Shown piece after piece: positions 1-54,796 of a stretch of 54,796 nt of DNA. Where the stretch lies: positions 1 to 54,796 of the forward strand of contig QCPK01000006.1 in the NCBI GenBank assembly GCA_003212555.1, given 5' to 3'. The translations under genes were made by a program, and so were the position numbers. The notes below the pieces were generated by a model. That model searched no databases. It was not told where the DNA came from and saw nothing but the letters and a program-made list of their open reading frames with translations. Within the stretch, counting starts at the first letter, position 1. The number at the start of each line of letters is the position of its first letter. This DNA comes from Prochlorococcus sp. AG-436-K22. Lineage in GTDB: Bacteria > Cyanobacteriota > Cyanobacteriia > PCC-6307 > Cyanobiaceae.

Positions 1-2
1 TA

Positions 3-107
3 GCCAATTGGGGATACCTTAAAGATAATGATGCTCAAGAGCTACCTATAGGGATTCAATTACTAAAACCAGAAGTTTTTGTGTCCCCAATAGCAGATTG
101 GCCTTGA
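3..107 (+). CDS. C-terminal end of an unidentified protein (5' truncated)
   Basis: An open frame enters from the left edge, runs 34 codons and stops with TGA at 105-107. The visible tail is rich in hydrophobic and acidic residues and ends in SPIADWP. The fragment is too short to name. Its stop codon overlaps the -35 element of the putative recA promoter, so the two genes lie very close. Coding status rests on position and frame only. Confidence 0.5.
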   Translation, partial: ANWGYLKDNDAQELPIGIQLLKPEVFVSPIADWP

Positions 108-132
108 CTCGCTAGCGTACGTGTGTACTAAT
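104..132 (+). promoter_or_regulatory. Putative recA promoter with a LexA (SOS)-like box
   Basis: TTGACT (104-109) is followed 16 bases later by TACTAA (126-131), a good sigma-70 arrangement. In the spacer, 116-129 reads CGTACGTGTGTACT, an inverted repeat GTAC-N4-GTAC. As I recall it, the cyanobacterial LexA consensus is RGTACNNNDGTWCB; this site misses only the first position. A repressor here would block the promoter. The recA start codon lies about 90 bases downstream. The motif is seen; LexA control is inferred. Confidence 0.6.
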
Positions 133-220
133 AGCAGAAGAAGTGCTAAACCTTAGTCCAGATTTCTAATCCGCTAAGCCTTGCGACAACTTTCTCTTAA
201 AACTCACACAAATAATCAAA

Positions 221-1363
221 ATGCCAGCTGAAATTAAGCCAGGTCAATCTTTATCTTCAGGTAATCGAGCAAGTGATACTCAATCAATAGAGAGAGATAA
301 AGCCCTAAACCTTGTCTTAGGTCAAATAGAAAGAAATTTTGGCAAAGGTTCTATTATGAGACTGGGGGACGCATCCAAGATGCGCGTAGAGACCATCTCA
401 ACAGGAGCTCTGACTCTTGATCTTGCTTTAGGTGGCGGATACCCTAAAGGAAGAGTTGTAGAAATATATGGGCCAGAAAGTTCAGGGAAAACAACTCTCA
501 CATTACACGCAATAGCAGAAGTTCAAAAACGTGGCGGTGTCGCAGCTTTTGTCGATGCAGAGCATGCTCTTGATCCAGTTTACGCTGCTTCCTTGGGAGT
601 GGACATTGAAAATCTTCTCGTCTCGCAACCAGACACAGGAGAAATGGCTCTCGAGATTGTCGACCAATTAATTCGATCCACAGCAGTGGATCTAGTGGTT
701 GTTGACTCTGTTGCCGCACTGACTCCCAGATCAGAGATTGAAGGAGAAATGGGAGACCATGCAGTAGGTAGCCAAGCAAGGTTAATGAGCCAGGCAATGC
801 GAAAAATTACTGGCAATATTGGTAAATCTGGATGCACAGTAATCTTTCTCAATCAATTACGTCTCAAAATAGGAGTTATGTATGGTAACCCTGAAACAAC
901 TACTGGTGGAAATGCCCTCAAGTTTTATGCCTCTGTACGTCTCGACATACGAAGAATTCAAACATTAAAAAGAGGTACAGAGGAGTATGGAATACGTGCC
1001 AAGGTAAAAGTTGCAAAGAACAAAATCGCCCCCCCATTTCGAATTGCTGAATTTGATATCCTTTTCGGAAAAGGTATCAGCACATTGGGCTGTCTACTTG
1101 ACATGGCTGAAGAAACAAATATTGTCACTCGCAAGGGTGCTTGGTATAGCTATGAAGGAGACAATATAGGTCAAGGTCGCGACAATACAATTACTTGGCT
1201 AGAAGAAAATTCTGATGCGAAAGAGTCGATAGAAAAATTAGTTCGGCAGAAGTTAACCGAAGGTTCTGAAGTTAGTTCGAATTCCATGAGACCTCTTGCA
1301 GCAGCAGCAGCTCCTACAAAAAGCACAACACCTGTTACGAGAAAATTTTCTAACGCTGCCTAA
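221..1363 (+). CDS. recA: RecA recombinase
   Basis: DNA strand-exchange ATPase for homologous recombination, also co-protease for LexA in SOS systems. The protein is 380 aa, slightly long because of extended N- and C-terminal tails. Walker A GPESSGKT is at residues 84-91, Walker B (LVVVDS) at 158-163, and the L2 DNA-binding loop with [17 protein letters not shown] follows at about 224-240. The C-tail is low-complexity, with an alanine run. It starts at ATG 221 in a monocistronic-looking position behind a promoter with a LexA-like box. Its stop overlaps the end of the convergent DUF2839 gene by 4 bases. Confidence 0.98.
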
Positions 1364-1614
1364 TAGCGCACATCTGCAGGGATCCACCATCCTGCAGCAG
1401 GTCCAATGAAACGTACAACTACCCATATCACAACCAAAGCTCCTATTCCTACCCAACCTGCTTTAATGCTTACGTCAAAGAACTGATCTCTTTGTTTCTG
1501 TGTCACAGGTAACCATTCAACAATACGAGGGGAGTCACTGCCTCTCTTCGTTCCTTTGCTCTTAGCTTGTCGTGGCGAAAGGCCCTCTTCGGCCCTACGG
1601 CGAGCTTCACCCAT
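1360..1614 (-). CDS. DUF2839 family small membrane protein
   Basis: An 84-aa protein starting [11 protein letters not shown], a basic N-terminus typical of the cyanobacterial DUF2839 family. A single hydrophobic helix lies at about residues 53-72, followed by a short WWIPADVRY tail. Probably an integral membrane protein with a cytoplasmic basic region; no function is known to me. ATG start at 1614. It is convergent with recA and their ends overlap by 4 bases. The family call is from memory of the N-terminal and membrane pattern. Confidence 0.8.
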
Positions 1615-1662
1615 GTTTTGTTTGTAAGCTGATACTAGTCTAAGTAAGAAAAAAAAAACCGC

Positions 1663-3093
1663 TTAATCAGGTAAAAGACGATCCAAGGGAATCCATGGTT
1701 GAAGGACATCAAATACATTTTTTCCCCATGTACGTGCACGCAAGCGACCATCCAAGATGGCAATTCTTCCGTTATTCCTTCTGACCGGTGAGACCAACCT
1801 TGGTAAAAGGCTAAGAAGTTCTGGTAGAAGCAGACCTCTAAACCAATCAAGTCCTTTCTTCTTGAATGCCTCAACCCTCGCAGCAGTTAAAGGTGATTCC
1901 AAGCTGCTAATTGGCAACAATGCAACGATCAATTGCTCTGGAGCAGGTAGTTGCTCATAAGTTGCAAGCCACCATTGAGAAGTACAACAAATAATTCCAT
2001 TAGAATCCGGCGCAGTAGAACAAAAAACAACTCTTTTCCCAAATTCCGCAGCAAGCTCAGACGTCAATCCTCTAAGTAAATGATCATCATCTAAAAGAAT
2101 TATTGTCAGCCCTTGTCGACCTAGTACAAGGCGGCGAGATTGGTCTAATAAATGCTCAGCAAAGCACTCTGTATTAGGCAAAGGCTGCCTGCAAGGTACA
2201 AATAGTCTTATAGGATCTTGATAAATTGGAGCACCTAATTTAACTCTGACATTAATAATTTCATCAAAAGATATGAATTCATTTTCGGATAAGCTACTCA
2301 ATGTAATAAATGGATTATCGACAAATAGTTGATGAAGAGTCTGTAATGGTTCTAATGGCTGTAGATGCCATGTCCAATCAAGCAATTTATAGTCCAGTTT
2401 CGCCCAGCTCACCCACCCGCCAGTTATTGCATTCAAGACAGCAGTCCATGGTTTAGGAGGTTGAGGCAATACCCTCAATAAATCTGTTAATGCAAATATG
2501 TTAGTCAAGTCCATTCTAATCAATTCATTAGGTCTAATGGCTAACGAAAATAGTCTCTTAGTTAAATCCTCATGTAAATCAACTAATGCTGACGCTGCCA
2601 AAGGATAGGCTCGACGAAGGCAATCCCAATCCGATGAGGAAACTTCAATAGACATTACTTCTCGTAACCGTCGAGTTAAAAGCTCTGCTTCTGTAAAAAT
2701 CAATTGCTTAGAACAAAGAGAGTTTTGGTCATATGCATTCAAAAATTCTTGATGATTCAGGACCCAAACTTTCTCGTCAGTGGGAGGTTCCAAGCCTTCC
2801 CAAACTGCAAGATGAAAACCTTCATTTTTCAACTTCGGAATTTCTACCTGAAATAATCTCTTTTTCTCTAATGGTGTAACGACTAGAACAACACCACAAC
2901 TGTTTAAACATAGAGGGACCAGGACGCCTAGCCAATAGTCATTAGGGTTAGACCCTTCAAGCTGAAAAGTAGATTTATCTCTTCGTCGCAAGCTTCTTGC
3001 AACCAATCGACTTAATGTTAAATTATGCGGCCAAAGCAAAGAATCTTTTTTTAAAAGCTTCTTCATATAATTATGGGCATATACCTCAATCAT
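1663..3093 (-). CDS. Degenerate DinG/XPD-like superfamily II helicase
   Basis: A 476-aa protein. The C-terminal part (GRIAILDGRLRARTWGK near residues 440-456) resembles the end of DinG/Rad3-type helicases, where motif VI and a GRxxILDxR strand occur. The N-terminal third has the spacing of a helicase motor domain (strand GVVLVVTPL near 67-75). However, no GxGKT Walker A is visible, and TEAE at 134-137 stands where DEAH is expected. An iron-sulfur four-cysteine cluster is not evident either. It is probably a catalytically inactive relative or a structural DNA-repair protein. Neighbours are recA/DUF2839 and divergent tyrA. ATG start at 3093. The helicase ancestry is inference from motifs. Confidence 0.6.
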   Translation of the reverse strand: MIEVYAHNYMKKLLKKDSLLWPHNLTLSRLVARSLRRRDKSTFQLEGSNPNDYWLGVLVPLCLNSCGVVLVVTPLEKKRLFQVEIPKLKNEGFHLAVWEGLEPPTDEKVWVLNHQEFLNAYDQNSLCSKQLIFTEAELLTRRLREVMSIEVSSSDWDCLRRAYPLAASALVDLHEDLTKRLFSLAIRPNELIRMDLTNIFALTDLLRVLPQPPKPWTAVLNAITGGWVSWAKLDYKLLDWTWHLQPLEPLQTLHQLFVDNPFITLSSLSENEFISFDEIINVRVKLGAPIYQDPIRLFVPCRQPLPNTECFAEHLLDQSRRLVLGRQGLTIILLDDDHLLRGLTSELAAEFGKRVVFCSTAPDSNGIICCTSQWWLATYEQLPAPEQLIVALLPISSLESPLTAARVEAFKKKGLDWFRGLLLPELLSLLPRLVSPVRRNNGRIAILDGRLRARTWGKNVFDVLQPWIPLDRLLPD

Positions 3094-3175
3094 TTAATGA
3101 AATTATTTAACTAATAAAATTTCCACCCTATATTGAGCATAAGACAAAAGTGAAGAGGGAGGAGTTCAAAAGTTA

Positions 3176-4021
3176 ATGGAAATTGACCGTATTGGAATTG
3201 TTGGACTTGGTCTCATTGGAGGTTCAATAGGTTTAACACTGCAAAACAAAGGTTACATAGTCTCTGGCCTTGTCAACAAAAGCAAGACTGCAGAAAGAGC
3301 TAAAGAAAGAGGCCTGGCTCAAGAGATAAGTACTAATTCTAATATCCTTTCAAATTGCTCAATGGTGATCTTAGCACTCCCATTAGAACAACTCATCAAT
3401 CCAACTTCAGAACTGGTGAATGCATTGCCTAAAAATGCCGTAATTACAGATGTCGGTTCTGTAAAGAAGCCTGTATTAGAAATTTGGGGAAAATTACATC
3501 CTCGTTTTGTAGGTAGTCATCCAATGGCCGGAACGATTCAAACTGGTGTAGAAGCTGGACAAACACATTTATTCAAAAATCGACCATGGATAGCAACTCC
3601 TGAAGAAACAACTGATATTGAAGCACTAGATGCTGTACATCAACTAGCTATTACTCTTGAAGGGCAATGGATTACCACAGATCCTAAAACACATGATCAA
3701 GCAGTTGCATTGATATCTCATTTACCTGTTTTTATAAGCACTGCATTACTTCAAACAGTGACCAAAGAACCCAACAAATCCTTGCTAATACTTGCAAAGA
3801 CAATTGCATCAAGTGGCTTTGAAGATACAACGCGTGTAGGGGGTGGGAACCCAGATCTTGGAGTAGCAATGGCATCTAATAATACATCTGCTTTATTAAA
3901 TGCAATTACTTCTTACCGTTCGTCACTAGATAAGTTAGAAGAAATGATTCAAGCCAAAGAATGGGATCACCTCAAAAATGAGTTATCAGAAAGTCAACTA
4001 AGTCGGCAAGATTTTTTATAA
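3176..4021 (+). CDS. tyrA: Arogenate/prephenate dehydrogenase
   Basis: NAD(P)-dependent oxidative decarboxylation step of tyrosine synthesis; cyanobacterial enzymes usually prefer arogenate. The protein is 281 aa, normal for a single-domain TyrA. The Rossmann motif GLGLIGGS is at residues 10-17, and the family motif around SHPMAGT lies near 115-121. A strong Shine-Dalgarno-like GGAGGAG sits upstream of ATG 3176. It is divergent from the helicase-like gene and convergent, 4 bases apart, with crtD. No ACT regulatory domain is present, so regulation by that route is not expected. Confidence 0.93.
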   Translation: MEIDRIGIVGLGLIGGSIGLTLQNKGYIVSGLVNKSKTAERAKERGLAQEISTNSNILSNCSMVILALPLEQLINPTSELVNALPKNAVITDVGSVKKPVLEIWGKLHPRFVGSHPMAGTIQTGVEAGQTHLFKNRPWIATPEETTDIEALDAVHQLAITLEGQWITTDPKTHDQAVALISHLPVFISTALLQTVTKEPNKSLLILAKTIASSGFEDTTRVGGGNPDLGVAMASNNTSALLNAITSYRSSLDKLEEMIQAKEWDHLKNELSESQLSRQDFL

Positions 4022-4025
4022 GAAA

Positions 4026-5534
4026 TCATTTCGTTAAAGTGAATTCTTTACCATCTTCAAACATTAATTGTCTACAAACCATAAGAGCAGATTGACTGAC
4101 TCCAGCTGTACCCTCACCAGGATATATAGAGTCTCCACATAACCAAAGTCCTTTCACCGGTGTTCTACTTGGCAAGCCAAAAGGACCAAATGATGTGGGT
4201 GTCTGTGCTAAACCTCCAACAATACCTTGTGGGCGTCCCGTCCACCTTGCAAAGCTCCTAGGTGTAGCTAATTCTTTATGAAGCCACTGTTTAGATTCAA
4301 TAGCAAATTGGGCATTTAATACTTTAATAATTTTTCCCAAGATCAAGTCTTTGCGCTGTTTATACTCTGAGGGACTATAAGCAGACCAAGAAGCTACATC
4401 TGTAAACAAACTGGCAATCACTGTTGCTTGTCCAATAGGAGCACGTCCATCTCCCTCAAAACTAATAGAAATAAAAATCGAACCAAGTTCTTCTAGAAAA
4501 AGTTGGAAATGTCCTGCGCAGCATGATTTAAGATCGCGACGAGTAATCGCACCATAAAAAACAATGGCTCCAGTTGGTTGAGATAATGCTTCTAACCTAT
4601 CTCGATAATTCTTAGGTAGACCACTACTAGTATGGGGAATTAACTCCAAAAGGGATTGTGGAGGTAACGTAAAGACCACATTTTTAGCTTGAAATTTTAA
4701 AGGTAATTTTTTGTGACTGTTAACCTCTAACTGCCACGTATTGGTATTTTTTGATAAACCTACAACCTTATGACTTAAAAGGAGTTTGCCCCCATCTCTT
4801 AAAAAGCAAAAAAGTAATTGATCACTCAGTTTCTGCATAGATCCTTTTAGGTGCCACAAGCCAAGTGGAGCCTGTGCCATTTGAAGTACAGTTGCACCAT
4901 ATAAAGCGGCAGTTTTATTACTTGGCGCTTGGGAGTAAAGTTTTAATTGACAATCCAGAAACTTTCTTAATCGTTGATCGTGATTACATGAGCAAAGCCA
5001 AAGCAAATCAGCAACAGATGATCTACTGAATACTCCTGTCAAGAAATTCATCGATCTACTAGAGTTCAAAAATTGCTTAAGATCCCAAAGATTTTGAATC
5101 GGTAAGATAGGGTCACTAGCCGCAAAAGACCAGTTACTACGATGTAATTGATTACATAGCATCCAAAAAAGCTCACTCCCAGGAAAATGTTTTTTTCTTT
5201 CTTCTTCCCATTTCAAGGAATCATGCCAAAGGTGTATTGGCTCCTGCCCTTCTCCAAGATGAACTATGCATGCGGGGTCTAACACTTCAGCCTCAGGAGT
5301 AGAACAATGAAGATGTCTGAATATCCGGTCATGAATACCCCCGTTCTCGAAACCTGCGACTTGAGTAGCTCCCACATCGAAAACATAAGGACCGCGACTA
5401 AATGTTCCAGCACAACCCCCTGTTTGAGCATGAGCTTCCAGCAATATGACTTCCTTCCCTTCATAAGCAAGCAAGGCCGCAGCTGTTAAGCCAGCTATAC
5501 CTCCCCCAACAACAATTACTGATTTCTCGGTCAT
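4026..5534 (-). CDS. crtD: CrtD-type carotenoid desaturase (FAD amine-oxidase fold)
   Basis: An FAD-dependent carotenoid dehydrogenase/isomerase family protein of 502 aa from ATG 5534. The dinucleotide motif VVGGGIAGL lies at the very N-terminus, followed by LLEAHAQTGGCAG. The C-terminal FAD-binding motif LWLCGDSIYPGEGTAGVSQSA is also present. Overall it best resembles the cyanobacterial C-3',4' desaturase CrtD, which acts on monocyclic carotenoids in myxoxanthophyll synthesis. Prochlorococcus is not known for myxoxanthophyll, so the real substrate is uncertain; CrtH (prolycopene isomerase) is the main alternative. An upstream TTG at 5552 is possible, but ATG 5534 sits directly before the FAD motif. 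It is divergent from the kinase gene at 5570. Confidence 0.75.
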   Translation of the reverse strand: MTEKSVIVVGGGIAGLTAAALLAYEGKEVILLEAHAQTGGCAGTFSRGPYVFDVGATQVAGFENGGIHDRIFRHLHCSTPEAEVLDPACIVHLGEGQEPIHLWHDSLKWEEERKKHFPGSELFWMLCNQLHRSNWSFAASDPILPIQNLWDLKQFLNSSRSMNFLTGVFSRSSVADLLWLCSCNHDQRLRKFLDCQLKLYSQAPSNKTAALYGATVLQMAQAPLGLWHLKGSMQKLSDQLLFCFLRDGGKLLLSHKVVGLSKNTNTWQLEVNSHKKLPLKFQAKNVVFTLPPQSLLELIPHTSSGLPKNYRDRLEALSQPTGAIVFYGAITRRDLKSCCAGHFQLFLEELGSIFISISFEGDGRAPIGQATVIASLFTDVASWSAYSPSEYKQRKDLILGKIIKVLNAQFAIESKQWLHKELATPRSFARWTGRPQGIVGGLAQTPTSFGPFGLPSRTPVKGLWLCGDSIYPGEGTAGVSQSALMVCRQLMFEDGKEFTLTK

Positions 5535-5569
5535 ATAAATCAGACTATTCAATTTTCAAAGAAAACAAC

Positions 5570-6463
5570 ATGGATCTAAATCTTCAAGAACAAATAACCG
5601 GAGTCAAGGGTCCTCTGTCTGGAGAGAAAATTGTAGAAGTCAATTCAATTAACGGAGGGTGTATACATCGAGCTTGGAAAATAAAATTAGCATCAGGGCA
5701 AGAGTTTTTCGCAAAAGCCTCTTCAAGAGAGCATTTCCCAATGCTTGAATATGAAGCAGGTGGACTTATCGCTCTACAGAAACACATCGATCAAGATTAT
5801 CTAATAATTCCAAAACCGATAGCTCTTCAACAATTAGAAACAACCGCAATATTAATTTTACCTTGGATTCAATTTATTCAAGGTAATGAAAAAAAGCTTG
5901 GACAAGGTCTTGCAATCCTTCACCAAGAGTCTTCAACACAGCATCAAGAGAATTTTGGATGGGGAACAGATGGTTTTATTGGGTCGAACCCACAGATTAG
6001 GGGATGGAACAAAAGCTGGGGAGAATGCTTTGTAGAACTACGATTAACTCCTCAAATAGAGATGGCCAAACAATGGAATCTAAATTTCGACCAAGCAAAA
6101 TTCAAAACTAATCTCATTAAATATTTAGAAAAACATAATCCAATTCCTTCTCTCGTCCATGGAGATTTGTGGAATGGGAATGTAGCTCTGCACAAGAATG
6201 GTAAAGGAATACTTTTTGATCCTGCTACTTGGTGGGCCGATAGGGAAGTAGATATTGCAATGACTAAATTATTTGGTGGTTTTTCTCAAAACTTTTACAA
6301 GTACTACGAAGGAATTTGGAAACTCCCAAAAGGACACCAAGAAAGAATTGAAATATACAATCTTTACCACATATTAAATCACGCAAATTTATTTGGAGGA
6401 GGCTACAAAAACAGAGCCATTGCAAGCATCAAAAAAATTAACAGCCTGCTAGAGAAATATTAA
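5570..6463 (+). CDS. Fructosamine/ketosamine-3-kinase family protein
   Basis: A 297-aa protein-kinase-like fold enzyme. Family members phosphorylate sugar adducts on protein lysines (fructosamine, ribulosamine), which then fall off: a protein deglycation repair. The catalytic loop HGDLWNGN lies near residues 200-207. The metal-binding segment FDPATWWADREVDIAM follows near 220, and EYEAGGL in the N-lobe matches the family. Start ATG 5570 is close to divergent crtD. It ends 6 bases from the convergent CAAD gene. A phosphotransferase acting on small molecules is the alternative. Confidence 0.85.
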   Translation: MDLNLQEQITGVKGPLSGEKIVEVNSINGGCIHRAWKIKLASGQEFFAKASSREHFPMLEYEAGGLIALQKHIDQDYLIIPKPIALQQLETTAILILPWIQFIQGNEKKLGQGLAILHQESSTQHQENFGWGTDGFIGSNPQIRGWNKSWGECFVELRLTPQIEMAKQWNLNFDQAKFKTNLIKYLEKHNPIPSLVHGDLWNGNVALHKNGKGILFDPATWWADREVDIAMTKLFGGFSQNFYKYYEGIWKLPKGHQERIEIYNLYHILNHANLFGGGYKNRAIASIKKINSLLEKY

Positions 6464-6469
6464 TTTTGT

Positions 6470-6835
6470 TTAGTCTATGTATTCCTTCCTTATATTTTGA
6501 ACTTTCTCAAGAACAGCACTGCGTTTCTCACTTGTCGTAAGATTTTGCCAGCTCCACTGACCAACAACCACAATTCCCAAAAGTTCTAATAAGCCCGGCA
6601 AAATTGGGAAGAAGTTTACCGTATCAACAACTACTTTAATAACAATTTGGGCAACAATTACAACTGCAATAATTCCTGCAGCCTTACCATATTTACCCAT
6701 TTGAGACCAATCGACTTTCCCAAGCATTTCATTTGCTTGGCTCATAAAGTCACTAGCACGGTCTGAGATAGTCGGCCCAGCGGGGGCTGACTCATTGTTA
6801 GAGTCTTGATTTGACTCAGGACTGGCTTCACTCAT
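6470..6835 (-). CDS. CAAD-domain (CurT-like) thylakoid membrane protein
   Basis: A 121-aa protein from ATG 6835. The first 45 residues are acidic and serine/asparagine-rich. An amphipathic segment (SDFMSQANEMLGKVDW) follows, then two hydrophobic helices at about residues 52-70 and 75-90, and a basic tail. This is the CAAD architecture found at cyanobacterial aminoacyl-tRNA synthetases and in stand-alone CURT1/CurT thylakoid-curvature proteins. The likely place is the thylakoid membrane. A TTG six bases upstream (6841) is a less likely start. Confidence 0.8.
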   Translation of the reverse strand: MSEASPESNQDSNNESAPAGPTISDRASDFMSQANEMLGKVDWSQMGKYGKAAGIIAVVIVAQIVIKVVVDTVNFFPILPGLLELLGIVVVGQWSWQNLTTSEKRSAVLEKVQNIRKEYID

Positions 6836-7445
6836 TACCAATTGCTTACAATTGAATGTTGAGCTGAGTGTATCTAAATAATCTTTTGAGTGCCAACATT
6901 AATTTAGAGATAATGCCGAACCCTGATAGAGAGAGGACCGAACAAGCACTAGTAAGTCAAGAACCTGAGCAAATTCAATTGGATCAAATTCAGAAAGAAT
7001 TATTCGTTACAATTCTTTGTTGCAATTAGCAAGGGACACAAAGCGATGATCATAGGCGAAAGAAAAAGTTTGCAAATAAATCTTATATTCTTCAAAAGAA
7101 TTCAATTGGGAATGCAAAAAAAAACTAAATTCCTAAAAGTAGTATTCAAATCTCGTCCTGATTTTTTGACTTAGGCAAGTTTTAGAAAGAGTTTATTCAT
7201 TTCTAAATAGGTTTTCTCTGCAATATGAAGAACAATAAGCGACAGAAGATTGGCAAGAGTGAAACAAATGAAAAAAATAGGATTAAACTATCTCAGTAAA
7301 TCATCAAAATGAATAGAATTCTTAGCAAGAAGAACCTTATTCAAGTAGTAAAGAAGCCTGAATTATCTCAAATATTTTCCTATAATTAAAAAAAGCTATT
7401 CCTGCCAATACTCATTAATAAAAGGTTGTTTCAGGGTCCAAGGAC
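6836..7445. other. 610-base gap without a convincing gene
   Basis: AT-rich DNA between the CAAD gene and the ThiF/rhodanese gene. Two short plus-strand frames start with ATG: 6913-7029 (38 aa, acidic, begins MPNPDRERTEQ) and 7046-7174 (42 aa, basic). Neither has a clear ribosome binding site or a recognisable product. I see no tRNA, strong hairpin terminator or repeat. It may be a decayed locus or hold an unrecognised RNA. Confidence 0.5.
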
Positions 7446-8582
7446 ATGCATCACAAAGATAAAAATTTTTCCACTTTAAGCTCAGATGAACTAGAGAGAT
7501 ATTCAAGGCATATGTTCTTGCCTGAAATAGGAGAAAGTGGTCAAAAGAAACTTAAGTCAAGCTCAGTTCTTTGTATTGGGTGCGGTGGCCTTGGCTCTCC
7601 TTTACTTATGTATCTTGCAGCCGCTGGAATAGGCAATCTTGGTATCGTGGACTCTGATCTAGTAGAAAAATCCAACCTTCAAAGACAAGTTATACATGGG
7701 ACTGAATGGCTTAAAAGACCAAAAGTAGAATCGGCTAAGTCCAGAATACTAACCATCAACCCTCATTCAAACGTAGAAACATTTAATATGATGCTAACTA
7801 ATGAAAATGCCTTAGAAATCATCAGACCATTTGACCTAATTTGTGACTGTACAGATAATTTTCAGAGCAAGTTTCTCATTAATGATGCGAGTTTAATACT
7901 AAATAAACCAAATATTTACGGTGCAGTTTCAAAATTTGAAGGTCATTCAACAATTTTTAATCTCCATGAAAATAGTCCAAACCTTAGAGACCTAATACCT
8001 GAACCACCACCACAAAATCTATTGCCCTCATGTTCTGATGCAGGTGTAATGGGAATTTTGCCAGGACTAATCGGTCTAATTCAAGCTACAGAAGTTATAA
8101 AGGTTATTACCGACATAGGGCAAACATTAGATGGAAGGCTATTGGTCTTTGATGGTCTTAAGATGAAATTCAAAGAGTTAAAGCTAGAAAAAGATCTAGA
8201 TCAAGCTCCCATAAAGGAATTAACTAATTACAAAAAGACTAATTCAAGTGAGAGGATTGGGCCCTCATCAATAGAGCAAATTACTGTTAAAGAGCTAAAA
8301 AGTTTACTTAATAAAGAATATTCAGAACTTATACTGATAGATGTGCGAACACAATTGGAGTCGAAGATAGAATCTATTGAGAAGTCAATATTAATTCCAC
8401 TAAAGAATATTGAGAATGGTCAAGATATCGAGAAGATCAAACGACTTTCATACAATAAACAACTCTACATCCACTGCAAATCAGGTTCGAGGTCTACAAA
8501 AGCAATTGAGATATTGCAAAAATATGATATTCATGCAATCAATGTTATAGGAGGGATTGATGAATGGAAAAAAAAAGCTTGA
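7446..8582 (+). CDS. ThiF/MoeB-type adenylyltransferase fused to a rhodanese domain
   Basis: A 378-aa MoeZ-like enzyme. The E1-like domain (about 1-250) activates the C-terminus of a ubiquitin-fold sulfur carrier (ThiS/MoaD type) with ATP. The rhodanese domain (about 280-378) can supply persulfide sulfur. Seen: GCGGLG at 45-50, DCTDNF at 134-139, PSCSDAGVMG with Cys196, and the rhodanese loop HCKSGSRS with Cys344. Odd: the two zinc CxxC motifs of the family are missing (N179/D182 and Q253/I256 stand in their place). ATG start at 7446. No molybdenum-cofactor genes are in the window, so thiamine or another thiocarboxylate pathway is a better guess than Moco. Confidence 0.88.
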   Translation: MHHKDKNFSTLSSDELERYSRHMFLPEIGESGQKKLKSSSVLCIGCGGLGSPLLMYLAAAGIGNLGIVDSDLVEKSNLQRQVIHGTEWLKRPKVESAKSRILTINPHSNVETFNMMLTNENALEIIRPFDLICDCTDNFQSKFLINDASLILNKPNIYGAVSKFEGHSTIFNLHENSPNLRDLIPEPPPQNLLPSCSDAGVMGILPGLIGLIQATEVIKVITDIGQTLDGRLLVFDGLKMKFKELKLEKDLDQAPIKELTNYKKTNSSERIGPSSIEQITVKELKSLLNKEYSELILIDVRTQLESKIESIEKSILIPLKNIENGQDIEKIKRLSYNKQLYIHCKSGSRSTKAIEILQKYDIHAINVIGGIDEWKKKA

Positions 8583-8597
8583 CTTAATGGGCAATAA

Positions 8598-9806
8598 TTA
8601 ATAGTCAACTCCACGCTTTAATTCAATGCCTTTCTCAGCGTAATGTTTATGACAAACCATTTCTGAATGTACACTGGCAAGATCAAAGTAAGATGGGTGA
8701 TTTTTACATCGACCAGTAATTATTACTTCTGTTTCCGAAGGTTTTCTCAGTAAGGTTTCAACAATAGGTTCTACTGGAAGCAGTTCCAAATCAACAGTTG
8801 GATTTAACTCATCAAGAATAACTGTCTTATATAGCCCACTAGAAATTGCAGCTCGAGCAATTTCCCAAGCACGCTCTGCTTCCACATAATCAATGGGTTG
8901 TTGTTGGCCACGCCAGACAATTGCATCTCGTCCTGAACGAAGATGATCTACTAAGTGAGGATAGCTCTCACGCAGTGCAGCGATCGCAGCATCTTCTGTA
9001 TATCCATTCCCTCCTTTTAACCATTGAAGGATTAAGACACGGTGGCTTTTATCTTGACTAATACCTTTACCTATAGCCTGCAAAGCTTTGCCCAAAGCAC
9101 TTGTAGACTTACCTTTTCCTTCACCAGTATATATTTCGATACCGCCAGGAGAACCTATTGAGAAGTTGTCAGAATTTTTGCCATCAGGTAGACGATGAGC
9201 TCTCATCTCAGAATGTAATTCTGCAACTTTTATCAGCTCACGCGGGGCAGCACGACCAGTAACTATCACTTCCATCCCTTCAGGGCGCGAAACAATTGCC
9301 TTAACCACCTCATCTATAGGAAGAAGTCCTAAATCTAAGACTGGATTTAATTCATCAAGAACTACTACAGAATAAAGCGCACTAGCAATAGCACCTTTTG
9401 CTATGTCCCATCCTCGCTTAGCTTCAGCTATATCAAATTTATTTGATTCATCTGCGGTAAAAAAATCAGCTCTACCAGTCCTAACTTGGTCAATTAAATG
9501 AGGGAAACCTTGCTGCAAAGCTTCGATCGCGGCATCTTCGTCATATGAGCGCCCAGGCCCTTTAAGGAATCTAAGTAATAAAACTCTCGTCCGACGTTTT
9601 TCACAAATGCCCAAACCTATCGTTCTTAAAACAACACCAAGTGCAGCCTGACTCTTTCCCTTGCCTTCGCCATCATAAACATGTAATTGGCCATAGACAC
9701 GTTCTTTACTATCAGAAGCAGTAACTATTCCAATAGATCTTCTATTCCCAGGCGTAGAACTTCTATCGTGTTTCGCTGAAGTCTTTAAATTTTGATTTAA
9801 CTCCAT
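8598..9806 (-). CDS. cobO: Tandem-domain corrinoid adenosyltransferase (CobA/CobO type)
   Basis: ATP:cob(I)alamin/corrinoid adenosyltransferase of the P-loop CobA/CobO/BtuR family, which makes the adenosyl ligand of B12. The 402-aa protein is two homologous halves of about 200 aa. P-loop GEGKGKS occurs at 46-52 and again at 228-234, and DELNP at 151-155 and 332-336. The family C-terminal tail (KGIELKRGVDY) is on the second half only. Single-domain CobA is about 200 aa, so this is an internal duplication and fusion. Both nucleotide sites look intact. CobA works as a dimer, so the fused form may be a built-in dimer (inference). ATG start at 9806; divergent from larE. Confidence 0.88.
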   Translation of the reverse strand: MELNQNLKTSAKHDRSSTPGNRRSIGIVTASDSKERVYGQLHVYDGEGKGKSQAALGVVLRTIGLGICEKRRTRVLLLRFLKGPGRSYDEDAAIEALQQGFPHLIDQVRTGRADFFTADESNKFDIAEAKRGWDIAKGAIASALYSVVVLDELNPVLDLGLLPIDEVVKAIVSRPEGMEVIVTGRAAPRELIKVAELHSEMRAHRLPDGKNSDNFSIGSPGGIEIYTGEGKGKSTSALGKALQAIGKGISQDKSHRVLILQWLKGGNGYTEDAAIAALRESYPHLVDHLRSGRDAIVWRGQQQPIDYVEAERAWEIARAAISSGLYKTVILDELNPTVDLELLPVEPIVETLLRKPSETEVIITGRCKNHPSYFDLASVHSEMVCHKHYAEKGIELKRGVDY

Positions 9807-9877
9807 TAAAAAATCGTTCCTAAAAAGAGCTTACATAGTTCAATCAATAAGACAGCCTTTAGGGAAAGGCCTAAAAC

Positions 9878-10720
9878 ATGATGCTAAAGCTACAAGAACA
9901 ACTTGCAACATCAGACCGCAAGCAACTTGATCATATAAGAGATTTTATTAAAAACCTCAAAAGAGTTTGTGTTGCATTCTCAGGAGGTGTGGATAGCTCT
10001 CTTGTAGCAGCAATAGCCGAAGAGCAATTAGGAACTTGTGCGATTGCAATTACAGGTGTTTCAGCTTCACTTGCACCACATCTGCTTGAAGAAGCTCGTT
10101 TACAAGCAAATTGGATTGGTATAGAACATAGAGAATGTCATACCAATGAACTTGAAGATCCTCACTATGCAGAAAATCCCATAGATAGATGCTTCGCTTG
10201 TAAGAAAGAGCTTCACAAGCATCTAATGCTGATTGCAAGAAACTTCTCAGGAGCAATAGTTCTTGATGGAGTCAATGCGGATGATTTAAATGACTATCGA
10301 CCAGGCATAGACGCAGCTCAGTTAGCGGGCGTTCGATCTCCATTAGCAGAACTAAAAGTCAACAAAGATTCTATTCGTGCCATTTCTAAAGCTCTAGGCT
10401 TCCCATGGTGGGACAAACCTGCTCAACCTTGTCTTGCCTCAAGATTCGCTTATGGAGATCCCATCAGTTCCAAACGACTCAAGCAAGTAGCTAAAGCAGA
10501 GAAATGGTTGATAGATAAGGGATTCTCAAGAGTTAGAGTTAGATTACAAGGACTTGCAGGAAGAATTGAAGTTCCATCTGACCAAATCAATGATTTAATA
10601 ATTAGCTCCAGGCGAAAGGAACTTGTAGATTTTTTCTTATCAAATGGATTTTCCTCAATCAGTGTTGACCTCGAAGGATTAGTAAGTGGAAAACTAAACA
10701 GAGACAACAATTTAATGTAA
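9878..10720 (+). CDS. larE: LarE-type PP-loop ATP pyrophosphatase (sacrificial sulfurtransferase family)
   Basis: A 280-aa PP-loop protein. The ATP motif SGGVDSS is at residues 35-41, a CFAC pair at 105-108, and WDKPAQPCLASR with Cys185 near 179-189. In Lactiplantibacillus LarE the cysteine in the equivalent segment gives up its sulfur to build the nickel-pincer cofactor of lactate racemase. No larA, larB or larC is visible here, so the partner is unknown; many orphan LarE proteins exist. A general adenylating thiolase is the alternative. ATG 9878 is followed by a second ATG. It is convergent with speD, 16 bases away. Confidence 0.85.
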   Translation: MMLKLQEQLATSDRKQLDHIRDFIKNLKRVCVAFSGGVDSSLVAAIAEEQLGTCAIAITGVSASLAPHLLEEARLQANWIGIEHRECHTNELEDPHYAENPIDRCFACKKELHKHLMLIARNFSGAIVLDGVNADDLNDYRPGIDAAQLAGVRSPLAELKVNKDSIRAISKALGFPWWDKPAQPCLASRFAYGDPISSKRLKQVAKAEKWLIDKGFSRVRVRLQGLAGRIEVPSDQINDLIISSRRKELVDFFLSNGFSSISVDLEGLVSGKLNRDNNLM

Positions 10721-10736
10721 AATTAAAGGAAGAGAA

Positions 10737-11204
10737 TCATGGCTCTCTTGATAGATCTTTGATTGAAGCCGGCGTCTCTCGTTGAAAACTCTTTAACGAG
10801 TATGTTTTAGCAGCAAACTCTCTGAACAATGATTTACAAGCTTTTTCAGGCATAGTTTGTTGTCCGCATGTAAAAACATCTATTGCTGCATATCTACTCT
10901 CAGGCCAAGTATGTATCGAAATATGAGACTCAGCCAACAGGGCTAAACCAGTCACTCCTTGGGGCTCGAATCTATGCGTAACCATACTAAGAAGCCTTGC
11001 ACCTGCAACTTTGGATGCAGAAGTGAGACTTGTTCTAATAAATGCCTCATCATTCAATTTCGACTGATCGCATTCATATAATTCAAGAATGCAATGCTTC
11101 CCAATCATTTCATCCAGACTTTCATATTGTAAAGCAGGCACATTTTCTAAATAACACTTTTCCCATCCGGGGTTTGGGTGCAAACAAGAAAGAGTTTCTT
11201 TCAT
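10737..11204 (-). CDS. speD: S-adenosylmethionine decarboxylase proenzyme
   Basis: Makes decarboxylated SAM, the aminopropyl donor for spermidine. The 155-aa proenzyme carries the self-cleavage motif [12 protein letters not shown]. Cleavage is expected between Glu92 and Ser93 to create the pyruvoyl cofactor, and the later FTCG motif at 111-114 holds the catalytic cysteine of the bacterial class 1b enzymes. It has N- and C-terminal extensions relative to the short bacterial forms (about 120-130 aa). ATG start at 11204, 25 bases upstream of the recF stop on the same strand. Confidence 0.93.
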
Positions 11205-11229
11205 CTCAAGCTAATCAACGATGATTACA

Positions 11230-12330
11230 TTAACCGACTTCAAGAATTCCATCTTGATGTCGTTCTAATTCAAGGATTTGGGAGTTCCTTCTCCAATCTC
11301 CTTCGAATGCTTCCAAATGCGTTGCACTGATTAAACATTGATGGTCATCACCAACTGCTTCAAGAAGTAAGAATTGCCTAATCGGGTCAAGCTCAGCAAA
11401 TACATCATCAAGAAGTAACAACGGAGGTTCCCCAAATGTCGCTCCAACTAATTCTAACTCAGCTAATTTCAAGGACAAAACAAGAGTTCTTTGTTGGCCA
11501 GCAGAGCCAAATTTTCTAGCCTGAGAACCATTAATGAGAAAAGATACTTCATCTCGATGAGGTCCAACTTTGCAAGACCCTAATCTTGCTTCATCGTTGC
11601 GTTGACCAGCGAGCTGTTCTTCAATCGCTAATCGCCATGAAAGTTCCGTTTCCTCACTTTCTAAAGCACTCCCAGGGAGATAGTTTAGCTCTAAGTCTTC
11701 GTTACCTTTACTCAGCCGTTTCTGCCATTTTGCAGCAAGAGGCTGCAAATGTTTTAACGCTCTATTTCGCCGACGATGAATACGTGTGCTTACTAATGCC
11801 ATTTGAACATCAAAGGCATCTAAAAGAACATCCTGATTTACCTGCATAGAGTCTTTCCAGTAACGCCAAAGCTGATTTCTCTGACGTAACAACCGATTAA
11901 ATCGAGTAATTAAATCTCCATAGACTGGTTCAAGTTGCTGAACAACTCGATCCAACCAACTCCTACGCAGTAATGGTTCGCCCCTAACAAGATTTAAGTC
12001 AAGTGCACTAAAACCTACACATCTAACAGAACCAAGTAAATCCAAATGACGTGATAGTTGCTTGCCATTCTTTAGAACTTTTCTCCCTCCTACCTTTCTA
12101 AATTCCAATGAGAGGTTTTCATCATTACTGGTCTTCGCTCGAACAATTGCACTGTCATTGTTCCAATGAATCAAATCTTGGTCACTACTTGAACGGTGAG
12201 ATTTAAGACTACCTAACAATTCAACAGACTCTAAAAGGTTTGATTTTCCAACACCATTAGGGCCTATAACTAAAAGGCGTTTTTCCATGAATTGCAGTTT
12301 AAGACGTTTGAAATTGCGGAAAAAATGCAA
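11230..12330 (-). CDS. recF: RecF recombination/repair ATPase
   Basis: SMC-like ATPase that helps load RecA at gaps. The 366-aa product has the P-loop [11 protein letters not shown] near residues 23-33, an ABC-type signature region near [18 protein letters not shown], and Walker [13 protein letters not shown]. The start is awkward. The first normal start codon is TTG at 12330, with AGGA seven bases upstream. The conserved first beta strand seems to continue upstream as [10 protein letters not shown] without any ATG, GTG or TTG before a stop near 12395. The N-terminus may therefore be short or use a rare start. Divergent from tRNA-Arg, 100 bases away. Confidence 0.93.
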
Positions 12331-12430
12331 CTCTATTTCCTGAAGGCTGATCTTAGTTATGGCACCTTTAGCTAAGCTAGCTCTATTGAGACATTATTAG
12401 GTCTCATATTGCGGCTTTAGTCCGTTTTGT

Positions 12431-12504
12431 GGGCATGTAGCTCAGTTGGATAGAGCATCAGATTCCGGTTCTGAGAGTCGGGGGTTCGAGTCCCTCCATG
12501 CTCG
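12431..12504 (+). tRNA. tRNA-Arg (anticodon CCG)
   Basis: A 74-base cloverleaf. Acceptor GGGCATG pairs with CATGCTC, with G as discriminator. The D-arm is AGCTCAGTTGGATAGAGC, the anticodon stem TCAGA/TCTGA has loop TTCCGGT (anticodon CCG, reads CGG), and the T-loop is GGTTCGAGTCC. CCA is not encoded. It lies between divergent recF and the GNAT gene. Confidence 0.97.
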
Positions 12505-12520
12505 TTAAGGAAAGTAATAT

Positions 12521-12973
12521 TTATCGAAGGCGAAAGGCCATTGTTCTTATCCCCTCTGGATCAATAATAAAGCCCTCATTTTCTATCACCTGCAAGGCAA
12601 TAGGTGGTGCAGCAACTGAGACACTACATCCAGGAAGTTTGTTTTTAATAATTGCAAGGGAATGATGAATTAATACACCTAAAAACTCTCTTTGATAATC
12701 CCCTGGAGAGGCGGCAAGGTCCCATAGATTTGCATTTAAACCCTGATCAGTAGTAATACGAACAAAAGCTGATAGTTTATTTGTTTTCTCTTCCAAAATA
12801 GACAAATTACAAAAACTATTTTTCAGTGCAATAGCTAGTTTTTTAGAAGAATACATCTCAGAATTACATCTTGAAAGTAACCTATTTAATTCATCTGGTG
12901 AAGGAGCTTTATTCACTTCAAGAAGGAAACCAGATGGTAGCCTCGAAAATCTAGAATTCTTAAACGGGAACAA
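12521..12973 (-). CDS. GNAT-fold N-acetyltransferase-like protein
   Basis: A 150-aa protein with GNAT features. A central strand and acceptor segment (LSAFVRITTDQGLNANLWDLAASP) is followed by a helix after YQREFLGVLIHHSL, where the acetyl-CoA pyrophosphate loop is expected, and a C-terminal strand (GFIIDPEGIRTMAFRLR). The substrate is unknown. The first start is TTG 12973, three bases after the ppc stop, with AGG seven bases upstream, so translation is probably coupled to ppc. Its last codon ends 17 bases past the convergent tRNA-Arg. Confidence 0.7.
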   Translation of the reverse strand: MFPFKNSRFSRLPSGFLLEVNKAPSPDELNRLLSRCNSEMYSSKKLAIALKNSFCNLSILEEKTNKLSAFVRITTDQGLNANLWDLAASPGDYQREFLGVLIHHSLAIIKNKLPGCSVSVAAPPIALQVIENEGFIIDPEGIRTMAFRLR

Positions 12974-12976
12974 ATC

Positions 12977-15900
12977 TCAACCTGTATTACGCATACCTGC
13001 TGCAATTCCATTAATTGTCAACAATGCCCCTCTCAATAACTCACTTCTACTATAAGTACGTTCAGCATCTCCTTCACTGCGTAAAGTTTCACTCATAGGA
13101 GGTTGACGATTTTGATCACGCAGTCGACGAAGCAAAGCTACCTGAAGAAAACCCAAAGGGATAATTGTGCGATTACGCAAATCAACTGATAGCTGCAAAG
13201 CAGGGTCTGCACTTAAAAGTTGTGATTTACCAGTTATTTCCAAAATTAATTTCCTAGTTAATTTGTACTCGCAAGCAATGATCTCAAAAATACTATTAAA
13301 AGCTTCTCTATTTTCAATGCTCCCAAGACTAGTCATATAATGATGAGCTACTTCAAGGTCAACTTTAGAAAGAGTCATTTCCACTTTAGAAATCAACATA
13401 CGAAAGAAAGGCCAACGCTGATTAAGCATTCTCAACAAATCAAGCTGAGTCGAGTCTGAGCTAAGTTCTTTTTGTAAAGCAGTGCCAACACCAAACCAAC
13501 TGGGTAAAAGGAATCGACTCTGTGTCCAGCCAAAAACCCAAGGTATAGCCCTTAAACTAGAAAGGTCTTTTGCACCTGTCTTTCTTCGAGCAGGACGACT
13601 GGATATTTGTAACTTGCTAATTTCTTCAATAGGAGTGACTTCTTGGAAAAATGCTACCAAATCAGGATTATCATGAACTAAAGCTCGATAATGTTGTCGA
13701 GAACTCGCTGCTAATCGAGTCATTAACTCATTCCAACTGGGAGTGGCATCTAATTGATTAGTAACCAAACTATTCTGTAGAACGGCAGTTGTGACAGTTT
13801 CAAGGTTATAAAGAGCAAGTTCAGGGAGACTATATTTTGATGCAAGAACCTCCCCTTGTTCGGTGATTTTAATCCGACCTTTTAATGTTCCACTGGGTTG
13901 AGCCAGTATGGCCTGGTATGCAGGTCCTCCGCCTCTCCCTACAGATCCACCACGTCCATGAAATAATCGCAAAGCAATCCCATGACTACTCGCAAGATTC
14001 TGAAGTGCAATTTGTGCTTGATGTATCTCCCAATTGCTTGATAAAAAACCAGAATCTTTATTGCTATCCGAATAACCAAGCATTAACTCTTGTAATGGCT
14101 GTTGTTTTTCACCCACTCTCGGCAACAACTTTAGATACATTGTTGATTTAAATAACTTCTCCATAACTGATGGAGCACGTTGAAGATCTTCAACTGTCTC
14201 AAAAAGAGGGATTACCAACAAGTCTGAAAACTCTGAAGAAAGATCAACTAAACCAGCTTCTTTTGACAGTAAAAGAACTTCCAGTAAATCCGAGACTGAG
14301 TGACTCATTGAAATGACATATGAACGACAAATGCGACTACCAAACTCTTTCTGCAAGCGATGAAGCATTCTAAATACAGAGAAAGTTTCTTCCGTGCTTT
14401 CTGACCAACTGACAGCAGGTGGAATTAATGGTCTCAATGTTTTCAATTCATCTAGCAACCATTGCACCTTTTCCTCTTCTGTCATATCCAAATAATTCTT
14501 ATCTAGATTGAGATATCTTGTTAATTCGTCTATAGCATCACTGTGGCGTGTACTTTCTTGTCGTATATCAAGACTGGCAAGTGAAAAGCCAAAAATATGT
14601 ACCTGAGTCAAAAGAGTATCAAGATACTCACAGCTCAAACTTGTTGCTACCAAGCTACTGCGAATAAGCTCCAAATCACTTCTAAATTCATCGATAGAGC
14701 AATAATGCAACTCCTCTAATGAATTAGGAGAGGTTCTTGAATTATTAGGTTGCTCAAGCAACGTCTGCCAACCCACTTCAGCAAGGTCTTGATTACGTTT
14801 TTGCGTAAACTTCAAGCGTTCCAAAACATAACTTAATTTTAAGCGATATGGTTCTAATCTATGCCTTGCAGCCCTTGATTCATATACATCTGGGAAACGC
14901 ACTCTATCCATTTCTAAAGATTCAAGGAGTTGAGCACTTACCTGACTCCATTGCATAGAAATACTTAACTGATCTCTCAATTCTTGAACAGAGTTGAAAT
15001 AAAGTTCAAGCATCAATTTCCTTTGATAACAAGCTGTGCGCCATGTAATCTCTGGGGTTACTGAAGGATTCCCATCTCTGTCAGAGCCCACCCAAGAACC
15101 AAACGAACAAAAAGCCTCCTGAGGTACTTCTACATCTGGATAGCTATATGAAAGGGCTGAGCAAATTCGACGCCGCAATTGAGGCATCGCATGAAACAGA
15201 ACTCTTTGAAAGTAATGAAGAGCATAATCAACTTCATCTAAAACGGTAGGTTTAAACTGATGCAATTCATCGGTCCTCCACCACAACCTAATTTCTTCTT
15301 CTAATTGCAATCTTAAATTGTCTCTTTCCGATAATGGAATGACTACATCAGACTGCAACTGTTGAAGAAGACTGGCGACCCTAGTTTGTTTATGACGCAC
15401 TGTGTGCCTGACTATCTCAGTAGGGTGAGCTGTGAAGACTAGTCGAACATCCATTTCCCTCAACAACTCTTCCAACTGTCCTGGAGGTACGTTAAGTCGA
15501 CGTAAACGATCAAAAAGCTCACTAAAAGTTGCTGGAGATGATTGACTCGCAAGTGGTGGTGCAAATGGATCAATAGAATTTATAGAGTCTTTGATTTGCC
15601 CCTGACCAATACTTGATAAATAACTATCTTCTTCAATTCGTTGTTCAAGAATGTTAACTAACTGGAAGTATAAAGAGAATGCCCTTGCTGCAGAAATAGC
15701 TTCCGCTAAGTCCATTTCCCCAATCAATAAAACAATTTCATTAATTTGATTACTATGTTGTTCTTGAATCGAATTCGAATTACTTAGTTTCTTTAATGTA
15801 AGAAGCCGTTCTGCCTGATCATCTGGACATTCACTACGAACAACCGTTTTCCATAAGTCTTCAACTAATTCCAGCCGATCTTGCAATAACCGTGCAGAAA

Positions 15901-15988
15901 CATGATCAGAGAACAAAGGACTTAAATTACTAGCCACAGAGTCTGAACTAGAGGATTTATTCATAGAAAGCTTTCCAGACTCAGTCAT
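12977..15988 (-). CDS. ppc: Phosphoenolpyruvate carboxylase
   Basis: Fixes bicarbonate onto PEP to make oxaloacetate, the anaplerotic entry for aspartate, glutamate and TCA intermediates. About 1003 aa, normal for cyanobacteria. Visible: the catalytic-His region [17 protein letters not shown] near residue 185, GSDRDGNP near 308, the glycine-rich [14 protein letters not shown] near 676, and the invariant tail [11 protein letters not shown] prefer ATG 15988 over ATG 15994: it gives an ATGA overlap with the gshA stop and puts GAGGG six bases upstream. Operon with trpE and gshA upstream and GNAT downstream. Confidence 0.97.
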
Positions 15989-17121
15989 AAACATCCCTCT
16001 TTGTTTAAAGCAGCATCTTCTTCAATTTTCATTGCTTTAATCGAATCACTAAGCAGCATGGGAACAGAGGTCCCAGCCTTAAAAGATTTCAACCATTTCA
16101 TTGACTGATTACCGTTATCTAATACTTCTTGAATAGCTGTGAGAACTTCGAGAATATCTAAATCAATAGCCAAGGGCCTGACATCCTCTAAAAGTTCAGA
16201 AATCCAATCTCTACAAGAAATCATTCGCCCATCCATCCAATGATGCAATGTTGCATCCAAACTGTTCTTAGCTGCTGCAACTTCATTCATATCACATAAT
16301 TCAGCAAGCTCTATATGACTGAATTTACTCATCTTAGCTGGATCTAGTTTTCTGGGATTTTTCATAAGACTCATAACTCTTAATTCAAGCAAAGCTGTAA
16401 TAGCTAAAAGTAAATCGCAATCTGTAACCAAATCACAAATCCTCAACTCAAGTCTATTTAATTGATAAGGCCTTTTCTTTCCGTTAGGACGAACAGCAGT
16501 CCACAAATGACGTTCATTACACATATGTCCTTCTCTCAACTGCTTTTCAATCCAATTAACATAATGAGCATGGTTTTGAAATAAAGGGACTTTTTTAGGG
16601 GTTTTAGGAAACTGAATCCATCGTTGGGAGTGAAACCCAGTAGAGGAACCATCTAAAAACGGAGAACTTGCACTTAATGCTAAAAAAAGAGCAGCTTCAC
16701 ATCTGACTAAACTCAGGGCAGAAAAAATAAGTGACACATCATCAATGCCTAAATTGATATGAATGCTTGATGTCACTACTGTTGTGCCATAGTTTAATTC
16801 AATGAATTCATGATATGGGTTAGATAAATCTGATCGTTGGAATTCCCCACTATCTCCTAAGCTCAAGGTACTTCCAGGCAAAATAGTTAAATTACGCTGT
16901 TCTAACCAATCTCTTAGTCGCTTGCGAGGTTCTAAAAGTAGTTCTTTTAATTTTTTATATTGCTTTTCAGGCTGGGTAATATATTCAAGGTTTCGCTGAT
17001 CTGGTTCCTTTACAAAATCTGAAAACTCATTAGCAACAGATGCAGATACTCCTACATGCTCTCCTGTACTAAGACCTGTAAAAAGTTCTACTTCAAATCC
17101 TTTAAGTAAAAATTCTTTCAT
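15985..17121 (-). CDS. gshA: Glutamate-cysteine ligase, cyanobacterial type
   Basis: First step of glutathione synthesis, joining glutamate and cysteine with ATP. The 378-aa protein matches the cyanobacterial GshA family, which is shorter than the enterobacterial enzyme (about 518 aa). It has an N-terminal EVELFTG segment, [26 protein letters not shown] in the middle, and [10 protein letters not shown] after it. The start ATG 17121 is three bases after the trpE stop. Its TGA overlaps the preferred ppc ATG by four bases, so trpE-gshA-ppc is very probably co-transcribed. Confidence 0.9.
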
Positions 17122-17124
17122 AAA

Positions 17125-18642
17125 TCAAAGTGAGGAATCAAGACATGCCAAAGCTGTAAGCATACCTTTGGCTTTATTTACAGTTTCTTGAAATTCATTC
17201 TCAGCAATTGAATCAGCTACGACGCCGGCTCCAGACTGCACTTCAACTTTATACAATCCATCTGAATAGTTCGAAACAAGCATAGTTCGAATAGTAATAG
17301 CTGTATTTAAGGCCCCATTAATATCCATCGAGCCATATATACCAGAATAGGGTCCTCTTACATGATTCTCCAACTCATGAATCAATTGCATTGCTCTAAT
17401 CTTGGGCGCACCCGAAACTGTCCCCGCAGGAAATGCTGCCATTAATAAATCCCAAACATCCATTTCCTCGTTCAAGGATCCCTCCACTTCACTCACTATG
17501 TGCATTACATGTGAATATTTTTCAATAAGCATCAAATCTTTCACTAAGACTGTCCCTGGTCTACATACACGTCCTAAATCATTCCTTCCTAAGTCAACCA
17601 ACATTACATGTTCAGCGATTTCTTTTGGATCTGAAAGTAAGTCTTGCTCCAGATTTATATCTTCCTGATCCGTGCGACCTCTAGGTCTTGTTCCTGCAAT
17701 TGGACGAAGACTCGCCCTAATTCCATTCTTAGAAGGTTTGGCCTGAACCATCACTTCAGGACTTGAACCAATAAGTTGCCAATCACCAAAATCATAAAAA
17801 GCCATAAAAGGAGAAGGGTTTACTATTCTCAAACTTCTATACAAATCCAAAGGAGAGTGATGAACTGTAGTGTGAAACTTCTGACTCAAAACAAGTTGAA
17901 AAACATCTCCTTTTGCAATGTAATCTTTGGCTTTTTCAACAGCATTTTTAAAGTTAATTGGACTCCAATTACTTTTGACTGACTTTGGCATACCCCCTGT
18001 TGGATTCCAATCCAAAGGTTTAATTGAAGGCAATGGTTCTGCCATCTGAGATTTAAATTTACTTATTCCAGAATGAGCTTGCTCAAATGCATTAAAAGGA
18101 GATTGATCTAAAGTTAAATCACCATATGAAACTGCTGTAATCAATCTTTTTACTTGATCAAAGATTAATACTTTATCCATAAACATCCATATGCCATCTG
18201 GTAATTGATCTGAATTTCTTGCAGAAACAGGAACTTTAGGCTCAATCCATTGGATCAATTCATATCCCCACATTCCGTAGAGTTGACCTAAAGATGGAAT
18301 CCCAGGAATTAATTCAGATTTATACGGCAATAAAAACTCTCTAAGTAACTCAAAAGGGTTTCCATCAAATTCTTCACTATGAAGATTCCTCCAAGTACGT
18401 GTTATTTTTCTTCCTCTCACAGTTACTACCCACAAAGGATCACTAGCTACAACACTCCACCTTCCTAATCTATCCCCGCCTTCAACTGATTCCAACAAGA
18501 CCCCAGGCGAAGAGCCTTGACCAACCTTTAACCAAGTTGATAAAGGAGTTTCAAGATCAGCAGGCCAACTACTCACAAGAGGTATAAAATTTAATCCTCT
18601 AGAAGCTGCTTCTAAAAACGAATCACGATCAGATATTGGCAT
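17125..18642 (-). CDS. trpE: Anthranilate synthase component I
   Basis: Converts chorismate to anthranilate with ammonia from TrpG; first committed step of tryptophan synthesis. The 505-aa protein has the feedback-site motif LLES at about residues 49-52, the chorismate-binding core with PIAGTRPRG, LLSDPKEIAEHVMLVDLGRNDLGRV and FPAGTVSGAPKIRAMQ, and the C-terminal GAGVVADS. The intact LLES element suggests allosteric inhibition by tryptophan. ATG start at 18642. It lies 62 bases downstream of psaD on the same strand and leads the gshA-ppc genes; no trpG is nearby. Confidence 0.95.
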   Translation of the reverse strand: MPISDRDSFLEAASRGLNFIPLVSSWPADLETPLSTWLKVGQGSSPGVLLESVEGGDRLGRWSVVASDPLWVVTVRGRKITRTWRNLHSEEFDGNPFELLREFLLPYKSELIPGIPSLGQLYGMWGYELIQWIEPKVPVSARNSDQLPDGIWMFMDKVLIFDQVKRLITAVSYGDLTLDQSPFNAFEQAHSGISKFKSQMAEPLPSIKPLDWNPTGGMPKSVKSNWSPINFKNAVEKAKDYIAKGDVFQLVLSQKFHTTVHHSPLDLYRSLRIVNPSPFMAFYDFGDWQLIGSSPEVMVQAKPSKNGIRASLRPIAGTRPRGRTDQEDINLEQDLLSDPKEIAEHVMLVDLGRNDLGRVCRPGTVLVKDLMLIEKYSHVMHIVSEVEGSLNEEMDVWDLLMAAFPAGTVSGAPKIRAMQLIHELENHVRGPYSGIYGSMDINGALNTAITIRTMLVSNYSDGLYKVEVQSGAGVVADSIAENEFQETVNKAKGMLTALACLDSSL

Positions 18643-18704
18643 GCATCTATCATTGCAGCCTTCAACGGCAAAAAGATACCTGAATTTTTTTTAAGTGTTT
18701 TAAA

Positions 18705-19130
18705 TCAGGAATCAAAAGTGTTTTTACCAGTGAACTTAATGCTTGCAGGATTTGGATTTTGGCCAATCCTACGAGAATTGTGATTTATTATTGACCTTCC
18801 TTCATTTACTTTCTCAGGGAAGACTCCATCTTTTGGATGAAGAAACTCTGTATCTCCTCCTGGGAAAATCCTATAAATTTTATAATCCTCAATCCTGGGC
18901 TTAAACCCTCTCAATTGAGTTCCTAAAGCTAGGCATTGCTCTTTTCTTGCAAAATACATAATATTCTGGCCCTCATTCATTACTGCTGCCCCACCAGTGG
19001 GGAGTTCAAAGGCCTGGGACTTTTTACTAGTCCAAGTTATTGCATATTTTTCTTCTGTTTCAGCAGAGTTAAGAAGACCTCCAGTACTGCCGATATTTTG
19101 AGGGAGACTACCCTTAAGAGCTTCAGTCAT
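18705..19130 (-). CDS. psaD: Photosystem I subunit II (PsaD)
   Basis: Peripheral stromal-side subunit of photosystem I that docks ferredoxin and stabilises PsaC. At 141 aa it has the usual cyanobacterial length. Family segments are clear: [75 protein letters not shown] and a C-terminal [15 protein letters not shown] start at 19130. A 7-bp inverted repeat lies about 22 bases upstream of the start. A separate 112-base leader suggests its own promoter, with trpE possibly read through. Confidence 0.98.
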
Positions 19131-19151
19131 TGCTGTTCCTAAGAATCTGCA

Positions 19152-19168
19152 TTCAACTACAAGTTGAA
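19152..19168 (-). repeat. 7-bp inverted repeat in the psaD leader
   Basis: TTCAACT (19152-19158) and AGTTGAA (19162-19168) form a perfect palindrome with a 3-base centre, about 22 bases upstream of the psaD ATG. It could be an operator or a leader hairpin affecting translation. No known factor matches it that I can name. Confidence 0.35.
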
Positions 19169-19242
19169 AGTAGCACTAACGTTTGTACCTTTTATCACTT
19201 TCTCTATAGAACCTTCACACGAGTCAACATTAACAAAAGGGA

Positions 19243-20628
19243 TTAAACCGCTTCAGCTGTTGGGAAAAATATTGTAATGCCTCTATCTCGGCTTCTAGCC
19301 ACCCTTCCACCAAGGCTTTCCAACAATCGTTGAGTAGCAGCTTGAGTCAATTGCAAACTTCCTGTATTTGGATCCCAACTCAAAACAGTTCCAAAATCAG
19401 AATTTTGATCAGTAAGTTTTTGATAAGACTCTTTCGAATAAAATGCAGATCTCGTGATTTTTAACTTTAATCTTTGCCCTGCTGGTCTCAATTCCAAATT
19501 CAAAGACCCACCAGGCTGAATACCCCTTGTATTTCTATCAATCAAACCACCAAGCATCAATTCAAGCTTCTCAGAATCACTAAGAACGGGTGGTAAATCT
19601 GGCGTAAGATCTAAGTTTAATTTAATTCCGCGTCGTTCAAGTTGAGCTTCCCATACTGGTGAAAGGATCTCAAGAATCCTAGCAAGATCAGTTTTTGCTA
19701 AATCTGACTTGGAACAGTGATTTCTTTCAAGTTCTACAGCATTAAATATCAAACCAAATCTATCAATTTGTTCTGTACATTCTGCATCAATTTCTTTGAG
19801 TCTAGAAATAGCCAAATCCGGCAAGTCTCTTCTTCGCAAGAGTGATCGAATAAGCGTTCTAATCGTAGCTAAGGGAGTTCTAATTTCATGAGTAAGAGCT
19901 TCCAATAAGGAGATCTCTCTACTGGCTTTAGGGTCTATATCATCTTCTGAGTTCTTATCTAAATCCTCTTGATAGGTTTGAATATTTACACTGGGTGCCA
20001 TTTCTGCCAATCTTGCAGCGATAAGAGGCCAGAAAATCTTGCCAATGTCATCATTACTCCTAAGTTCCCCTAAATCAGCTAAAGAATCACGAATCTCTCT
20101 AGCTTTCTCTGGATGCTCCAGATTTAATCTCTTATCCAATATTTTTAACACATCGGTCAAAGTTTCAGGATCACTTCTCATGATCAAATTTCGTTCTCCT
20201 GGATTACCTTGCAAAGCAAGAGCAATCTGAACATCTTGAGTGATAATTATTAATAATGGATCGCAACCATCCTCTTCTCTTAAAGGCAATCTCCTAAATC
20301 TGTTAACACTTTCAACCTTTTGATTTTTAATTAATCTAACAGAAGTGGGTAATAATAGTCCTGTTTTATAAGGATTAATAAGTGGTAATTCCTCAGGTAC
20401 CCAAACCCATCCATCTAATTTCTCAAGCAATCTAGATTCATATAGTGCAGGTAAAGGTGACGCCAGCCATAAGCCTTTTTTAAAATCCATAGGCAATAAG
20501 ATCTGATCTTGAAGAGTATCCAATGCTGCCCACCACAATCTCCTCGCAATTTGCTCATCGACTCGTCCAAGAGGCACTCCATAAGCCATTCGTTTATGAA
20601 TAGATCTAATTGAAACTTGATTAATCAC
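19243..20628 (-). CDS. Histidine-kinase-like sensor with a degenerate ATP-binding domain
   Basis: A 461-aa soluble protein without membrane helices. A unique N-terminal region (1-230) is followed by a HisKA dimerisation helix with THEIRTP, phospho-acceptor His247. The catalytic domain is poor. The N-box segment reads GLIDRNTRGIQPGG, with Arg365 where Asn is expected, and no DxGxG G1 box or GxGLG G2 box is visible. It may be a pseudo-kinase, or it may use a divergent site. The start is GTG 20628, sharing one base with the rodA stop (TAGTG), so it is translationally coupled to rodA. The partner regulator is not in the window. Confidence 0.75.
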   Translation of the reverse strand: MINQVSIRSIHKRMAYGVPLGRVDEQIARRLWWAALDTLQDQILLPMDFKKGLWLASPLPALYESRLLEKLDGWVWVPEELPLINPYKTGLLLPTSVRLIKNQKVESVNRFRRLPLREEDGCDPLLIIITQDVQIALALQGNPGERNLIMRSDPETLTDVLKILDKRLNLEHPEKAREIRDSLADLGELRSNDDIGKIFWPLIAARLAEMAPSVNIQTYQEDLDKNSEDDIDPKASREISLLEALTHEIRTPLATIRTLIRSLLRRRDLPDLAISRLKEIDAECTEQIDRFGLIFNAVELERNHCSKSDLAKTDLARILEILSPVWEAQLERRGIKLNLDLTPDLPPVLSDSEKLELMLGGLIDRNTRGIQPGGSLNLELRPAGQRLKLKITRSAFYSKESYQKLTDQNSDFGTVLSWDPNTGSLQLTQAATQRLLESLGGRVARSRDRGITIFFPTAEAV

Positions 20629-21908
20629 TAACTTCTAGTAAATAATTTTGTTCTACGAGAAACAGATAAGCAAAGACCTAAAGCAACAAAAGCTACAATC
20701 AATGCCGTTCTTCCATAACTCATAAATGGTAAAGGAATTCCAGTTATAGGTCCAAGTCCAATCGTCATAAAAATATTTACAACAACCTGGAAAATAATCA
20801 TTGTTGCTATTCCTACAACAACTAAAGATTCAAATTTTGTTCGTGCTTCTCTTGCAATTTTTAAAAGACGGATAATTATCAAAAAGAAAACCAATGAAAC
20901 AAATAAAGTACCCACAAAACCTAATTCTTCGCCTAAAGCACTAAAAATAAAGTCTGTATGTTGTTCAGGAATAAAATTTAATTTTGTTAATTGACCTTGC
21001 AATAAACCAGTACCAAATAGACCACCTGAACCGATACCTATTGTGCTTTGTATGAGATGATACCCGCCACCAAGAGGATCCTTAGCCGGATCAAGAAATA
21101 AAATCAATCTTTCTCTTTGGTAATCCTTAAGAAAATGAGTCCAAAGCCAAGGTGAAATAAATGCAATCCCACCCAAACTTGCCATAATTAAAGAAGAGCT
21201 TAAGTATTTTTTTGGCAATGAACGATATGCCAAAAAACCCATAAAAGGAATCCAGAAAATCAAACCTGGCCGAAAAACTCCCACTAAAATAGAAGTGCAA
21301 ATTCCAGACAAGAAAAGCAAAACCCATTCCAAAGGCATGCCAGACCAGTAAAGCATTACTAATAAAACTGCTCCAAAAACCAAAGACGTTCCTAGATCAG
21401 GTTGGATGAAAACTAAAATCCAAGGTATCAGAATTACTCCAAATGGTCTCCATAAACAAATTGGTGAATGGAATTTTTGATGGTCAAGAATTGATGCAAG
21501 AGAAATAATGACAATAATTTTAGCAATCTCCGATGGTTGAATATTAAAACCGCCAATATTTAGCCAACGTTGTGCACCTAGGGCAGAAGTGCCAATTAGC
21601 TTTACAGCAAAAAGGCTTGAGACTGTTATTAAGTATAACGGTAGTAAAAACTGTCGAAGTCTTTCAATATCTATTTTAGAAATACTATATGCAAGGATTA
21701 TTCCCACGACTGCAGTGATTGGATGATTTAGCCAATTCGCATAGAAGATCTGACGCTGAGTACTGGCAATTAATACACTAGAAATGGTAACAAGTATTAA
21801 AGGAAATAGCCAAATTATAAATTCAATATCTTGAAAATATTTCTTTTTAGATATTACTTTTGAAAAAATATTATGTTTATTAATTGATGAAAATAAATTT
21901 AAAGTCAT
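20628..21908 (-). CDS. rodA: RodA/FtsW-family peptidoglycan glycosyltransferase
   Basis: A SEDS protein that polymerises lipid II during cell elongation with a class B PBP. The 426-aa protein has about ten membrane helices and SEDS landmarks: IQPSEIAKI near residue 122, IQPDLGTSLVF in the middle, GSGGLFGTG, FIPEQHTDFIFSALGEELGF, and PLPFMSYGR near the C-terminus. A RodA assignment is preferred to FtsW because of the IQPDLGTS context and location; the two are hard to separate by eye. ATG start at 21908, 14 bases after the mrp stop. Confidence 0.9.
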   Translation of the reverse strand: MTLNLFSSINKHNIFSKVISKKKYFQDIEFIIWLFPLILVTISSVLIASTQRQIFYANWLNHPITAVVGIILAYSISKIDIERLRQFLLPLYLITVSSLFAVKLIGTSALGAQRWLNIGGFNIQPSEIAKIIVIISLASILDHQKFHSPICLWRPFGVILIPWILVFIQPDLGTSLVFGAVLLVMLYWSGMPLEWVLLFLSGICTSILVGVFRPGLIFWIPFMGFLAYRSLPKKYLSSSLIMASLGGIAFISPWLWTHFLKDYQRERLILFLDPAKDPLGGGYHLIQSTIGIGSGGLFGTGLLQGQLTKLNFIPEQHTDFIFSALGEELGFVGTLFVSLVFFLIIIRLLKIAREARTKFESLVVVGIATMIIFQVVVNIFMTIGLGPITGIPLPFMSYGRTALIVAFVALGLCLSVSRRTKLFTRS

Positions 21909-21922
21909 TATGGTTTATTTCA

Positions 21923-22993
21923 TCAAATATTCTGAACTAATTCTCTAACAAGTTGCTTAAATACTTGTGCAGTTATTGAATTAGGGTATTGAAGAACAGT
22001 TGGCAAATATTCTTTATGATCCTTTTCATCATAGATTTCTAAAGGCAGTTTAGCTAAAAGCGGCACCGAGTTTTCTTGTGAAAGAGTCTGACCTCCACCT
22101 GTACCAAACAAGGAATATTCTCTCTCTGGTTGATCAGGTGGTATAAACACAGACATATTTTCTATAACACCTAAAATTGGTACATTCATTTGCTTAAACA
22201 TAGCTAAACCTCTCCTGGAATCTTGTAGTGAAACTTTCTGAGGTGTGGTAACTATCAAAACACCACTCATAGGCACTGCTTGAGCAAGAGAAAGCTGAGC
22301 ATCACCTGTGCCAGGCGGCAAATCAACTACAAGGAAGTCTCTCGCACCCCAATCAGCTTGATAAAGAAATTGCCTAATAATGCCATTCAACATTGGTCCT
22401 CGCCAAATCACAGGTTGATTATCATCAATTAATAAACCCATTGAGACCATTGCAATTCCACAAGTTTCAAGTGGAATGATTTTTTGATCAGAACCACTGC
22501 CTATTACTTCTGGAGCTTTATCAGAAACTCCAAGCATAATTGGAATATTTGGACCATATATATCTGCATCAAGCAAACCAACTTTGTAACCATTTTGAGA
22601 CAAGGCACAAGCAAGATTTAAGGCAACAGTACTTTTACCTACTCCACCTTTCCCACTGCTAACGGCAACAACATGCTTAACATCTGGTATTGCCTGTAAA
22701 GAAGGTGGGGATTGACCATGCCCTGCATGGCCAATTTCCCCATTATTAGGAGAGGTATTACTTAATTCAATCTGAACAGAATCAATATCTTCGAAAGACT
22801 CAAGAATATCTTTAATTTCCTTAGCTATTCGATCTCTTTGAGCTTGAGCATAACTTGGGAGATTTAACCTGACAATAACCTTCGGGGAACGAACAATTAA
22901 CTGATCTATCCAACCAAGTTCCAATATTGAGCGATCACTGCCTGAATCTTTTAAGCAAGAAAGAGAATTCAAAGCTTCCTTATCAGTCAACAT
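21923..22993 (-). CDS. mrp: Mrp/NBP35-family iron-sulfur carrier ATPase (ApbC)
   Basis: A P-loop ATPase that carries and delivers Fe-S clusters. From ATG 22993 it is 356 aa, with an N-terminal DUF59/MIP18-like domain (about 1-90) and the deviant Walker A SSGKGGVGKST near 107-117. LLDADIYGPNIPIM and the PPGTGDAQ switch follow. The classical CxxC cluster ligands near the C-terminus are not obvious. A GTG at 23014 would add 7 residues and is less likely. First gene of the mrp-rodA-kinase run, and divergent from hemF. Confidence 0.92.
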   Translation of the reverse strand: MLTDKEALNSLSCLKDSGSDRSILELGWIDQLIVRSPKVIVRLNLPSYAQAQRDRIAKEIKDILESFEDIDSVQIELSNTSPNNGEIGHAGHGQSPPSLQAIPDVKHVVAVSSGKGGVGKSTVALNLACALSQNGYKVGLLDADIYGPNIPIMLGVSDKAPEVIGSGSDQKIIPLETCGIAMVSMGLLIDDNQPVIWRGPMLNGIIRQFLYQADWGARDFLVVDLPPGTGDAQLSLAQAVPMSGVLIVTTPQKVSLQDSRRGLAMFKQMNVPILGVIENMSVFIPPDQPEREYSLFGTGGGQTLSQENSVPLLAKLPLEIYDEKDHKEYLPTVLQYPNSITAQVFKQLVRELVQNI

Positions 22994-23071
22994 AATTTCA
23001 AAGCATCGTTTCACTAACTTTAATGAGGGTATTGCAATGATCTAGCCTCATAGAGAAATAAAAATAAAGCT

Positions 23072-24112
23072 GTGCCATCTTTAAACTTGCCGCATCCTCC
23101 CTCAGATTCTCGAGAAAGAGCTAAGGCTTTCTTAATAGAGCTGCAAGATACGATTTGTGCAGAGCTAGAAAACATTGATGGTGAAGGTAAATTTTTAGAA
23201 GAAAGTTGGGAGAGGCCTGAGGGTGGAGGTGGACGTTCCAGAGTAATGAAAGAAGGCAAAGTATTTGAGCAAGGAGGTGTGAACTTTTCAGAAGTTCATG
23301 GTGAAGAATTACCTCCTTCAATAATCAAGCAACGACCTGAAGCCAAGGGGCATAACTGGTTTGCCACTGGTACTTCAATGGTTCTTCACCCAAGGAATCC
23401 TTATATCCCAACAGTTCATTTAAATTATCGATACTTTGAAGCAGGCCCTGTTTGGTGGTTTGGAGGAGGAGCTGACCTTACTCCCTACTATCCATACTTA
23501 AACGATACGCGTCATTTTCATAAAGTTCTTAAGGAAGCATGCGATTCTATAAATCCTGAAGTTCACAAAGTATTCAAACCTTGGTGTGATGAATATTTTT
23601 TCTTAAAGCATCGCAACGAAAGTAGAGGCGTAGGAGGAATATTTTTCGATTATCAAGATGGATCAGGAAACCTCTACAAAGGTCAAAATCCTAATGGAGC
23701 TGCTTCAATTAGTTCAAAAACCCTTGGTGAGAAAAAACTATCATGGGAAGAGCTATTCTCACTTGCTAAAGCTTGCGGAAACGCATTTTTACCCTCATAT
23801 ATTCCAATTATTAAAAAGCGTCAAAACAAAGCTTTCTCAGACCGTGAAAGAAATTTTCAGCTATACAGACGTGGAAGATACGTTGAATTTAATTTAGTTT
23901 GGGATCGAGGAACTATTTTTGGTCTTCAAACAAACGGAAGAACAGAATCAATACTTATGTCTTTACCTCCACTTGCCAGATGGGAGTACGGATTTAAAGC
24001 CACTATTAACTCTAGAGAGGCACTACTTACAGATGTTTTCACGAAACCACAAGATTGGTTTTCAGATGAAAGTCTTGAAGAACAATGTCGTCCTTTTGAA
24101 GCAATAGATTAA
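23072..24112 (+). CDS. hemF: Coproporphyrinogen III oxidase, oxygen-dependent
   Basis: Oxidatively decarboxylates coproporphyrinogen III to protoporphyrinogen IX, on the shared route to heme, chlorophyll and bilins. The 346-aa protein is standard length. Seen: [12 protein letters not shown] near residue 50, [30 protein letters not shown] and the C-terminal [12 protein letters not shown]. The start is GTG 23072; the next upstream in-frame stop is at 23051 and no ATG lies between. Divergent from mrp with a 78-base gap. Confidence 0.96.
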
Positions 24113-24190
24113 AAACTACATCTACCAATTTAAAACCCAACTAATTCTTTTTTACATTTTTAATAAAATAGATCATCAAAAAAATCTTTC

Positions 24191-24745
24191 TCATATTGGA
24201 GAAGATGTTAAAGAAGCATCGCTGGCCAATTTCAGTGTTTTCGAAAGCTCAGCATCTATAGCAATCAATTCGTCTCTATGGGCACGTATTCTTAAAACGG
24301 TTCCTGAATCATTCAATGAGCTAATTAGTCTGATCTCAAAAGACTCTTGCCTAGAGGATCTAGTGCGATAAAACACACCCGCAAAAGGTCCTAAACCAGC
24401 CAAAATTAATGGCCACCAACTCAAACCTGGATAAAGCTGGAAAACAACTAATCCCAAGCAAGCTCCTCCTAACCCACACAACACAGAGAGAAAAATAGCA
24501 AGAGGTAGACTTGAGGAGACAGTTCCATTAAATTTTAGAATTCTCCTATCAACATCTCCTCCTTCCCCTCTCCAACCCCGCTCTTCCAACCAAGTACTCA
24601 AACCTTCAAGAACCGGAAGTGGTGGCAAAGGGGAAGAAATATTAACAACCGTTGTTCGATCTTTACTTGCTGCTCGAAGAAAAAATGCCAAGCCAATAGC
24701 TAATAATATAGTTAAAGTAAATGTCGAAATATATGATGCTTGCAT
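24191..24745 (-). CDS. Cofactor assembly of complex C subunit B (CCB2/CCB4-like)
   Basis: A 184-aa membrane protein. A helix at about residues 8-25, a short soluble stretch ending in WLEERGWRGEGGDVDRRILKFNG, two more hydrophobic helices at about 78-125, and a soluble C-terminal domain (about 130-184). This matches the cyanobacterial homologues of plastid CCB proteins, which help attach heme c(i) to cytochrome b6 of the b6f complex. Expected in the thylakoid membrane. The assignment is from general sequence resemblance and is moderately sure. ATG start at 24745. Confidence 0.65.
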   Translation of the reverse strand: MQASYISTFTLTILLAIGLAFFLRAASKDRTTVVNISSPLPPLPVLEGLSTWLEERGWRGEGGDVDRRILKFNGTVSSSLPLAIFLSVLCGLGGACLGLVVFQLYPGLSWWPLILAGLGPFAGVFYRTRSSRQESFEIRLISSLNDSGTVLRIRAHRDELIAIDAELSKTLKLASDASLTSSPI

Positions 24746-24946
24746 CCCTAAATGATCAAAAGCCTGTCTTAAATTTACCTGAAGACCTTAATTCCTACAA
24801 ATCAAGGCATATATTTGGAAGAAGGAACAAGTTATGAAAAATAAAACAGAGAATTGCTAGCAAATAACTTTATAAAGCTATTGACAAAAGTATAGAAAAA
24901 CTTTCTTATTAATAAATAGTCTAAGGTCAATTCTCTGTAAAAACCT

Positions 24947-25591
24947 ATGACCAGTTTTGCTAAAAAACCAGCAAGTTTTAAAGTCTTTATGAAAGACCTT
25001 GATGATGAAAGCACAAAAAGGTTTGGTAAAAAACCGGAATTAGCTATTGATTCTGAAGCAATGGGGCTTGTACATGGTCGAGATAGGCTTTGTCTAATAC
25101 AAATTTGTGATGATGAAGATAATGTTGCTTGTATAAAAATTGATCAAAGTCAGAAAAAAGCACCAAAGTTACAGTCCCTAATGGAGAACAAATCCATTGA
25201 GAAAGTTTTTCATTATGCAAGGTTTGATGTTGCTGCATTAGCTAGCAATCTAAATATCGAAGTGACACCAATTTTCTGTACTAAGATTGCTAGCAAAATG
25301 GGTAGGACCTATTCTCCTAGACATGGACTAAAGGAAGTGATTTCAGAACTTGTAGGAGTAGAGCTCGACAAACAAGCACAAAGTAGTGATTGGGGTCTAA
25401 TAGAGGAACTTTCTGAAAAACAGCTGGAGTATGCAGCTAATGATGTTCGATTCCTTCTTGCAGCAAAGACAAAGCTTAAAAATATGCTAATCAGGGAAAA
25501 AAGATGGGATATAACAAAACGATGTTTTGAATGTCTTCCAGTAATGTGTGAACTAGACAGATTGAGATTTAACAATATTTTTGAACATTAG
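24947..25591 (+). CDS. rnd: Ribonuclease D-like 3'-5' exonuclease
   Basis: A DEDDy exonuclease of 214 aa containing only the catalytic domain; E. coli RNase D (about 375 aa) has extra HRDC domains. Metal-site motifs are visible: IDSEAMG with Asp35 and Glu37, HYARFDVAAL, and the YAANDVRFL segment of the DEDDy type. The expected role is 3' trimming of tRNA or other small RNA. ATG start at 24947. A 201-base AT-rich leader contains TTGACA near 24879, compatible with its own promoter. Convergent with the next gene, 19 bases apart. Confidence 0.88.
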   Translation: MTSFAKKPASFKVFMKDLDDESTKRFGKKPELAIDSEAMGLVHGRDRLCLIQICDDEDNVACIKIDQSQKKAPKLQSLMENKSIEKVFHYARFDVAALASNLNIEVTPIFCTKIASKMGRTYSPRHGLKEVISELVGVELDKQAQSSDWGLIEELSEKQLEYAANDVRFLLAAKTKLKNMLIREKRWDITKRCFECLPVMCELDRLRFNNIFEH

Positions 25592-25610
25592 TAAATTGCT
25601 TCTAAAGGAA

Positions 25611-25880
25611 TTAATCCTCTACCATAAAATTTTCTTCTTCGGCAAGAGCTTCTAATAAAGAATCTAATGGATTAGTCATTCCTTTTTCGTCAGACGAAGA
25701 TTTTTTACGTGCTTCTGCTAATAATATTTCGGCTATTTCCTTGCGCGAAGAAATGTCTCTCGCACCTTTTTTGGCAGCTACAACATCTATTTTCTTTTTC
25801 GCAGCAGCAATGCTAATGGTTAAAAACGATGCTAATTCCGCGCAGATTTTTAAGTAATCATGTTCCTTAATACCTGACAT
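25611..25880 (-). CDS. Small conserved hypothetical protein
   Basis: An 89-aa soluble protein with a mostly helical, charged composition and an alanine/lysine-rich middle (SIAAAKKKIDVVAAKKGARD). The acidic C-terminus is LAEEENFMVED. No recognised domain, signal peptide or membrane helix. ATG start at 25880. It sits between rnd and the LpxB-related gene, 55 bases from the latter. Length, start and codon use look like a real picocyanobacterial gene, but I cannot assign a function. Confidence 0.6.
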   Translation of the reverse strand: MSGIKEHDYLKICAELASFLTISIAAAKKKIDVVAAKKGARDISSRKEIAEILLAEARKKSSSDEKGMTNPLDSLLEALAEEENFMVED

Positions 25881-25935
25881 AAATCGAAAATAAACTTAGA
25901 CATCTATCTTATTGGAAAAAGTCTCAAATTTTGAA

Positions 25936-27204
25936 TTATTTACTATGAAGACACTGCAAAATCCTCTTAGCCAAAGCTTCGCTTCCTCCAGACTTACCCA
26001 TCCGCCTTTTTCCTATAACAGATAAGCGCTCCCGTAAAAGGGAATCGTGAAGCAATAGCTGAACTGTTTTACTCAATTCAAAAGAATTCTGACAAGGAAT
26101 TACACTTCCACCTAACAATCGACTCTGTCTGATTGCAAATCCACTTTTAAATTGCGGTCCTTTACCAGGCAGTGAGACACTAGGAACTCCAAGCCCTACT
26201 AGTTGCTCAGTAGCAGTCCCAGCATTGGCAATACCAACCTCAACAAATCGAGACCACTCTTCAAATTTTCCAACACCAAGAACAAGTCTCAAATCATTCT
26301 TCTCAAAACAAGTATCTGTATCCATCTCAATGAGTGGAGAGCGAGCTTTCTTATAACCTTTATTCTTTAAAGAATCTTCTAACAACTGTATGGAAGGTTC
26401 TGAGCCAATAGCGACAAAAATAATCAATGGGGTCTTACTTTCAATTTGTTCAATAGCATTAAGCAATCGTGTAAAATTTGCCATAGCCTCTGGCATTCGA
26501 CTTCCACAAAGCAATATCAAACGTCTAAAATTTTTCAAATTAATAGGACGCACAACCGGCAGAAAGCCATCCATCATTGGGTTTCCTGGGGCGATAACTC
26601 TTACATTCTTTTTGCTTAATCCTCTAGCCGTTAATTTATCTCTTACTGCAACTATCTTGCATCGAAATGGTTTCATCAAGCTCCATTCCCAAGGCTCCCA
26701 TTCAGTACCTTTAAGTGAATGATAAAAATCACTCAACAATTTGGGTTTAAAGGTAGTCCATGTGTAATCACTTTTTGGAGTGCCAATAAATGCATAGTCT
26801 CCGCCACTACTCCACGCAAAAAAAAGCGGAAGTACATCACCTACAGCAACAATAAAAGTTCCATCTTTTGCAGCACTTCTAACAGACGACCAGTTTTTAA
26901 AATTTACCCATAGGAAACCTGCACACATATCTTGAATGAACCCGGTGATGCTTTGATTACTAAAGCCGCCACTAGGCAGCCTCAGTGAAGTCCCAGATTT
27001 AATCAACCATCGCTCTTTAATTGCATTCAAAAAAGTTCTGCCTTCTCCTACTAAAGAAATTACTTCCAACTTTAATTCCGGTTTTAATCGATGCAAAGCT
27101 TGCAATATTCTTAAAGCAATCAAATCTTCACCATGACCATTCGAAAGCACTAAAACATTTTTATTCTTTGGACTGATACGATCCAAAGGGGAGAAATTTT
27201 TCAC
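25936..27204 (-). CDS. Lipid-A-disaccharide-synthase-related glycosyltransferase
   Basis: A 422-aa protein from GTG 27204. It starts with the family signature VLVLSNGHGEDLIALRIL and has GT-B style segments (ILLCGSRMPEAMANF near the middle; VEVGIANAGTATEQLVGLGVPSVSLPGKGPQFK in the C-lobe). This fits the cyanobacterial LpxB-related family, not true LpxB. The frame continues upstream to 27363, but that part reads antisense through tRNA-Cys and is rejected. The GTG lies 7 bases from the tRNA 5' end, so its promoter would overlap the tRNA gene. Confidence 0.85.
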   Translation of the reverse strand: MKNFSPLDRISPKNKNVLVLSNGHGEDLIALRILQALHRLKPELKLEVISLVGEGRTFLNAIKERWLIKSGTSLRLPSGGFSNQSITGFIQDMCAGFLWVNFKNWSSVRSAAKDGTFIVAVGDVLPLFFAWSSGGDYAFIGTPKSDYTWTTFKPKLLSDFYHSLKGTEWEPWEWSLMKPFRCKIVAVRDKLTARGLSKKNVRVIAPGNPMMDGFLPVVRPINLKNFRRLILLCGSRMPEAMANFTRLLNAIEQIESKTPLIIFVAIGSEPSIQLLEDSLKNKGYKKARSPLIEMDTDTCFEKNDLRLVLGVGKFEEWSRFVEVGIANAGTATEQLVGLGVPSVSLPGKGPQFKSGFAIRQSRLLGGSVIPCQNSFELSKTVQLLLHDSLLRERLSVIGKRRMGKSGGSEALAKRILQCLHSK

Positions 27205-27210
27205 TCTCTG

Positions 27211-27281
27211 GGCGGCATGGCCAAGCGGTAAGGCAGAGGATTGCAAATCCTTTATCCCCAGTTCGAATCTGGGTGCCGCCT
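27211..27281 (+). tRNA. tRNA-Cys (anticodon GCA)
   Basis: A 71-base cloverleaf. Acceptor GGCGGCA pairs with TGCCGCC and the discriminator is T, as expected for cysteine. The anticodon loop is TTGCAAA (GCA) between GGA and TCC, and the T-loop is AGTTCGAATCT. It borders the gene-poor accessory segment to its right. Confidence 0.96.
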
Positions 27282-27757
27282 TCTTACCTTTCTTCTGACC
27301 GATCCCTTTGATCAGTTGCAAGAACTCAATTATTAGATCTCTCTTGCGGATTCTTTTCACCATCTAAAACGGTAGGGAAGCGGTAGGAAAGTTCGACCTT
27401 GGTTTTTAGAAACCCTTAAGGTACCTAAATTTTTGTACCTTTAACGGTATCAAGTATTCAAAAAAGTTCCAAATTTCTCTGTTCCAATGAAGATCTAAGG
27501 GCTGGCTGATCTTTATTGAGCACTTTTATTTGACGACTTTGGGTATACCATAAAACTACATTTCTTCTTTAGTGTACAAACAAACTATGAAACTGAGATG
27601 CTTTTTAGTATTCAAATAGACATTTTAGAGTCCCAGAACTGATACATCCCTCTGAAGGTATTAGGATGCTTCTCTTCAAATCTTGACTAATTTTTGTAAG
27701 TTTGTTTATTTTTTATCTTCTTGGCAATAGTTCGTGTAGAAAGCCAAGTTTATTGAG
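27282..27757. other. 476-base non-coding stretch next to tRNA-Cys
   Basis: No gene with a start was found. A minus-strand open stretch at about 27322-27417 (translation contains VELSYRFPTVLDGEKNPQ) has no start codon and could be a decayed fragment, but I cannot identify it. The motif GGTAGG recurs in close tandem near 27370-27390. AT-rich DNA continues to the end of the TPR gene. No second copy of the tRNA-Cys 3' end is visible here. Confidence 0.45.
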
Positions 27758-29734
27758 TTATTTAGATAATTCAATAAATTTATTCTCTATATCTTTTGTA
27801 AATAATTCTGAATTATAAAGTGATGCTGTTTCTCTTGATTTTGATAATTTAGATTTCAAGTGTATGAGCTTATCAGGATTTCTAGCTATATCTAAAGCTT
27901 TCTCTTCGTATTCTTTTTCATTATAAGTTATTAGTTCAGAAAGATCCATCGAATTCAGAAGACTAGCTGAGACTCTTGCCGCAAAACTTTTTCCAATTTT
28001 GGTTAGAATTGGTAACCCTCCCCATAACGCATCTGATGTTGTGGTGTGACCATTACAATTAAAAGTATCAAGTCCAAGGTCACCAAGAGAATATCTTGCT
28101 AAATGTTTATCTAATGATAAGTGCTCAGCAAAAATCAATCTATTTGAATCAACATTTCTTATTTCTGCTTCTTTACATAAATTTTCAACTACCCACATAT
28201 TAGATTTATATAACCATAATACACTTCCTTTTATTTCTGTAAGTAATTTCATCCAAATGTCAAATTCTTTTGAAGATATCTTTCTACTAGAATTAAAACA
28301 AGTAAATACAAATCCCTTTTCAGGTAGTTTGTAATCACTACGTTTTATAGTTTCTTTGGAAATTTCTTTTTTATTATCATTACATTGAAAACAGCTTGGC
28401 ATTCGAACTATCTTTTCAGAATAAAATTTTTCATATTCCTTGGGGATTGTAACGTTATCAGCGATTATATAATTAATTGTTTTGGCTCCAAGAGAACCTG
28501 GATATCCGAGATAATTGATTTGAATTGGAGCAACTTTATAAGAAAATATTTTCATTCTGGAATTCTTAGTATAGCCTTTCAGATCAATAGCAATATCTAA
28601 CTGATCTCTTCTTGCTAATTGAACACTTTCCATAGTACTTAAATTTTTAATATCTCTAAAAAAACATCCAGATGCTTTAGCTCTCTCAGTATACTTATCT
28701 TCTTTAGAGGTAAATGAGTATAAGTATATTTCGAATTTAGATTTATCATGTAATTCCAGAATAGAAGCAATCAGATGCATCGTTGCGTGTTCATAAAAGT
28801 CAGCAGAGAAGTAACCTATATGAATTTTTTTGTTTTTAAAAGAAGCTATTGGATATGATTCCTGAACAAAGTTTTCTTTAAAGTAATTTTGGGATCTTTT
28901 TAAATGTTTAATTGGATTATCTTCCAAAAAGAAAAAACCCCATGGTTTGACAGCTAGTCCTTTAATCCCAAGATTTTTTAACCAATTATTATAAGTTTCT
29001 TGATCGCTCCAGTCGCATATTTCTCTTTTCGATCCAATTAATTCAACCTTCGCAGAAGATAAAGCAGTATTTAACTTTAGAGCTTTTTTATAGCTTTTGA
29101 TAGCATCAGCATAGTGACCATTCGCTCTCAATATGTTCCCAAGGTTGCAATATGCCTCTGAAAAATCAGGCTTGAGTTGAATTGCTTTGCGAGTAGATAC
29201 TTGTGCTTCTGTTAATTTACCTATATCTCTCAATATGTTTCCAAGGTTGAAATGAGCCTCTGCGAAATTAGGGTTTAGCTCAATTGCTTTGCGAGTAGAT
29301 ACTTCTGCTTCTTTTAATTTGCCTATATCTCTCAATATGTTTCCAAGATTGGAATGAGCATTTGCGAAATTAGGGTTTAGCTCAATTGCTTTTCGGAGTG
29401 ATACCTCTGCTTCTTGTAATTTGCCAAGATCACTCAATATGCCTGCAAGATTGGAATGAGCATTTGCGAAATCAGGTTTCAGTTCAATTGCTTTTCGGAG
29501 TGATAGCTCTGCTTCTTGTAGTTTGCCAAGACCTTGTAAAATTGTTCCATAATTAGAAAAAACCCTGTGATCATTGAAACCTTCATTAATAAAATATTGA
29601 TAAAGTTTTGCTGCTTCTGAAATCTGTCCTTGTGCATGAAACTTAAATGCTTGATTTATTATTTGTTCTTTAGAAAGTTTAGTTGCCTTATTGCTTTTCT
29701 TTGTAGATTTATAATTCTCTCCAAAACCTTTCAT
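27758..29734 (-). CDS. TPR protein with an O-GlcNAc-transferase-type (GT41) domain
   Basis: A 658-aa protein from ATG 29734. After a lysine-rich start (MKGFGENYKSTKKSNK), about six TPR repeats of 34 aa span residues 27-225. The C-terminal half is a GT41 domain. HIGYFSADFYEHATMHL aligns with the human OGT DFGNHPTSH active-site segment, SSRK lies where the UDP-binding lysine is expected, and GLDTFNCNGHTTTSDALWGG matches the nucleotide-sugar site. Active-site residues look intact. The expected role is cytoplasmic glycosylation of proteins bound by the TPR, with targets unknown. A TTG at 29824 would add 30 residues and is less likely. Located in a gene-poor segment near tRNA-Cys. Confidence 0.88.
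   Translation of the reverse strand: MKGFGENYKSTKKSNKATKLSKEQIINQAFKFHAQGQISEAAKLYQYFINEGFNDHRVFSNYGTILQGLGKLQEAELSLRKAIELKPDFANAHSNLAGILSDLGKLQEAEVSLRKAIELNPNFANAHSNLGNILRDIGKLKEAEVSTRKAIELNPNFAEAHFNLGNILRDIGKLTEAQVSTRKAIQLKPDFSEAYCNLGNILRANGHYADAIKSYKKALKLNTALSSAKVELIGSKREICDWSDQETYNNWLKNLGIKGLAVKPWGFFFLEDNPIKHLKRSQNYFKENFVQESYPIASFKNKKIHIGYFSADFYEHATMHLIASILELHDKSKFEIYLYSFTSKEDKYTERAKASGCFFRDIKNLSTMESVQLARRDQLDIAIDLKGYTKNSRMKIFSYKVAPIQINYLGYPGSLGAKTINYIIADNVTIPKEYEKFYSEKIVRMPSCFQCNDNKKEISKETIKRSDYKLPEKGFVFTCFNSSRKISSKEFDIWMKLLTEIKGSVLWLYKSNMWVVENLCKEAEIRNVDSNRLIFAEHLSLDKHLARYSLGDLGLDTFNCNGHTTTSDALWGGLPILTKIGKSFAARVSASLLNSMDLSELITYNEKEYEEKALDIARNPDKLIHLKSKLSKSRETASLYNSELFTKDIENKFIELSK
29125..29532 (-). 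repeat. Four near-identical 102-bp coding repeats (TPR units)
   Basis: Tandem units begin at 29125, 29227, 29329 and 29431, exactly 102 bases (34 codons) apart, each containing a variant of CTCTCAATATGTTTCCAAG on the plus strand. They are the inner TPRs of the GT41 gene. Nucleotide similarity is high enough to suggest recent expansion or gene conversion. Confidence 0.85.
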
Positions 29735-29824
29735 CTTTATAACTTTAAGGTACTTTCCTTGTTTCGATAATACTATCTCATCCAGATAATGCAGAAATAA
29801 GTTTATTCTTTTTGGTAGGAGCAA

Positions 29825-30441
29825 TTTATTGGAATTACTTCATAGACCTGGAACTTTAATGCAGTCCAGAGGTGATTTTATTTGCATGACATGTGAACAC
29901 TTCACTATAGCTGTTCAGAAGCATTAATGACCATATTAACTTGCCCAGTTCATCTACTATGAATTCCTCAAGGTGAACATCTAACTAAGATATGGAGAAA
30001 CTGGCCAAAGCATAGAGTCCTAGAAATTGGATGGTCTCCTGAAGTTACTTAACCTCTTCTTCTGTGCTTTATGGCTATTGGTTTCTCAAATGAAGTCTCT
30101 TTAGTCGCTGTTGTGGGTTGGGGAACTGCTTTCCATGCACTTTCCAGTCATTGCTTATATGGGTTGACCCTTGATCAGAGTGTAAAGTGAGATTGATAAA
30201 GAACATGCACTGCATTGGAACAATCATTCTTGCGTAATTCTTCTTGGCAGTCCCCTAACAAATGGGACACCTGAAGTTCAATTCATTCTTCATGGTTTCA
30301 CTAGACAATTCACACGCAATCCTCAATTACTTCAAATGAAGTTATCATCATTAGTTTTTAATTTAAACCATTCTTTATTATAAAAATAGACTTAACTTTA
30401 GAAAAGAAATAATCAATATCATTATATTGATTATTTTATTA
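29825..30441. other. 617-base non-coding stretch between two glycosyltransferase genes
   Basis: No complete gene of normal size. A short plus-strand frame 30071-30190 (39 aa, hydrophobic, starts MAIGFSNEVSLVAVVGWG) is in the same frame as an upstream stretch (HLTKIWRNWPKHRVLEIGWSPEV) interrupted by stops. This suggests a decayed gene. See also the open remnant at 30186-30383. Confidence 0.4.
30186..30383 (+). pseudogene. Possible gene remnant without a start codon
   Basis: Sixty-five open codons follow a TAA at 30183 and end at TAA 30381-30383. The translation (for example LGSPLTNGTPEVQFILHGF) looks protein-like but has no usable start near its beginning and no identity I recognise. It is probably the tail of a decayed gene; chance open frame is the alternative. 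Confidence 0.25.
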
Positions 30442-31743
30442 TCAAATTTTAAAAGTTAAATTCTTTCTGAAAAGCTTTTCAGCTAAAATTACAGAAAATA
30501 AAATAAGCCAAGGAATTGAGGGATGAGAATATCTTGTCTCTATACTTAGAAATGGCATATAGATTAAATAGTTATACAATATAAAGGAAGAAGGGATAAG
30601 AAGTAAATTCTTTTTTAATCCGCAAGATATAAGTCCTATTAAACCAGTTACTACAAAATAAAAATTATAGCTCAATAAAATTATTTTAAAGATATACCAT
30701 TTAAATGAAAACCTTTCAAGAGATAAAGGAACAAGATCTGATCTAGTTCCAAACCACATATGCCTTGATCTTTGAATCCATAATTTCAGCGTAGAGAATG
30801 GTTTAGATAAGAGTCTTCGTTTGGCTTCCTTAATAAGTATTTGATCATCTCCTAATAGCATAGCTTTCTTAATTTCTTCTTTATTACTTAATTCATCAAA
30901 TGCATGGGGCGGAAGATTACTTCCACGCAACCATTCTTTATTCCAATTAGCATCAGGTTGCCATGTACCAATATAAAAAAGCAAGCCTGAAATACCCTTG
31001 GAAATAAAAATTTCTCCTTGAGTAATCTTATAATTTCTATATAGCCAAGGGCTAATTGTCAAAGATATAGTTAAGAAAATAGTTATTATAAATTTAAGAC
31101 TTTTTATTGAAAAACCTTTATTTATTAAAATTGCCAGAGAGATAAAAGTAGGGAGCAATAAATAAACCTCCCTTGTTAGGCATGTTAATCCAATAATTAG
31201 GCCAATATAAATAGAGTATATCAATGAATCTTTTTTACTTAGAAGAATCGATAAAGCAACTGTTAAAATAATTAGATTCGTATATAGACTTTCTTGTAAA
31301 ATTAATGAATCTTGTAATGAAGAAACTGGTGAAATAACCCACAAAAAAAGCCAATAAAAGATGATCTTCTTCGGTAAAGTGTTTTCTAAAAGTTTATAAG
31401 ATAGAATTGAAGTGGAAATAGTTAGTAGATGCTGCGTAATGATAATATTGAGTATCCAGAAACCTGGAATGAATTTGATAAGTGCCAGAAAATATGAATA
31501 CAATGGCGCTCGGTAATATTCTTGGACATATTGATTTCCATAAATTCCATATGAAAGAATATTCTCTGCCATATTCGCATAAAATTCTGCATCACCATCA
31601 TGAATATTAAATATGACCCCAAAATCGACAAATGAGCTCCAAAATAATCTGAATATTAATACTATGGAAAGAATAATGTAGTGATTTTTCTTTAATTTGA
31701 ACTCGAAAAAATCTAATAGCTTAAACATAGATTTAACTGACAT
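30442..31743 (-). CDS. Integral membrane GT-C-type glycosyltransferase-like protein
   Basis: A 433-aa protein, very rich in Ile, Leu, Phe and Lys, with roughly nine to eleven membrane helices. The first loop carries HDGDAEFYANMAENIL near residues 48-63; acidic residues at this place are the catalytic/metal site of GT-C enzymes such as ArnT, PMT and related polyprenyl-phosphate-sugar transferases. A TREVYLLLP segment and a long soluble loop near 240-310 also fit. Acts at the cytoplasmic membrane on lipid-linked sugars (inferred). ATG start at 31743. Its codon use is even more AT-biased than that of core genes, which fits an acquired cell-surface gene. Confidence 0.7.
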   Translation of the reverse strand: MSVKSMFKLLDFFEFKLKKNHYIILSIVLIFRLFWSSFVDFGVIFNIHDGDAEFYANMAENILSYGIYGNQYVQEYYRAPLYSYFLALIKFIPGFWILNIIITQHLLTISTSILSYKLLENTLPKKIIFYWLFLWVISPVSSLQDSLILQESLYTNLIILTVALSILLSKKDSLIYSIYIGLIIGLTCLTREVYLLLPTFISLAILINKGFSIKSLKFIITIFLTISLTISPWLYRNYKITQGEIFISKGISGLLFYIGTWQPDANWNKEWLRGSNLPPHAFDELSNKEEIKKAMLLGDDQILIKEAKRRLLSKPFSTLKLWIQRSRHMWFGTRSDLVPLSLERFSFKWYIFKIILLSYNFYFVVTGLIGLISCGLKKNLLLIPSSFILYNYLIYMPFLSIETRYSHPSIPWLILFSVILAEKLFRKNLTFKI

Positions 31744-32424
31744 ATTTAATTAGTATACCCTTTCTAGGGTTTCTTGACCTGATAAGAAAGTTTTTTAAAT
31801 TTCATTTAATGCGTTTATGATTAATTCTTTTAATCTTAATCGTATACGGCTTTGAAAGAACTAAAAATTAGTCAAATGTTCAACAGCATTCATTATATTT
31901 AGATAAGAGTCATCTTAAGATTATTAGTTCATTAATTTTCCTTCTAACTTATGAAAACTATTTTTGAGCCTAATATGCTCAACTAAAATATAAGAGGACA
32001 CTCTATCTTATATCGATCATCCAGATTTTCCGTATTTGTTAAAGCCTGTTTAACCATTTAGCATTTCATCAACATCTTTTTGTTTAGATGTTGATTTTAT
32101 GAACTTTTGTCAGATCACCTTCAGTATATTTGCTCCCTATTTGAAGAAGCTTCTAAATTTTTGATCTTATATCAGAATCACCTTTTGAAATGCTTAAAAA
32201 CAGACCTTGCAGAAACTTGTGTTAAGGCCGAGTCTGGAATAAAAGTTTTTTAATCAATTCTCATAAGACACACTAAGTCTCTTGCGGATCTTCCAGAGAT
32301 CCTGAAAAATCCAGCCTCTTTAAATTCACAGCACAATGTTTTTCTTAAAAAAATTTTAAGAGATATCCATTATGGATAGAGAGTGATGGAAAGGATATAC
32401 AAAGACTTACCTAAAAAACTTTGA
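31744..32424. other. About 680 bases without a convincing gene
   Basis: AT-rich DNA upstream of the GT-C gene. It contains a 10-bp perfect hairpin (next entry) and a 48-codon frame 32107-32253 that opens with TTG and has no ribosome binding site; I do not call it a gene. It ends in the A-tract that forms the terminator of the minus-strand RNA at 32430-32495. Confidence 0.45.
32068..32095. repeat. Perfect 10-bp inverted repeat (hairpin)
   Basis: ATCAACATCT (32068-32077) and AGATGTTGAT (32086-32095) can pair with an 8-base T-rich loop, followed by TTTTAT. It could be a weak terminator or a decayed structured element. The stem is AT-rich, so stability is modest. Confidence 0.4.
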
Positions 32425-32467
32425 TAAAAAAAAGCAAAAAAAGAGCGCCCTCAACGAGCAGCGCTCT
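32425..32467 (-). terminator. Intrinsic terminator of the Yfr1-like RNA
   Basis: On the minus strand AGAGCGC pairs with GCGCTCT (plus-strand positions 32461-32467 and 32442-32448) around a 12-base loop, followed directly by TTTTTTTGC and eight more T. A textbook rho-independent terminator, and the strongest in the window. Confidence 0.85.
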
Positions 32468-32495
32468 GTTGGACATATGTGTGAGGAGTGTCCAA
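32430..32495 (-). ncRNA. yfr1: Yfr1-like small regulatory RNA
   Basis: The minus strand carries the 11-base signature ACTCCTCACAC (complement of 32479-32489), which defines the cyanobacterial RNA Yfr1. A -10 box TATAGT lies at 32500-32505, placing the 5' end near 32493-32495. A GC-rich 7-bp hairpin and U-tract end it near 32430, giving about 60-66 nt; published Yfr1 RNAs are 54-69 nt as I recall. Unusual: the signature lies in a loop closed by TTGGACA/TGTCCAA, whereas classic Yfr1 has it unpaired between two stem-loops. Known Yfr1 represses outer-membrane porin mRNAs in Prochlorococcus. No guaB or trxA neighbours are present. Confidence 0.78.
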
Positions 32496-32499
32496 ACTT

Positions 32500-32505
32500 A
32501 CTATA
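32500..32505 (-). promoter_or_regulatory. -10 box of the Yfr1-like RNA
   Basis: On the minus strand this reads TATAGT, six to seven bases before the likely RNA 5' end (GGACACTCC or TTGGACACTCC). A clear -35 box is not visible; the region upstream is AT-rich. Confidence 0.55.
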
Positions 32506-32810
32506 TAGCAATAAAACCATATTTAAGAATTTTCCTGAAAGCAGAAGGTGAAGACAATCGATCTAAAAGCTTTGGTTTAACAAAGCCATTTTCATTTGAT
32601 ATAGCTAAAGCTTCTAGTCAATTAAAAAAGCAAAGCTTTCTTCTGGGACTTTGCAATATTAGAAATCAATGTCCCACAAAATACTAAGGACAAGTAATGC
32701 TTCCAAGTAAAAGGTGACCTCTAGGTCAAATAAGGCTTCTGAATTGTTAAGATGTTTAGCATTATTTTAAAGAGCCTTATATAGTTTTACAAAAGAAATT
32801 AGTCAATTTC
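32506..32810. other. 305-base intergenic stretch
   Basis: Upstream of the Yfr1-like RNA promoter and of the small membrane-protein gene. I see only a short palindrome (TGACC-TCTA-GGTCA near 32718) and an 8-bp repeat ATAAGGCT/AGCCTTAT with a long centre. It probably carries the promoters of both flanking units. Confidence 0.4.
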
Positions 32811-32942
32811 ATGGCGCCAAAAGTACAACCTCAAGATTTGACCTTCTCTCTTTTTGGAGTAGTTCAAGTTTCTGCAGTTATAATAGCCTCACTTGGTGCT
32901 CTCATTGGCTTTGAAAAGGTATTTTTCCCCTTCTCAGGTTGA
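32811..32942 (+). CDS. 43-aa single-helix membrane microprotein
   Basis: ATG 32811 to TGA 32940-32942. The product has a short polar start (MAPKVQPQDLTF), one hydrophobic helix at about residues 14-34, and the tail FEKVFFPFSG. This is the shape of small photosystem or thylakoid subunits, but it does not match PsaI, PsbX, PetN or other small subunits I know. It may be an unnamed picocyanobacterial microprotein. Coding is supported by the clean frame and composition only. Confidence 0.5.
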   Translation: MAPKVQPQDLTFSLFGVVQVSAVIIASLGALIGFEKVFFPFSG

Positions 32943-33004
32943 TTATTAAATTCTTTAATTAGTCCAAGAATTCCATGTATTTATAATAAATAATACTTTA
33001 TTTC

Positions 33005-33160
33005 TTAGTATTCATTATCAGCGACACATTTACCAATACAAGATAGTCCATTTACTTTAGTTCTTTTACAATGAAAGCAAAGTAAACCGTTTTCATTTGA
33101 ATCATTCTTCTCATCATTTAATTTAATTTCCTCAGAAAATTTAAAATCTCTAGTGATCAT
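33005..33160 (-). CDS. 51-aa four-cysteine (zinc-ribbon-like) microprotein
   Basis: ATG 33160 to TAA 33005. The first 25 residues are charged; the second half holds Cys28, Cys31, Cys41 and Cys45 (CxxC-N9-CxxxC) in LLCFHCKRTKVNG and LSCIGKCVADNEY. The spacing suits a small metal-binding knuckle, and the C-terminal CVADNEY pattern recalls short conserved cyanobacterial proteins. Function unknown. It lies 23 bases downstream of the gene ending at 33184, so the two may be co-transcribed. Confidence 0.65.
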   Translation of the reverse strand: MITRDFKFSEEIKLNDEKNDSNENGLLCFHCKRTKVNGLSCIGKCVADNEY

Positions 33161-33183
33161 ATTTTTACCCACAATTTTTGATA

Positions 33184-33792
33184 TTAATCAGTTATCAATA
33201 CTGACGAAGTGGTGCTTGATGGAGGTAAATCAACAATTTTTATAGGGGGTGAGCTCTCCTTCTTAACTTCAGGCGAAGGGCTGTTTTTCGCATGTTCTTC
33301 TTTTGCACAAGCCTCCAAGGCCTCTCTTAATAATGAATCAAATGTTGCTCCTGGTAATCGATGGCGAGCAACTTCAAGAAATGTTCTCGGCAAAGATTCC
33401 GTTGCCGCATCTTTTAGAGCAGGATTATTACTTCTGTGCTCTTGCTCACCTTCTATTGCTCTAATAAATCGCAAAGTAACCTCATGTTTAGTAGAGGCTT
33501 TGATCAAAGTATCATTATCTTTATTAGTTTTATCGCATTCTAAATCCGTAATCCTTTTTTCTAAACTGGTTAAGACCTCTTCCGCTTCTTTAGAAATATG
33601 AGACAATTGTCCATCTGAAAGATTTGGTAAATCAGCAACATATACCTTTCCATGATCTCTAAGCGTAAGGAACGTTGGCCTAGGGCCTTGTCTGCTATCT
33701 AGTAAAGAACCATTTCCCATTGGTCTTTTAGGAGGCACTGGGCCTGCAGAACTTCTTCTACGAGTTACTCTTGGTTGATTTTCAGGTGACAT
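33184..33792 (-). CDS. Conserved hypothetical protein with disordered ends
   Basis: 202 aa from ATG 33792 (a TTG at 33804 is possible). The first 35 residues are basic, proline-rich and probably disordered. A folded middle (about 45-165) contains FLTLRDHGKVYVADLPNLSD, a predicted coiled-coil (LSHISKEAEEVLTSLEKRITDLE) and a helical RAIEGEQEHRSNNPALKDAA stretch. The C-terminus is again proline/serine-rich. No domain that I recognise. Possibly a picocyanobacterial core protein; neighbours (purM, four-Cys microprotein) give no clue. Confidence 0.7.
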   Translation of the reverse strand: MSPENQPRVTRRRSSAGPVPPKRPMGNGSLLDSRQGPRPTFLTLRDHGKVYVADLPNLSDGQLSHISKEAEEVLTSLEKRITDLECDKTNKDNDTLIKASTKHEVTLRFIRAIEGEQEHRSNNPALKDAATESLPRTFLEVARHRLPGATFDSLLREALEACAKEEHAKNSPSPEVKKESSPPIKIVDLPPSSTTSSVLITD

Positions 33793-33822
33793 TGAAGAAT
33801 TCAAAATCTAACTTCACAGCTT

Positions 33823-33838
33823 CCGAAATAATTTTCGG
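33823..33838. repeat. 6-bp hairpin between purM and the hypothetical gene
   Basis: CCGAAA and TTTCGG pair perfectly around TAAT. It lies about 30 bases upstream of the ATG of the 202-aa gene and about 100 bases past the purM stop. It could be a leader hairpin or a weak terminator. Confidence 0.3.
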
Positions 33839-33939
33839 TTTGCAACATGAGGATTTTAGTATCTACGATCATTAACTTTAGGTCAAGTAGAACTCTTTAT
33901 TTGGCTAGGAAAATAAGTTATCCAGGGTCACATTTCCTA

Positions 33940-34977
33940 TCACACAGGTAGTCCAATAACCCTTGACTCCAAATCTGCATTTCGATCTTCAATCTGGCCA
34001 ATATTCCAAGCATTACAAGAATTTGCATGACAAATTTCTAAGACCTTTTGTGAGTGTTCTGAAGCGACAATGATACAAAAACCAATACCAAGATTAAAAG
34101 TATTCCATAAATCAGTTTCAGGAATATCCCCTTCAAGACTTAGCCAGCTGTAAATAGCAGGCTTTTCCCAAGAACTTGTATTGATATCAGCTCTTAAACC
34201 ATGAGGCAAGCACCTTGGCAAATTCTCAGGTAACCCTCCACCAGTGATATGTGCCATGCCTTTCAGAGGTATTTTCTCTTTAAGCAAAATTTGCACTAAG
34301 TCGACATATAGCTTTGTTGGCTTGAGTAAATAATCAATCAAAGGCTTTCTCTCACTACCAAAACAAGTGTCCTTATTCACTTTCTTCAATGCAATCACTT
34401 TCCGAATCAAACTAAAGCCGTTGCTATGCATTCCACTACTTTCTAATCCAATAATCTGATCTCCAGCTTTAATTTTCTTGCCATCGATAATGCTTTTTTC
34501 ATCAACTACTGCGACGCAAAATCCTGCTAAATCATATTGACCGTTTGCATAAAAACCTGGCATCTCAGCAGTTTCTCCTCCCAATAGGGAGCATTTTGAC
34601 TGCTTACAGCCATCCGCAATTCCTTCCACTACTTCAGATAAAGCATCTGGGCCTAATTTCCCTGTAGCAATGTAATCAAGGAAGAAAAGTGGCTCTGCCC
34701 CACTTGTAATTACATCATTAACACACATTGCCACTAAGTCTATTCCTACCCCATAGTGCGATTTATAATCCTGAGCTAATTCAAGTTTAGTCCCTACTCC
34801 ATCAGTACCAGAAACCAACACTGGATTGCTTAATCCCTCTGGTAAGCGCATAAATCCACCAAAACCGCCTATACCCCCAATTACCTCAGGCCGAGAAGTT
34901 GATTCCACAGACGATTTAATACGATTAACGAAGTCCCTGCCTGCCTCAACATTGACTCCTGAAGACTTGTAATCCAT
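33940..34977 (-). CDS. purM: Phosphoribosylformylglycinamidine cyclo-ligase (AIR synthetase)
   Basis: Fifth step of purine synthesis: ATP-dependent ring closure of FGAM to AIR. The 345-aa protein is normal length. Family features: [11 protein letters not shown] at residues 3-13, [12 protein letters not shown] near 54-65, [11 protein letters not shown] near 77-87, [11 protein letters not shown] near 122-132, and the C-terminal [16 protein letters not shown] start at 34977. Divergent from panC-cmk, with 139 bases that probably hold both promoters. Confidence 0.96.
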
Positions 34978-35116
34978 GGTTTTGATAAATTATGCTTTTG
35001 CTTACATCTCTGATATTGATTTGTAATCAAAGATTCAGCCAGTACCCAATAAATACTATTTTTCAATCAAAACAGCCTATCAGGGAAAAACTTCAAATGC
35101 TTAGTATTAATCCATT

Positions 35117-36676
35117 GTGAACTTAACTTTCTTAAAAACCAAGTCCGATTTAGACAATTGGCGCAAACAAAGTAAAAATCAACCCATTCATTTTGTTCCT
35201 ACCATGGGCTGCCTTCACCAAGGCCACAAAGCTCTGATAAAAGCAGCCAAATTTTCTTCAAGAGAACAAAAAACCGCAAGAGTATTAGTTAGCATTTTTG
35301 TAAATCCCTTCCAATTTGCCAAAGGAGAAGACTTCTCAGCATATCCAAGAAATTTAGAGCAAGATTACAAAACTGCTATTAACGCTGGAGCTAGCGCAAT
35401 TTGGGCCCCTGAATTCGAAACTCTTTTTCCTAAGGGAAAAGAGAATTATTTCACCATTAAAGCTCCTTCTTCACTAAAAAAATGTTTATGTGGAGCACAT
35501 CGAAAAAATCATTTCGATGGTGTAGCTACTATCGTACTTAGGTTATTAAACTTCGTTCGTCCTAAACAACTTTATTTAGGCGAGAAAGACTGGCAGCAAT
35601 TAGTCATCTTAAGACAATTAGTCAAAGAGTTAGGCCTTCAAGTTGAAGTTCGCTCAATTCCTACTGTAAGAGATCAAGATGGTCTCGCTTTTAGCTCAAG
35701 AAATAAATATTTAACGACTGAAGAAAGAGCCAAAGCATTAACTCTTCCCAAGTTACTACTCCAAGAATCTATTCAGTTCCAATCAAATAAAGAGATTAAT
35801 TTAAAAAAATTATTCTCAACGTTAGAAAAAAATGATTTAAATGTTGAATATTTAGAAACAGTAGATTATAAAAGTCTAACTCCAGTTAATTATTATAAAA
35901 CCAAGTTTTGCTTACTTGCTGCAGCTGTCCACTGTGGGAAAACACGTCTTATCGACCACATCTTTCTAATGAATCGAAAACCAATCGTAGCTATAGATGG
36001 TCCTGCTGGCGCAGGTAAAAGCACTGTAACAAAAGCGTTTGCAAAAAAAATGGGACTAATTTACTTAGACACAGGAGCAATGTACCGAGCTGTAACCTGG
36101 TTCATTCAAAAAGAAAATATAAATCCAGATAATGAAAAAGAACTAGAGAAGGCTCTCAAAAATCTAAATATTGATATTCATTTGGCAGATTCAGGAATTC
36201 AACATGTAATTGTCAATGGTAAAGAAATAAGTAACGAAATTCGCCATCCAAAAGTAACCGCTACAGTTTCAAAAATTGCTTCAAAGGCGGTTGTAAGAGA
36301 AAAACTTACTGCCCAACAAAAATTTATAGGGTTAAAGGGTGGAATAGTTGCAGAAGGAAGGGATATCGGTACAACTGTCTTCCCTGATGCAGAGCTAAAA
36401 GTATTTCTTACGGCAAGTTCAGGAGAAAGAGCAAGAAGAAGAGCAAATGATCTAATCAATCAAGGTTTTAGCGTTCCAAACCTACAAGAGCTTGAAAATG
36501 AAATTCAAGAACGAGATAAAATCGATAGCACAAGAGAAATAGCACCTTTAGTACAGGCGGAAGATGCAAAAGAATTAGTAACTGATGGTATGGCAATCGA
36601 TCAAGTAATAGAAACTTTAATCAGAATATTTAGGGAAGAAATACCAGAAGAAGTTTGGCCTTCTAATGAACTTTAA
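35117..36676 (+). CDS. panC/cmk: Bifunctional pantothenate synthetase / cytidylate kinase
   Basis: A 519-aa fusion known in cyanobacteria. Residues 1-280 are PanC, joining pantoate and beta-alanine: PTMGCLHQGHKALI at 28-41, GEKDWQQ near 155, and FSSRNKYL. Residues 286-519 are CMP kinase: P-loop GPAGAGKS at 295-302, DTGAMYRAV, AEGRDIGTTVFPDA. It joins coenzyme A and pyrimidine nucleotide synthesis in one chain; no biochemical link is known to me. The start is GTG 35117; the upstream ATG at 35097 is out of frame. Its end overlaps the convergent phosphatase gene by 14 bases. Confidence 0.95.
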   Translation: MNLTFLKTKSDLDNWRKQSKNQPIHFVPTMGCLHQGHKALIKAAKFSSREQKTARVLVSIFVNPFQFAKGEDFSAYPRNLEQDYKTAINAGASAIWAPEFETLFPKGKENYFTIKAPSSLKKCLCGAHRKNHFDGVATIVLRLLNFVRPKQLYLGEKDWQQLVILRQLVKELGLQVEVRSIPTVRDQDGLAFSSRNKYLTTEERAKALTLPKLLLQESIQFQSNKEINLKKLFSTLEKNDLNVEYLETVDYKSLTPVNYYKTKFCLLAAAVHCGKTRLIDHIFLMNRKPIVAIDGPAGAGKSTVTKAFAKKMGLIYLDTGAMYRAVTWFIQKENINPDNEKELEKALKNLNIDIHLADSGIQHVIVNGKEISNEIRHPKVTATVSKIASKAVVREKLTAQQKFIGLKGGIVAEGRDIGTTVFPDAELKVFLTASSGERARRRANDLINQGFSVPNLQELENEIQERDKIDSTREIAPLVQAEDAKELVTDGMAIDQVIETLIRIFREEIPEEVWPSNEL

Positions 36677-37139
36677 TATCTTGAATTAATCCATCAATAG
36701 CAACTTCAAGGAGATCTAGTACTTGATCAAATCCTTTATCACCTCCATAATATGGGTCAGGGACCTCTACAAGATCTGTCTGAGTAGAATAAGAAAGTAA
36801 AGGTTTAATTTTAGCCTTAAATGAAATACCTAATTCCTTAGCAAGAGATAGAACTAGCTTTAGATTATTGTTATCCATAGTAAGAATTAAATCAAACTTA
36901 TTAAAATCATCCAAGGATATTTGTCTACCCCTACTTTTAATACTGATTCCTCTATTAGATGCTGCCGCTCTCATCCTAGGATCTGCCAACTTACCTACAT
37001 GCCAGTTACCAGTGCCAGCAGAATCAACATCAAATTGATCTATTAGTTGAAGTTTTTCAAGTTTATGAAGAAGAATAGCTTCTGCTGCTGGAGAGCGGCA
37101 AATGTTTCCTAAGCAAACAAATAAAATTCTTTGTTTCAT
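36663..37139 (-). CDS. Low-molecular-weight protein tyrosine phosphatase
   Basis: A 158-aa phosphatase with the P-loop CLGNICRS (Cys9, Arg15) at the N-terminus and the general-acid segment VPDPYYGG with Asp128 near the C-terminus, both as in the active family. Cytoplasmic. Targets unknown; cyanobacterial relatives have been linked to photosystem and exopolysaccharide regulation. ATG start at 37139. The 3' end overlaps the cmk end by 14 bases. Downstream of pebB on the same strand, with a 90-base gap. Confidence 0.92.
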   Translation of the reverse strand: MKQRILFVCLGNICRSPAAEAILLHKLEKLQLIDQFDVDSAGTGNWHVGKLADPRMRAAASNRGISIKSRGRQISLDDFNKFDLILTMDNNNLKLVLSLAKELGISFKAKIKPLLSYSTQTDLVEVPDPYYGGDKGFDQVLDLLEVAIDGLIQDIKVH

Positions 37140-37229
37140 GAGTTATTATAAATATAGTCATGTATATAATTCATATATAATAATCCAAAAAAATTAATAA
37201 GATAATACTTGGTGTAATTTTTCATAACC

Positions 37230-38006
37230 TTAGTCTATCTTAAAAAGAACTTTCTGAATATAGTCTTCAGTCCATTTCTTTCCGTAAAAACGAGTAAGCA
37301 TTCCTCTCGCAGGATCTTTCAAAGACCTATATTTTAAATAAGACTTCTGACCAGCTTGGAGTTTTAAAGAGAAATCCTTAGGGACTCTTTCAGCATTAGA
37401 AATTAATTGAAGGTATAAAGATAAATACTCTCTAAATGCAGGCCTGATAATTTCCTGAATGGTTAAATTACTGTTTTTTTCTAAAGGCAATCTTGTCCAT
37501 AAAAAACCAGGAGAGAAATATGGCTTGGCTTCTTTTGGGATATCACCTCCCTCAGGAAGTAAAGATTGCCATCGATTATGAATTGGAATCAACTTTTCCC
37601 AAACATCCTCTGTATGCAATCTGTTACTTTTTAAAACTGGTTGTAAGTCTAATGCAAGCAAATGTCCATTAGGTAATGTGACAAAATCAGCTCCAAAGAA
37701 AGGCAAATTATAATCTATCGAAGGTATAATTACTAAATTAAGCACTGAAAGAGGTCCTGTCCCCTGAATACAAGCTGCTCGGATTTGTTTAATCTTACTA
37801 AATTTACTTGCCCATGTGGAAGTAGTAATTTCAATTGTTTTCTTGGAAGATTCAGTAACAATTCTCTTATACAAGAATTCACCAGGTATTGGATAATTTT
37901 GAAGCTTAAATATAGATAACAAATCAAGCATATCGTTAAAAATAGGCTGCCATAGCCAGTCTTTTAAATTTAAAGGAGATAGGCTATTTAATCGTCTTAA
38001 AACCAT
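37230..38006 (-). CDS. pebB: Phycoerythrobilin:ferredoxin oxidoreductase
   Basis: Reduces 15,16-dihydrobiliverdin to phycoerythrobilin with ferredoxin electrons. The 258-aa protein belongs to the bilin reductase (FDBR) family; FFGADFVTLPNGHLLALDLQP holds the conserved Asp of the active site. The C-terminus LTRFYGKKWTEDYIQKVLF is typical. ATG start at 38006, three bases after the pebA stop, so the two are translated together. This matters in Prochlorococcus, which lacks phycobilisomes but keeps a reduced phycoerythrin in low-light lines. Confidence 0.94.
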   Translation of the reverse strand: MVLRRLNSLSPLNLKDWLWQPIFNDMLDLLSIFKLQNYPIPGEFLYKRIVTESSKKTIEITTSTWASKFSKIKQIRAACIQGTGPLSVLNLVIIPSIDYNLPFFGADFVTLPNGHLLALDLQPVLKSNRLHTEDVWEKLIPIHNRWQSLLPEGGDIPKEAKPYFSPGFLWTRLPLEKNSNLTIQEIIRPAFREYLSLYLQLISNAERVPKDFSLKLQAGQKSYLKYRSLKDPARGMLTRFYGKKWTEDYIQKVLFKID

Positions 38007-38009
38007 TTT

Positions 38010-38720
38010 TTACTTCCTATTAATAGAATTTGGGAATAAAAATTCCTGAACAAAGTCATCCGCCCATTGCTTTCCAAAATAGCTCTTAAATAAAGCATGA
38101 GCAGGATCAATTTCTGCATTATAGGAATCATAAGAAATATGCAATTCTTTTATTTTATTAGGAGTTAAGTTCTTATAATTTTGCTCAGGGAGTGTATTTA
38201 TTAACCAATATGTATCCAAAAAGTCTTTAAAAACTTCTCTTAAAGAATACTTTAAATTATTGCCATCACCGACATAAAAAAGTACCCATGGAGAGAAATA
38301 TTGTTTTGAATCATATAGATTCATTTCTTTATTAGAGTAAAACTCAGGGTAATTCTTCTTTAAGGTCTTCAGGCCTTCAAAATATCTCCTAAAATAATGA
38401 TCCTTCTGTATAAGAGGTTGAAAATCAAGCACAGCTACGAGTTTTCCTTTTTTTCCAAACCATAGAAGATCAATTCCCAAAATTGGCTGCTCATTAGAAA
38501 AATTAGGATACGCAACAGAATTAAGGACTTGCAGCTTATCTCCAGCATCCATTCTTGTTACTCTCCAACGTCTAAAACCAGGAACATCCCATAAAAAACT
38601 TCTTATAACAGTATCTTTTTTCTTAGAAAAGTATTCCTGAAATCTCTTTTCAACATTTAACTGATGCCCACCATGAGAAATAATACTGTAATTTAACTCT
38701 TCAAGAATTGGATTAAACAT
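38010..38720 (-). CDS. pebA: 15,16-dihydrobiliverdin:ferredoxin oxidoreductase
   Basis: First reduction in phycoerythrobilin synthesis, biliverdin to 15,16-dihydrobiliverdin, passed directly to PebB. The 236-aa FDBR-family protein has WDVPGFRRWRVTRMDAGDKLQVLN and GIDLLWFGKKGKLVAVLDFQP with the catalytic-type Asp. The C-terminal HALFKSYFGKQWADDFVQEFLF is the PebA form of the family end. ATG start at 38720. Operon with pebB; the heme oxygenase gene lies 106 bases upstream on the same strand. Confidence 0.94.
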   Translation of the reverse strand: MFNPILEELNYSIISHGGHQLNVEKRFQEYFSKKKDTVIRSFLWDVPGFRRWRVTRMDAGDKLQVLNSVAYPNFSNEQPILGIDLLWFGKKGKLVAVLDFQPLIQKDHYFRRYFEGLKTLKKNYPEFYSNKEMNLYDSKQYFSPWVLFYVGDGNNLKYSLREVFKDFLDTYWLINTLPEQNYKNLTPNKIKELHISYDSYNAEIDPAHALFKSYFGKQWADDFVQEFLFPNSINRK

Positions 38721-38826
38721 AACTATATGTCTCTATAAAAGGTTAGCCTTACGTATTTATAAAATAGTAAAGAGAATATTCTCATTGATAGATTTTAAAA
38801 GAAAGAAATAAAAAATTCTGTTAAAT

Positions 38827-39540
38827 TCAAGAGTTTTCAGTACTTCCCATACGCGTTTTACGGGTCAAAAAGGAAAATAGTAATTTACCAATTACAGCAA
38901 TCAGATTACCTTCAAGCTCTTTAAACATATCCATATTATATTTAAAAGCGAGATTAGCTTCATCTACAATTGAATCAGCCATCTTTTGATCTATTGGTAA
39001 TGAATTTAGTGTTTGACTATATTTTAATTTAAATTCTTTTGGATCATTAATCTGAGCAAATTCATAAAACTTTAGGCCATTATCATCCTTTATATTCATT
39101 GCCTTTTTAGCAATTTTTTTGAGAATCTGGCCTCCTGAAAGATCTCCTATATATCTTGTATAGTGGTGACCTATTAGCAATTCAGGTTGAGTAACAGCGA
39201 TGAACTTAATTCTCTCTTCATAGGCTTTAGCAGAAGAAGATGCAGTTAATAAATTATTCCAATTTTCTCCAAAATAAAAGCTTAAATCTTCTTCAAGGGA
39301 ACGACATCGATTGAGCTCCTCAAAATCTATTAAAGAAACAACAGGGTGATGTTCTTTAATTAATCTCGAAAGCTCTTCTTCCATTGTAAAATAAACAAAA
39401 TATAAGTCTGCAATTAATTTCCTATAAGTTGATTTATCAACAACACCCTTTAAAAAACAACTTACAAAGCCTGTATTCTCAGCCATTGTATGGGACTTTT
39501 TTGTCCCTTCTCTAAGTTGCGTTGCAAGGGCTACTGGCAT
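38827..39540 (-). CDS. ho1: Heme oxygenase
   Basis: Opens heme to biliverdin IXalpha, CO and iron using ferredoxin electrons; makes the substrate of PebA. The 237-aa protein has the proximal-heme-ligand segment KKSHTMAEN near residue 17 and the distal-helix motif IGDLSGGQILKKIAKKAM near 130-147, both intact. ATG start at 39540. The upstream gap contains a (TA)6 tract at 39571-39582 that may be part of its promoter. ho1-pebA-pebB form a complete bilin pathway on one strand. Confidence 0.96.
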   Translation of the reverse strand: MPVALATQLREGTKKSHTMAENTGFVSCFLKGVVDKSTYRKLIADLYFVYFTMEEELSRLIKEHHPVVSLIDFEELNRCRSLEEDLSFYFGENWNNLLTASSSAKAYEERIKFIAVTQPELLIGHHYTRYIGDLSGGQILKKIAKKAMNIKDDNGLKFYEFAQINDPKEFKLKYSQTLNSLPIDQKMADSIVDEANLAFKYNMDMFKELEGNLIAVIGKLLFSFLTRKTRMGSTENS

Positions 39541-39629
39541 GGGATAACTTGCAAAAGACTTTGATTCAAATATATATATATACTCTAATAAGCTTTTTGA
39601 AGAAAAAGAAGAGGTTCAAAAACTTAAAC

Positions 39630-40058
39630 TCAATCTGAAGGAAATAGAGCAAATAAATCACGGCATAGACACTGCAACTCTTCTATTGCAGAAGATTGAG
39701 GCAAATGCGAGCCTGTTGGCTTCCAATCACCTATTGTTGCAAGTCTCCATCCTTCACCATGAAATGTTACTCCTCTCAAAACTACGCCCACTAAACGAGG
39801 TGACTCTTTTGACTGATCTTTAAGAACTCTAAGCTGTATCAAAAGACTCCTACATTGAAGCTTTGGGCTCCAACCTGGAAACTGAATTGCCAAATCCAGA
39901 CTATCTTCTTCTGACCACAGTCTTGTATTAGGATCTTCTCTCCAAGGACTGAAATCAATAAATGCACCAGGGAAATAATTCTTTAAAAGGTTTCCAGAAG
40001 AAGCTAGAACCTCTAAATAACAAATATTTTCTACTTGCTCAGCAGCATTCAAAGCCAT
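39630..40058 (-). CDS. Conserved hypothetical protein
   Basis: A 142-aa soluble protein. It contains FPGAFIDFSPWREDPNTRLWSEEDSLDLAIQFPGW and a later RLVGVVLRGVTFHGEGWRLATIGDWKP, which suggests a beta-rich fold. I do not recognise the family. The conserved tryptophans and the codon use look like a genuine cyanobacterial gene. ATG start at 40058. Divergent from icd and directly upstream of ho1, which may share transcription. Confidence 0.65.
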   Translation of the reverse strand: MALNAAEQVENICYLEVLASSGNLLKNYFPGAFIDFSPWREDPNTRLWSEEDSLDLAIQFPGWSPKLQCRSLLIQLRVLKDQSKESPRLVGVVLRGVTFHGEGWRLATIGDWKPTGSHLPQSSAIEELQCLCRDLFALFPSD

Positions 40059-40213
40059 TTCCTCCCCTTTTCAATAAAAGATGCCATGCAAATCAACTCT
40101 TGGCATATTCAAAAGTAAATATTGAAACTCCATTCTGAAATACGCATTTATTCAAAGAGTTACCAAAACGTCATATTCTCTAGAAAGAGCATCTAAAGGA
40201 AATTCAAATTTAC

Positions 40214-41638
40214 ATGGCCAATTTTGAAAAGCTTCGCCCCCCAAGTAAAGGAGAGAAAATCAAATTTAAAAATGGCTTACCTTTAGTCCCTAATAACCCA
40301 ATTGTTCCTTATATACGAGGAGATGGAACAGGAGTAGATATTTGGCCAGCAACACAAAAAGTAATTGATAGTGCAGTCAAAAAAGCCTATGGAAGTTCCA
40401 AAACAATTGAATGGTTCAAAATTTTTGCAGGCGATGAAGCATGTGATGTTTATGGAACTTATCAATACCTTCCTAATGACACCTTAGAAGCAATCAAAGA
40501 ATATGGTGTGGCAATTAAAGGGCCATTGACAACTCCCATTGGGGGGGGGATTAGATCTTTAAATGTTGCTTTAAGACAAATCTTCGATCTATATAGCTGC
40601 GTTCGCCCATGTCGTTATTACGAAGGAACTCCAAGTCCCCACAAGCATCCTGAAAATTTAGATGTGATTGTTTACCGTGAGAATACTGAAGATATTTATA
40701 TTGGCATCGAATGGGAAGCAAATGATCCAATTTGCAGAAGCCTAATTGATCATCTAAATAATGATGTAATCCCTTCTAGTCAATCCATTAAAAATAGAAG
40801 AATACCCAAAGGGTCCGGTATTGGAATTAAGCCAGTAAGTAAGAAAGGGAGCCAAAGACATATTCGCAAAGCAATTCAACATGCACTAAAGCTTGAGGGA
40901 AAGAAACGGCATGTAACTTTGGTGCATAAAGGAAATATTATGAAGTTTACAGAAGGTTCATTTCGTGACTGGGGCTATGAATTAGCAACAACTGAATTCC
41001 GTGATGTTTGTATTACCGAAAGAGAAAGCTGGATACTATCAAATCTTGAAAAAGAGCCTAGTCTAAGCATAGAAAATAATGCAAAAAAGATAGAGCCTGG
41101 CTTTTCATCTTTAACTCAAGAAAAAAAAGATGTTATCTGCAATGAGGTGCAATCAGTAATTAACAATATTAATAACACTCATGGAAATGGAAAATGGAAG
41201 GAGATGGTTTTAGTGGATGACCGAATAGCAGATAGTATTTTTCAACAAATTCAAACAAGACCTCAGGAATATTCAATACTTGCGACACTAAACCTTAATG
41301 GAGACTATATATCAGATGCTGCTGCTGCAATAGTTGGTGGCTTAGGTATGGCACCAGGTGCCAATATTGGCGATAAGGCTGCAATATTTGAGGCAACACA
41401 TGGAACAGCTCCCAAGCATGCTGGACTCGACAAAATCAACCCAGGATCAGTAATTCTTAGCGGAGTCATGATGCTCGAATTTTTAGGATGGGGGGACGCT
41501 GCAAATTTAATTACAAAAGGGTTAAGTCAAGCAATCTCTGACAAAAAGGTCACTTATGACCTTGCAAGACTTATGGATCCTCCTGAAGATCCATTATCTT
41601 GTAGTCAATTTGCTGATGCTATTATTACAAGATTCTAA
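40214..41638 (+). CDS. icd: NADP-dependent isocitrate dehydrogenase
   Basis: Converts isocitrate to 2-oxoglutarate, the carbon skeleton for ammonium assimilation and the signal molecule of NtcA control in cyanobacteria. The 474-aa protein is longer than the E. coli enzyme (416 aa), as in other cyanobacteria. Seen: TTPIGGGIRSLNVALRQ (substrate loop with the phosphorylatable Ser position), YRENTEDIYIGIEW and the C-terminal GLGMAPGANIG and EATHGTAPKHAG. ATG start at 40214. A nine-G run at about 40541 keeps the frame intact. Confidence 0.96.
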   Translation: MANFEKLRPPSKGEKIKFKNGLPLVPNNPIVPYIRGDGTGVDIWPATQKVIDSAVKKAYGSSKTIEWFKIFAGDEACDVYGTYQYLPNDTLEAIKEYGVAIKGPLTTPIGGGIRSLNVALRQIFDLYSCVRPCRYYEGTPSPHKHPENLDVIVYRENTEDIYIGIEWEANDPICRSLIDHLNNDVIPSSQSIKNRRIPKGSGIGIKPVSKKGSQRHIRKAIQHALKLEGKKRHVTLVHKGNIMKFTEGSFRDWGYELATTEFRDVCITERESWILSNLEKEPSLSIENNAKKIEPGFSSLTQEKKDVICNEVQSVINNINNTHGNGKWKEMVLVDDRIADSIFQQIQTRPQEYSILATLNLNGDYISDAAAAIVGGLGMAPGANIGDKAAIFEATHGTAPKHAGLDKINPGSVILSGVMMLEFLGWGDAANLITKGLSQAISDKKVTYDLARLMDPPEDPLSCSQFADAIITRF

Positions 41639-41657
41639 AAAATCTTAAGCATATGAT

Positions 41658-43001
41658 TTAAAAAGATTCCATAGTTTTTAAGCTCTCTAACAAAGTTCCT
41701 TTATCTCCTAGATTCCCAGGAAAAGTAATAATAGGTAGTTTTAACTTATCTTTTTCACAAGGGCATACAACAGATAAGCCTGGTAAGATTTGGCCTTTTA
41801 GTTTGACAAGGTTAATCTTTAAACCTTCAGATATTAATATATGTGAAGTAATACCACCTTTACAAATAATAAATCCCAACCTATCTGAAACTCTATTCAC
41901 TAAGCGGCCAATTAATTGTGCAAGAAATACGCCAAATTCCATTCTTTGTTTTATAGAGGTCAAAGTAATTTCACCTCTGCTAGTAAATAAAACTGGAGTT
42001 TTTTTAGAGTCAAGGATATTTAATATCTGTTGGACGTAAAGGTTCTCTAATTTAGCCAATAAACTATCTTCTTCAAAAATAATTGCAATTTCCTTTACAG
42101 GTAATTCAACACCAATGCATAAAGGATCTTTTAATAAAACTTCAAGTTGATCGTCAGCTAATTGTACATGAGAACCAACAATTACAATGCCTGGTTTAAA
42201 ATTACCATTGTCTTCTTTAAGTCTTAACATTGAAAAATTCTTAATCTTATTATTCTCAGGGTATATCTGAGAAAAAGAATTAATAAGACTTGCTGCTGAA
42301 CGAAAAAGAAATCTCTTTCTATCACCTAATGCTTTGATCCCAGAGACTAGAGTATCAAGATCTTTAGAAAATTCAGCATCAACAACAACAGTTTGATTGG
42401 CTGAAAGAGTTGAGAGAAAGGTAATAAATTTGTTCATCTCACTGCGATGCAAATTTGCTGCTCTTAATTGATCAAGATTAATAGACTTAACATCTTGAGA
42501 CTTAATCTGAAAATTACTTTTTTCTTCTATCCAATAAGCCAAGTGACTTGTTGAGAATCCAAAGATTTTATCTTTAGCAAAAATAGTTTGATGAACAGGG
42601 ACCCCATTAAGAAGATGAATACTATTAACTGTAGTTCTGCCACCCTCAAAAAATGCTGGAACATGAAAAGTAGCATCAAAAGGTCCTAGTTCTTCATTGA
42701 TTACTTTTGGCTCTAATAGCGAATGTCCTCTTAATGTTGAATCTCCTCTAGTGATAAAGAAGAATTTATCTAACCCTAATTTATTTTCTTGAATCACCTC
42801 CTTGAAATTTTTACAAATTTCTCTAAGTCTTTTTTCAGCAACATCAGGAGATAAGGATCTTGTATTGGTTAACAAAAAGAGTAATGGAGAAGGATCATTT
42901 ATGCCTTTAGTTAAAAGTGCTTTATCCCAATGAAAAAGTAATGGGCATCCATACACAGTTTGAGAACCTGTTGGATCATCATCAAAAACAACAATCTTCA
43001 T
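41658..43001 (-). CDS. Four-carbon acid sugar kinase family protein (DUF1537)
   Basis: A 447-aa kinase of the family that includes 3-oxo-tetronate 4-kinase (OtnK) and related acid-sugar kinases. The N-terminal signature VVFDDDPTGSQTV is at residues 4-16, ITRGDSTLRGH near 83-93, and the C-terminal nucleotide-binding GGITSH segment near 390. The substrate cannot be told by eye; four-carbon acids (erythronate, threonate, or their oxo forms) are the known range. It starts 7 bases after the alpha-hydroxy-acid oxidase stop, so the two are clearly co-transcribed, which hints at an oxidation-then-phosphorylation route. Confidence 0.85.
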   Translation of the reverse strand: MKIVVFDDDPTGSQTVYGCPLLFHWDKALLTKGINDPSPLLFLLTNTRSLSPDVAEKRLREICKNFKEVIQENKLGLDKFFFITRGDSTLRGHSLLEPKVINEELGPFDATFHVPAFFEGGRTTVNSIHLLNGVPVHQTIFAKDKIFGFSTSHLAYWIEEKSNFQIKSQDVKSINLDQLRAANLHRSEMNKFITFLSTLSANQTVVVDAEFSKDLDTLVSGIKALGDRKRFLFRSAASLINSFSQIYPENNKIKNFSMLRLKEDNGNFKPGIVIVGSHVQLADDQLEVLLKDPLCIGVELPVKEIAIIFEEDSLLAKLENLYVQQILNILDSKKTPVLFTSRGEITLTSIKQRMEFGVFLAQLIGRLVNRVSDRLGFIICKGGITSHILISEGLKINLVKLKGQILPGLSVVCPCEKDKLKLPIITFPGNLGDKGTLLESLKTMESF

Positions 43002-43008
43002 TCACAAG

Positions 43009-44181
43009 TTACTTCCAACTATCAGGAATAGTTACATAAGAACCATTTAAATCCTTAACTGATGGGCAGCCTAATAATTTCATTGTCCGTAAAACATCAG
43101 TTTTAATAATCTCAATTGATCTAGCAACACCAGGTCCTCCTGCTGCCGCTAAGCCATAAGCATATGCTCTCCCGATTAAAACACCTTTAGCACCTAGACA
43201 TAAAGCTTTTACAACATCTCCTCCACGCCTGATTCCACCGTCTAATAAAACATCTATCTGGCCATTTACAGCATCTACCACTTCAGGTAAAACTCGAATC
43301 GTTGGCGCAACGCTATCTAACTGACGAGCTCCATGGTTAGATACCACAATCGCATCAACACCTAAATCAACTGCTTTTTTTGCATCATCTCCAATATGAA
43401 CCCCTTTAACAACAATATTTCCTCCCCATGCTTCTCTAATCCATTTAAGATCTTCCCAGGTCACTACAGATGCTTCTAATGCAGGACCAATTTCTGTATA
43501 ACCCATGGGGCCAGAATCAAGTTCAACATTTGGGAAGCTCATCAAACCTCCATCATTTAACCACTGGGTCATCCAACATGGCTTAACAAGAATCTGAGCA
43601 AGATAAGGCAGCATCTTGATTGGATTCCTAGAAAGTAATTCTTTTGTACCATTTCGCAAATCACGTTCACGCAAGCCTGATACTGGGGTATCAATAGTTA
43701 CAACTATTGCAGAGAAGCCTGCTTTCTTTGCTCGTTCAATGGTTTTCAAAGCAACATCTCTACCACCTAGTAAATAAAGCTGATACCAAGCCGGGTAATT
43801 TGTCGCCTGCTTAACATCTTCTAATCTGCATCCAGATAAAGTTGAGAGTGTATATCCAGTTCCCGCTATTCCCGCCTCACGAGCTGCAACAACTTCCCCC
43901 TTAGGAAAAAATAAACGACTACTTCCAACTGGAGCCAGCATAAAAGGAAGCTGAAACTCCTGCTTCAGAACAGTCGTTGTTAAATCACAGGAAGGAGTAG
44001 CAACTGCACACTTAGGGCGAAATAATATTTCATTATATGCGCTGCAATTTTGAGATAAGGTTTGCTCTCTATCCGCTCCACTATCGATATAGTCAAAAAC
44101 CATTCGAGGTACACGTTTCTCTGCTAAGACGCGAAGATCACTAATATTTACTACTGAAGGAGAAGAAACATTAGCTTTCAT
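43009..44181 (-). CDS. FMN-dependent alpha-hydroxy-acid oxidase/dehydrogenase
   Basis: A 390-aa TIM-barrel flavoenzyme of the glycolate oxidase / L-lactate dehydrogenase (LldD) family. Seen: DYIDSGADRE near the N-terminus, PFMLAPVGSSRLFFP, the active-site VVSNHGARQLD (catalytic His) near residue 270, and LLDGGIRRGGDVVKALCLGAKGVLIGR near 313-339. Oxidises an L-2-hydroxy acid to the 2-oxo acid; lactate and glycolate are both possible. ATG start at 44181. Between D-lactate dehydrogenase upstream and the acid sugar kinase downstream. Confidence 0.88.
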   Translation of the reverse strand: MKANVSSPSVVNISDLRVLAEKRVPRMVFDYIDSGADREQTLSQNCSAYNEILFRPKCAVATPSCDLTTTVLKQEFQLPFMLAPVGSSRLFFPKGEVVAAREAGIAGTGYTLSTLSGCRLEDVKQATNYPAWYQLYLLGGRDVALKTIERAKKAGFSAIVVTIDTPVSGLRERDLRNGTKELLSRNPIKMLPYLAQILVKPCWMTQWLNDGGLMSFPNVELDSGPMGYTEIGPALEASVVTWEDLKWIREAWGGNIVVKGVHIGDDAKKAVDLGVDAIVVSNHGARQLDSVAPTIRVLPEVVDAVNGQIDVLLDGGIRRGGDVVKALCLGAKGVLIGRAYAYGLAAAGGPGVARSIEIIKTDVLRTMKLLGCPSVKDLNGSYVTIPDSWK

Positions 44182-44302
44182 ATTACAAAAAAGGAAGGAA
44201 CTTAATAATACATTCTAGGATATTAAGAGGCTTTAAATACTTAAATCGCAAAAGTGTTATGAGGTTAAAGCTTAAACTTCAATGAAAGATGTAGTTCAAT
44301 AA

Positions 44303-46003
44303 TTACTGATAATTTTTCTTCTTTGAGGTTTGACCAATACCTGCATTAAAAGTATTACTTGGATCAAGGTGTTGATAAAAACCCTTAAGATCTTCATTTG
44401 CTTTATACAAATGACCTACATTATGCTCAGCGGGGTATTTAGCATTATTCTTATCTAAAATGGCTAATATCTTATCTTTAAGGGAATCTATATTTACGCC
44501 TTTCTTAACAACAAAATCCAAATGAAAAACCATGCATAAAAAATGTCCCATCTGAAATGATTCTGCCATTTGAGAGAGAATCTCATTAGGTAGAAGCTGG
44601 GACCAAGAGAGAAAATTTCTTGGCAATGCTACATCTAAAGGAATAATGCCAGCGGAATTCTTTGAATTTAGTTTTTGATATCTTCCAGGAGCAGAACCTG
44701 CTACATAACGATGCAAAAGTGCATCTTTAGCTTCACTTTTGCTACATTTTATATATTCATAGTCTTGATCCATTTTAGTTTCTTCATCAAGAAGATTTAA
44801 CATTGGATCGATAGATTCATCTGATACTAGAAACAACATAAGATGTTCATAATTGTCACGATATTTCAGCAAAATTTTCGGAAGGTGGTTTGGCATTATA
44901 GAGGCTAAAAATTGTAATGCTTTATCAGAAAAATTAGTTGGCAAGAAATTATAATTAACTGCAAATTCATCAATAATTCTTTTTAAGTTGAAGATCCGTG
45001 GCAAGGATTTTGTTCCAAGAAATTTAATTAGTATAAAAAGATCCTTACAGTATTTATATGATCCGTCAAAGTAACTTCTATGCATATATTCACCCATATC
45101 AGGCAAAACAGGAATCTCTGTGAGAATTCTTTGCCTTAATTTTGTTAGATTATCTGGTTTATTTGTTCCTAAAAGTAAAACTTCTTCTCTTTTTGGAAGT
45201 GGAAAAGTATCAAGCCTAACTGCAAAAACAGCAATTTTGCCAGCACATCCACTAGATTCATAGAGTCTTCTTTTGTCAGCATTAAATCTTGCAGGTGAAT
45301 TTGCATGAATATCTCTGATACGGTTTTGGTAATCGCTATCAGAAGCTATTTTTAATGAAGGAATAACATTGTCTTTGCTAAAATTAACAGCTTCTAAATT
45401 TTCCAAGATCTCCTCAACAGAGTTACCTAATTCAATACCTAAATGATTCACTAATTCCAGTCTTCCATTGCTATTTAATCTGGCAAAAAGAGATAATTCT
45501 GTATATGCAGGGCCTCTTTTAACAAGATTTCCACCAGAATTATTGCAAACACCTCCAATAACTGAAGCGCCAATACAAGATGAGCCTATTAGAGAATGTG
45601 GCCCTCGGCCCAAAGGTAAAAGATTATCTTCCAATTGATATAAAGTAGTCCCAGGGAAAGCAATGACTTGTTGACCTTTATTAATCAAAATCAATTGCTT
45701 AATCTTCATTGTATTTATAATAATTATATCCCTATCATAATCATCTCCAAAAGGAGTAGATCCACCAGTTAAACTAGTATTTGCCGCCTGTATAATGATT
45801 ATTTTGTCAAAAAATATACAAGTTTCTAAAATCTTCCAAAAATCCAATAATGTACTAGGAAAGACAACTAGAGATGCTTGACCAAAGCCAACTCTGATTC
45901 CAGTCCTATAAAAGCGAGTCTTTCTAGGGTCAATGAATAAATTCTCAGCACCAACTATAGAAATCAATTCATCCTTAAGATCTTCAAGGTGGTCTCCCTT
46001 CAT
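44303..46003 (-). CDS. dld: FAD-dependent D-lactate dehydrogenase (Dld type)
   Basis: A membrane-associated flavoprotein oxidising D-lactate to pyruvate and feeding electrons to quinone. From ATG 46003 it is 566 aa, close to E. coli Dld (571 aa). FAD-binding segments include QAANTSLTGGSTPFG and IGSSCIGASVIGGVCNNSGG; the C-terminal part carries EHNVGHLYKANEDL. AGGA just upstream supports this ATG; a TTG at 46036 is possible. It is followed by the L-hydroxy-acid enzyme, so both lactate enantiomers may be used. Confidence 0.9.
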   Translation of the reverse strand: MKGDHLEDLKDELISIVGAENLFIDPRKTRFYRTGIRVGFGQASLVVFPSTLLDFWKILETCIFFDKIIIIQAANTSLTGGSTPFGDDYDRDIIIINTMKIKQLILINKGQQVIAFPGTTLYQLEDNLLPLGRGPHSLIGSSCIGASVIGGVCNNSGGNLVKRGPAYTELSLFARLNSNGRLELVNHLGIELGNSVEEILENLEAVNFSKDNVIPSLKIASDSDYQNRIRDIHANSPARFNADKRRLYESSGCAGKIAVFAVRLDTFPLPKREEVLLLGTNKPDNLTKLRQRILTEIPVLPDMGEYMHRSYFDGSYKYCKDLFILIKFLGTKSLPRIFNLKRIIDEFAVNYNFLPTNFSDKALQFLASIMPNHLPKILLKYRDNYEHLMLFLVSDESIDPMLNLLDEETKMDQDYEYIKCSKSEAKDALLHRYVAGSAPGRYQKLNSKNSAGIIPLDVALPRNFLSWSQLLPNEILSQMAESFQMGHFLCMVFHLDFVVKKGVNIDSLKDKILAILDKNNAKYPAEHNVGHLYKANEDLKGFYQHLDPSNTFNAGIGQTSKKKNYQ

Positions 46004-46089
46004 TTTCCTTAAGCAATGGTTACTAGAATAACCCAAGAATTCAAAAAAGAGATTATTAAATCATGTACAATAAGAGATTAAGATAAATT

Positions 46090-46953
46090 TTACGCATATT
46101 TATTAAATATAAAATTACATTTTAGAGCCTGCATTTCCCCAGGTTTAAGAACAATAGTACGATCTCCATTAATTAAAGAATTTCTAGGACTTGTCCATGG
46201 TTCTAAACAAACCATTTGTCTAGGTGGATCTGTCCAAACAACACTTAAGTCAAAAGGATTCTCAGACCTCATTTCCAAAGAGACTTGATCTATTAAATCT
46301 AATAAAACTGTTGAATTAGTAGGCCCTGCAATAAGATCAATACCATTACTAAGTCGTTTTAACTCAATACTAGTTTCAGATTCTTTCATGTTTTGCTGAT
46401 TTATACATTCCTTTGTTAAACCATCAATTCGCACATGATTTAAATCTTTAATAGAAAAATAAGGATGCAATCCAAAGCTAAAAGGCATTAATTTATTACT
46501 ATTATTTATTATTTTTGAAAGAATCTCTAATGAATTAATCTTTAATCTTATTTCCATTTCTACAGTAAATTTAAATGGGTAAGAGTTTAAAGTTGCTTGA
46601 GTCTCTTTTAAACTCATTAATAAACTAGATTGATCTTCAATAAGATATAGTTCCCAACACTCATCTCTAGCAAAACCATGCTGTTTCAAAGAATATTCAT
46701 TATTGTCTAAAATAAATTTGTTATTTGGCAAATCTCCGCAAATAGGGAAAAGAACTGGTATCCCACCTCTGACACTTTTCAAAGGGTCCTTAAATCGGAC
46801 TTGATCAAAATACAAAATCTCTCTACCATTACAAATCCAACTAGTTATTAATCCACCGCGCTCTGGAACAATGCGTATCAAATCTCCGCTCTCTGAGTTT
46901 ATGTATTCCCAATGTTTATAAGGAAGCTCTCTTTGAAAAAGAGTAAGTGACAT
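46090..46953 (-). CDS. Aldose-1-epimerase-like protein
   Basis: A 287-aa galactose-mutarotase-fold protein. RGGIPVLFPICGDLPNN and KQHGFARDECWEL carry the catalytic His pattern of the hexose(-phosphate) mutarotases; SFGLHPYFSI holds the second His, and VCLEPWTSPRNSL the catalytic Glu near the C-terminus. Relatives include D-hexose-6-phosphate epimerase. It interconverts alpha and beta sugar anomers (family role). ATG start at 46953, 8 bases after the hydrolase stop, so co-transcription is likely. Confidence 0.85.
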   Translation of the reverse strand: MSLTLFQRELPYKHWEYINSESGDLIRIVPERGGLITSWICNGREILYFDQVRFKDPLKSVRGGIPVLFPICGDLPNNKFILDNNEYSLKQHGFARDECWELYLIEDQSSLLMSLKETQATLNSYPFKFTVEMEIRLKINSLEILSKIINNSNKLMPFSFGLHPYFSIKDLNHVRIDGLTKECINQQNMKESETSIELKRLSNGIDLIAGPTNSTVLLDLIDQVSLEMRSENPFDLSVVWTDPPRQMVCLEPWTSPRNSLINGDRTIVLKPGEMQALKCNFIFNKYA

Positions 46954-46961
46954 TTAATTCA

Positions 46962-47912
46962 TTACTGCCCTTGAAGCCAAGTCAGCATCTCTTTATTAAC
47001 TAAATCAGGCACTTCATCATGAGGGCAATGTCCTGCATTTAAAAGCACTTCCTTAACTTGTAAAGAAGCTTTTTGAGCAAATAAGCGGAATTTGTCTTGT
47101 TTTAACTTTGCATTTCTCAACCAAGGATCGCTATCGCCCCAGAGGAGTAGTAATGGAGCTTGCAAATCTTGAAATAATTCATCAATAGGTTTACCTTTTA
47201 GCCCTCTCGCTTGGAAAACTTTTTGAAAAACTTTAAAAGCCCCTGGATCTAAGGAAGGTCTGCGAATCGACTCAATTAAATAATCATCAACATTCGTTGA
47301 ATCAATATAAACTTGTTTAAGGGTGCTCCTAATAACATTAGGTCTGCGCAAATTCTCAAAAATTAGTCTCTGAATTAATGGATAAACCAACCATTTAACA
47401 ACAAGATCTCTAGAAATACCAGTAGCAATAATCTTTCTAATTCTGGCACTTAATCCCTTTGGTTCAGAAGTAAAGGTCTCATCGCTGAAATATCCAGCAG
47501 CATTAAGTAAAACAACACCGGCAGATTCAGATTGCAGGGCAGCTCCTGCTGCAAGAGCTGCATATCCACCTAAGGAATTCCCTACAATTACTGTTTTCCT
47601 TTTGATGCGCTCTTTGACATATGAAACTATCTGATCCTTCCACAATTCCCCTCCATACTCCAATTCTGCAGGCTTCTGACTACGCCCAAATCCAAGTAAG
47701 TCAATTGCGTGCACTTCATGGGTTTTAGAAAGTTCTGGAATGTTGTAGCGCCAATGGTCTGTCGAAGCTCCAAACCCATGAACTAGTAATACAACTGGAT
47801 TATTTCTATAAGCTTCATTCTCAGAAATATCACGCGATTGACTACTTACTGAATAAACTTCATAACCCAAATGGTTCCAAGTTGGATTGGGTTGAACGTT
47901 GGTAACAGACAT
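46962..47912 (-). CDS. Alpha/beta-fold hydrolase
   Basis: A 316-aa hydrolase from ATG 47912. LVHGFGASTDHWRYN gives the oxyanion loop at about residues 43-57, VGNSLGG carries the nucleophile Ser113, and NAGHCPHDEVPDLV carries the catalytic His. The Asp is probably in LLLWGDSDPW. Substrate unknown; no cyanobacterial specialist family is evident, though related plant and cyanobacterial proteins act on chlorophyll or lipid esters. It heads the minus-strand series that continues into the epimerase and the hydroxy-acid enzymes. Confidence 0.87.
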   Translation of the reverse strand: MSVTNVQPNPTWNHLGYEVYSVSSQSRDISENEAYRNNPVVLLVHGFGASTDHWRYNIPELSKTHEVHAIDLLGFGRSQKPAELEYGGELWKDQIVSYVKERIKRKTVIVGNSLGGYAALAAGAALQSESAGVVLLNAAGYFSDETFTSEPKGLSARIRKIIATGISRDLVVKWLVYPLIQRLIFENLRRPNVIRSTLKQVYIDSTNVDDYLIESIRRPSLDPGAFKVFQKVFQARGLKGKPIDELFQDLQAPLLLLWGDSDPWLRNAKLKQDKFRLFAQKASLQVKEVLLNAGHCPHDEVPDLVNKEMLTWLQGQ

Positions 47913-48029
47913 CAAGGAATAAAAGCAATGAAAAGTAGTACTGTTTTTAGCTGCCTTGAGACAACCAAAGGTTTAACTATTAATTTGTTGTTCGTCAAAA
48001 TAATGCATGAAGTAATTTCGATCAATTCT

Positions 48030-49403
48030 TTAAACTAAACCAACTGGGTCTGCAGCTACATCATCAGGAATTGAATTACCTCCTCCAGGCTTTTTGTCTT
48101 TAAGAACAATACGAAGAAGTACAGGTGCAAGAAAAGTTGTCCCAATTACCATTAACAAAATCGCAGCTTCTAAGGAAGGAGTAAGCAATCCTGCACTAGT
48201 GCCAAGTCCTAGAAAAATTAGCCCCACCTCCCCTCGGGGCATCATTCCTAATCCCACAACTAATCGATCAGTAGGCTTATCAATTACAAATGACCAACCA
48301 GCTGCAATTTTACCAATAATTGCAACTATCAAAAGGAATCCTGCAACAATTAAAGCAGACCGACTTGATGGATCTAAAGGGTTAATGACTGACAAATCCA
48401 TTCCGGCTCCAACTAAGACAAAGAAAATCGTTGCAAAGAGTGAGACTAAAGGTAGAACAGATTGTTGAATTGCATGATTATTTTTTGAACTACTCAAAAT
48501 CAAGCCAGCCGCAAATGCACCCAAAGCAGCTTCTAATCCTATTGCAGTAGCAACAAAACAACTTAAAACAAGAATTACAAATGATGCAACGACAACTGCC
48601 CCAGGCGCCTTAAGCCGATCTAATAACCAATCAAAAGCTGGGGCAGCAGTTCTACTTAAAGCAATTGCGGCTATTACAAAAACAGTTGCAGCAACCACCA
48701 ATTTCACAATTGGAGCAATCTCTAGTGAGCCTCCTGTAGCTAAAGCAACTACAACAGCAAGAATTACAATTCCAAGAATATCGTCCAACACTGCTGCACC
48801 AATAACTATCTGACCTTCTCGAGTTTTGAGATAACCCAGTTCTCCAAAAACACTTGCCGTAATTCCAATACTAGTTGCTGTCATAGAAGCACCTGCAAAG
48901 ATTGCTGGTATTAAGCCCACGTGGAAAATGAACATAAGGCCAAATGTTCCAAATGCAAAAGGTAAAATCACACCTGCCATAGCAACAGTGAAAGCCTGAG
49001 CACCAACTGCAACCAATTCTTCTAATTCACTCTCTAGGCCAGTAAGGAAGAGCAATGCATATAAACCAAGAGTTGCAACTGCCTGCAAAGAAGGAAAAGT
49101 CTCAAAATACAAATCTGGCACTGCCTCTTTAGGAATCGAAGCGAGGGAACTGATTATATTAATGAATCCTTGATTCAATGCCACATGAGCACTAGGTGGA
49201 ATAAGTAAATGCAGGCCAGACGCTCCAATCAAGACCCCCGCCAATAGTTCTCCTACAATAGTTGGCAAGCTTAAGCGAACTAAAATCTCTGCCAAAACCC
49301 TTGCAGCAACAAAAATAAGTAGAAAACGAATAACACCTATTAATGTTTCTGCAACCTCTATATCATGTGTACTGAGAACAGAAACAACTGGCGATAGCAA
49401 CAT
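48030..49403 (-). CDS. Na+/H+ antiporter, CPA2 family (NhaS3-like)
   Basis: A 457-aa membrane protein with about 12-13 helices and no TrkA-N or other soluble domain. Seen: LSLPTIVGELLAGVLIG at about residues 45-61, TSIGITASVFGELG, GAAVLDDILGIVIL with the paired Asp of the ion site, and MMPRGEVGLIFLGLG near the C-terminus. It resembles Synechocystis NhaS3, an essential thylakoid Na+/H+ antiporter. Potassium transport is an alternative. ATG start at 49403; divergent from glgP with a 165-base gap. Confidence 0.87.
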   Translation of the reverse strand: MLLSPVVSVLSTHDIEVAETLIGVIRFLLIFVAARVLAEILVRLSLPTIVGELLAGVLIGASGLHLLIPPSAHVALNQGFINIISSLASIPKEAVPDLYFETFPSLQAVATLGLYALLFLTGLESELEELVAVGAQAFTVAMAGVILPFAFGTFGLMFIFHVGLIPAIFAGASMTATSIGITASVFGELGYLKTREGQIVIGAAVLDDILGIVILAVVVALATGGSLEIAPIVKLVVAATVFVIAAIALSRTAAPAFDWLLDRLKAPGAVVVASFVILVLSCFVATAIGLEAALGAFAAGLILSSSKNNHAIQQSVLPLVSLFATIFFVLVGAGMDLSVINPLDPSSRSALIVAGFLLIVAIIGKIAAGWSFVIDKPTDRLVVGLGMMPRGEVGLIFLGLGTSAGLLTPSLEAAILLMVIGTTFLAPVLLRIVLKDKKPGGGNSIPDDVAADPVGLV

Positions 49404-49488
49404 GATCTAAAAATGGAAGCCTGAATCTATGAGAAGCATAAATTACAAGGCAACCATTTTTGGCATAGTTTCTAATAAACAAACTTTG

Positions 49489-49509
49489 TCAGATCAGGTG
49501 TTGATCTGA
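49489..49509. repeat. 8-bp inverted repeat between nhaS3-like and glgP
   Basis: TCAGATCA (49489-49496) and TGATCTGA (49502-49509) are a perfect palindrome with a 5-base centre, in the shared upstream region of two divergent genes, about 60 bases from the glgP ATG. A plausible operator for a dimeric regulator; no known site matches. Confidence 0.5.
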
Positions 49510-49568
49510 ACTTACTAAAGATCGGAATCGAAAAGCTTAGCTAGCGTCCATCAATATAAATCTCCAAT

Positions 49569-52091
49569 ATGAGCAGCTCACAGCCTAAAGATCTGCGTCT
49601 GCCCACCCCAGGATGCTACGCAGATCCAATAAAAGCAGGCATTGATGCAGATGCAGTCTTTGATGGAATGACTGAGCATCTATTTTTTACCCTTGGGAAA
49701 CTAGCTACTACAGCAAGCCTTAGAGATCTTTACATGGCATTGAGTTATGCCGTGCGAGATAGGCTAATGACAAGATATCTGGCATCACAAGAAGCTATAC
49801 GAGCCAAGCCTCAGAAAACAGTTGCCTATCTTTCAGCCGAATTTCTAATTGGTCCTCAACTTAACAATAACCTCCTTAACCTTGGAATAACAAAAGAAGC
49901 TGAAGAGGCCGTACGTCGATTTGGGATTGAATCGTTAAGCCATATTCTTGAAGTAGAGGAAGAGCCTGGTTTAGGAAATGGAGGTCTAGGAAGACTTGCT
50001 GCCTGCTATATGGAATCACTTGCCAGTTTGCAAGTACCTGCAATTGGTTATGGGATTCGTTATGAATTTGGAATATTTAATCAAATCATTCGAGATGGTT
50101 GGCAAGTTGAAGTAACAGATAAATGGCTTAAAGGGGGATGGCCCTGGGAATTACCTCAACCAGATGAATCATGTTTTGTAGGGTTTGGAGGTAGGACGGA
50201 AAGTTATATAGATGACAAAGGTAAATATCGTTCCAGATGGATCCCCTTAGAGCATGCAATTGGGGTTCCACATGACATACCAATTCTTGGCTATAGGGTA
50301 AACAATTGCGATCGATTACGTCTTTGGAGAGCAGATGCAACTGAAAGTTTTGATTTTTATGCTTTTAATATTGGCGATTATTATGGCGCAGTAGAAGAGA
50401 AAGTTGCTTCAGAAACTATTTCGAAAGTACTTTATCCAAATGATGGTACTGATGAAGGAAGACGTTTACGACTAAAACAACAACACTTTTTTGTAAGCTG
50501 TTCATTACAAGATATGCTGAGAAGCCTTGAAAAGAGGGGAATAGATGTTGCTAACTTCTCAAAACATTGGACGGTTCAACTTAATGATACGCATCCTGCT
50601 ATTGCTGTAGCAGAACTAATGAGATTACTCATTGATCATTATCATTTCGAATGGGAAAAAGCCTGGGAAATCACTACAAGCTCTGTTGCATATACAAACC
50701 ACACCTTGCTTCCTGAAGCACTTGAAAAATGGGATTTAAATTTATTTCACAGTCTGTTACCAAGGCACTTAGAAATTATTTACGAAATAAACAAAAGATT
50801 CCTACAGCAAGTTCGTCTACGTTATCCAGGGAATGATGTAATTCTGAGGAAACTCTCAATCATTGATGAGGATGGATGTAAAGCTGTAAGAATGGCTCAT
50901 TTGGCAACAATTGGTGCTCACCATATCAATGGAGTAGCTGCATTACATTCTGACCTTATTAAAAGACAATTGATGCCTGAATTTGCTCAGTTGTGGCCAG
51001 AGAAATTTACTAATATTACTAATGGAGTGACCCCTCGTAGATGGATCAGCTTGGCTAACCCTGAGTTATCTTGCCTCCTTGATAAAGAAGTTGGAAAAGA
51101 TTGGATTACTAATATGGAACTACTAAAAAAACTAGAAACAAAGGAAAATGATTCTGAATTCTTAAATTTATTTGCTAAAACAAAACTTTCTGGAAAAAGA
51201 AAACTCGCGGGATACATTCATAGACAAACTGGCGTTTTAGTGGACCCATCGAGCTTATTTGATGTTCAAGTAAAAAGGATTCATCAATATAAGCGACAAC
51301 ATCTCAATGCTCTGCAAGTAATTGTGCAATATCTCCGCATTAAAAATGGATCGACTAAAGATATTGCACCTAGAACTGTAATTTTTGGAGGGAAAGCAGC
51401 ACCTGGTTATTTCATGGCAAAATTGATGATTAGGTTCATTAATGGTATCGCTGAAGTTGTAAATGCAGATCCTGATATGGATGGTCGATTGAGGGTTGTT
51501 TTTCTTCCTGACTACAATGTAAAGCTTGGCGAGCAAGTCTATTCTGCTACTGACCTATCTGAACAAATCTCCACAGCTGGTAAAGAAGCCTCAGGAACAG
51601 GCAATATGAAATTTGCTATGAATGGTGCACTTACAATTGGAACCCTTGATGGAGCAAATATCGAAATTCGTGACAGAGTTGGTCCGGAAAACTTCTTTCT
51701 TTTTGGAAAAACAGAAAGTGAGATAATGAAATTAAGAGATGAAGGTTACGACCCTAAGAAATATATTCAAACCTGCGAAGAGTTATCTGAGGCGTTGAGA
51801 TTAGTTGAAGTAGGTCATTTTAGTAATGGAGACAATGAATTGTTCCTTCCTCTAATTAATAGTCTTACAGGGAATGACCCATTCTTTGTTATGGCTGATT
51901 TTGAAGACTATCTTAGAGCTCAAGACGAAGTCAATCAAGCCTGGAAAAACCCTCAAGATTGGAATCGAATGGCGCTTCTTAATACTGCAAGATCTGGTTT
52001 CTTTTCATCTGACCGTTCTATACGTGAATACTGCCAATCCATCTGGAAAGTAAATCCTTTGAATGTCGAAATTTCCTGTGATATTAGTTAA
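49569..52091 (+). CDS. glgP: Glycogen phosphorylase
   Basis: Releases glucose-1-phosphate from glycogen with PLP as cofactor; supplies carbon at night. The 840-aa protein is full length. Seen: LSAEFLIGPQLNNNLLNLG, EEEPGLGNGGLGRLAACYMESLA, and the PLP-lysine region EASGTGNMKFAMNGALTIGTLDGANIEI near the C-terminus. An N-terminal phosphorylation/AMP site of the eukaryotic type is not evident. ATG start at 49569 with a divergent promoter region holding an 8-bp palindrome. One base separates its stop from the end of the convergent small gene. Confidence 0.97.
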   Translation: MSSSQPKDLRLPTPGCYADPIKAGIDADAVFDGMTEHLFFTLGKLATTASLRDLYMALSYAVRDRLMTRYLASQEAIRAKPQKTVAYLSAEFLIGPQLNNNLLNLGITKEAEEAVRRFGIESLSHILEVEEEPGLGNGGLGRLAACYMESLASLQVPAIGYGIRYEFGIFNQIIRDGWQVEVTDKWLKGGWPWELPQPDESCFVGFGGRTESYIDDKGKYRSRWIPLEHAIGVPHDIPILGYRVNNCDRLRLWRADATESFDFYAFNIGDYYGAVEEKVASETISKVLYPNDGTDEGRRLRLKQQHFFVSCSLQDMLRSLEKRGIDVANFSKHWTVQLNDTHPAIAVAELMRLLIDHYHFEWEKAWEITTSSVAYTNHTLLPEALEKWDLNLFHSLLPRHLEIIYEINKRFLQQVRLRYPGNDVILRKLSIIDEDGCKAVRMAHLATIGAHHINGVAALHSDLIKRQLMPEFAQLWPEKFTNITNGVTPRRWISLANPELSCLLDKEVGKDWITNMELLKKLETKENDSEFLNLFAKTKLSGKRKLAGYIHRQTGVLVDPSSLFDVQVKRIHQYKRQHLNALQVIVQYLRIKNGSTKDIAPRTVIFGGKAAPGYFMAKLMIRFINGIAEVVNADPDMDGRLRVVFLPDYNVKLGEQVYSATDLSEQISTAGKEASGTGNMKFAMNGALTIGTLDGANIEIRDRVGPENFFLFGKTESEIMKLRDEGYDPKKYIQTCEELSEALRLVEVGHFSNGDNELFLPLINSLTGNDPFFVMADFEDYLRAQDEVNQAWKNPQDWNRMALLNTARSGFFSSDRSIREYCQSIWKVNPLNVEISCDIS

Positions 52092-52092
52092 T

Positions 52093-52557
52093 TTAATTTG
52101 AGTTCTTGTCAGGAAGGTCTGGAGTCTGATGTAACAAACGGTTCAATCTAAGGCGATCAGGATTTAATGGATCAGGGGCTAATTCTCCAGCTAACTCTTT
52201 GAATTTATCTTCTACAATCTCGGGGACTCTGACATCAAATATTTTCTCCATTAAGACCTCAATTGAAAACAGATGTGCATTTATATTTTCTAGATCAGTC
52301 AAAGCTTGCTGTAATTCCTCACTAATTTCATCTTCGCTGAGAAGATCACCATTTGTTTCCAAAGAAGATTCACCCAGTTTATAACTATTTTGCTTTTGAA
52401 AATCCTCTAAAACTCTACCCGCCAAAGTCCTAAAAGACTGCAAAGCTGCCCAATTAAGCTCTTGCTGTTGGCGAAGAGTCGGAAATTCACGAACCAAGCG
52501 ATCATGTTCTTTATAGAACCTTTGACAGTCTGGGCATTGGCAAGGTTCTTCAGGCAA
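52093..52557 (-). CDS. Conserved hypothetical protein with an N-terminal CxCxxC motif
   Basis: 154 aa from TTG 52557; no ATG lies between the upstream stop and the motif. Cys6, Cys8 and Cys11 (PCQCPDC) suggest a metal site at the very N-terminus. The rest is helical and acidic with likely coiled-coil segments (SEELQQALTDLENINAHLFSIEVLMEKI). Function unknown. Convergent with glgP, one base apart. Confidence 0.6.
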   Translation of the reverse strand: MPEEPCQCPDCQRFYKEHDRLVREFPTLRQQQELNWAALQSFRTLAGRVLEDFQKQNSYKLGESSLETNGDLLSEDEISEELQQALTDLENINAHLFSIEVLMEKIFDVRVPEIVEDKFKELAGELAPDPLNPDRLRLNRLLHQTPDLPDKNSN

Positions 52558-52620
52558 GAGACTACCTATATCTCATTACTATCATGACACTCTACAGGTC
52601 ACATAAAAGAAAAAATTGTA

Positions 52621-52917
52621 TTATGTGCCCTCTAATTCATCAGAACTTTCAGGAATTGGGACCTCAATACTAGTGACAACTTGAATAACATCCCGCAACC
52701 TCATTGAATCAGCAAACCAACCCATTGCTTGCTCTGTATCTCCTCTTGTTTCTGCTTCACTTGCCTGATCTTCATGTGCTTCTGCTAACAGTGCCAACCA
52801 ACACAAGCATCTAGCTTGAACTACTGAAAGATCTAAATCAGTAGGTTGAGATTTAGCAATTTGCTCACTCTCTTGTTGAACCAAGAGACGAAGTCTTAAA
52901 TCGTGAAGCTGAGTCAT
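52621..52917 (-). CDS. Small conserved hypothetical protein
   Basis: A 98-aa soluble helical protein, with LDLSVVQARCLCWLALLAEAHEDQASEAETRGDTEQAMGWFADS recalling a TPR-like helix pair. No signal or membrane helix. ATG start at 52917. It lies 63 bases upstream of the CxCxxC gene on the same strand; co-transcription is possible. No function assigned. Confidence 0.6.
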   Translation of the reverse strand: MTQLHDLRLRLLVQQESEQIAKSQPTDLDLSVVQARCLCWLALLAEAHEDQASEAETRGDTEQAMGWFADSMRLRDVIQVVTSIEVPIPESSDELEGT

Positions 52918-53007
52918 CTAATCTCTTTCCCTATTTACACGCTAGCGAGAGAGTAGGGAGTTTGACCACCCACTACATGTAGGTTGTGCAACTATTGTTA
53001 TCATTTA

Positions 53008-53081
<74 letters not shown>

Positions 53082-53119
53082 ACTGGAAGATTTTCCCTCT
53101 TCAAGGCATTATGGAATCT

Positions 53120-53526
53120 GAAAGCAGGAGAGGTGATCGCAATCGAGATTTGTTGGATTTCCACAATAAAGCCTCGGTTGAGGAAAGTCCGGGCTCCCAA
53201 ATGGTCAAACTTGCTGGGTAACGCCCAGTGCGGGTGACCGTGAGGATAGTGCCACAGAAACACACCGCCGATGACTTTTTATTGGGCCTTGCTCATAACT
53301 AGAACAGGCAAGGGTGCAAAGGTGCGGTAAGAGCGCACCAGCAGTATCGAGAGGTGCTGGCTTGGTAAACCCCGGTTGGGTGCAAGGCAAAGGTTTTAGG
53401 ATGACCATCTTGCCTATCTCCTATATAAAGGCCGCTAGAGGCTGTTGGCAACAACAGTCCCAGATAGATGATCGCCCGCTATCTAAACTTAGCTAGTGAA
53501 CAGAACCCGGCTTATGACCTGCTTTC
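53120..53526 (+). ncRNA. rnpB: RNase P RNA
   Basis: Ribozyme that matures tRNA 5' ends. The ends are set by helix P1: GAAAGCAGG (53120-53128) pairs with CCTGCTTTC (53518-53526). Conserved core sequences are GAGGAAAGTCCGGGCTCCC near 53180, AGGATAGTGCCACAGAAACACACCGCC near 53243, GGTAAGAGCGCACCAG near 53325, GGTAAACCCC, and AACAGAACCCGGCTTATGACCTG at the 3' end. Length of about 407 nt is typical of cyanobacteria. Exact ends are inferred from P1. Confidence 0.96.
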
Positions 53527-53573
53527 ACTCAATTTAATTATTAATGATTACATAATGTATCTAGTAAGAGAAA

Positions 53574-54320
53574 ATGGCTACTAAAAAAAAAGAAGTTATC
53601 ACTCTTGCAAGAATTAAGAGTATTTATACTTTGCTTGAAAATAGCAACTTACAAATAAAAGATATAAATAGAATCAAGAAAAGCGAAGCTATATATATGA
53701 AAATCCTTAACGAAGCCTTAACACATACGTCAACAAACTTATCAGTAAATCATGAAAGACTGGAGTTTCATGGAGATGCAGTTTTAAGACTAGCTGCCTC
53801 AGAATATATTCAAATTCATTTTCCTAAACTAAAAGTTGGAGACCGATCAGCATTGAGAGCTCAATTGGTAAGTGATGAATGGCTCGCGAAAGTTGGCTAT
53901 AAAATTAGGATAAAGGAAGCAATGCTGATAGCTCCTAAAGCTTTGAAAGATGCAGCAGCGACAGAAACAATTTGCGCAGAAGGTACTGAAGCCTTAATAG
54001 GGGCATTGTATGAATGTTTAGACAGTATTCGATCAATTCAGACTTGGCTAGAACCTTATTGGGCGCTGGAAAGCAAAGAAATACTAGCGGATCCTCATAA
54101 GCAAAATGCCAAATCAGCTCTTCAGGAATGGAGCCAGGGCAAAGGATTAAAGCAACCTATATATGAAATCAAAGAAATGTCAAAGCAACATGGCGACCTC
54201 AAAAGGTTCTATTGCAAAGTGCGAATACAAGAGAATTTAATGGGAGAGGGTTGGGGTAGCTCAAGAAAAAAAGCCGAAAAGGAAGCTGCAAAAGAAGCAC
54301 TCATAAATTTAAATAGCTAA
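53574..54320 (+). CDS. rnc: Ribonuclease III
   Basis: Double-strand-specific endonuclease for rRNA and mRNA processing. 248 aa: RNase III domain (about 40-165) and C-terminal dsRNA-binding domain (about 178-246). The signature reads ERLEFHGDAVLRL (Glu61, Glu64, Asp68). In the second metal motif, Glu136-Gly-Thr-Glu139 stands where an Asp followed by Glu is usual, so the Asp114 equivalent (E. coli numbering) is Glu. Cyanobacteria often have two rnc paralogues; this may be the less canonical one. ATG start at 53574. Ends overlap ndhS by 4 bases. Confidence 0.92.
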   Translation: MATKKKEVITLARIKSIYTLLENSNLQIKDINRIKKSEAIYMKILNEALTHTSTNLSVNHERLEFHGDAVLRLAASEYIQIHFPKLKVGDRSALRAQLVSDEWLAKVGYKIRIKEAMLIAPKALKDAAATETICAEGTEALIGALYECLDSIRSIQTWLEPYWALESKEILADPHKQNAKSALQEWSQGKGLKQPIYEIKEMSKQHGDLKRFYCKVRIQENLMGEGWGSSRKKAEKEAAKEALINLNS

Positions 54321-54502
54321 AGAAGATCAAGCTCATTTAATGGAATAGTCAGCAACTTGTCCCAGTTCCCTCCCTCAAAAAGAACAGCTGCTTTTCTCTC
54401 CGTAATACGCTGTACAAAACCTTTGTATCCATTATAAATAGAAGAAGGGTTATTCACAATGACAGATGAGCCTGGAAGGATTAATTCTTCTGAATTACTC
54501 AC
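54317..54502 (-). CDS. ndhS: NAD(P)H dehydrogenase-1 subunit S
   Basis: A 61-aa SH3-like protein: ILPGSSVIVNNPSSIYNGYKGFVQRI and AAVLFEGGNWDKLLTIPLNELDL match NdhS (ssl0352/CRR31 type), the ferredoxin-docking subunit of the photosynthetic NDH-1 complex on the thylakoid. The GGNWDKL signature is clear. The start is GTG 54502; the next upstream codons give no ATG. Overlaps the rnc end by 4 bases; 46 bases from divergent rimM. Confidence 0.85.
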   Translation of the reverse strand: MSNSEELILPGSSVIVNNPSSIYNGYKGFVQRITERKAAVLFEGGNWDKLLTIPLNELDLL

Positions 54503-54548
54503 GTTTTTAGTTCAATCAATTGTTATTTTAAATCTCTTCTAACTAAAG

Positions 54549-54796
54549 ATGTATAAAGAAATCATTTGGTTAACTATTGGAGAGATTGTTGCTCCCCATG
54601 GTCTTAGAGGAGAACTCAGGGTTAATCCTAGCAGTGATTTCCCTGAAAGGTTTTTGGAGTCAGGCCAAAGATGGCTGCAAGAAAAAGATGAAGAACCTCA
54701 AAAGATTGAATTAATATCTGGCAGACAAATACCAGGTAAATCTATTTATGTCGTTTCTTTTCTAGGAATAGATAACCGTTCGTCAGCAGAATTATT
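54549..54796 (+). CDS. rimM: Ribosome maturation factor RimM (3' truncated)
   Basis: Assists 30S ribosome assembly at the S19 region. The first 82 codons are in the window; the gene runs off the right edge. [26 protein letters not shown] is the RimM N-terminal beta-barrel signature. ATG start at 54549; no strong Shine-Dalgarno sequence. Confidence 0.93.

Follow-up and report, generated by a model that had tools for sequence, protein, structure and literature searches.

The minus strand of the window, the whole stretch of 54,796 nucleotides analysed here, carries the signature of the small RNA Yfr1 away from the usual setting of that RNA, which raises the question of what kind of RNA is encoded there. 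Yfr1 is defined by two stem-loops with the unpaired motif between them and is located mostly at guaB-trxA (PMC2190773). The statement in the sequence-only reading that an early survey had reported it absent from two low-light strains was correct, the strains being SS120 and MIT9211 (PMC2190773). That reading proposed either a relocated, structurally altered Yfr1 or a look-alike with the same target-pairing motif. The look-alike reading proved right, and such an RNA has already been named Yfr10 (PMC2518516, PMC6778093). The element was assigned, with a probability of roughly 0.8, to the trans-acting sRNA genes of the Yfr10 group, as very probably the orthologue of SS120 Yfr10 with a proposed Yfr1-like action on porins and Yfr2.

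The sequence ACTCCTCACAC was found as an exact match on the minus strand and was the sole match within the window even at one mismatch, a tolerance at which 0.58 matches in the window were expected from shuffles. The minus strand reads TATATAGTAAG-TTTGGAC-ACTCCTCACAC-ATATGTCCAA-C-AGAGCGCTGCTCGTTGAGGGCGCTCT-TTTTTT. It was predicted to fold into UUGGACA-CUCCUCACACAUA-UGUCCAA, with the stem also closed by the first A of the motif, after which come a second hairpin, rich in GC (32467-32442), and a T run. The folding energy of 66 nt was -21.3 kcal/mol (z = -3.4), and none of 200 shuffles was equally low. A terminator search placed a T-run terminator at 32460-32446, and no consensus -35/-10 promoter was scored at the start of the RNA by the promoter search. 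The 5' end was estimated from the -10 box at 32507-32502 and the 3' end from the terminator, giving a predicted RNA of about 62 nt from about 32495 to 32434. The exact 11-base signature, -10 box, and intrinsic terminator noticed in the sequence-only reading were confirmed, and the predicted length agrees with the one given there. The fold that it called unusual is so relative to Yfr1 but not for Yfr10, in which the motif normally lies in a loop. The features of the locus are collected in Table 1.

Table 1. Features of the RNA and its surroundings in the window
Feature	Position	Strand	Evidence or remark
Yfr10-type small RNA (predicted ends)	32434..32495	-	R1 86.0 bits (32431-32499), conservation, fold z -3.4
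Ultraconserved motif ACUCCUCACAC	32479..32489	-	exact; invariant in alignment A1
5' hairpin, motif in 13-nt loop, stem UUGGACA/UGUCCAA	32469..32495	-	folding, stem exchanges in relatives
Intrinsic terminator hairpin AGAGCGCU-G-CUCGUUGAG-GGCGCUCU and T run	32435..32467	-	folding, terminator search, covarying pairs
-10 element TATATA, overlapping TATAGT (32505-32500)	32502..32507	-	TATA box in 17/18 locus copies of Yfr1-less genera
43-aa membrane-protein-like ORF, in syntenic block	32811..32942	+	68-100% identical, 15 related loci
55-aa Cys-rich ORF, in syntenic block	33005..33172	-	conserved in relatives
206-aa conserved protein, purM-side neighbour	33184..33804	-	syntenic
purM, syntenic anchor	33940..34977	-	tblastn in relatives
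tRNA-Cys(GCA), syntenic anchor on other side	27210..27283	+	
TIGR03492 lipid-A-disaccharide synthase-related gene, anchor	25942..27207	-	span of tblastn match
tRNA-Cys-to-RNA stretch, two long glycosyltransferase-type ORFs	27758..31743	-	
TPR/GT41 (glycosyltransferase-41 domain) ORF	27758-29824	-	
PMT_2-like membrane protein ORF	30442-31743	-	below curated cut-off

The window belongs to a genome (G000, 1.27 Mb, 72% complete) of the same genus as SS120. The exact 11-mer was present in 12 of the 14 genomes of this genus, and at least one RNA of this type was found in 13 of them with the covariance model R1, which was built from 30 sequences including the window RNA. Among 12 genus copies at the locus, pairwise identity was about 0.8-1.0 within the RNA but mostly 0.1-0.5 on either side of it, so that conservation at the locus is confined to the RNA element. 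In alignment A1 (30 sequences), the first stem alternated between GGAC/GUCC, CGAC/GUCG, and CGAG/CUCG, and the terminator stem between GGCGC/GCGCC, GGUGC/GCACC, and GGCAC/GUGCC. Two-sided changes occurred in eight pairs, 91% of the cells paired, and the covariation score was 0.232 against 0.111 in shuffles (reached by 0 of 500). Within the family, R1 matched in 34 of 59 genera; a single genome could have as many as seven matches, and the weakest matches were near the threshold. A search for a phage copy of the RNA returned only chance-level partial matches, and viral contigs gave none. In low-light Prochlorococcus, the element is genuine and conserved as a small regulatory RNA.

The gene order around the RNA, purM - 206-aa gene - 55-aa ORF - 43-aa ORF - RNA - tRNA-Cys(GCA) - TIGR03492, was conserved, and SS120 and MIT9211 share this long-standing syntenic position with the window genome. 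The first of these genes is one that we take to be purM from its protein sequence; neither the 206-aa protein nor the 43-aa ORF had a Pfam or NCBIfam match. Of 15 loci measured, 10 had the RNA 94-389 nt from tRNA-Cys, compared with 5148 nt in the window. The gene-poor look therefore comes from a syntenic block interrupted by about 5 kb, and the RNA itself did not move. The description of the RNA as lying alone in a gene-poor segment was right only in part, since the conserved 43-aa and 55-aa ORFs lie 0.3-0.7 kb upstream and, on the downstream side, the gap adjoins two genes of glycosyltransferase type. In another genome (G009, locus L014), a different glycosyltransferase-like ORF was found between tRNA-Cys and the RNA. 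Farther along the window, RNase P RNA (RF00010, 248.9 bits) was located at 53121-53529, beside tRNA-Arg.

Yfr10 is described as bearing the Yfr1 motif in a loop on top of a stem, with sequence and synteny otherwise unconserved, and as detected in SS120, which lacks Yfr1, and in Synechococcus WH8102 (PMC6778093). The window RNA has both the motif, as an exact match, and the motif-in-loop fold, as judged by folding and covariation. No sRNA in Rfam matched the element at the gathering threshold, and its best match was RF02362 Yfr10, with 28.5 bits against a gathering score of 43. The RNA thus stands formally outside RF02362, and structure, motif, and orthology are the grounds for placing it in the Yfr10 group as published. 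MED4 Yfr10 scored 99 bits with RF02362, while at E <= 1 no Yfr10 was listed by Rfam at the copies of SS120, MIT9211, and MIT9313 or at two Yfr2-linked copies, and for this reason RF02362 was read as a narrow model. MED4 Yfr10, which falls exactly on the published 346661..346738, was matched by R1 (29.9 bits), as was a second MED4 locus that is Yfr10 by Rfam (30.0 bits). Two exact motifs were present in SS120: the first falls within a 905-aa ORF, and the second belongs to the RNA at the purM/tRNA-Cys locus (1595999-1596067, minus strand), which scored 84.8 bits with R1. Since the first motif lies in an ORF, the published SS120 Yfr10 is identified by elimination with the copy at this locus and very probably has the window RNA as its orthologue. 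The window RNA and MED4 Yfr10 (RF02362; 78 nt, a similar length) have in common ACUCCUCACAC in the loop of the 5' hairpin and a terminator hairpin. They differ in the stem, which is GGAC/GUCC in the window RNA and AUCAGA/UCUGAU in MED4 Yfr10, and in the terminator core, GGCGC-CUCGNUGAG-GGCGC in the window RNA; unlike MED4 Yfr10, the window copy lacks an adjacent Yfr2 and scores too low to reach the gathering threshold of RF02362. Yfr104 of MIT9313 is another motif-bearing sRNA (PMC6778093), and one of the R1-type copies of that strain, at 1475610 (69.4 bits) and 1018038 (58.4 bits), may be Yfr104.

In MED4 the order is Yfr10-Yfr2 (PMC2518516). Tandem linkage of the two is reported for high-light strains, and the passages on it in PMC2518516 and PMC6778093 state no requirement for the group; linkage to Yfr2 was not treated as defining for Yfr10 here. 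As in MED4, paralogues in the family of the window RNA stand in tandem upstream of Yfr2: a Yfr2-like sequence followed downstream on the same strand in 28 of the 92 strong R1-type copies, at 103-167 nt in 27 of them. Around the window copy, no such sequence was found up to a distance of 600 nt. The 28 include a second copy in the window genome (G000 C43), which immediately precedes an RNA that Rfam identifies as Cyano-1/Yfr2, in the MED4 order. Yfr2/Cyano-1 (RF01701), to which several loci of this genome fit, is a partner RNA with a 5' end complementary to the motif; the motif is present in it in the opposite sense, and its fold differs from that of the window RNA. The other exact motif of the genome lies on contig C2 (about 37390-37580; L001 1487-1526 (-) and 1338-1403 (+)), in an RNA convergent with Yfr2/Cyano-1, the two apparently having a common two-way terminator. 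This motif (C2:37554) was considered as a Yfr1 and rejected, with 12.2 bits from R2, the Yfr1 covariance model built in this analysis; the RNA faces a Yfr2-like RNA. The same C2-type RNA was observed in L010 and L016, with a strong AUCAGAGCC/GGUUCUGAU stem resembling MED4 Yfr10.

Porin repression is documented for Yfr1, which represses the porin PMM1121 of MED4 in a reporter assay, with relief of the repression by Yfr2 (PMC6778093). Of 21 distinct porin starts from this genus (g1) and MIT9211, 20 had the sequence GTGAGGA shortly before the ATG, and in SS120 and MIT9211 the complement extends up to GTGTGAGGA (RNA: GUGUGAGGA). Judged by these starts, porin mRNAs keep the complement of the motif at the ribosome-binding site. 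GAGGA is also a Shine-Dalgarno sequence, and GTGAGGA was not enriched across the window as a whole. Prediction of pairing with porin mRNA starts, which had been suggested as a check, placed the porin of the window genome first among 63 genes of that genome for loop pairing (-13.2 kcal/mol), and the energy dropped to -3.7 kcal/mol when UCCU of the motif was changed to AAAA. The Yfr2-type RNAs of the genome have UGUGAGGAGU, the complement of the motif, at the 5' end; for one of them, the pairing energy with the RNA was -20.3 kcal/mol, compared with -7.3 kcal/mol with the motif mutant. By analogy with Yfr1, we infer that the loop CUCCUCACA would pair at the ribosome-binding region in mRNAs for som-type porins (..GUGAGGA..AUG) and that pairing seeded in the loop would block porin translation, as Yfr1 does in MED4. 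Yfr2 RNAs, through the complement at their 5' end, would bind this loop as well, acting as a sponge that sequesters it. In this lineage, which is without Yfr1, a change of promoter may have turned the purM/tRNA-Cys copy into the principal RNA carrying the motif.

Several other explanations of the element were weighed. The 11-mer does arise by chance, as shown by the SS120 copy within an ORF, one of the two exact copies in that strain, but a chance motif in untranscribed intergenic DNA is effectively refuted by the covariation, the element-confined conservation, the -10 box, the terminator, and the many orthologues and paralogues. A small-protein gene or an antisense transcript is extremely unlikely: the window does hold two open frames, one of 37 aa on the strand of the RNA and one of 88 aa opposite it, but stops interrupt the frames in several relatives and the similarity is largely limited to the RNA element. 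A Yfr1 gene that had moved here from guaB-trxA, with its motif becoming enclosed in a hairpin, would agree with the identical 11-nt motif, the similar length, and a lineage lacking Yfr1, yet it is very improbable. R2 gave 18.9 bits for the window RNA, whereas two genuine Yfr1 loci, both members of R2's own alignment, scored 82.1 and 81.7 bits. The Yfr1 covariance search proposed in the sequence-only reading therefore speaks against its first alternative, as does the old syntenic place in common with SS120 and MIT9211. Unlike in Yfr1, the motif is enclosed in the first hairpin instead of being single-stranded between two stem-loops, and the RNA is placed between the purM/206-aa block and tRNA-Cys instead of beside guaB and/or trxA. 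R2 matched in 203 of the 251 genomes of the family and in none of the 14 genomes of the genus, SS120 included; g16 and g39 (MIT9211's genus), with three genomes each, were absent from the match list. R2 found nothing at E <= 10 in the guaB-type loci of ten genomes of the genus. For the window genome itself the absence of Yfr1 is inferred from its genus, since an assembly that is 72% complete and without guaB could conceal one. The result envisaged as refuting the sequence-only reading, a canonical Yfr1 elsewhere with the motif not conserved in relatives, was not what we saw: we found no canonical Yfr1, and relatives retain the motif. Genera that do have Yfr1 carry an R1-type RNA at the same locus plus a separate Yfr1, as in G016, with Yfr1 at 541991 and an R1-type copy at 1337283 within the syntenic block, and the locus is thus very probably older than the loss of Yfr1.

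The role of this Yfr10-type RNA is a separate matter, on which the promoters bear. A TATA -10 box was present in 17 of 18 locus copies in the Yfr1-less genera (g1, g16, and g39), in 0 of 7 copies at the same locus in other genera, and in 5 of 67 R1-type copies outside the locus, most of the others being of the TAGAAC type. Six of the seven other genomes had Yfr1 by R2, and the seventh (G032, 72% complete) had none. The TATA boxes and the retained porin sites suggest, without proving it, that Yfr10 took over the role of Yfr1: the genera of SS120 and MIT9211 and a third genus would have lost Yfr1, and the Yfr10 at the locus, with a stronger TATA-type promoter, would have replaced it and kept the porins under the same motif by another scaffold. 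We regard this replacement as possible, at somewhat under even odds. The RNA could also belong to the Yfr10 group without being the functional heir of Yfr1, acting as an accessory regulator responsive to dark and light, with the porin sites kept as plain Shine-Dalgarno sequences, a tentative reading that we place at similar odds. It accords with MED4 Yfr10, which is described as responsive to darkness and light, with many targets not common with Yfr1, the two sets overlapping only in part (PMC6778093). Against it stand the locus-specific TATA box and the GUG kept 5' of GAGGA in the porin starts, up to GUGUGAGGA in SS120 and MIT9211. The Yfr1-less genera are probably related to each other, so the promoter difference may be a single evolutionary event; it is suggestive only and weak evidence against an accessory regulator.

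The Yfr10 group was already known; new are the fixed chromosomal position, the pattern of promoters, and the porin sites that have been kept. The low-light form is a family that shows covariation, often occurs in several copies, and includes one member at a syntenic position; it can be annotated where the present Rfam model fails to do so. The patterns of promoter and target sites fit the replacement idea, and SS120 and MIT9211 allow a direct test of it. On contig C2 of G090 (L233 11054-11520 and 18361-18712), Yfr10-type copies were observed in clusters, and the sequence upstream of them was nearly identical. Two of them adjoin small ORFs that we take to be AlpA/excisionase-like, and these copies possibly spread with mobile elements. 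A Yfr10-type copy about 0.3 kb from a porin gene was found at L243 13569-13635 (G010:C11) and at L289 3028-3094 (G005:C5).
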